Origin: Chloroflexota bacterium
Lineage (GTDB): Bacteria; Chloroflexota; Limnocylindria; P2-11E
Length of the DNA: 41,702 nt
Direction of reading: 5' to 3'
Assembly: GCA_005880575.1 (NCBI GenBank)
Contig: VBIZ01000105.1
Location: 1-41,702 of the forward strand
Part shown: positions 1 to 41,702 of the stretch, piece after piece
Numbering within the stretch: position 1 is the first letter of the stretch
Layout: the number at the start of each line of letters is the position of its first letter
Notes under the pieces: generated by a model
The model's input: the letters and a program-made list of their open reading frames with translations, nothing else
Databases searched by the model: none
What the model was told of the DNA's origin: nothing
Made by a program: the position numbers and the translations under genes

Positions 1-126
1 AAAAAGCGCGAAGACCATGAACATCCGCCGCATCGGTCCGCCGCGCCACTCGCCACGACGCGGCGGGAACGGCTCGTTCTCCGGCCACCACGGCGGCCGC
101 CGCCCGTGCTCCCATCCGTCTCTCAT
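1..126 (-). CDS. Sensor histidine kinase, N-terminal fragment (runs off window start)
   Basis: Reverse strand from ATG at 126: MRDGWEHGRRPPWWPENEPFPPRRGEWRGGPMRRMFMVFALF..., a Pro/Trp-rich cytosolic N-terminus entering a TM segment; ATGA overlap with the response regulator stop. Kinase domains are not in the window. Confidence 0.65.
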   Translation of the reverse strand, partial: MRDGWEHGRRPPWWPENEPFPPRRGEWRGGPMRRMFMVFALF

Positions 127-809
127 TCCTCGAGCTCCGCGAAGCGGTACCCGACGCCGTAGACCGTGAGGAGGTATCGCGGCCGCGCGGGATCGGGCTC
201 GAGCTTGTGCCGGATGTTCTTCACGTGCGCGTCGATCGCGCGCTCGTACGATTCGAACGCCACGCCGTGCACGGCGTCGAGAAGCTGCGCACGCGTGAAG
301 ACCCGGCCGGGCTGGCGCGCCATCGTGGTGACCAGCTGGAACTCCGTCGGCGTCAGCTCGACGGGGCGATCGCCGACCGTCGCCCGCATTCGCGGCAGGT
401 CGAGCGTGAGCTCTCCGACCCGGAGGATCTCGGTGTCGGCACGCGGGCGCTCGGTCCGTCGAAGCACCGCGCGCACCCGCGCAACAAGCTCCTTGGGGCT
501 GAACGGCTTCGTGACGTAGTCGTCCGCGCCGATCTCGAGACCCACCAGCTTGTCGGACTCCTCGCTGCGACCGGTGAGCATGACGATCGGAACGTTCGAT
601 TCCTGGCGGATCGTGCGCGCGACATCGAGGCCGTCGACCTCGGGTAGGCCAAGGTCGAGCACGACGAGATCCGGCTTCTGCGCGCGGGCACTCGCGAGTG
701 CGGCTCTTCCGTCGTGTGCCACAACGACCGCGAAACCCGCATGCTCGAGATAGTCGCGCGCGAGCTGCACGATCTTCGGCTCGTCGTCGACGACCAGGAC
801 CTTTCTCAT
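123..809 (-). CDS. OmpR/PhoB-family response regulator
   Basis: VLVVDDEPKIVQLARDYLEHAGF receiver, VLDLGLPEVDG phospho-acceptor region, TKPFSPKELVARV, C-terminal winged helix ending VYGVGYRF. Confidence 0.95.
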   Translation of the reverse strand: MRKVLVVDDEPKIVQLARDYLEHAGFAVVVAHDGRAALASARAQKPDLVVLDLGLPEVDGLDVARTIRQESNVPIVMLTGRSEESDKLVGLEIGADDYVTKPFSPKELVARVRAVLRRTERPRADTEILRVGELTLDLPRMRATVGDRPVELTPTEFQLVTTMARQPGRVFTRAQLLDAVHGVAFESYERAIDAHVKNIRHKLEPDPARPRYLLTVYGVGYRFAELEE

Positions 810-878
810 CGCGCGCCGAATCCTAGATACGCCAAAGACGCCGGACCTGCGTCCGGCGTCCGATTGGCGCTGTGGGCT

Positions 879-1241
879 CTACCGTCCGCTGGGCGGAGGA
901 GATGTCGTGCCGGGGTCCGTGGGCTTCTCACCGTGTAGCTCCTTGTGCAGCTGCTCGAGCCGCTCGCGGGGGCTCTGGTAGTAACCCGACTTGCCCCATC
1001 CGCCGCCGTAGTGCCGTCCGCCCCAGCCCCAGAAAGCGGCGCGGAGCAGGAAGAAGATGAAGAAGAGGAAGAGGAGCGGGAACAGGAACCCGAAGCCACC
1101 GAAGAAGAATGGGTGGTAGTACATGGCCGGAGCGACCGCGGTCCCGGTGGTCGCGAGCCCCTGGGCCACGCCCAGCTGATATGCCCCCACGCCCACGATC
1201 GCAGCGATCACGAGCGTCAGGAAGATGCCGAAGCCTCGCAT
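879..1241 (-). CDS. Small Phe/Gly-rich membrane protein, hypothetical
   Basis: 120 aa, N-terminal TM segment, FFFGGFGFLFPLLFLFFIFFLL second hydrophobic segment; co-directional with the two-component system. Confidence 0.7.
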   Translation of the reverse strand: MRGFGIFLTLVIAAIVGVGAYQLGVAQGLATTGTAVAPAMYYHPFFFGGFGFLFPLLFLFFIFFLLRAAFWGWGGRHYGGGWGKSGYYQSPRERLEQLHKELHGEKPTDPGTTSPPPSGR

Positions 1242-1326
1242 TGGTGTCTCCTTTTGAGATGTCGTCGAGACGGAGCGTCGCGCACGGTGATGAACTGGGT
1301 GTGAACGGGCAGCGGAGACTCCCCCA

Positions 1327-1875
1327 CTAGCGGAGGACGCTGTCGAGCCAGCGCGCAGCTCCCCCCACGGCTTCCGGCTCGCGCGCGCCGAAATCGTGGC
1401 CCGCCCCCGCGATCCGTACGAGGTCGATCCGCGGATTTTTCGCCGCGATCCGTTCGAGGACGGCGAAGGGGCCGAGCTCGTCCCTGTCGCCCTGGACGAC
1501 GAGCGTCGGACAGACCATCGCGGCGAGCGCCGATTCGTCGCGCGGCCGGGGTCGCTTCGGTGGAGCGATCGGATGCCCGAGTATCACGAGGGCGTCCGGC
1601 GGTTCGCGCTCGGCGAGGAACGCCGCGATACGCCCACCGAACGAGCGGCCGACGAGGGCGATGCGCTCGTACCCTTTGCCGCGAAGCGCGTCGCGCGTCG
1701 TGCGCATGTCCTCGATCTCCGAGACGTAATCCTTACTCGGCCGGATTCCGCGTGTGCGGAACGTGATCGCCCGCGACGCGATCTCGAAGGGCTCGAGCTG
1801 CGAGGCGAGTGCGCGGAGGATCGGCTGTTCCGCGGTGCCGCCGTACCCCGGCGCGAGGACCGCCGCGCGTTTCAC
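1327..1875 (-). CDS. Alpha/beta hydrolase (KANL3/Tex30 or dienelactone hydrolase-like)
   Basis: LAPGYGGTAEQP, GRSFGGRIAAFLAE nucleophile elbow, PTLVVQGDRDELGP, GAGHDF. Confidence 0.85.
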   Translation of the reverse strand: MKRAAVLAPGYGGTAEQPILRALASQLEPFEIASRAITFRTRGIRPSKDYVSEIEDMRTTRDALRGKGYERIALVGRSFGGRIAAFLAEREPPDALVILGHPIAPPKRPRPRDESALAAMVCPTLVVQGDRDELGPFAVLERIAAKNPRIDLVRIAGAGHDFGAREPEAVGGAARWLDSVLR

Positions 1876-4262
1876 GCCGGCGGCTTCGGGATCTTTTGCG
1901 CGAGAGCGAGCGACGGGCTCAGGAGATCGCCAACGGCGTCAAGCCGCGCCGCCATGTTCATCATCGTGAAGGCGTCGGGACGGCCGAGCGCCGCGATCTC
2001 CTCCCACCGCAGTGGTGCCGAGACCGGAGCGCGCCGGATCGGGCGGACGCTGTAGGGACCCGCCGTCGACTTCGCGCGCGTGTTCTGCAGGTAGTCGATG
2101 TAAATCCCCCGCCGCTTCGCCTTGCTGAATTCAAGCGTGACCAGCTTCGGTAGCTTCTCGCGTGCGAGCTGGCCGACGCGCAACGCGAAGGCGCGGCTCT
2201 CCTCGAACGTGTACCGGCGAGCGATGGGCACGAGCACGTGGATCCCGCGTGAGCCCGTCGTCTTCGGAAAGCCGACGACACCCAGATCGTCAAGCACTTC
2301 CTTTACCACGCGCGCGACCTCCTTCACGTCGTCCCAGGTCGCGCCTTCGGCCGGATCGAGGTCGATCATGACGTTGTCCGGCTTCTCCGGATCGTCGGCG
2401 CGCGCGAGCCGCGGGTGGATCTCGATCGCGGTGTAGTTGGCCATCCACACGAGCGTCGCCATGTCGTTCGCGAGGACGTACGCGTTCTCCGGCTCGCGCG
2501 GATCCGTCCAGCTTGTGATCCAGTCGGGAGTGAAGCCGGGCTTGTTCTTTTGATAGAAGTGCGTGCCGTGAATGCCGTCGGGGAACGGCTTCAGAGTGAG
2601 CGGCCGATCGCGAAGCCACGGCACGAGGTACGGGGAGACCTCGGTGTAATAGCGGATGAGGTCGGCCTTGGTGTACCCGTCCTCGGGGAAGAGGATCTTC
2701 TCGAGATTCGTGAGCTTGATCCGCCTGCCTTCGACTTCGAGGACCGACGGGACCCGCGCCGTCTTGGGGCCGTCGTCCGGAGCGTCGCGGGTCGTCGCGG
2801 CGCGCTTCGCCGCATCCTGCGCTTTCTTCGCCGACTCGCGCCGCTCCTCCCCGGTGACCTCACGTGGGTCGACGTCCGGGCGGAGGCCGCGGTACGTCGG
2901 ATGCCGCAGCGTGCCGTCGCGGGTGATCTCCGCGTACTCGACCTCGCAGACGAGCTCCGGCAAGCACCACCGCGCGGGCTGGTTCGTGCGCGGCTGCGTC
3001 GCGAACGGCGAGGTCGGCGACTCGTGCTCCTCCAGGATCCGCAGAAGGTCACGCAGCGTGCGCTCGTCGAATCCCGTGCCGACGTGCCCGACCGGTTGCA
3101 GCTTGCCGTCGCGATAGACACCGATGAGCAGCGCGCCCAGCGTCTTGGTGCGGCCACCCTGGCCCGCGGTCCAGCCACCGATCACGCACTCCATCGTGCG
3201 GAAGGCCTTGATCTTCACCCACGCCGGCGATCGCGCTCCCGGTAGGTAGATCGAGTCGAGCCGCTTCGCGACGATCCCTTCGATCCCCTGCTCGCGCGCG
3301 GCTTCGAAGAGCGCGACGCCCGTCCCGGGGAAACCCTCGCTGCGCCGGATCGAGCCCATCGGGGTCAGCGCTTCGTCGAGCCGTCGCAGGCGCTCGCGAA
3401 GCGGCTTTCGTGTGAGGTCCTCTCCGTCCGCGTAGAGGATGTCGAAAACCTCGTAGATGACGGGCGTCGACTTGCGGAGCTTGCGGACGGTGCTCTCGTC
3501 GCTTACGTGCATCCGCGGCTGCAGCCGCTGGAAGCTCGGCACGCCACTCGGGTCGAGCGCCACGATCTCGCCGTCGAGAATGGCGTGGTACGCGCCGGTC
3601 AGCGCCTCTGCAGCCTGCGTCGCCTCGGGATACTGCTTGGTGCAGTCGAGGAGATTCCGCGTCTGAAGGCGGACCTCTCCACCATCGACGAACGCGAGCG
3701 TGCGGACGCCGTCCCACTTCGGCTCGTAGGTGAAGTCCGGCGAGTCGAAGGGCTCGTCCGCGGCGGACGCGAGCATCGGCACGATCTTCGAAAGGAGCGG
3801 ATCGCTCTTCGGCGGCGTCCCGTGCTTGATCATGAGCCAGTCGCGGCCTTCGTTCTGCCGCGTTTGCACGATGACCCACTCTCCATCGAGGCGCCGGCCC
3901 TTCATGCGGATCTTCAGCTCGTTCGGTTTCTCTTCGATCATCTCGTACGTGCCGGTGTCCCAGATGGTCATCGTGCCCGCGCCGTAGCCGTCGGGAATCA
4001 CACCGTGGAACGTGAGGTATTCGATCGGATGATCCTCGGTGTGGACCGCGAGCCGGCGCTTTCCGGCCTCGAGCGGCGGGCCATTCGGCACGGCCCATGA
4101 CGCGAGGACGCCGCGCAACTCGAGGCGCACGTCCCAGTGAAGCCGCGTCGCATGGTGACGGTGGACCACGTAGCGACGCGTCTCTTCTTTCTTCGGCAGC
4201 GTGCCCTTCGGTTCGGGCGTGCGGCGGAAGTCGCGTTTGCGCTGGTAGTCGGTGAGGCTCAA
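1872..4262 (-). CDS. ligD: Multidomain ATP-dependent DNA ligase LigD (phosphoesterase-ligase-polymerase order)
   Basis: N-terminal PE domain (HHATRLHWDVRLE), ligase motif EPKWDGVR, C-terminal primase/polymerase (LTNLEKILFPEDGYTKADLIRYY ... DLDPAEGATW). Confidence 0.95.
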   Translation of the reverse strand: MSLTDYQRKRDFRRTPEPKGTLPKKEETRRYVVHRHHATRLHWDVRLELRGVLASWAVPNGPPLEAGKRRLAVHTEDHPIEYLTFHGVIPDGYGAGTMTIWDTGTYEMIEEKPNELKIRMKGRRLDGEWVIVQTRQNEGRDWLMIKHGTPPKSDPLLSKIVPMLASAADEPFDSPDFTYEPKWDGVRTLAFVDGGEVRLQTRNLLDCTKQYPEATQAAEALTGAYHAILDGEIVALDPSGVPSFQRLQPRMHVSDESTVRKLRKSTPVIYEVFDILYADGEDLTRKPLRERLRRLDEALTPMGSIRRSEGFPGTGVALFEAAREQGIEGIVAKRLDSIYLPGARSPAWVKIKAFRTMECVIGGWTAGQGGRTKTLGALLIGVYRDGKLQPVGHVGTGFDERTLRDLLRILEEHESPTSPFATQPRTNQPARWCLPELVCEVEYAEITRDGTLRHPTYRGLRPDVDPREVTGEERRESAKKAQDAAKRAATTRDAPDDGPKTARVPSVLEVEGRRIKLTNLEKILFPEDGYTKADLIRYYTEVSPYLVPWLRDRPLTLKPFPDGIHGTHFYQKNKPGFTPDWITSWTDPREPENAYVLANDMATLVWMANYTAIEIHPRLARADDPEKPDNVMIDLDPAEGATWDDVKEVARVVKEVLDDLGVVGFPKTTGSRGIHVLVPIARRYTFEESRAFALRVGQLAREKLPKLVTLEFSKAKRRGIYIDYLQNTRAKSTAGPYSVRPIRRAPVSAPLRWEEIAALGRPDAFTMMNMAARLDAVGDLLSPSLALAQKIPKPPA

Positions 4263-4297
4263 TCTGTGGCCTTCGCCATTGTCGGGGAGGTCGCATC

Positions 4298-5929
4298 GTG
4301 ACGTCCGCGCCGTTCTCGTCGCTGGTCAAGGACTACCTCGACGAGCGCTACGAGGAATCGCCGACCTGGGCCAGCATGCTGGGGCTCACGGCGTACGACG
4401 AGCGTTCGGAAGACCTCTCCGCGGAGGCGTTCCAGCGGCGCGACGCGGCCGTCCTTGCCTGGCAAAGGCGCCTTTCCGCTGTCGGCGACGACACGCTGAC
4501 CGCCGACGAGCGCATCGACCGCGACGTCATCCTGGCGTCGCTTCGCGGACGCGAGCTCACGCAGCCACGCTTGGAGTGGAAGCGTCAGCCCAATACCTAC
4601 CTGAACCCCTCGCTCGGCGGCGTGTTCACGCTGTTCCTGCATCGTCTACGCCCCGAGCGTGATCTCGCTGAGGCGGCGCGCGCGCGACTCGTCGCCGCGA
4701 CGAAGCAGGTCGCCGACGGCAAGACCAACCTGGACTTCGCGCTCGCCCCGCGGATCTACGTCGAACGCGCTATCGGCCAGGCGAAGGCCGCAGCGCGCTA
4801 CGCGCGCGAGCTCGTGCCGCAAGAGGTCAAAGATCCGACCCTTCGCCAGAAGGTCGCCGAAGCCGGAGCGACGGCCGCCGGTGCGTACGAGGATTACGCG
4901 GCGTTCCTTGAGTCCAACAAGGCGCGCGCGAGCGGCGATTACGCGATCGGCGAGGACCTCTACACGGCCTTGCTGCGCGAGAAGGAGCTCCTGCCGTTCG
5001 GGGCGCGCGAGCTGCGCGAGCGCGGGCGCGAGCAATACGACCTGCTCGCGAACGAGGCGAACAAGATCGCGGCGCAGATCGACGGGGGCGGGTCGTGGAC
5101 CGAGGTCTGCGAACGGCTGAATCGCGTGCATGCCCCGACGCCCGACGCAATGCGCGGCGAGTACGCGGACTGGACCGATCGAGCGCGATCGTTTCTCGTT
5201 GCTACAGGGCTCGTCACGCTCCCGGAGGGCGAGCGCTGCACCGTGGAGCCCTCGCCCCACTACCAGCGTCCCATCCAGGCCGTGGCCAGCTACAACCAGC
5301 CGCCGGCGTTCAGCGATTCGCTCCACGGACATTTCTTCGTGCCCTACCCACCGGACGGCACCCCGCCGGACGAGGTCCAGAAGCGCCTCGAGGGAAACTG
5401 CAGCGCCGGCATTCCGACCACGGCGGTCCACGAGGCATACCCGGGCCATCACTGGCATCTCGTGATGGCAAAGCAGAATCGCTCGCCCATCCGCCGTACC
5501 CACTTCACTTCCTACTTCGCCGAGGGCTGGGGGCTGTATGCCGAGCGCGTCATGCGCGAGCAGGGCTTCTTCGCCGATCCGCGACACCTCCTGTTCCAGT
5601 ACGAGGCCACCCTCTTCCGGGCCGCGCGGATCGTCGTCGATACGTCACTGCACCTCGGGGAAATGACGTTCGATCAGGCCGTCGACTTCATGGTGAAGAA
5701 CGGCAACCTGACGCCGCCGAACGCGAAGGCCGAAGTCGGCCGGTACTGCTCGTGGCCGACCCAAGCGTCGAGCTACCTCACCGGGATGCTCGAGATCGTC
5801 GACATCCGCACGCGATGGCTCGCGAAACGTGGATCGGCCGATCGCGCAGCCCTCCGCGCGTTCCACGACGCGATCACCGCGACCGGCTCCATCCCCACGT
5901 CACTCGCGGAGCGGGCGATCGCGAACTAG
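4298..5929 (+). CDS. DUF885 family protein
   Basis: TTAVHEAYPGHHWHLVMAKQ ... FTSYFAEGWGLYAERVM, characteristic of DUF885 proteins. Confidence 0.85.
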   Translation: MTSAPFSSLVKDYLDERYEESPTWASMLGLTAYDERSEDLSAEAFQRRDAAVLAWQRRLSAVGDDTLTADERIDRDVILASLRGRELTQPRLEWKRQPNTYLNPSLGGVFTLFLHRLRPERDLAEAARARLVAATKQVADGKTNLDFALAPRIYVERAIGQAKAAARYARELVPQEVKDPTLRQKVAEAGATAAGAYEDYAAFLESNKARASGDYAIGEDLYTALLREKELLPFGARELRERGREQYDLLANEANKIAAQIDGGGSWTEVCERLNRVHAPTPDAMRGEYADWTDRARSFLVATGLVTLPEGERCTVEPSPHYQRPIQAVASYNQPPAFSDSLHGHFFVPYPPDGTPPDEVQKRLEGNCSAGIPTTAVHEAYPGHHWHLVMAKQNRSPIRRTHFTSYFAEGWGLYAERVMREQGFFADPRHLLFQYEATLFRAARIVVDTSLHLGEMTFDQAVDFMVKNGNLTPPNAKAEVGRYCSWPTQASSYLTGMLEIVDIRTRWLAKRGSADRAALRAFHDAITATGSIPTSLAERAIAN

Positions 5930-5933
5930 CGAC

Positions 5934-6356
5934 GTGGAGCTTCCGCTGTGGGCCGACATCCTCCTCGTCCTCGTCGCGATCTGGATCGTCGTCGCGATCG
6001 TCCTCGTCATCGTCGGTCGAGCCGTCCTCGCGCGCGAGCTCGCGCTGATCCTGCCGAATCTGATCCGGCTGTTCGGAGGACTGCTGCGCGACCCCCGCGT
6101 GCCGCTCCGCGCGAAGATCGTCCTCGGTATCGCGAGCCTCTGGTTCGCCTCGCCGATCGACCTCATCCCCGATTTCATTCCGATCGCGGGGCAGCTTGAC
6201 GATGCCGTCGTTGCCGCTCTCGCTTTGCGGTTCCTGCTGCGCACGACCGACGAGGCGGTCGTACGCGAGCACTGGCACGGCGACCCCGCGACGCTCGAGC
6301 GGGTCCTTCGGATCGCCTCGTGGGGTGCGCGCCGCACGCCGCGTGCGCTTCCTTGA
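5934..6356 (+). CDS. YkvA/DUF1232 family membrane protein
   Basis: VPLRAKIVLGIASLWFASPIDLIPDFIPIAGQLDDAVV; probable GTG start at 5934 inside the longer listed ORF. Confidence 0.85.
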   Translation: MELPLWADILLVLVAIWIVVAIVLVIVGRAVLARELALILPNLIRLFGGLLRDPRVPLRAKIVLGIASLWFASPIDLIPDFIPIAGQLDDAVVAALALRFLLRTTDEAVVREHWHGDPATLERVLRIASWGARRTPRALP

Positions 6357-6424
6357 CGGAGCCGTTACGATTCGCGCGGCGTGGCCGCGCGGACGAGGGA
6401 AAGCGGCCAGCGAGGTGATGCGGC

Positions 6425-7267
6425 ATGCCACGATCGATCTGGAAGGGCGTCATGAGCTTCGGGATGGTCGCCATCCCCGTGCGGCTTTATCTGGCGACCG
6501 AGAGCTCGAGCAAGGTCTCGTTCAACCTCCTCTGCCCGGAGCATCGGAGCCGCATCAAGAACAAGCGCTGGTGCGTCGAGGGCGACCACGAGGTCGCCTG
6601 GGGGGACGTCGTGCGCGGCTACGAGTACGAGAAGGGGAACTACGTCGAGCTGACCGACGAGGATCTCGAGAAGCTTCCCCTTCGCTCGAGCAAGGCCATC
6701 GACATCACCGGCTTCATCAAGGATGAGGAGCTGCCGGGCGCGCTCTATTACCAGTCGGCGTACTACCTCGAGCCCGAGAAGTCGGCCGAGAAGCCGTACG
6801 CGCTCCTGAACAAGACCCTTGCGAAGACCGGACGCGTGGCGATCGCGAAGTTCGCGTTGCGCGACCGCGAGCGCCTCGTCTCGGTGCGTCCACTTGACGG
6901 GGCCCTACTCATGAACACGCTGCACTGGCCGGACGAGATCCGCTCCACCGAAGAGCTCGATGTCCCCGAAGACGTGAAGGTCTCGCCCGCCGAGCTCAAG
7001 ATGGCCGAGAACCTCGTGGGCATGATGGCCACCGACTTCGAGCCCTCCGAGTACAAGGACGAGTACAAGCAGGCGGTCCTGAAGCTGGTGGAGGCGAAGG
7101 TCGAGAAGAAGGAGATCATCGAGGCTCCCGAGCCGGAGGCCGAGACCACCGTCGTCGACCTCATGTCCGCTCTCAAGGCGTCGGTCGAAAAGGCCAAGAA
7201 AGGCGAGGCCAAGACAAAGCGTGCGGCGGCTTCGTCAACGCGAACGGCGCGCAAAAAGGCCTCCTAG
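6425..7267 (+). CDS. ku: Bacterial Ku, NHEJ end-binding protein
   Basis: MPRSIWKGVMSFGMVAIPVRLYLATE ... VVRGYEYEKGNYVELTDEDLEKL ... ITGFIKDEELPGALYYQSAYYLEPEK. Confidence 0.97.
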   Translation: MPRSIWKGVMSFGMVAIPVRLYLATESSSKVSFNLLCPEHRSRIKNKRWCVEGDHEVAWGDVVRGYEYEKGNYVELTDEDLEKLPLRSSKAIDITGFIKDEELPGALYYQSAYYLEPEKSAEKPYALLNKTLAKTGRVAIAKFALRDRERLVSVRPLDGALLMNTLHWPDEIRSTEELDVPEDVKVSPAELKMAENLVGMMATDFEPSEYKDEYKQAVLKLVEAKVEKKEIIEAPEPEAETTVVDLMSALKASVEKAKKGEAKTKRAAASSTRTARKKAS

Positions 7268-7284
7268 GACCGTATCCTCGGCGA

Positions 7285-8361
7285 GTGCCGTCGCGTGAAG
7301 TAGAGCGACCGGATGGCGCCGCGCATCCGACGCTGATCGACGTCGGCGAGGCGACGAGCGCGCTGCCGCGGGCACTCGTCCCGATGCGCCCGCGGCTCGC
7401 GGCGCGGGCCTTCAACTCTCCGGAATACATCTTCGAGCTCAAGTGGGATGGGATCCGTGCGCTCGCGGCGCGTGACGCGACTGGCCTGCGTGTGACCGAC
7501 CGTACCGGTGGCGATCTCCTCCCGGTCGTGCCCGAGCTGCGCGACCTCCGTCTGCCTGAGGGGACGGTCGTCGACGGCGAGATCGTCGTCTGCGATTCGC
7601 GCGGGCGCCCGAGTTACGACCTTCTCGCGGGGAGGATCGGCCCCAAGGCGGCGAAGCGCGGCCGCGGCCCGATCTTCGTCGCGTTCGATCTCCTCTATGC
7701 CGACGGGCGGCCGCTCATCGCCCGGCCGCTCGCGGAGCGCCGCGCGCGCCTTCTCGCCGCCGAGCTTGGATCGCGCGTGCTGGCCGTCCCCGAGCATCTG
7801 GACGACGACGGCGAGCCGTTCCTCGAGGTGGTTGCGGAGTACGGGCTCGAGGGCATCGTGGCCAAGCGACGTGACGGCCGCTACGTACCCGGGACGCGCA
7901 CCGCGGACTGGCTCAAGTGTCACGTGACGCCGCGCGCCGACGTCGTGGTGGGCGGCCTCGTCATCGACGGGCACGGTCGGGCGCGCACCGTTCTTTGCGG
8001 AGTCCGCGCCGAGGACGGTTCGATCGCGTTCGCCGGCGACGCCTACGTACCGGCGTATCTCGGCGATTGGCTCGACATCGCGACGCGGGGTTTCGCGGCC
8101 GAGCGCTCTCCGTTCGCGACCCCGGTCGCTCTGCGCGAAGGTCTCCGCTTCCTCCAGCCGCGACTGGTCGCGATCATCGAACACGCCGGGATCGAAAGCG
8201 GGGAGCTGCGGGACGCGCGATTCCGCGCTCTGCGATTCGATGGACACCTCGACGATTGCCGCCGCGATGTCCCGGTCGATGTGCCCTCCTACCCACCGCA
8301 CACCACGAGCGATCGGCCGCGCCTCATCGTTCTGAACAGTCTTCCGTTCCCCGTCTCCTGA
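7285..8361 (+). CDS. ATP-dependent DNA ligase (LigC/ligase-domain-only type)
   Basis: FELKWDGIRALA nucleotidyltransferase motif, VDGEIVVCD, EGIVAKRRDGRYVPGTRTADWLKCH. Confidence 0.92.
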   Translation: MPSREVERPDGAAHPTLIDVGEATSALPRALVPMRPRLAARAFNSPEYIFELKWDGIRALAARDATGLRVTDRTGGDLLPVVPELRDLRLPEGTVVDGEIVVCDSRGRPSYDLLAGRIGPKAAKRGRGPIFVAFDLLYADGRPLIARPLAERRARLLAAELGSRVLAVPEHLDDDGEPFLEVVAEYGLEGIVAKRRDGRYVPGTRTADWLKCHVTPRADVVVGGLVIDGHGRARTVLCGVRAEDGSIAFAGDAYVPAYLGDWLDIATRGFAAERSPFATPVALREGLRFLQPRLVAIIEHAGIESGELRDARFRALRFDGHLDDCRRDVPVDVPSYPPHTTSDRPRLIVLNSLPFPVS

Positions 8362-8382
8362 GGTGCTCGTCCGCATCCATGA

Positions 8383-10816
<2,434 letters not shown>

Positions 10817-10820
<4 letters not shown>

Positions 10821-11893
10821 CGGCGGGGCGCCTCGACGAGGAGCATGTCGCGAAGGTCCGCGTTCGCCACGCCACAGAGGTCGAGCACGCAGAGCTCGAG
10901 GGCGGCAAGGTCGGACTCGGCGCGCCCGGTCTTGATGACCTGGTCGGTCGCGTAGATCGCCTCGTAGGCGCGGAGCACGTCCGCGCGGGTCACGCGACGC
11001 GCGAAGGCGGTGGTGCGCTGGATCGCGTACGGGCTGGAGCGAATGGCCTTCGCCATGCGGTCCGCGTCGGCGCTTGAGCGCATCGCGGACGCGAACAGAA
11101 GAACCCGAAACTGCCACAGCAGCAGCGCGAGGATCTGCTGGACGGCGTTGCCGTCTGCGAGGAGCCGTTCGAGCGTGGCGACCGCGGTCCGCGCGTCCTT
11201 GCGAATGACGGCTTGGGTCAGCTCGAATACGTCGGCTTCGATCGCGCCGCTGACGAGCGTTCGGACGTCCGCCGCAGTCACGGTGCCCTCATTGGCGTAG
11301 GCCCCGAGCTTTTGGACCTCCTGCTCGACGCGCTCGGTGTCGGATCCTACCGCCGACGCGAGCGTCGAGACGGCTTCGGCATCGAGCTTGACTCCGTGAA
11401 GCCGCGCGCGAGCGGAGATCCAGCGCGGCACCTCCACCGGCGCCAGTCGCTCGATGCGTTCAACCGACCCGCCCGTTGCCTCGACCGCTTCAAGCAGATT
11501 CGCCGCGGGGGCGTTCGGCGCCTTCGCCCGCTGACCCCGGCGCGAGCGTCCGGCCGCCAGTCGCTCCACGGAAACCATCACGAGCGCCGCTTCGCGAGGG
11601 AACGAGGCGATCAAATCGAGCTCTTTGAGCGCCTCTGCGTGGTCGACGATGACGACGCGCGGCTCGTCGACCGCGTCGAACAAACCCTGCGCCTGGCCGG
11701 ACAGCATGATCGCGCCGGCCGTGTCGGTGCGGGCGTCATGACGGCTGACTCCGAGCAGCGACCCAAGACGCGGCTCGACCAATGTGGAGAGGTCGCTCGT
11801 GCCCGGGGGCGTTCCTGAAAGAAGCGCCGCGGCGAGCTCACCGAGCCGGAGGCGCGTGCGGAAGGAATCCTCCCCGTGGAGGAGGAAGACCAT
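10817..11893 (-). CDS. holA: DNA polymerase III delta subunit
   Basis: Internal start MVFLLHGEDSFRTRLRLGEL; delta-like architecture (VEQEVQKLGAYAN, LLWQFRVLLFAS). Confidence 0.88.
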
Positions 11894-13937
11894 TCGCGTG
11901 GGTGCGGACGACGAGCTGGGCGTTGCCACTCTGGTCAAGCTCCACGGTGCCGTCGCGGTCGGTCCGATATACGGGAACACGGCCGAGCGCCGCGAGCGTC
12001 TCGGCAGTGGGATGACCATACCGGTTCTGAGCGCCCACGGAGATCACCGCCGCGCTCGGTCGGATCGCGTCGACGAGCGGCGCCGCGTACGCGCTCGCCG
12101 CGCCGTGATGAGGCGGAACGTAGACGCGCGCGGTGAGCGACCTCGGACTCAAGAGAAGGTCGGCCTGCGCCTGCTCGGTCGCGTCGCCCATGAACAGCAT
12201 GGAGAACGAGCCGCGCTCGAGACGCAGCACGAGCGATGGCACGTCCACGCGCGGGTCACCGTCGGGCGCGAGGATCGCGAGCGTCGCATCGCCTACCCGC
12301 AGCCGTACGCCGGCGGTGACGGCGCGCCTCGGCACGTGCGCGCGCTGAATCCGGTCATGCCATGCGCTCGCGACCGGCCCAGGGTTCAGACCGACCGGCT
12401 CGATCGCGAGCCCGACCTGGTACCGCTCGAGGACGCCGATGAGACCGTCAGCGTGATCAGCGTGCGCATGCGTGAGCGCAACCACGTCGATGCTGCGGAT
12501 CCATGGAGGCAGGCTCGCGCCGAGCTCGGCAAGGAGCCGCAACGGATCAGGCCCGCCATCGATGAGCAAGGTGCGTCCGTCGAACTCGACGAGGAATGCG
12601 TCGCCCTGGCCGACGTCGAGCGCCCGCACGCGAATGCCCGCTGACGGCGGCCATACGACGGCGCTCGTGCCTGCGACGATGACGAGCACGCCGAAGCCGG
12701 CAGCGACCCAGAGCGCACGACGACCAAGGACACGCCCCGCCGGGAGGCGGATGGCCGGTCTCCGCGGCACGCGAACCCTTCGGCCGACCGCTCGCACCAA
12801 ACGCACGGCGATCGCCGGACCAAAGAAGATCGAGATTCCGACGATTGCGCCGAAGGCGAGGCCGGCGAGAGGACCGTCGGGAACGGCGAGCGAGGCGAGC
12901 GGTAGTCCGGCGGAGGTCTCGACGACGAGACGCAGGACGAACGCGAGCGCGTAGGCCACGAGGGCGGGCAGCTGGGCGAGCTCGAACGAGACCGTCCCGA
13001 CGGCCGCCGTCGCGGCCCCGGCAAGCATGAGCGGAGCAAAGAGCGGCACCGCCACGAGGTTCGAAAGCGGCGAGATCAGCGAGACCCGACCGAAGACCGC
13101 CGCGATGATCGGGATGGTCGGTAGCGTGGCCGCGAGGGTCGTGGCGAGACCCTCACGTATCGCCCCCGGCAGGAACGCGAGCCACCGCGAGATCGGGTCT
13201 CCGAGATAGAGAAGGCCGGCGGTCGCGGTGGCAGACAGCAGGAATCCCACGTCGCCGACCGCGGATGCGTCGATGCCGACCATCACGGCCACCGCGAGCG
13301 CGAGGGCGTTGTCCGTTGCGGGCCGTCGCCCGAATGCGAGGCCGAGCGATGCGACGACCGCCATCACCGCGGCGCGCGCCACGCTGGGCGCAAGTCCCAC
13401 GAGAACGCTGTACGACAGGACACACGCGACGGTCATCGCGGCGGTGATCGCCGGCCGGACGCGTCCCCGCGCGACCATGGCAACCGCGGTCGCGACGAGG
13501 GTCATGTTGAAGCCGGAGATCGCGAGAAGATGCGACGTGCCGCTGCGCGCGAATGCGCTCGCGAGATCGGCGTCGACGGCGGCGCGCTCGCCGAGGACGA
13601 TTCCGCGGACGATCCCTCCCTCGGGTTCGGGGATGAGGTGCCGGAGGGGTGCGGCAAGAGCCTCCCGCAGCCCATCGAGCGGACCCGCGTGACGGAGGTC
13701 GAACCCCGGCAGAGGTCCGAAGAGCGTCGCCGCACCGGAGATCGAAGCGACGAGCGCGGCCGCGCACCAGCAGAGCCGACGAGAGCGGTCGGCACTCGCG
13801 ACCGCCAGCGTCGCGAAGGCCAACGCGAGCGCTATGGCGAGCCCGATCCCCGCCAGCGGAGCGAGCTGCACGACGAGGGCGATGCAGACAGCGCCCGCGG
13901 CGGCGGGGAGCAGCGGCGCCCGCAAGACAGCGGTCAC
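11838..13937 (-). CDS. comEC: ComEC/Rec2 competence DNA channel with C-terminal metallo-beta-lactamase domain
   Basis: HLLAISGFNMTL competence motif, multiple TM helices, VRALDVGQGDAFLVEFDGRTLLIDGG, LTHAHADHADGL. Confidence 0.95.
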   Translation of the reverse strand: MTAVLRAPLLPAAAGAVCIALVVQLAPLAGIGLAIALALAFATLAVASADRSRRLCWCAAALVASISGAATLFGPLPGFDLRHAGPLDGLREALAAPLRHLIPEPEGGIVRGIVLGERAAVDADLASAFARSGTSHLLAISGFNMTLVATAVAMVARGRVRPAITAAMTVACVLSYSVLVGLAPSVARAAVMAVVASLGLAFGRRPATDNALALAVAVMVGIDASAVGDVGFLLSATATAGLLYLGDPISRWLAFLPGAIREGLATTLAATLPTIPIIAAVFGRVSLISPLSNLVAVPLFAPLMLAGAATAAVGTVSFELAQLPALVAYALAFVLRLVVETSAGLPLASLAVPDGPLAGLAFGAIVGISIFFGPAIAVRLVRAVGRRVRVPRRPAIRLPAGRVLGRRALWVAAGFGVLVIVAGTSAVVWPPSAGIRVRALDVGQGDAFLVEFDGRTLLIDGGPDPLRLLAELGASLPPWIRSIDVVALTHAHADHADGLIGVLERYQVGLAIEPVGLNPGPVASAWHDRIQRAHVPRRAVTAGVRLRVGDATLAILAPDGDPRVDVPSLVLRLERGSFSMLFMGDATEQAQADLLLSPRSLTARVYVPPHHGAASAYAAPLVDAIRPSAAVISVGAQNRYGHPTAETLAALGRVPVYRTDRDGTVELDQSGNAQLVVRTHANGLPPPRGGFLPHAPPAR

Positions 13938-14482
13938 CGGATGGCGACCATGTCCTTTATGTCGGCGAAGACCCGCGCCGTGACGAGACCGCGCGTCTGC
14001 AGCTCCTCGATGCGCGCGAAGGGGTGACCGCCCCGCGAGCGGACGATCCGCGCGGCCGTTGTCGGTCCGATCCCAGGAAGCGCCTCGAGCTCGCTGGCGG
14101 TCGCGTGGTTCACGTCAATCTTGAGCTGCGCGTCGCTCCCGCCGCTTCCAGCGGGGATCGTCTCACCTGGGCGCGGTACGTAAATGCGCTGGCCGTCGTG
14201 GATGGGTGCGGCCTTGTTGAGCGCATCGAGGTCGGCTTCCCCGGTCATGCCGCCCGCGGCGAGCAGGGCGTCCACGACCCTCGAGCCCGCGGTGAGCCGG
14301 TAAACACCGGGATGGGCGACGGCGCCGGTGACGTCGACGAGAACGTGGGGCTCGGGCGTGTGTGTCGGAACGGGCGTGTCCTCGACGACAGCGACGGCCT
14401 GAGCATCGCCGCCGTGGAGGCGCGAGACCGCAACGACGGCGATGGCCACGAGCGCGATCGCCAGAAGGATCAGTCGGCGCAT
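13934..14482 (-). CDS. comEA: ComEA-like helix-hairpin-helix DNA-binding protein with SLBB domain
   Basis: VLVDVTGAVAHPGVYRL (SLBB), KIDVNHATASELEALPGIGPTTAARIV (HhH). Confidence 0.92.
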   Translation of the reverse strand: MRRLILLAIALVAIAVVAVSRLHGGDAQAVAVVEDTPVPTHTPEPHVLVDVTGAVAHPGVYRLTAGSRVVDALLAAGGMTGEADLDALNKAAPIHDGQRIYVPRPGETIPAGSGGSDAQLKIDVNHATASELEALPGIGPTTAARIVRSRGGHPFARIEELQTRGLVTARVFADIKDMVAIR

Positions 14483-14535
14483 GCGCGCAGGGTGAGGGTG
14501 ACAAGACGTCGTGCATAGCCCCGCGACGCATCAGT

Positions 14536-14559
14536 GCTGTCGTCATTTTTGACGACAGC
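14536..14559. terminator. Perfect 10-bp hairpin, possible terminator after the 14566-14973 gene
   Basis: GCTGTCGTCA-TTTT-TGACGACAGC; no strong U-tract on the minus strand. Confidence 0.4.
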
Positions 14560-14565
14560 CCGTCG

Positions 14566-14973
14566 TCAATTCGTGCGGCGGCCCTGTTGCTGCTGCTGCA
14601 TCTGGACGATCGCGACGGGTAGACCCCCAATCGAGCTGCCATCCACCTCGAGGTCGAACTTATGTGTCCCGTAGCTCGTGAAGCTCATGTTGTTGAGCTC
14701 GACGATCACGTTGACGTCCTGGCCGGCGACGGCGTGCACCGAGATCTCGGGCGGGTTGGGCATGGCTTGCTGCCCGTCCGGGCGCAGGAGCCGCACCTTC
14801 ACGGTGTGCGCGCCGACCTCGAGTCCCAGGATCGCCACGACGAACATTCGCGGGTGCTGCGCCGGCAGCCCGCTCACGGAGATATTGCGGAAGATGCCCA
14901 TGAGGCTGACCTTGCCGTCCTGCCCGACGAGGGCGTGGTCGCACAGGGCCGCAAGGCGGATCTCGGCGCTCAC
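14566..14973 (-). CDS. Conserved hypothetical protein (DUF6941-like)
   Basis: MSAEIRLAALCDHALVGQDGKVSLMGIFRNI...; beta-rich; family name recalled, not searched. Confidence 0.65.
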   Translation of the reverse strand: MSAEIRLAALCDHALVGQDGKVSLMGIFRNISVSGLPAQHPRMFVVAILGLEVGAHTVKVRLLRPDGQQAMPNPPEISVHAVAGQDVNVIVELNNMSFTSYGTHKFDLEVDGSSIGGLPVAIVQMQQQQQGRRTN

Positions 14974-17408
14974 GAGCGGCGCCGCGTCACGAAGTTCACC
15001 AAACGGTCGGGCACGAAGATCGTCCGCTCCGGGTCGCGGCCGTGAAGCGCGGCTTTCACTTTCGGACTAGCCATCGCGAGCTCCTCGGCGGCCGGCTGCG
15101 AGATACCAGCGGCCGCGTTGATGCGGTCGCGTACCTTTCCATCGATCTGGACCACGAGGGTCACCTCTTTCGCCGCGGCAATCGCCGGATCGAACGTCGG
15201 CCAGCCCTCGCGATGGATCGAGCTCCGTCCGCCGCGCAGCTCCCAGAGCTCCTCGGTCATATAGGGTGCGAACGGCGCCAGGAGCAGGAGCAACGTTGCC
15301 ACGCCCTCGTCGCGGCTCGGACCCGTTGCATGCTGAAGGGCGTTCGAAAGCTCCATCATCGCGGCGACCGCCGTGTTGAACGAGTAGGTCTGCAGGTCGT
15401 CGGTGACCTTCGCGATCGTGCGGTGCACAACGCGGTCCACGTCTGGATCGCGCCGGCCGGGCGGCTCCGCCTCGGATTGGGCCATCTCCCAGACACGGCG
15501 CAGGAACCGATGCACGCCCTCGATGCCGGAGGCGTCCCAGTCCGCGCCGTCCACCCACGGACCCATGAACATCATGAAGAGCCGCAGCGTGTCGGCCCCG
15601 TATTTCTCGACATACGCGTCGGGAGTCTCGACGTTCCCGCGAGACTTCGACATCTTGCGGCCCTTGAACACGATCGTCCCCTGGTAGCGGAAGCGCAGCG
15701 CCGGCTCATCGAACCACAGCTCGCCGATATCTCGGAGGGCCTTGGCCATGAAGCGCATGTAGAGCAGGTGCAGAATCGCGTGCTCGACTCCACCGGTGTA
15801 TTGCTGGACCGGCAGCCATTTCCTGCCGAGCTCCTTGTTCATGAACCCCTTGTCGTATTTGGGATCGACGTAGCGGTACATGTACCAGGACGAATCGACG
15901 AACGTGTCCATCGTGTCGGTGTCGCGGCGGGCGGGTCCTCCGCACTTCGGGCACGTCGTTTCCACGAAGGACGCGACGTGGGTCAGCGGTGAGCCGCGTC
16001 GTCCGGTGAACTCGACGTCCCGCGGCAGCACGACCGGGAGCTGGTCGTAGGGGACCGGCACGACGCCGCAGGTGTCGCAGTAGACGATGGGGATCGGGGT
16101 GCCCCAGTACCGCTGGCGAGAGATGAGCCAGTCGCGCAACCGATAGGTCACCGCGGGCCCGCCGATGCCACGCTTCTTGGCCTCGGCAGCGATCGCGCCC
16201 TTTCCCGCCGCGCTCGGCATTCCGCTGAACGGGCCGCTCCGCACCAGGACCCCCTCGCCGACGTAGGGCGCATCGAGCGCGGCGTGCTCGGCACCATCGG
16301 GGCTGATGACCTCGCGAATCTCCAGGCGGTGCTTCTTCGCGAACGCGAAGTCGCGCTCGTCGTGTCCGGGAACGGCCATGATCGCGCCGGTACCGTACGT
16401 CGCGAGCACGTAGTCGGCCACCCAGATCGGGATGCGCTCGCCCGTGAACACATTGCGCGCGAACGCTCCGGTGTCGACGCCGGTCTTCTCGCGCTCCGCC
16501 GAGGCGCGCTCGATCTCGCTCATGTTTCGCGCGTGCTGAACGTACCGCTCGACCTCGGCGCGGTGCTTCGGTGCGCCGATCTTCTCCACGAGCGGGTGCT
16601 CAGGGGCGAGGACCATAAAGGTGGCGCCGTAGATCGTGTCCGGACGCGTCGTGAAGAAGCGGATCTCCTCGCCGGGATGGCCCTCGACCGGGAACGCCAA
16701 CTCCGCGCCTTCCGAGCGGCCGATCCAGTTGGTCTGGAGCACGCGCACGCGCTCCGGCCAGTCCAATCCCTCGAAGCGCAGCAGCTCGTCGGCGTACTTG
16801 GTGATCCGGTAGAACCACTGGGTCATCTGTCGCTTGACGACCGGCGTGTCGCAACGCTCGCACCGTCCATTGATGACCTGCTCGTTGGCCAGCACTGTCT
16901 CGTCGCGCGGGCACCAGTTGACCGGCGCATCCGCGCGATAGGCGAGGCCTCTTTCGTAGAGCTTCAGGAACATCCACTGATTCCAGCGGTAGTACTCCGG
17001 ATAGCACGTGACCACCTCGCGCCGCCAATCGATCGCCGCGCCCATGCGATTGAACTGCTCGCGCATGTGCGCCATGTTCTTCTCGGTCCAGACGGCCGGA
17101 TGGATCTGCCGGTCGATCGCCGCGTTCTCCGCGTTGATCCCGAAAGCGTCGAAGCCCATCGGGAAAAGCACGTTGTAGCCGCGCATCCGTAGGAAGCGCG
17201 CGGCGGCGTCTGGCGGAGCGAAGGCGTACCAGTGACCGACATGGATGTCACCCGATGGGTACGGAAACATCGTCAGGAAGTAGAAATTCGGCCGGTCTGC
17301 CACGTCCGGGGTGTTGTGGAGGCCCGACGAGGCCCAGCGCTCGCGCCATTTCTCTTCGATGGCGGCGGGCGTGTAGCGATCGATCTTCTTCTGCACTTCG
17401 CTCGTCAC
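14970..17408 (-). CDS. leuS: Leucyl-tRNA synthetase
   Basis: FPYPSGDIHVGHW (HIGH region), GRKMSKSRGN (KMSKS), editing domain, anticodon-binding C-terminus; GTG start. Confidence 0.98.
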   Translation of the reverse strand: MTSEVQKKIDRYTPAAIEEKWRERWASSGLHNTPDVADRPNFYFLTMFPYPSGDIHVGHWYAFAPPDAAARFLRMRGYNVLFPMGFDAFGINAENAAIDRQIHPAVWTEKNMAHMREQFNRMGAAIDWRREVVTCYPEYYRWNQWMFLKLYERGLAYRADAPVNWCPRDETVLANEQVINGRCERCDTPVVKRQMTQWFYRITKYADELLRFEGLDWPERVRVLQTNWIGRSEGAELAFPVEGHPGEEIRFFTTRPDTIYGATFMVLAPEHPLVEKIGAPKHRAEVERYVQHARNMSEIERASAEREKTGVDTGAFARNVFTGERIPIWVADYVLATYGTGAIMAVPGHDERDFAFAKKHRLEIREVISPDGAEHAALDAPYVGEGVLVRSGPFSGMPSAAGKGAIAAEAKKRGIGGPAVTYRLRDWLISRQRYWGTPIPIVYCDTCGVVPVPYDQLPVVLPRDVEFTGRRGSPLTHVASFVETTCPKCGGPARRDTDTMDTFVDSSWYMYRYVDPKYDKGFMNKELGRKWLPVQQYTGGVEHAILHLLYMRFMAKALRDIGELWFDEPALRFRYQGTIVFKGRKMSKSRGNVETPDAYVEKYGADTLRLFMMFMGPWVDGADWDASGIEGVHRFLRRVWEMAQSEAEPPGRRDPDVDRVVHRTIAKVTDDLQTYSFNTAVAAMMELSNALQHATGPSRDEGVATLLLLLAPFAPYMTEELWELRGGRSSIHREGWPTFDPAIAAAKEVTLVVQIDGKVRDRINAAAGISQPAAEELAMASPKVKAALHGRDPERTIFVPDRLVNFVTRRRS

Positions 17409-17422
17409 GTCGACCTCCTTTC

Positions 17423-17485
17423 AAAAACAAAAGGCCCTTCGTCCGCGCTTGCGCGCTCAGGGAACCATGCCCCTGGGGACGAAAG
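17423..17485 (-). terminator. Rho-independent terminator of the leuS T-box leader
   Basis: Reverse strand CTTTCGTCC ... GGACGAAGG pairing, then GCC-TTTTGTTTTT; overlaps the antiterminator 3' arm GTCCCC. Confidence 0.85.
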
Positions 17486-17522
17486 ACCTCCGTGGTACCA
17501 CCCCACTTGAGAGCCGCTGTTC

Positions 17523-17597
17523 TGGTGGAGCTGGCGGGATTCGAACCCGCGACCCCCACACTGCCAGTGTGATGCGCTCCCACTGCGCCACAGCCCC
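17523..17597 (-). tRNA. tRNA-Ala(GGC), 3' CCA encoded
   Basis: GGGGCTGTGGCGCAGTGGGAGCGCATCACACTGGCAGTGTGGGGGTCGCGGGTTCGAATCCCGCCAGCTCCACCA: 7-bp acceptor with G3:U70, 4-bp D stem, anticodon loop CTGGCAG, T-loop TTCGAAT. Confidence 0.97.
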
Positions 17598-17781
17598 GAC
17601 GCTCTCCGCTCGAGCACGTTGATAACGGGCGTGACCCCGGCGGAAGTTAGCGCCTAAGCGGTTCGCTCCCGCGGCTCCCGGGCGAGTTCCGCGCTCCTAC
17701 GACACCGGCTCGCACCAGCCGCCGGCTCTCTTGGGTCGTGGGGATGCGCGTACTGCTCCCGTTCGTGGCCGTTCGCCGAAA

Positions 17782-17787
17782 AGTATA
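17782..17787 (-). promoter_or_regulatory. Candidate -10 element for the T-box/tRNA/leuS transcript
   Basis: TATACT on reverse strand between the rodA stop (17795) and Stem I; no convincing -35. Confidence 0.35.
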
Positions 17788-17794
17788 CGGGGGA

Positions 17795-18940
17795 CTACGG
17801 CCCCTCGGGCTCGCGCCGCATCGAGATCGATTGCAGGACGCCAAGCGCGAAGCAGATCGACACGAGCGAGCTGCCCCCGTGCGAGATGAAAGGGAGCGGG
17901 ATTCCCGTCACCGGCATGAGCGAGATCGCCATACCGACGTTCACCAGGATCTGGAAGAGCAGCATCGTCGCCACTCCGCCGCCAATCAGCATCCCGAAGG
18001 GGTCCTTCGCTCGGAGCGCGACGCGAAGCGCGGCGATGAGCAGGACGATGTAGAGCGCAAAGAGGATCACCGCGCCGGCGAACCCGAGATCCTCGGCGAG
18101 GCCACTGAACACGAAGTCCGACTCCGCGATCGGTAGGTACCCGAGCGGCGACTGCGTCCCCGCGGTGAGTCCTTTTCCGGTAGCGCCTCCCGAGCCAACC
18201 GCGATCAGCGACTGGATGATGTTCCAGCCCGCGCCTTGCGGATCGGCGTACGGATCGAGGAAGGCAGAGAGCCGCGCGCGCTGGTAGTCCTTGAGGAGCG
18301 CCCAGACGACGGGAAACGACGCCGCCGCGATCGCGACGAGCGCGACGAGCTGCCAGATCCGCGCACCCGCGAGGAACGCGATGCCGAAGAAGATCGCGAT
18401 GAACACGAGGCTCGTACCAAGGTCCGGCTGCCGGTAGACCAGGAGCACCGCGGGCGCGAGCAACGCGAGACCGAGCAGCATCGTGAGCGGCGACCCGATG
18501 GAAGCGCGGCGATCGGCGAAGAACTTCGCGAGGACGACGATCATCAGGACCTTGGCCACTTCGCTGAACTGGAACGACAGACCGCCGATATTCACCGACC
18601 GCTGTGCGCCGAGGCTCGACGTTCCGATCGCGAGCACGACCCAGAGAAGCCCGAGTGTGAACACGTAGAGCAACGGTGCGAATGCGCCGAGCCACGCGTA
18701 GTCGAAGAGCGCGATCGCCGCCATCGCGGCCATCCCGACCGTCGCCCAGATGGCGCCACGGATCACGAACTGCATTGGATCACCGGTGAACGTGCGCGTC
18801 TCGGCGGTCGTCGAGTACGTCATCACGAGGCCGTAGCCGATGAGGAGAACGGTCACGATGAGCAGGATGGGGTCGATCTGCGTCCAGCGGCGCGGAGCCG
18901 GCCGGTCATGCAGTGGGGTCGCCGGGCGCGGGAGGTTCAT
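17795..18940 (-). CDS. rodA: RodA/FtsW family SEDS peptidoglycan polymerase
   Basis: IDPILLIVTVLLIGYGLVMTYSTT, ATGKGLTAGTQSPLGYLPIAESDFVFSGLAEDLGFAG, PFISHGGSSL; start at 18940. Confidence 0.95.
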   Translation of the reverse strand: MNLPRPATPLHDRPAPRRWTQIDPILLIVTVLLIGYGLVMTYSTTAETRTFTGDPMQFVIRGAIWATVGMAAMAAIALFDYAWLGAFAPLLYVFTLGLLWVVLAIGTSSLGAQRSVNIGGLSFQFSEVAKVLMIVVLAKFFADRRASIGSPLTMLLGLALLAPAVLLVYRQPDLGTSLVFIAIFFGIAFLAGARIWQLVALVAIAAASFPVVWALLKDYQRARLSAFLDPYADPQGAGWNIIQSLIAVGSGGATGKGLTAGTQSPLGYLPIAESDFVFSGLAEDLGFAGAVILFALYIVLLIAALRVALRAKDPFGMLIGGGVATMLLFQILVNVGMAISLMPVTGIPLPFISHGGSSLVSICFALGVLQSISMRREPEGP

Positions 18941-18951
18941 CGCGCGGACGC

Positions 18952-20826
18952 TCACTTCGTCGCTCCGAGGTATTTCTCGAGGATCCGTTGCGTCATCCCG
19001 ACGGCCGGGTTGAGGCAGAGCTCGCAGAGCGATTTCGACGAGTCGTAGGTGAAGATCGCCATGGCGATCTGGGCCGTGGGGTCCGTGTTGTCCGCCTGCG
19101 GGACGAACGAGACGAACCAGTTGTGGAAACCGAGCTTGTTGCGACCGGCGCTGTCTTTGCCCGCCGAGGCGCCGAACTCGGCGGTGCCTGTCTTGCCGGC
19201 GATCGGCAGCTTGAGATTCGGCATGTACGCGTGTCCGATCGTGACGACGCGACGGGCGGATTCGCGGAGCAGCCGAAGATTCTCCTGGGTCATCTCGAGC
19301 TTCCGCGAGCTCCACGCTGCGATCGGGATGTCCTTTCCGGCCGCGTCCGTGACCTGCTTCAGCAGGTGCGGCTGCCAGACCGTCCCGCCGTTGGCCACCG
19401 AGGCATACGCATTCAGCAGCTGAAGTGGGGTCACGGCAACGAACCCCTGCCCGATGGCCTCCTGATAGGTGTTGCCGATCGTCCACGGCTCGTCGAAGGT
19501 CGCGAGCTTCCATTGCGGGTCAGGCATGATCCCGCCGTTCTCGTTCGGCAGATCGATCCCCGTCGGTGCGCCGAACCCCAGCATGCGGGCGTACTTCGCG
19601 ATCGCGTCCGGCCCGACGCCGCGCACGTTCGGGGCGAATTGGGTGCCGCCGGCCAGCGTGTAGAAGTAGATGTCGCTCGAGTGGGCGAACCCGGTCACGA
19701 AGTTGAGGGAGCCATGCTGCCGCCAGTCATAGAAGGTCGTACCGGAAACGCTGAACGAGCTGGCGGAAACGTTGACCACGGTGTCCCTCGTCGCCGTGCC
19801 CTCAGACAGAGCCGATAGCCCCGTGACCATCTTGAAGGTCGAGCCTGCCGGGTAGCGGTCGCCGATCGCCTTGTTGACGAGCGGGTGGCGATCGTCTGCG
19901 TTCAGCGCGGCCAGCTCCGCCGTGGTGATGCCGCGCGCGAACATGTTGTTGTCGTAACCGGGGATGGAGACCATCGCGAGGATCTCGCCGTTCTGCGGAT
20001 TCATCGCGACGCCGACGGCCTGCGTGAACTTGTCTTCCTCGACTCCCTTGCGCAGCTCTTGATCGAGCAGCTTCTGCAAGCGGTCATCGATCGTCAACGA
20101 GACGGTGTTGCCGACGGTCGCCCGCTGGAGCGCGAGTGTCTTGATCTCGCGCTGCGCGGCATCGCGCTCGATCTCGCGCCACCCGTACGTCCCGCGGAGA
20201 TACTGCTCGTAGACCGCTTCGATTCCAGTACGTCCGAGATCGTCGTCGCCCAGATATCCGCTGTCCTTGAGCTTGCCGAGCTCCTGCTCCGTGATCGGTC
20301 CGGTGTAGCCGATCACGGGCGCGTAGAGGGTCCCGTCGGCGTAGAAGCGGATGCTCTCGGGATCCACGCGCACGCCGGGGAAAAGCTCGGCGCGCTCGGT
20401 CACCGCGAGGGCGATCTCGCGTGGCACCGGCGTCTTCGAAATACGTACGGGCTCGTACGGATTGCGGATCCGCTGCGCTCGGATGGCTTCGCGGACGTCG
20501 TCGCTCGGGAGGTCGAGGACCGCGGCAAGCCGGTGCGAGAGCTCGTCCTCGCGGCTTCGCGCAAGGTCGACGGGGATCACGCTGATAGCAAAGCCCGGGA
20601 TGTTGCGGGCGAGGACGTACCCGTTCCGGTCCACGATGCCGCCGCGCTCGGCCAGCACCGGGAGTCGCACGATTCGGTTCTGCTCGGATAGCTGGTGGTA
20701 GTAGTCGCCGTGCACGATTTCGAGGTCGTACAGGCGCGCGGTCAGGGCGGTGAAGGTCACGAGGATCCCAATGCCGAACGCGACGAACCGCCGCGCCGAG
20801 ACGAACGTCCGCTGCTCTTGTCTCAC
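18952..20826 (-). CDS. mrdA: Penicillin-binding protein 2 (class B)
   Basis: RGGIVDRNGYVLARN, YPAGSTFKMVTGLSAL (SxxK), KTGTAEFG (KTG), GTG start at 20826. Confidence 0.95.
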   Translation of the reverse strand: MRQEQRTFVSARRFVAFGIGILVTFTALTARLYDLEIVHGDYYHQLSEQNRIVRLPVLAERGGIVDRNGYVLARNIPGFAISVIPVDLARSREDELSHRLAAVLDLPSDDVREAIRAQRIRNPYEPVRISKTPVPREIALAVTERAELFPGVRVDPESIRFYADGTLYAPVIGYTGPITEQELGKLKDSGYLGDDDLGRTGIEAVYEQYLRGTYGWREIERDAAQREIKTLALQRATVGNTVSLTIDDRLQKLLDQELRKGVEEDKFTQAVGVAMNPQNGEILAMVSIPGYDNNMFARGITTAELAALNADDRHPLVNKAIGDRYPAGSTFKMVTGLSALSEGTATRDTVVNVSASSFSVSGTTFYDWRQHGSLNFVTGFAHSSDIYFYTLAGGTQFAPNVRGVGPDAIAKYARMLGFGAPTGIDLPNENGGIMPDPQWKLATFDEPWTIGNTYQEAIGQGFVAVTPLQLLNAYASVANGGTVWQPHLLKQVTDAAGKDIPIAAWSSRKLEMTQENLRLLRESARRVVTIGHAYMPNLKLPIAGKTGTAEFGASAGKDSAGRNKLGFHNWFVSFVPQADNTDPTAQIAMAIFTYDSSKSLCELCLNPAVGMTQRILEKYLGATK

Positions 20827-21332
20827 CAGACGCCTAACGCCCCCTGCTTCTCGGTGGCGCGGCGGAGCAGTCGCGCAACGGGATATATCGCGAGCGCCAA
20901 GAGACCCGTGTAGACGGCACTCGCGACGGCTGTCCCGGCGGCGAGCGGCGCCGACGAAATAGCGCCCCCGGTGATCGCAAGGATTCCGATGTAGATGAGT
21001 CCCGCCGCCAGCGCGGCGAGCCCGACGAGGACCGCCCCAGGGAGGATGGCCGTGGGCCGCCCGGGTCCGCCCTCGCGAAGGCCAACGGCCGCGACCGGTG
21101 GGAGCGAGGCGAGTGCGAACGCCCCCAGGGGTCCGCCCGAGATGAGGTCGGACACGATCCCTCCGAGGAACGCCCACCACACTCCCTCGCGCGCCCCGGC
21201 CGCGATCGACCACGACGCAGCAACCAATATTGGGAGCGATGGTCGGGCGCCACCCACGGCGATCAAGGGCGCAACCGTTCCTTGGAGGAGCGCCGCGGCG
21301 AGCGGGATCAGGACGCCGAGAACGAACCTCAT
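20823..21332 (-). CDS. mreD: MreD-like rod-shape membrane protein
   Basis: MRFVLGVLIPLAAALLQGTVAPLIAVGGARPSLPILVAASWSIAAG...; overlaps pbp2 start by 4 nt. Confidence 0.8.
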   Translation of the reverse strand: MRFVLGVLIPLAAALLQGTVAPLIAVGGARPSLPILVAASWSIAAGAREGVWWAFLGGIVSDLISGGPLGAFALASLPPVAAVGLREGGPGRPTAILPGAVLVGLAALAAGLIYIGILAITGGAISSAPLAAGTAVASAVYTGLLALAIYPVARLLRRATEKQGALGVW

Positions 21333-21387
21333 CGTTCCCGCTTCGCGAGACCAGGCGGCGGTGGACACTCCTTCGTTCGCTGCCCGC

Positions 21388-22524
21388 TCAGGAGGGCGCG
21401 CGCCGACCGACAGGACGGGTCGCCGCCGCAGGTGGCGCCGGATGCGGCACGTCGAGCTCTTGCTCGAGCTGCGGGAACGGATCTTCATCGCGCAGCTTCG
21501 CGCCAACGTAGATGAGGACCAGGCGAAGCGTCGCTGCGACGGGAACCGCGATGAGCACGCCGAGCAGACCGTAGAGCGCGCCGCCGGTGAGCAGTGAGAA
21601 GATCACGACCGCGGGATGTAGCTTCACGATCCGCCCGATGACCAGCGGGATCACGAAGTAGTCCTCCGAGTGCCGCAGGATCGTGTACATGACGGCGACG
21701 ACCGCGACGTACCAGATCTGCGACAGACCCCACGGCGCCGGGTGACCGAGCGCAACGAGACACGCGATAGCCCCGGCGGTGATCGGTCCAACGATCGGGA
21801 TCACCTCAAGGACGCCGGTCATGACCGCGAGGAGCAACGCAAACGGCACCTGCAGGATCGAAAGACCGACGAACGTCACCGTCGACATGACGCCGATGAG
21901 GAACATCTGTCCCCGCACGTAGCGGCCGAGGAGAGTGTTCACCTGCGCGAACAGCGGGATGAGCTCGTTGCGCTGACTTGCGGGGAGGATGCGCCGGAAC
22001 CACTGCAGGAGCCGTGGCGCATCTCGTAGGAGGAAGAACGTCGCGATGAGGAAAACCAGGAGCTCGAGGAGAAAGCGCCCGAGGCCGACGATGAACGGCA
22101 CCGCGCTCCGAGCAAGCATCTGCGAAACGTCGCCGATGCCCGCGATGTTCACGATCAACGCATCGAGATCACCGAGGCCCACCTGATCGGCGGTCTCGGC
22201 GAGCGTGTTCTGCGCGTTGGCGAGCAGCGTCGGGAGTGTTCGTTGCAGCTCGCGCCCCTGATCGATGGCCAGCGGGATGAGAACACGGCCGCCACCGAAT
22301 ATGGCGGCGAGAAGGCCGAGGAAAACGATCGCGGCTGCCGCGGTACGCGGGAGCGAAAGTCGGCGTTCAAGCAGAGCGACCAGCGGGAGCAGCACATACG
22401 CCAACACCCCGGCCCAGACGAAGGGACGAACGATGTCACCGGCGCGGTAGACGATGTAGAGCGCGGCCAGGGCAAATAGGGCGACTACGACGCGCTTGGT
22501 TGTGCTGCTCCAACGGGCACCCAT
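21388..22524 (-). CDS. AI-2E family (PerM/YhhT-like) transporter
   Basis: Multi-TM protein with VLEVIPIVGPITAGAIACLVALG and LHPAVVIFSLLTGGALYGLLGVLIAVPVAA. Confidence 0.93.
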   Translation of the reverse strand: MGARWSSTTKRVVVALFALAALYIVYRAGDIVRPFVWAGVLAYVLLPLVALLERRLSLPRTAAAAIVFLGLLAAIFGGGRVLIPLAIDQGRELQRTLPTLLANAQNTLAETADQVGLGDLDALIVNIAGIGDVSQMLARSAVPFIVGLGRFLLELLVFLIATFFLLRDAPRLLQWFRRILPASQRNELIPLFAQVNTLLGRYVRGQMFLIGVMSTVTFVGLSILQVPFALLLAVMTGVLEVIPIVGPITAGAIACLVALGHPAPWGLSQIWYVAVVAVMYTILRHSEDYFVIPLVIGRIVKLHPAVVIFSLLTGGALYGLLGVLIAVPVAATLRLVLIYVGAKLRDEDPFPQLEQELDVPHPAPPAAATRPVGRRAPS

Positions 22525-22668
22525 GGCTGTCCCTGGATTATCAGGCTCAGAAGGACCGGGATGGGGTCCGATCGGTGGCTACCTCGCTATCAATAATGGT
22601 ATCACAGGCGCCCGCACAGAAGGGTTGCAGAACCCAGATGCGATGTGGTCGCCGACCGTTTCCTCGGC

Positions 22669-22674
22669 TAGAAT
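22669..22674 (+). promoter_or_regulatory. Candidate -10 element of parA promoter
   Basis: TAGAAT about 80 bp upstream of parA; weak -35. Confidence 0.35.
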
Positions 22675-22727
22675 AGGGACACGAACACTCCCCTACCCGG
22701 CCCCAGTTTTACCCAGATTCTTCTCGG

Positions 22728-22743
22728 TGTTTCACGTGTGACA
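22728..22743. promoter_or_regulatory. parS centromere-like site
   Basis: TGTTTCACGTGTGACA versus consensus TGTTTCACGTGAAACA (14/16), immediately upstream of parA. Confidence 0.8.
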
Positions 22744-22754
22744 AGGCGGACGGT

Positions 22755-23545
22755 TTGACGATTCTCGTCGTAAGCAATCAGAAGGGTGGGGTGGGCAAGA
22801 CGACGACGGCCATCAGCCTCGCGGCGGCCCTCGTCGAACAGGGCGAGAGGGTGCTCATTGTCGACCTCGACCCGCAGGCGAACGCGACTAGCGGCCTCGG
22901 AATCAGCAAGGCACCGCCGAATCCTGTTTACAGCCTCATATTGAAGGAGCGACCAATCCAAGACTTGATCGTGCGCACGGCCGTCCCTGGCCTCGACATC
23001 GTTCCCTCCGGCCCAGACATGGCCGGAGCGGAGGTCGAACTCGTCCCCCTAATGGCGCGTGAGTACCGTCTTCGTACCGCACTGCGGTCGATCGGAAATT
23101 ACGACACGATCCTCGTCGACTGCCCTCCCTCGCTTGGGCTCCTGACCATCAACGCGCTGACTGCGGGCGACGGCGTCATCATCCCCGTCCAGTGCGAGTA
23201 CTACGCCCTCGAAGGGCTCGCGCAGCTGCTCTCGACGATTGAAGCCGTCCGCTCGCGCCTCAACAGCCGGCTAGAGGTCCTGGCGATCGTGCTAACCATG
23301 GAGGATCGGCGCAACCGCCTCTCGCTGCAGGTGATTGATGAGGTCAGGCGGCACTTCCCCAACCTGGTGGCGGACGCCAGGATCCCTCGGGCGGTGCGCC
23401 TCGCAGAGGCACCGAGCCACGGTCTTCCAATTTCCGTCTACGACCGCCGGTCCGCAGCCGCCCAGGCCTACGACGACCTGGCGCGCGAGGTCTCAGCGCG
23501 TCTGCGCGCCCGCGCCCCGATCGCACTCGGCGGAGCGATCGCCTG

Positions 23546-23546
<1 letters not shown>
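22755..23546 (+). CDS. parA: Chromosome partitioning ATPase ParA/Soj
   Basis: VSNQKGGVGKTTTAISLAAAL deviant Walker A, VDLDPQANATSGLG, VDCPPSLGLL. Confidence 0.97.
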
Positions 23547-26597
<3,051 letters not shown>

Positions 26598-26598
<1 letters not shown>

Positions 26599-27122
26599 TG
26601 GCGAAGCTTGCGGAGCTCGGGGTCGACTTCGAGCACTGGTGCTTCGCGTGCGGGCAGCTGAATCCCGGCGGCCTCCGCCTCGACTTCGAGGTCTCGCGCG
26701 ATCGCGCCGAGGCGCGATACACGGCGCTGCAGCGGCACCAGGGCTATGACGGCTTGCTCCACGGGGGCGTCGTCACGGCGCTGCTCGACGAGGCCATGGG
26801 ATGGGCGATCTTCCACCAGGGCATCTGGGGCGTGACCGCGAAGATCAACGTCTCGTTCCGGCAGCCGGTCCCGATCGGCGAGAACCTTCGCGTCGTCGGC
26901 GAGATCGCTCGCGATCGCGGCCGCGTCATCGAAACCCACGGCACCGTCGAACGCGCCGAGGACGGCACGGTACTGGCCGAGGCTGAGGCAACCTTCTTGC
27001 GGATGCCGGAGCAGCGCCGACGCGAGCTCGAGCAACGCTACGCAGGCACCGAAGGCGCCTTCGCGCGGGTGAAGGCAGCAGTCGAGAACGAGGAACGTGC
27101 GCGTGAGCACGGTCGCACCTAG
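26598..27122 (+). CDS. PaaI-like hotdog thioesterase
   Basis: [57 protein letters not shown]; probable GTG start overlapping the gyrB stop by 1 nt. Confidence 0.88.
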
Positions 27123-27142
27123 AGAGTGAGCAGATAGACGAA

Positions 27143-30127
27143 GTGATCGAAGAACCGACGAACGACCGCGTGATCGGCGTGGAGCTCGAGCACGAAATGC
27201 GGCAGGCGTATCTCGACTACTCGATGAGCGTGATCGTCGCTCGCGCCCTACCCGACGTTCGCGACGGCCTGAAACCCGTGCAGCGTCGGATCCTCTACAC
27301 GATGCTCGAGGAGGGTCTGCGCAATGACCGGCCATTCCGTAAGTCGGCGAACGTCGTCGGCGTGGTGATGGCGAAATACCACCCACACGGTGACGTGCCG
27401 ATCTACGACGCCCTGGTCAGACTCGCGCAGGACTTCGCGGCGCGGTACCCGCTCGTGCAGGGGCAGGGGAACTTCGGGTGCTTTACCGGGGACACGAAGG
27501 TCGAGCTTTACAGCGGCGAGCAGAAGCCCTTCACCGAGCTCGTCGAGATGGCGCACAAGGGCCTGCGCGCCGAGATCTTCACGGTCGATCCGCACCGCAA
27601 CGTGCGCATCAAGCCACTCCGCGCACCCCGCCTCGTGCGACGCAACGACCCCGTCGTGAAGGTCACGCTCGAGACCGGCGCCGAGATCGTTTGCACGCCG
27701 GATCATCGCTTCATGCTTCGCGACGGGACGTACCGCGAGGCTCAGCAGCTCAAGGCGAAGGACCAGCTCATGCCGTTCTCGCGGAGCGCCATACCCGAGC
27801 GCTTGCACCGTACCGGCGCGTTCCCGATCCCGGCGAGCCTCACGCAGAAGGTGACCACAGTCGAGCCCGCCGGTCGCGCCGACGTGTACGACCTCACCGT
27901 CGACCTCACGCAGAACTTCGCGCTGGCGGCAGGGGTCTTCGTGCACAACTCGATCGACGACGACCCGCCCGCCCACATGCGCTACACCGAGGCTCGCCTC
28001 GCGGCGATCTCCACGGAGATGCTCGCGGACATCGATAAGGAGACCGTCGATTGGATGCCGAACTACGACAACCGGCATCTGCAGCCCACCGTGCTGCCGG
28101 CTCGCGTTCCGAATCTGATCGTGAACGGCTCGGCAGGCATCGCCGTCGGCATGGCGACGAATATCCCTCCCCACAACCTCCGCGAGATCGTCGCCGCGAC
28201 GAAGCGCCTGATCGACGACCCGGAGCTGACCACCGACGACCTGTGCGACACCGTCGTCGGGCCGGACTTCCCTGGCGGCGGCGTCATCTACCGGTTCGAT
28301 GAGCAGCGCAATGTGGAGACCGGCGCCGCGGAGCGAGTCGATGCGATCCGCAGGGCGTACGCGCAGGGCCGCGGGAGGATCATCGCGCGCGCGAAGGCGC
28401 ACAACGAGCAGCTCCGTGGCAATCGCGACGCGATCATCGTGACCGAGCTGCCCTACGCAGTGAACAAGGCATCACTCATCGAGAAGATCGCCGATCTGGT
28501 TCAGAACAAGAAGCTCGCCGGTATCTCGGACATCCGCGACGAGAGCGACCGCGAGGGGATGCGCATCGTCATCGAGATCAAGCGGGACGACGACGCCACG
28601 CTGGTGCTGAACAACCTCTACAAGCACACCGCGATGCAGTCGGCCTTCAACTTCAACATGCTCGCACTGGTCGACCAGCAGCCCCGGACGCTCTCCCTCA
28701 AGGAGATCCTCCAGCACCACATCGACCACCGCCGCGAGGTCATCCGCCGCAGGACCGACCACGACCTACGAAAGGCTAAGGAGCGCGCGCACATTCTCGA
28801 GGGCCTCAAGATCGCTCACGACCACATCGACGAGATCATCAAGCTCATCCGCGCGCACAAGGGCCAGGAGGCGGTCCTCGTGGGCAAGCTGCAGGAAGGG
28901 TTCGGGCTGACCGAGGTCCAAGCCAAGGCGATCCTCGAGATGCAGCTTCGCCGGCTCTCCGGGCTCGAGCGCCAGAAGCTCGACGACGACTATCGCGAGA
29001 CGATCAAGCTGATCTCGGAGCTCGACTCGATCCTGGCGAGCCCACGTCGAATCCTCGGTCTCATCAAGCAGGACCTCGACGAGATCGCAGCGAAGTACGG
29101 CGATGATCGGCGCACCGAGATCGTCGACGACACCCCGCGCCAGCTCTCGCAGGAGGAGCTCGTCGCCGACGAGGACGTCGTCATCACCGTGTCGAGCCGC
29201 AACTACGTCAAGCGCATGCCGCTCTCGACCTATCGCGCGCAGCACCGCGGGGGACGTGGCGTGATCGGTATGGCGACCCGCGATGAAGACGACGTCGAGC
29301 ATCTCGTCGTGGCACGAAGCCACGATCGGCTCTACGTGTTCACCGACAGAGGGCGGGTGTTCGCGCTGAAGGTCTTCGAGCTGCCCGACGCGAGCCGCAC
29401 CGCGAAGGGAACGCCGATACAGAACATCCTCGAGGCGATGCAGGCCGGCGAGCGAGTCTCGGCGCTCGTCGCGCTCCGGGACGGCGCGGCATCCGAACAC
29501 CTGGTCATGGCGACTCGCAAGGGCTTCATCAAGAAGACGCCGCTCTCCGAGTACGCGAACGTCCGGCGGGCGGGACTCATCGCGATCGCCCTACGCAAGG
29601 GCGACGAGCTCGCCTGGGTCGCACCGTGCACCCCGCAGGACCGGATCCTCCTCGCCACGCGAAAGGGCAAGGCCATCACGTTCAAGGCGACCGACGCCCG
29701 CCCGATGGGTCGGCAGACGCAGGGAGTCACCGGCATCCGGCTGCAGAAAGGCGACGAGGTCGTCGGGATGGGCATCGCCCGTCCCCGGACCGAGGCGCTC
29801 TCGGTGACCGAGAACGGTTTCGGGAAGCGCACCGCGGTCGCCGAGTTCCCGACGCAGGGGCGCGGCGGCCAGGGTGTGATCCTCGCCGCGCTCTCGCCGA
29901 AAACCGGGAACGTCGCGGCCGTCCAGATGGTCGACGAGGGGACCCAGGAGATCCTTCTCATCACGTCGAACGGTGTCGTGATCCGCACGCCGCTCGAGCA
30001 GGTACGCGCGCTCGGGCGCGCCACGATGGGCGTGAAGGTCATGGCGGTCGGAGACACGAAGATCGCCTCGATCGCGACGTTCACCCCGAGTCGCCCGGCC
30101 CAAACGCAGCTCGATCTACCGCGCTGA
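27143..30127 (+). CDS. gyrA: DNA gyrase subunit A precursor (with in-frame intein)
   Basis: [35 protein letters not shown]...[18 protein letters not shown]-terminal QHRGGRG GyrA-box; GTG start. Confidence 0.97.
27479..27949 (+). other. Mini-intein in GyrA (157 aa, no homing endonuclease)
   Basis: [10 protein letters not shown] (block A, Cys1), [14 protein letters not shown] (block B TxxH), [24 protein letters not shown] (blocks F/G, terminal His-Asn), +1 Ser; removal restores [20 protein letters not shown]. Confidence 0.95.
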
Positions 30128-30198
30128 CCGGGCGAACCGCGCACACGCTCGCGCAACCGGGTTGCAATCGCGGCGCATGCTTGTCGGAGGTGCGTAGC

Positions 30199-30223
30199 AA
30201 AGAGGCACCAGGAGTACCTCTTT
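30199..30223 (+). terminator. Possible terminator/hairpin between gyrA and ftsE
   Basis: AAAGAGG-caccaggagta-CCTCTTT; short T-run only. Confidence 0.35.
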
Positions 30224-30260
30224 CGACCAAATTGACGTTGTCCCGAGGGTACGCCCCGGT

Positions 30261-30971
30261 ATGGTGGCGCTCCTTGGGAGGGGCATCCAACTGATCACGC
30301 TCGACGACGTCAGCAAGCGCTATCCGAATGGCACCGACGCGCTCCGCGACGTGGATCTCGAGATCGACTCCGGGGATTTCGTCTTCCTCGTCGGGTCATC
30401 CGGCGCCGGCAAGTCCAGCCTGATCCGTCTTCTGATCCGCGAGGAGCTTCCGTCTTCGGGCCGCGTGTGGGTCGACGGTCAGGACGTCGTACGGATGAAG
30501 CACTCGGCCGTCCCAAAGCTCCGCCGGCGGGTCGGCGTCGTGTTCCAGGACTTCAAGCTTCTGCCGCGGAAGACCGTCGCCGAGAACGTCGGCTTCGCAC
30601 TCCTCGTCACCGGACACTCCGGCGAAGAAGCGCGCGAGGAGACCGAACGCGCCCTCGCCCTCGTTGGTCTGTCGCAGAGGCGCGGACACTTTCCCGACCA
30701 GCTCTCGGGTGGTGAGAAGCAGCGCACGGCCATCGCACGCGCCCTCGTGAGTCGCCCGAAGATCCTCATCGCCGACGAGCCCACGGGAAACCTCGATCCC
30801 GTCACGAGCTGGGAGATCATCAAGCTCCTCGTTCGGGTCAACGAGCTCGGCACGACGCTCGTCATGGCGACCCACAACGCGGAGATCGTGAACGCGCTCC
30901 GACGTCGCGTCGTCCATCTCGATCACGGGATGGTCGTGCGCGATGAGCGCGAGGGGCAGTACGCGGCGTGA
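30261..30971 (+). CDS. ftsE: FtsE cell-division ABC ATPase
   Basis: ITLDDVSKRYPNGTDALRDVDLEI, GSSGAGKSSLIRLL, LSGGEKQRTAIARALV; exact start uncertain. Confidence 0.95.
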   Translation: MVALLGRGIQLITLDDVSKRYPNGTDALRDVDLEIDSGDFVFLVGSSGAGKSSLIRLLIREELPSSGRVWVDGQDVVRMKHSAVPKLRRRVGVVFQDFKLLPRKTVAENVGFALLVTGHSGEEAREETERALALVGLSQRRGHFPDQLSGGEKQRTAIARALVSRPKILIADEPTGNLDPVTSWEIIKLLVRVNELGTTLVMATHNAEIVNALRRRVVHLDHGMVVRDEREGQYAA

Positions 30972-31858
30972 TGCGGCTCGAGTACGTCGCCACGACAGCC
31001 GCGCAGGGCTTCTGGCGGAATCCGGTCATGAGCCTCGCGTCGACGTTCACCGTCGGCCTCATGCTTCTGCTCTTCGCCTTCTTCCTCGCGACCGACCGCG
31101 GCCTGCAGGCGGCAGTCGGCGTGCTCGAGTCAAAGGTCGAGCTCGCGCTCTTCCTCGAGGATGACGCCCGCGTGTCGGACGTCCTCGACCTCCGCGCGCG
31201 CATCGAAGCCGATCCCGCCGTCTCGCGGGTCGACTACGTCACCAAAGAGCAGGCCATGGCGCGCCTCGTCGATATCGCCTCGAAGCGCCCGGACATCCAG
31301 ATCGTCGACACGTCGACCAACCCTCTCCAGGCGTCGCTCGAGGTCAAGCTCGCTCACGCACAGGACGCGCCGCGGGTGACCGCCGCCCTGCGCGAGGAGG
31401 TCGGGAAGGGCGTCGTCAGCGACGTCGTGGACAACCCGCAGGTCGTCGACAAGCTGCTGACGATCACGCGAGTTCTCTCGTTCGGCGGGCTCGCCGTCCT
31501 CGCGATGATGCTGATCGTCGCGCTCTTCGTGATCGTCAACACCATCCGGATCGCCGTCCACGCTCGCCGTGACGAGATCGAGATCATGAAGCTCGTCGGC
31601 GCCACGGACTGGTTCGTGCGCTGGCCTTTCATCCTCGAGGGGATGCTCGTCGGGGCGCTCGGCGCCGTAGCCGCCACGGTCGTCGTGCTCATCGCGGCCG
31701 GACCCGTCATGGGGGCGATGGTCAACTTCATCGAGATACTCCCGCTCTCGTTCGGCGCCACGTTCGTCTGGCAGCTCGTCGGGAGCGTCTTCGCGCTGGC
31801 GCTGGCCGTGGGCGGCGGCGGCGCCATGCTCTCGGTGCGGGCGCACCTGGCCAAATGA
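30968..31858 (+). CDS. ftsX: FtsX cell-division permease-like protein
   Basis: ATTAAQGFWRNPVMSLASTFTVGLML, VDYVTKEQAMARL, EIEIMKLVGATDWFVRWPFILEGM. Confidence 0.95.
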   Translation: MMRLEYVATTAAQGFWRNPVMSLASTFTVGLMLLLFAFFLATDRGLQAAVGVLESKVELALFLEDDARVSDVLDLRARIEADPAVSRVDYVTKEQAMARLVDIASKRPDIQIVDTSTNPLQASLEVKLAHAQDAPRVTAALREEVGKGVVSDVVDNPQVVDKLLTITRVLSFGGLAVLAMMLIVALFVIVNTIRIAVHARRDEIEIMKLVGATDWFVRWPFILEGMLVGALGAVAATVVVLIAAGPVMGAMVNFIEILPLSFGATFVWQLVGSVFALALAVGGGGAMLSVRAHLAK

Positions 31859-33237
31859 GACTTCGCGGAGCCTTGACCCAGCCCACGAGCGGGTGCGACG
31901 ATGCGTCCCGCATGGGAACTCCCCGGCAGCCCGCTCGGGGAGGTGGGGTTTGGAGGACGCGCGCGGCTCGCGCGACGACGGTCGCGCTGGTCGTCGCTGC
32001 GTTCGTCGGTGGCATGGCCCAGCCCGCGTCCGCCGACGACCCGATTACTGCGGCCCTCAAACGAAAGGACGAGCTCGCCCGTGCGGTGCAGCTCTCGCGC
32101 GCGAACGCGGAGCGCTACCAGGCCGTCGCCAATCAGTTCCAGGCCGTCGTCAATCAGACCAACGCGAGGATCTCGGACCTCGCCCAGAAGCAGGCGAACG
32201 CGCAGTCCGAGGCCGACCAGCTCTTCTACCAGATCCAGATCGCCGAGGAGCAGCTCGCGCTCGTCACCTTCCAGCTCGACGAGACGCGCGCGCTCGCCGA
32301 TTCGCTGAAGGCCGAGGCCTCTCAGCAAACGAAGCAGCTCGCGGAACGCGAGCAGATCTATGCGCGCCATCTGCGGACGACATACCGGCAGGCGCTGATC
32401 AGTCCACTCGAGATGCTGCTTTCTTCGGCCTCCCTCACCGAATTCGCGAACCGTCTTCAGGAGATGATCTTCATCAACCGGCAGGACGTGCAGCTCGCGA
32501 ACGAGATACGCACCATCCGTGCCGACACGCAGCAAAAGCAGGACGACGCCGCGAGCAAAGAGAAAGACATCCTCGGCCTCACCGATCAGATCACGACGCA
32601 GCGCCAGCAGCTCTCGGGGGCGAAGGACAGGTACGACAAGCTCGTCGCCGAGACGCAGGCCGCGATCGATGACGTCGCCGCGGTCCGAGCGCAGGCCGCC
32701 GGGAGCCGGCAGACCGCGCAGGGCCAGGTCAGCCAGACCAACCGGGCGACCGCGGACCTCACGCGGCAGCTCGACGAGGCAGAGGCGCAGTACGAGGCCC
32801 TGGCGGCGAACGCCGCCGGTGGCAGCGGACTCGGTGCGTTCAATGGGTCGACCCTCGCGATGTGGCCGCTCCGCGGGCCGATCACCTCCGGCTTCGGCGC
32901 GCGCTGGGGCGGCTTCCACAACGGCATCGACATCGCGGCACCGAAGTACACCCCGATCCGCGCGGCGTCGGCCGGGAAGGTCGTCACCGTGGGCCGCCCG
33001 TACCTCGCGTACGGCGACACCGCCGTCGTCGTGATCATCGCCCACGGCTCCAACTTCTCGACGCTCTACGGCCACCTCGACGACCTGCACTGGCCGATCG
33101 TGTCCGTCGGGCAGACCGTCTCCGCCGGCCAGATCATCGCGTACGTTGGGATGACCGGATGGACGACCGGTCCCCACCTGCACTTCATGACCATCCTCAA
33201 CGGGCGCGCAGTCAACCCGATGGGCTATCTGCCGTAA
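31855..33237 (+). CDS. Coiled-coil M23 peptidase (EnvC/PcsB-like)
   Basis: Signal peptide-like N-terminus, long Gln/Ala coiled coil, HNGIDIAAPKYTPIRAASAGKVV ... GPHLHF; exact start uncertain. Confidence 0.92.
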   Translation: MRLRGALTQPTSGCDDASRMGTPRQPARGGGVWRTRAARATTVALVVAAFVGGMAQPASADDPITAALKRKDELARAVQLSRANAERYQAVANQFQAVVNQTNARISDLAQKQANAQSEADQLFYQIQIAEEQLALVTFQLDETRALADSLKAEASQQTKQLAEREQIYARHLRTTYRQALISPLEMLLSSASLTEFANRLQEMIFINRQDVQLANEIRTIRADTQQKQDDAASKEKDILGLTDQITTQRQQLSGAKDRYDKLVAETQAAIDDVAAVRAQAAGSRQTAQGQVSQTNRATADLTRQLDEAEAQYEALAANAAGGSGLGAFNGSTLAMWPLRGPITSGFGARWGGFHNGIDIAAPKYTPIRAASAGKVVTVGRPYLAYGDTAVVVIIAHGSNFSTLYGHLDDLHWPIVSVGQTVSAGQIIAYVGMTGWTTGPHLHFMTILNGRAVNPMGYLP

Positions 33238-33258
33238 TCCGCCGAGCGGATTACGGCA
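33230..33258. terminator. Perfect 12-bp hairpin at the end of the M23 peptidase gene
   Basis: TGCCGTAATCCG-CCGAG-CGGATTACGGCA including the TAA stop; no clear U-tract. Confidence 0.5.
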
Positions 33259-33328
33259 TCCTCACTTAACGCTTCCGCAATTCCGTGTAGACGGGGCTTG
33301 CGCGTCCTTCAGTGAATCCACCGCGACA

Positions 33329-33356
33329 TTGACGGTAATTCCCGGCCATGTAGCAT
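33329..33356 (+). promoter_or_regulatory. Candidate sigma70-type promoter
   Basis: TTGACG (33329-33334), 16-nt spacer, TAGCAT (33351-33356). Confidence 0.55.
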
Positions 33357-33362
33357 CAATTC

Positions 33363-33535
33363 CGAAAGAAAGGAGGTGATGTGGAGTGGGCGATGCCAGT
33401 GGGAATCCAAAGACCCATGTGAGCTCACTTCAGCCTTTCGTAATGAATCGATCTGAGGTGAACGCGCACTAACTCACTGGGTCTTTGGTGACCCGGCAGG
33501 GAGAGCGGCGGCAGAGATGCCGCCGCTCTTCGTTT
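33363..33535 (+). ncRNA. Putative structured small RNA or leader upstream of smpB
   Basis: Promoter, AAAGGAGGTGAT (33369-33380), nested stems 33394-33433 with 33453-33498, terminator 33502-33535. Confidence 0.6.
33502..33535 (+). terminator. Rho-independent terminator upstream of smpB
   Basis: AGAGCGGCGGCA-gaga-TGCCGCCGCTCT followed by TCGTTTTC. Confidence 0.8.
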
Positions 33536-33556
33536 TCACCGCCTAGTCTCCTCGCC

Positions 33557-34054
33557 ATGCCATCTCAGAAGACCGCGCCGCCGCCGGAGCCGGAGCGGCA
33601 GGTCCAGCTCGCCGACAACCGCAAGGCGCGCTTCGACTATCAGATCGAGAATCGGCTCGAGGCGGGCATCGCGCTGCGCGGCACCGAGATCAAATCGCTG
33701 CGCGCGGGTCATGCCAACCTGCGCGACGGATACGCGCGGGTCGAGAACGGAGAGGTGTGGCTGCGCAACGTCCACATCGCCCCGTGGGCCAATTCGGCGT
33801 ACGAGAATCACGACCCGCTGCGGCCGCGCAAGCTCCTCCTGCACAAAGACGAGATCGGTCAGCTCGTCGGCACGATCGCCCAGAAGGGGTACACCCTCGT
33901 CCCGCTGCGGATGTACATCAAACACGGCCGGGCCAAGGTCGAGCTCGGGGTCGCGCGCGGGCGCAAGCGCTTAGACAAACGACAGGTCATCAAGGAACGC
34001 GAGGCCACGCGCGAGATGGACGCGGCGATCCGCCGGCGAGTCGGCCGAGGCTAG
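33557..34054 (+). CDS. smpB: SsrA-binding protein
   Basis: LADNRKARFDYQIENRLEAGIALRGTEIKSLRAGHANLRDGYARVENGEVWLRNVHIAPW; ATG at 33557 fits the conserved N-terminus. Confidence 0.96.
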   Translation: MPSQKTAPPPEPERQVQLADNRKARFDYQIENRLEAGIALRGTEIKSLRAGHANLRDGYARVENGEVWLRNVHIAPWANSAYENHDPLRPRKLLLHKDEIGQLVGTIAQKGYTLVPLRMYIKHGRAKVELGVARGRKRLDKRQVIKEREATREMDAAIRRRVGRG

Positions 34055-34060
34055 TCGGGG

Positions 34061-36076
34061 CTATCCGGCGGGTTGGAGCACGGGGAGCTTCGCGCGAGCG
34101 GCGGCGTCCACCCCGACAGCGTCGGCGAACTGGCTCTGGTAGAGGCCGTAGTAGAAGCCCTGCCTCCGGAGGAGCTCGGCGTGATCGCCCTGCTCAACGA
34201 TCCGGCCACCATCCATGACGACGATCACGTCGGCGTTCCGGATCGTCGAGAGGCGGTGCGCGATGACGAAGGAAGTGCGGCCGCGGCGCAGACGCGCCAT
34301 GGCCTGTTGGATCAGCACCTCGGTGCGCGTGTCGACGTTGCTCGTCGCTTCATCCAGGATGAGGATGCTCGGATCGGCGAGAAACGCGCGGGCGATGGTG
34401 ACGAGCTGCCGCTGGCCCGCCGAGATGTTCGAGGCTTCTTCCTCGAGCGGGGTTTCGTAGCCCTCCGGAAGCGTGCGCACGAACGGATCCACATGGGCCG
34501 CCGTCGCAGCGGCAACGACCTCGTCCATCGAAGCGCCTTCCTTCCCGTAAGCGATGTTGTCGCGGATCGTGCCGGCGAAGAGCCAGCTGTCCTGGAGCAC
34601 CATCCCAAATGCGCGCCGGACCGCATCCCGCGGCAAGTCGCGGGTGTCCGTCCCGTCGAGCCGGATGGCGCCGCCGTCGATGTCGTAGAAGCGCATGAGG
34701 AGATTCACGATCGTGGTCTTTCCGGCGCCGGTCGGTCCGACGATCGCGACGGTCTGGCCGGGGCGCACGTCGAGCGAGAAGTCCTCGATGAGCGGCTTGT
34801 CCGGCAGGTACCGGAAGGAGACTCGGTCGAACTCGACATGGCCGCTCGTCGTCCGGGGCGCTGTCGCGCCCGTACGATCCGGCGTCTCTTCGAGCGCGCC
34901 GAGGAACTCGAAAACGCGCTCCGCGGACGCAAGGCCTGACTGCAGCAGGTTCAGCTGCGAAGCGATCTGCAACAGCGGCATCGTGAACTGGCGCGAATAG
35001 GCGATGAACGCCGTCACGTCACCGAGGCTCATCGCGCCGGATGCGACGCGGTACCCGCCGATGACGGCCACGCCGACGTAGTTCAGGTTCGAGAGGAACT
35101 GCATCGCGGGCTGGATGATCCCGGAGAGGAACTGCGCGCGGAAGCTCGCGCGGTAGAGCCGCTCGTTCTGGTCGTTGAACTGCTGGATCGCGCTGGCGCG
35201 GCGCCCGAAGACCTGAACGAGCGCGTGCCCGCTGTGCATTTGCTCGACGTGCCCGTTGAGGGCGCCGGTCTCGGCCCACTGCGCGATGAACTCTTTCTGC
35301 GAGCGCCCCGCGATCACGATCGTGACGGCGAAAGAGAGCGGAATTGTGATGACCGAGATCAAAGCGAGCAGCGGGCTGATCCACAACATCATCGCGAGGA
35401 CACCGATGACGGTGAGGGCCGATGTCAGCAGCTGAGACAGACCCTGCTGGAGGGTCGTCGCGATGTTGTCGACGTCGTTCGTGACGCGGCTCAGCAGATC
35501 ACCGTGCGCGTGGCTGTCGAAGTACCGGAGCGGCAGCCGCGCAAGCTTCTCCTCGACCTCTCGCCGGAGGCCGTACACGGTCCGCTGCGCGACGCCGGCC
35601 ATGATGTAGGCCTGCGCCCACGCGAGGAGCGACGCAAGGGCGTATACGACCACCGCGAGGGCGAGGATCTGGGCGAGCGCCGCGAAGTCGACGCCCACAC
35701 CGGGCACCGCGTTCGTGGCGGCGAGCATGTCCGCGAGCTGTCCCTGCCCCCGAGCCCGGAGCGACTCGATGACCTGTTCTTTCGGGACGCCGGCGGGAAG
35801 GCTCCTGCCGAGGACTCCATCGAAGATGATGTTCATCGCATTCCCGGTGATCTTCGGGCCGATGACGCTGAAAACGACGCTGAGCGACCCGAGCACGACG
35901 ACGACCGCGAGCACGAGCCGCTCGGCGCGGAGCCGCGACAGCAGCTTCCCCAGCGTGCCGCGGAAGTCCTTGGAGCGCTCGACCGGAGCGCTGAGCCCCA
36001 TGAACGGGCCGCCCCGCTGGCCTGCCTGCGGCCGCCCGCCGGGACCACGACCTTGCGGCCTGCCCATCATCATCAT
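34061..36076 (-). CDS. ABC exporter, fused permease/ATPase (heterodimer subunit)
   Basis: TM domain plus VGPTGAGKTTIVNLLMRF, NISAGQRQLVTIARAFL, LILDEATSNVDTRTE. Confidence 0.95.
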   Translation of the reverse strand: MMMMGRPQGRGPGGRPQAGQRGGPFMGLSAPVERSKDFRGTLGKLLSRLRAERLVLAVVVVLGSLSVVFSVIGPKITGNAMNIIFDGVLGRSLPAGVPKEQVIESLRARGQGQLADMLAATNAVPGVGVDFAALAQILALAVVVYALASLLAWAQAYIMAGVAQRTVYGLRREVEEKLARLPLRYFDSHAHGDLLSRVTNDVDNIATTLQQGLSQLLTSALTVIGVLAMMLWISPLLALISVITIPLSFAVTIVIAGRSQKEFIAQWAETGALNGHVEQMHSGHALVQVFGRRASAIQQFNDQNERLYRASFRAQFLSGIIQPAMQFLSNLNYVGVAVIGGYRVASGAMSLGDVTAFIAYSRQFTMPLLQIASQLNLLQSGLASAERVFEFLGALEETPDRTGATAPRTTSGHVEFDRVSFRYLPDKPLIEDFSLDVRPGQTVAIVGPTGAGKTTIVNLLMRFYDIDGGAIRLDGTDTRDLPRDAVRRAFGMVLQDSWLFAGTIRDNIAYGKEGASMDEVVAAATAAHVDPFVRTLPEGYETPLEEEASNISAGQRQLVTIARAFLADPSILILDEATSNVDTRTEVLIQQAMARLRRGRTSFVIAHRLSTIRNADVIVVMDGGRIVEQGDHAELLRRQGFYYGLYQSQFADAVGVDAAARAKLPVLQPAG

Positions 36077-37803
36077 GCGGCGGCCGCCCCGAGCTGCGAT
36101 TCGACGATCTCGCGGTACTCCGCGCTCGACCGCATGAGCTCGTCGTGCGTGCCGCTCCCCACGACGCGCCCCTGGTCGAGCACGACGATGTGATCGGCGT
36201 GCAAGATCGTGCTCACGCGCTGCGCGACGATGATGACCGTGGCGTCGCCTGTCTCGGCCTTGAGCGCCATGCGCAGCCGCGCGTCTGTGCCGGCGTCGAG
36301 CGCCGAGAAACAGTCGTCGAATAGATAGATGGCCGGGCGTTTCACGATCGCGCGCGCGATCGCGAGCCGCTGGCGCTGCCCGCCCGAAACGTTCGTGCCG
36401 CCCTGGTCGATCGGCGCCTCGAGCTGGCCCGGCATCGCCGCAACGAACTCGCGAGCCTGCGCGATCTCCAGCGCGCGCCAGAGCTCCGCGTCGGTCGCGT
36501 TCTCGTTTCCGAAGCGGAGATTCTGCGCGACCGTGCCCTTGAATAGGTAGGCGGTCTGCGGAACGAGCCCGATCCGCGACCAGAGCCCATCGAGGGCCTG
36601 CTCGCGCACGTCGAGGCCGTCGACGAGCACGACGCCGGACGTGACGTCGAAGCTCCGGGTCACGAGGCTCACGACGGTGCTCTTGCCGGAGCCGGTGCCG
36701 CCGATGATCGCGGTGGTTCGCCCGGGTCGCGCGTCGAACGTCAGACCACGCAGGACGGGCCGCTCACCGTGTGGGTACGCGAAGGTCACGTCGGCGAACG
36801 CGACGAGTCCTGAGAGCTGCTGCGGCGCGAGCGGGCGCAGGGGTTCGGCGATGGACGATGTCGTCTCGAGCACCTCATTGATCCGCTGGGCGCTCGCTTC
36901 CGCGCGCGGGACGAGGATGACCATGAAGACCGCGGTCATCACCGCGAAGAGGATCTGCATGATGTACTGAAGGAACGCGGTCAGGTTGCCGATCGGCATG
37001 TCGCCGCGATCGACGAGCCCGGCACCGAACCACAGGATCGCGACCGTCGACAGGTTCATGATCCCGAGAAGGGCCGGGAACGCCAGGGCGAAGATGCGGT
37101 TCACGCGCAGCGAGGTCGCGGTGAGGTCGGCGTTCGACGTCTCGAAGCGCTCGCCCTCGGATCGAACGCGAATGAACGCCCGCACGACCCGCACGCCGGT
37201 GATCTGCTCCCGGAGCACCTGGGTGATCCGGTCGATCTTCACCTGGACCTGACGGAAGAGCGGCACCGCCCTCCAGAGCAATACGCCGATGACCGCGCCC
37301 ATGAGCGGGACGATCACGACAATGAGCCAGGACAGCGTCGCGTCCTCGCGAAGGGCCATGATGATTCCGCCGATCGCCAGGATCGGCGCGCTCACGAGGA
37401 TGGTGAGCGCGATCTGCAGAAAGAGCTGCACCTGCTGGACATCGTTCGTGTTGCGAGTGATCAGCGATGCCGTCCCGAAGCGGTTCATCTCGCGAGCCGA
37501 GAAGCTCTGCACGCGATCGAAGACCGCGCCGCGGACATCGCGGCCGACGCCCATCGAGGCCTGTGAGGCGAAGTACACCGCAACGATGGCGAAGAGGCCG
37601 AGCAGGAGCGCGATTCCGAGCATGACCGCGCCGATCCGCCAGATGTAGTCGGTATCGCCCTTGGCGACGCCGTTGTTGATGATGTCCGCATTGAGGTTCG
37701 GCAGGTAGAGGTTGCCGACCGATTGGAGAAGTAAGAGCGCGGTCACGATCGCGACCTGCCGCCGATACGGCCCGAGGTGCCTCCGAAGCAGCCTGATCAG
37801 CAC
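36073..37803 (-). CDS. ABC exporter, fused permease/ATPase (heterodimer subunit)
   Basis: GGTGSGKSTVVSLV, NVSGGQRQRLAIARAIV, YLFDDCFSALDAGTD (degenerate Walker B region D-D rather than D-E). Confidence 0.95.
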   Translation of the reverse strand: MLIRLLRRHLGPYRRQVAIVTALLLLQSVGNLYLPNLNADIINNGVAKGDTDYIWRIGAVMLGIALLLGLFAIVAVYFASQASMGVGRDVRGAVFDRVQSFSAREMNRFGTASLITRNTNDVQQVQLFLQIALTILVSAPILAIGGIIMALREDATLSWLIVVIVPLMGAVIGVLLWRAVPLFRQVQVKIDRITQVLREQITGVRVVRAFIRVRSEGERFETSNADLTATSLRVNRIFALAFPALLGIMNLSTVAILWFGAGLVDRGDMPIGNLTAFLQYIMQILFAVMTAVFMVILVPRAEASAQRINEVLETTSSIAEPLRPLAPQQLSGLVAFADVTFAYPHGERPVLRGLTFDARPGRTTAIIGGTGSGKSTVVSLVTRSFDVTSGVVLVDGLDVREQALDGLWSRIGLVPQTAYLFKGTVAQNLRFGNENATDAELWRALEIAQAREFVAAMPGQLEAPIDQGGTNVSGGQRQRLAIARAIVKRPAIYLFDDCFSALDAGTDARLRMALKAETGDATVIIVAQRVSTILHADHIVVLDQGRVVGSGTHDELMRSSAEYREIVESQLGAAAA

Positions 37804-37843
37804 GGCTCGCGACCCCCTGCCGCCGCCTTGGACCTGCCCACGC

Positions 37844-39397
37844 CTAGTCGCCGAACGCCGGCGCGGCCTCCACCTCGGGCTGGCGTCCGCGCGCCGTGTG
37901 ACCGCGCAGCGGGACCTCCTGGAGGAAGAGTGACAGGACGACCGAGAACGAAGCGACGACTGCGGCGATCAGGAAGATGTCGTGCAGCGACGATGCCAAC
38001 GCACTGCGGATCGCGACAAGGACCGGCGCCGGGATTCGCTGCATCACGGCGGGATCGAAGATCGCCTGAGCGTTGCCGTTCGCCGGAAGGGCGCCCACGA
38101 GCTGCGGCGGGATCGAGGCGACGATTCTCTGGGTGAGCTCGTGCGAGAGGACCGCGCCAAGTATCGCGACGCCGACGGTGCTGCCGATGTTCCGCCAGAA
38201 CTGGATCTGGCTGGACACGACGCCCAGATAGCGTTGGTCGACGGCGCTCTGGGTCGCGTTGAGATACAGCGGCATGCCCACGCCGACGCCGAGCCCGATC
38301 AGGACGAGATCGCGCACGACCTCGATCTCCGACGTGCCGACGGTGACCTGCGCCAGCAGGTAGAGCCCGATCGTGAGGATCACAGCGCCGACGGTCCCGA
38401 TGTAGCGGTACCGCCTGATACGGACCATGAGCTGCCCGGTGATGATGCTCGAGACGATGAGGCCGGCCATGAGCGGAGTGATGAGCAGCCCCGAGTTCGT
38501 GGCGGGCATGCCGAGGACGCCCTGGTACACGAGGCCGACGAACAGGATCGCGCCGAACATCGCGAAGCCAAGCAGGAATCCAATGGCGGTCGAGACCGAG
38601 AACGTCGGGTTCTTCCAGAGATCGAAGGGGACGACCGGGTGGTCCGTGCGCCGCTCGACGATGAAGAAGATCGCCCCGAAGACCGCCGCGACGAGCAGGA
38701 GCCCGAGCACCTCCGGAGAGGTGAAGTCGTGGTCGCGTGTGATCGATAGAGCGATGAGCAGGGGCACGAGCGTCCCCGCGAGCGTGAACGCGCCGGCGAA
38801 GTCGATGTCGCGCCACGACGCCGCGTGCCGGACCGACGGAAGCGTGAGGAATACGGCGACGATCGCGGCGATGCCGACGGGGACGTTCACGTAGAAGACC
38901 CAGCGCCAAGTCAGATTGTCGGTGAGATACCCGCCGATGACCGGGCCGACGACCGATGCGATGCCGAAGATGCCGGCGAACACGCCTTGCAGCCTCGCGC
39001 GCTGGGCGGGTGAGTAGAGGTCGCCGATGGTGGCGAACACGCTCGCGAACAGCACGCCGCCGAAGATTCCCTGCAGCGCGCGGAATGCGATGAGCTCCGC
39101 CATGTTCTGCGCCTGACCGCAGAGGGCCGAGGCGACGACGAAGCCGATCATTCCGGCGAGCAGAAACGGCTTGCGACCGAACAGGTCGCCGAGCTTTCCG
39201 GCGATCGGCGTGAGGACCGTCGACGTCACGAGGTACGCCGTGGCCACCCATGCGAAGTAGTCGAGCCCGTTCAGCTCGGCGACGATGCGCGGAAGGGCGG
39301 TTCCGACGATGGTCTGGTCGAGCGCGGCGAGGAACAGCGCGAGCGCCACTCCGACCGTCGCCAGGATCCGTGCGTTCCGTGTCATTTCAGCGGGCAT
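37844..39397 (-). CDS. DHA2-family MFS multidrug transporter (EmrB/QacA-like)
   Basis: LDQTIVGTALPRIVAELNG, GGVLFASVFATIGDLYSPAQRARLQGVFAGIFGIASVVGPVIGGYL. Confidence 0.95.
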   Translation of the reverse strand: MPAEMTRNARILATVGVALALFLAALDQTIVGTALPRIVAELNGLDYFAWVATAYLVTSTVLTPIAGKLGDLFGRKPFLLAGMIGFVVASALCGQAQNMAELIAFRALQGIFGGVLFASVFATIGDLYSPAQRARLQGVFAGIFGIASVVGPVIGGYLTDNLTWRWVFYVNVPVGIAAIVAVFLTLPSVRHAASWRDIDFAGAFTLAGTLVPLLIALSITRDHDFTSPEVLGLLLVAAVFGAIFFIVERRTDHPVVPFDLWKNPTFSVSTAIGFLLGFAMFGAILFVGLVYQGVLGMPATNSGLLITPLMAGLIVSSIITGQLMVRIRRYRYIGTVGAVILTIGLYLLAQVTVGTSEIEVVRDLVLIGLGVGVGMPLYLNATQSAVDQRYLGVVSSQIQFWRNIGSTVGVAILGAVLSHELTQRIVASIPPQLVGALPANGNAQAIFDPAVMQRIPAPVLVAIRSALASSLHDIFLIAAVVASFSVVLSLFLQEVPLRGHTARGRQPEVEAAPAFGD

Positions 39398-39881
39398 TGG
39401 CGGTCTCCTTGGTGATCGCTTCGATTGAATCGTTGAGGTCCGTCAGCGCCACGCGCAGGCGCGCGCGCTTGTCCGCGGGAAGCCTCGCCAGCACGCTGGC
39501 TACACCCCGCTTCATGACCTCGCTGTACCGGTCAAGCTCACGACGCCCTAGGGCGGTCAGCTCGACGAGCACGACACGCCGGTCGGCCGGATCCTCGAGG
39601 CGGCGAACCAGTCCGTCACGGATGAGCGAATCGACGTGCTCGGTCAGCGCGGGCGCGGTCATGGCGCAGCGCTGCGCGAGATCCCCGCTCCGCATCGCGC
39701 GCTCGCGAAGCTGCCACATCACGCCTGCGCGGTTCGCCGACACGTGGCTGTGCTCGCGGCTCGCGGCCGTGGCCATCTTGATGATGCGAAGCGTGCTCAG
39801 AAGAAGCCCCGCGAGCTCGAGGTCCTCGGTCTTTGTGGCGGTGTGGCGGTCGAGGAGCGTCGTCACTGGTTCGGACTCCAA
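39387..39881 (-). CDS. MarR-family transcriptional regulator
   Basis: LRERAMRSGDLAQRCAMTAPALTEHVDSLIRDGLVRRLEDPADRRVVLVELTALG; overlaps the MFS start; probable TTG start. Confidence 0.92.
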   Translation of the reverse strand: MESEPVTTLLDRHTATKTEDLELAGLLLSTLRIIKMATAASREHSHVSANRAGVMWQLRERAMRSGDLAQRCAMTAPALTEHVDSLIRDGLVRRLEDPADRRVVLVELTALGRRELDRYSEVMKRGVASVLARLPADKRARLRVALTDLNDSIEAITKETANAR

Positions 39882-39971
39882 ATAGTTAGGTCACCGAAAT
39901 GTAAGGGGTCCGCAGCAAGGGCACAAGAGGCGCGAGTGTCTCTTCGATCACAGAAGCGGCGGACGTGTGGT

Positions 39972-40268
39972 CTAGCCGGCTCCCGACTCCACGAACGGCT
40001 GCTCGATGTCCGCGGCGAAAAACTTGCGCCCGCCGCAGGTTGGGCACTTCTCGGGTTGGCGCTCGCCGTGCGAGATCGTGCCGCAGGCTTCGCACCGGTA
40101 GTGCTTCTGACCGCCCTTCGCGCGAACGACCGCGGGCGCTTCGGCGAGCAGCTGCCTGATCTGGCCCAGCTCGCTCGCGACGCGCAGAGGCTCGATCCCC
40201 GCTCCGGTTTGATCCGCCTCGACGAGGCGGTTCATCAGAGCGTCGAGCCGCGCGAGCGCTTCTTTCAC
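39972..40268 (-). CDS. Small zinc-ribbon (rubredoxin/rubrerythrin-like C-terminus) protein
   Basis: HYRCEACGTISHGERQPEKCPTCGGRKFF: two CxxC knuckles. Confidence 0.75.
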   Translation of the reverse strand: MKEALARLDALMNRLVEADQTGAGIEPLRVASELGQIRQLLAEAPAVVRAKGGQKHYRCEACGTISHGERQPEKCPTCGGRKFFAADIEQPFVESGAG

Positions 40269-40319
40269 GGTTGCCGGTGAGGATAAGCGGCTCCGGCTCT
40301 GTCTTCACGGCGGGAGAGA

Positions 40320-40853
40320 TCAGGCCGCCCGGTTCACCTTCGTGCGCTCCGCGCTGGCGGCTCGAGAACTGACGAGATACGCGACCGCGCCGATGACGAG
40401 CACGAAGACATAGACCCCCGTTCCCATCGGCGGCACGCCAAGCGCTCGATCGAGCGAATACGCGCCGGGATCCGCAACGCCGTTTATCGCCGCGATCGCA
40501 CCGAGCGTGAATGGGAATTCGATTCCGCCCTTCGTGTTCCAGAAGCCCTTGCCCCAGTGAGCGCGAGCGATGGCCACGCCCATCTGGATAGTCAATGCCG
40601 CAGCGACCACGGGGAGAATGAACCCGACCGCGAACGCGATCCCGCCGGCGAGCTCGGCGAAGGCGGAGACCCACGCCCAGAAGACCGGGGGCCGCAGACC
40701 CATGCGGGTGACGCCCTGCGTCCATCCCGCGAGGCCCGGACCGCCCCAGACACCGAGAACTTTTTGCGCGCCATGGGCCGCGATGACGAGGCCAACCACG
40801 ACACGCACGAGCGCGAGCGCGAGATCGGTGGAGATGACGGATGTGACGACCAT
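40320..40853 (-). CDS. DoxX family membrane protein
   Basis: LALVRVVVGLVIAAHGAQKVLGVWGGPGL ... FAELAGGIAFAVGFILPVVA. Confidence 0.9.
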   Translation of the reverse strand: MVVTSVISTDLALALVRVVVGLVIAAHGAQKVLGVWGGPGLAGWTQGVTRMGLRPPVFWAWVSAFAELAGGIAFAVGFILPVVAAALTIQMGVAIARAHWGKGFWNTKGGIEFPFTLGAIAAINGVADPGAYSLDRALGVPPMGTGVYVFVLVIGAVAYLVSSRAASAERTKVNRAA

Positions 40854-40946
40854 GGAGATCCCTCCTTTTCGTCAGTGCCGCACAACACGTTCCAAACCGC
40901 GGCTATTCCCCGTGTCCGTTTCGCCACTCGCCCGTATCGTGCGAGC

Positions 40947-41321
40947 GTGCGTCTCGACCACGTCGTGATCGCGGTCACCGAGTTCGAGCGTTCGAATGCC
41001 TTCTATCGCGACGTCCTGGGCGCCGAGGTCGTGGAGATCGATGGCCGAGTCGCCTACCGAGTCGGCCCCCAGCAGCTCAACGTGCACGGTCCTGGCGTGC
41101 GGCCGGCGATGGTCGCGCGCACTCCGGTCGCTCCAGGGAACAGCGACCTCTGCTTCGAGTGGGACGGCCCGATTGCCACGGCGGTCGCGCATCTCGAAGC
41201 TCGCGGAATTCGCGTTGAAGCGGGGCCGATGACGCGCGGCGGAGCGAAGGGGCGAGGCACGAGCGTGTATTTCCGCGACCCCGACGGCACGCTGCTCGAG
41301 CTCATCTCGTACGAGGCCTAG
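40947..41321 (+). CDS. VOC/glyoxalase family protein
   Basis: VRLDHVVIAVTEFERSNAFYRDVLGAEVV ... SVYFRDPDGTLLELISYEA; GTG start at 40947 inside the longer ORF. Confidence 0.93.
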   Translation: MRLDHVVIAVTEFERSNAFYRDVLGAEVVEIDGRVAYRVGPQQLNVHGPGVRPAMVARTPVAPGNSDLCFEWDGPIATAVAHLEARGIRVEAGPMTRGGAKGRGTSVYFRDPDGTLLELISYEA

Positions 41322-41689
41322 TCGTGCGCGCCTCGACCGATCCGGCTTGCGAATTCCGGCAGCGCTTTCACGAACGCGGGGATGTCTTTTGGCGCCAGCC
41401 CCGGCGCTCGGCAGAGCACCTGGTCGCGCTGGATCTCCCAGGTGAGCGGAAGGCGCGGCGCCCCATCGACGAGCCACGTCATGAGGCCCAGATCGAGGAG
41501 GGCGGCCGCGAATCCGCGGTCCGGTGAGATCACGCGGTAGCGCGCGTTGAAGTCGCCCCATTCGAGACGCACCGGCTCGCCGTCCGCGCGCTCGTCCAGG
41601 GGCGCAGCACTCGGCTCGACGACGACGTGCGGGCGTTTGCCGTCGACGGACGCGATGGCGCAGCTGAAACGGATAGGTGCCGATCGCAC
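41318..41689 (-). CDS. Hypothetical protein, possibly truncated by the window end
   Basis: ORF 123 aa; ends in the CTAG shared with the convergent VOC gene; N-terminus may extend beyond the window. Confidence 0.55.
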   Translation of the reverse strand: MRSAPIRFSCAIASVDGKRPHVVVEPSAAPLDERADGEPVRLEWGDFNARYRVISPDRGFAAALLDLGLMTWLVDGAPRLPLTWEIQRDQVLCRAPGLAPKDIPAFVKALPEFASRIGRGAHD

Positions 41690-41702
41690 GTCGTGATGGA
41701 GG

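Follow-up and report, generated by a model that had tools for sequence, protein, structure and literature searches.

A leucine T-box leader with a tRNA gene inside it

The window analysed here, a stretch of 41,702 nucleotides (positions 1 to 41,702 of contig VBIZ01000105.1, Chloroflexota assembly GCA_005880575.1), carries on its minus strand a leucyl-tRNA synthetase gene, leuS, preceded by a T-box leader within which lies a gene for tRNA-Ala(GGC) (Table 1). The N-terminal part of leuS matches leuS of Chloroflexota and Bacillota genomes at 45–77% identity. An earlier note, made from the sequence without database searches, had described a leuS T-box in which the tRNA takes the place of the Stem III loop. 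On re-reading of the sequence all of its element coordinates were exact, and the structural claims held up: in an Rfam search the leader matches the T-box covariance model RF00230 from end to end, Stem I included; the RF00230 alignment itself puts 86 inserted bases in the Stem III loop; and the 6-bp arms GAGAGC and GCTCTC are perfectly paired. The insert is a complete tRNA by both ARAGORN and Rfam, with all of its arms, the anticodon GGC and an RF00005 score of 66 bits against a gathering cut-off of 29.

Table 1. Features of the leuS leader and gene, in positions of the window
Feature	Position	Strand	Basis
Probable -10 element TATACT	17782–17787	-	Sequence; just 5′ of the leader
T-box leader of leuS, whole RF00230 model (1–219)	17472–17775	-	90.5 bits, E 1.5e-20
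Specifier codon CTC (Leu) of Stem I, in specifier loop GGAACTCG	17684–17686	-	Sequence and RF00230 alignment
GAGCG, RRRxG purine motif, 5′ of Stem III	17607–17611	-	Sequence; motif definition PMC7583486
Stem III 5′ arm GAGAGC	17601–17606	-	Sequence; covarying arms
tRNA-Ala(GGC) gene, CCA encoded, as Stem III loop	17523–17597	-	ARAGORN, RF00005
Stem III 3′ arm GCTCTC	17509–17514	-	Sequence; RF00230 alignment; covarying arms
Conserved AA after Stem III 3′ arm	17507–17508	-	Sequence
T-box sequence and antiterminator bulge (AAGTGGGGTGGTACCACGG)	17490–17508	-	Sequence; RF00230 alignment
Intrinsic terminator hairpin and U tract	17423–17491	-	Fold; stem approximately 17491–17430
leuS, leucyl-tRNA synthetase, GTG start at 17408	14970–17408	-	

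The leader shares with the ordinary RF00230 T-box a CUC specifier in Stem I, Stem II, the IIA/B motif CCGTTA, the series RRRxG–Stem III–AA, a bulge reading UGGU (TGGT in the DNA) that fits the UGGN requirement, the antiterminator and terminator, and leuS downstream. CCCGTTATC, listed after the specifier loop and before the Stem III 5′ arm, was also confirmed. RRRxG–Stem III–AA is the motif of the aminoacylation-sensing discriminator (PMC7583486), and this discriminator is intact around the tRNA, in the order GAGCG-GAGAGC-(tRNA)-GCTCTC-AA. The leader departs from an ordinary T-box in having a whole tRNA gene as its Stem III loop, and one for a different amino acid: the fold encodes tRNA-Ala, whereas the tRNA that it would bind in trans is tRNA-Leu.

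The terminator stem folds at -44.9 kcal/mol (z -2.4) and competes with the antiterminator; a simple terminator scan missed it because its branched loop exceeds the loop limit of that scan. Single-sequence folding of the whole leader (z -1.5) did not recover the T-box fold, a failure that is usual for GC-rich leaders. No separate promoter was seen in the gap of only 14 nt between the tRNA and the T-box sequence. Instead, most leaders of the family keep TATACT or a near match 5′ of Stem I, at about the same distance; a promoter scan found nothing, this putative promoter not fitting its simple consensus, and no -35 consensus was present.

The embedded tRNA-Ala is, apparently, a working gene. The host genome is a 2.7 Mb draft in 212 contigs, 80.5% complete, and when all 37 of its tRNA matches were collected and typed by anticodon, tRNA-Ala(GGC) was present among them in a single copy, at the leuS leader. 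A second candidate GGC match turned out on typing to be tRNA-Gly(GCC). The genome also encodes tRNA-Leu(GAG), complementary to the CTC specifier, and has five T-boxes, of which the leuS leader alone carries a tRNA. GCC and GCT account for 169 of the 381 Ala codons in six genes of the window, and with these codons so frequent tRNA-Ala(GGC) must be in heavy demand. Judging from the sequence, a single transcript apparently serves leuS as a gene switch and at the same time yields an essential tRNA.

The tRNA genes of the host genome are mostly without an encoded CCA, yet keep C74; tRNA-Ala(GGC) and tRNA-Glu(CTC) are the only genes with a full encoded CCA among those whose 3′ end was typed.

The nested arrangement is conserved within the family and recurs in several phyla

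Comparison of leuS leaders among relatives, which the earlier note had proposed, found the tRNA kept at the same position in several phyla and, close to home, in all but one of the 29 genomes examined from the family (28, host included) and the order (one), with tRNA-Ala(GGC) inside the T-box before leuS in each of those that have it; for G027 the arrangement was recognised by reading the sequence. In the exception, G025, a 70% complete draft, no T-box of the nested kind and no tRNA-Ala(GGC) was found. The nested state also occurs in f4, a second family of the class, where tRNA-Ala(GGC) has clearly diverged and some members have an extra gene between T-box and leuS. In a third family (f3) the tRNA still stands before leuS and the T-box was not detected; one leader of this kind, L096, has TATACT 5′ of the tRNA and a plain terminator 3′ of it. 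That f3 keeps the tRNA after the T-box has gone argues that the tRNA is under selection of its own, and its single copy in the host genome and in most relatives points the same way.

Four leaders (L026, L032, L043 and L091) have an extra hairpin insert of about 70–100 nt between the tRNA and the Stem III 3′ arm. These inserts share the motif GCCGC..GAGGACGAGYGAYG, which is also found elsewhere in G014 and 5′ of the leader in G023 and may, given these other sites, be a small dispersed repeat.

Beyond the class we searched with a pattern of a tRNA T-arm followed within 24–54 bases by the T-box core. It occurs in 53 of the 399 genomes of the phylum Chloroflexota, and a scan of 85,462 species genomes returned at least 120 stretches; a backward control pattern, run as a control for chance, gave few matches. 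Among the first 80 of these stretches listed, 74 have tRNA-Ala(GGC) exactly in place, with leuS downstream in nearly all where the contig reaches. With all loci pooled, the distinct nested leuS loci number at least 150, about 155 by the full count. Chloroflexota hosts include Thermomicrobia and Ktedonobacteria, Bacillota hosts include Desulfotruncus, Desulfovirgula, Orenia, Symbiobacterium and Thermaerobacter, and the nested form is also present in a few contigs of Coprothermobacterota, Caldisericota and Armatimonadota. In examples from these host groups, Rfam finds complete T-boxes around the tRNA at 46–142 bits, and in those from the two main phyla the full model scores 70–142 bits.

The specifier is CTC in 125–131 of 153 nested leaders, and among the nested loci found the embedded tRNA is essentially always tRNA-Ala(GGC) and the operon always that of leuS. 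Genes identified by eye lie between T-box and leuS at some of them, an AMP-binding synthetase-like gene in Desulfotruncus and an ilvE-like gene in some others. No other tRNA species was found in these T-boxes except for one tRNA-Ala(CGC), at locus L168 (3592 region), where it lies beside the T-box core and the downstream gene is ilvE-like, followed by leuS. Copy number was counted among the matches with a GGC anticodon loop listed for 48 genomes of the phylum and a further 12. Most of these genomes have a single copy, several of Ktedonobacteria type have two, and those with a sole copy include near-complete genomes as well as Desulfotruncus, Desulfovirgula and Orenia.

Some matches were set aside. 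Three from Exiguobacterium and one from Oribacterium have no tRNA, and their nearest downstream ORFs are, by eye, tyrosyl-/phenylalanyl-tRNA synthetase-like; L111, with tRNA-Pro and tRNA-Gly, has no T-box at E 0.001. In many Chloroflexota, at L105, L106, L122, L123, L124, L126, L135, L144 and other loci, a second tRNA gene, tRNA-Ala(CGC), lies about 250–440 nt upstream, just 5′ of Stem I, in the gene order tRNA-Ala(CGC), T-box containing tRNA-Ala(GGC), leuS.

The locus could in principle be a decayed leader, an option that the earlier note had raised, or a tRNA pseudogene or assembly artefact. In keeping with this, the leader scores 2.5 bits below the RF00230 gathering cut-off of 93 and the host genome is a draft in many contigs. 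Ordinary T-boxes in these genomes score 45–108 bits against that same cut-off, and relatives with the same layout lie above it, at 108 and 142 bits. Against decay stands the deep conservation of the arrangement among relatives and in many independent genomes, including isolates (Desulfotruncus, Dictyobacter and Tengunoibacter) and multi-megabase contigs, and its presence at about 150 other leuS loci excludes chance and assembly artefact. We regard this explanation as having next to no chance of being correct.

The arms of Stem III covary

In 142 leaders we tested the arm chosen by an RRRxG-type motif for pairing to the arm that precedes AA. Six or all of seven base pairs formed in 78% of these leaders, as opposed to 16% with arms swapped between leaders; related sequences inflate these figures, and many independent compensations remain. 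The leaders hold 85 distinct arm pairs. Median values are 8 bp for the Stem III helix, 5 nt from its 5′ arm to the tRNA 5′ end and 8 nt from the tRNA to its 3′ arm. Taken across these sequences, the arms closing on the tRNA covary.

States around leuS and their history

Five states are found around leuS: nested, tRNAs ahead of the T-box, tRNA only, T-box only, and neither. At L325, L328 and L336, tRNA-Ala(CGC) and tRNA-Ala(GGC) precede a complete, uninterrupted T-box before leuS, possibly an intermediate or a rearranged state. tRNA-Ala(GGC) stands directly before leuS with no detectable T-box at L093–L097 (f3), L329 (f5) and, in Bacillota, L289 and L293. A tree of leuS largely separates the two main phyla, and the nested state is present throughout both. 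We infer an old linkage of tRNA-Ala(GGC) to leuS and an early nesting, followed by piecemeal loss with some transfer, the direction of change being part of this inference. Judged by its distribution, the nested arrangement is ancient and specific.

The same history may be read as an accident in which the nesting has no function of its own: a leuS T-box would have interleaved on one occasion with a tRNA-Ala–leuS pair, and the result would since have been merely tolerated and passed on. The separate states, with the tRNA before a complete T-box, the tRNA alone or the T-box alone, speak for such a history, and in the leuS tree, which for the most part tracks phylum, the state changes many times (29 changes on 114 rows). 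It sits less easily with the survival of the arrangement over several phyla with covarying arms, which indicates purifying selection on both parts, an argument that fits two merely compatible functions equally well. We think an accident of this kind a serious possibility, albeit one that we would not favour.

Proposed mode of action: a constitutive tRNA within a conditional leader

The sequence points, with good though incomplete confidence, to a leucine-specific, transcription-terminating T-box that hosts a functional tRNA-Ala(GGC) gene as its Stem III loop, such that the tRNA would be constitutive and leuS gated. One promoter 5′ of Stem I would transcribe the tRNA and leuS as a unit. Since the tRNA precedes the terminator, every round of transcription would make tRNA-Ala, terminated or not, and RNase P and 3′ nucleases would release it from the leader. 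Read-through into leuS would require uncharged tRNA-Leu(GAG), paired with both the specifier and the bulge of the T-box. Stem III would hold the tRNA clear of the discriminator fold, and may keep the two leader halves joined during, and even after, cleavage. The T-box terminator would end the tRNA transcript as well, and by attenuation a promoter of tRNA strength could drive a synthetase gene at a low level. Supply of the tRNA and gating of leuS most likely follow from the sequence together with established T-box and tRNA biology.

In a further reading the tRNA would itself be part of the switch, since a cut by RNase P or RNase Z would split the decoding domain from the antiterminator: leuS read-through would hang on a race of tRNA processing against transcription, or the cut leader would work as two RNAs held together by Stem III. 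The order of decoding half, tRNA and discriminator is kept in about 155 leuS loci of several phyla, although a position 5′ of Stem I is open to the tRNA and used in three genomes; and the covarying arms close at the RNase P site, a median of 5 nt away. Pairing of the leader with the 3′ RCCA slows RNase P (PMC9433436), and Stem III could slow cleavage in a comparable manner; RNase P might cut ahead of the read-through decision, later than it, or with no effect on it. The same phyla nevertheless contain T-box leaders without the tRNA and tRNA–leuS pairs without a T-box, so that neither needs the other, and we consider it rather unlikely that the tRNA is part of the switch. Its fullest form, a two-piece riboswitch in which tRNA-Ala is excised during transcription, Stem III joins the halves and tRNA maturation sets the timing of leucine sensing or is coupled to it, seems to us similarly doubtful.

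The embedded tRNA might also act in cis, its acceptor end ACCA pairing with the T-box bulge UGGU in place of a free tRNA, and a consensus fold does pair CCACC at the tRNA end with GGUGG of the T-box. Such pairing would break the acceptor stem, though, and CCA is not encoded in 74 of the 153 embedded genes; C74 is equally conserved in other tRNAs of the host genome and of related loci. With about half of the genes lacking CCA and C74 in no way special, we rejected a pairing in cis between acceptor end and bulge, and cis mimicry is very improbable.

Relation to known systems and significance

The preferred reading, a gated synthetase gene whose leader also supplies a tRNA, has partial parallels. 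In Escherichia coli, tRNA genes are co-transcribed with protein genes in metY-nusA and thrU-tufB. As in those operons, the tRNA would be cut from an mRNA-bearing transcript; their tRNA stands beside the regulatory element, whereas here it is inside the riboswitch fold, before the terminator. Ribosomal spacer tRNAs, with tRNA-Ala or tRNA-Ile between 16S and 23S rRNA, are likewise nested in a longer structured transcript whose flanks pair around the tRNA, but involve no riboswitch and no conditional termination. T-box leaders with unexplained insertions in Stem III or other domains have been noted (PMC7583486); those share the site, in the discriminator domain, and differ in not being described as tRNA genes.

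The earlier note had also taken the arrangement to be novel. This stands for the open literature, in which we found no earlier description of a tRNA gene in a T-box, T-box reviews and database papers included; two older surveys (Vitreschak 2008; Gutierrez-Preciado 2009) lie beyond that search. The leader thus belongs to the T-box and tRNA families at once, a combination that is new as far as the open literature shows.

Software that masks tRNAs ahead of a riboswitch search, or that filters by the Rfam gathering score, can miss the whole class. The nested riboswitch is a natural test of the separability of the decoding and discriminator domains of the T-box; it is equally one of whether cleavage by RNase P precedes the antitermination decision. 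Since in these bacteria the leader that controls leuS in response to leucine would also supply the tRNA for the GCC and GCU alanine codons, its deletion or targeting would affect alanine decoding too.
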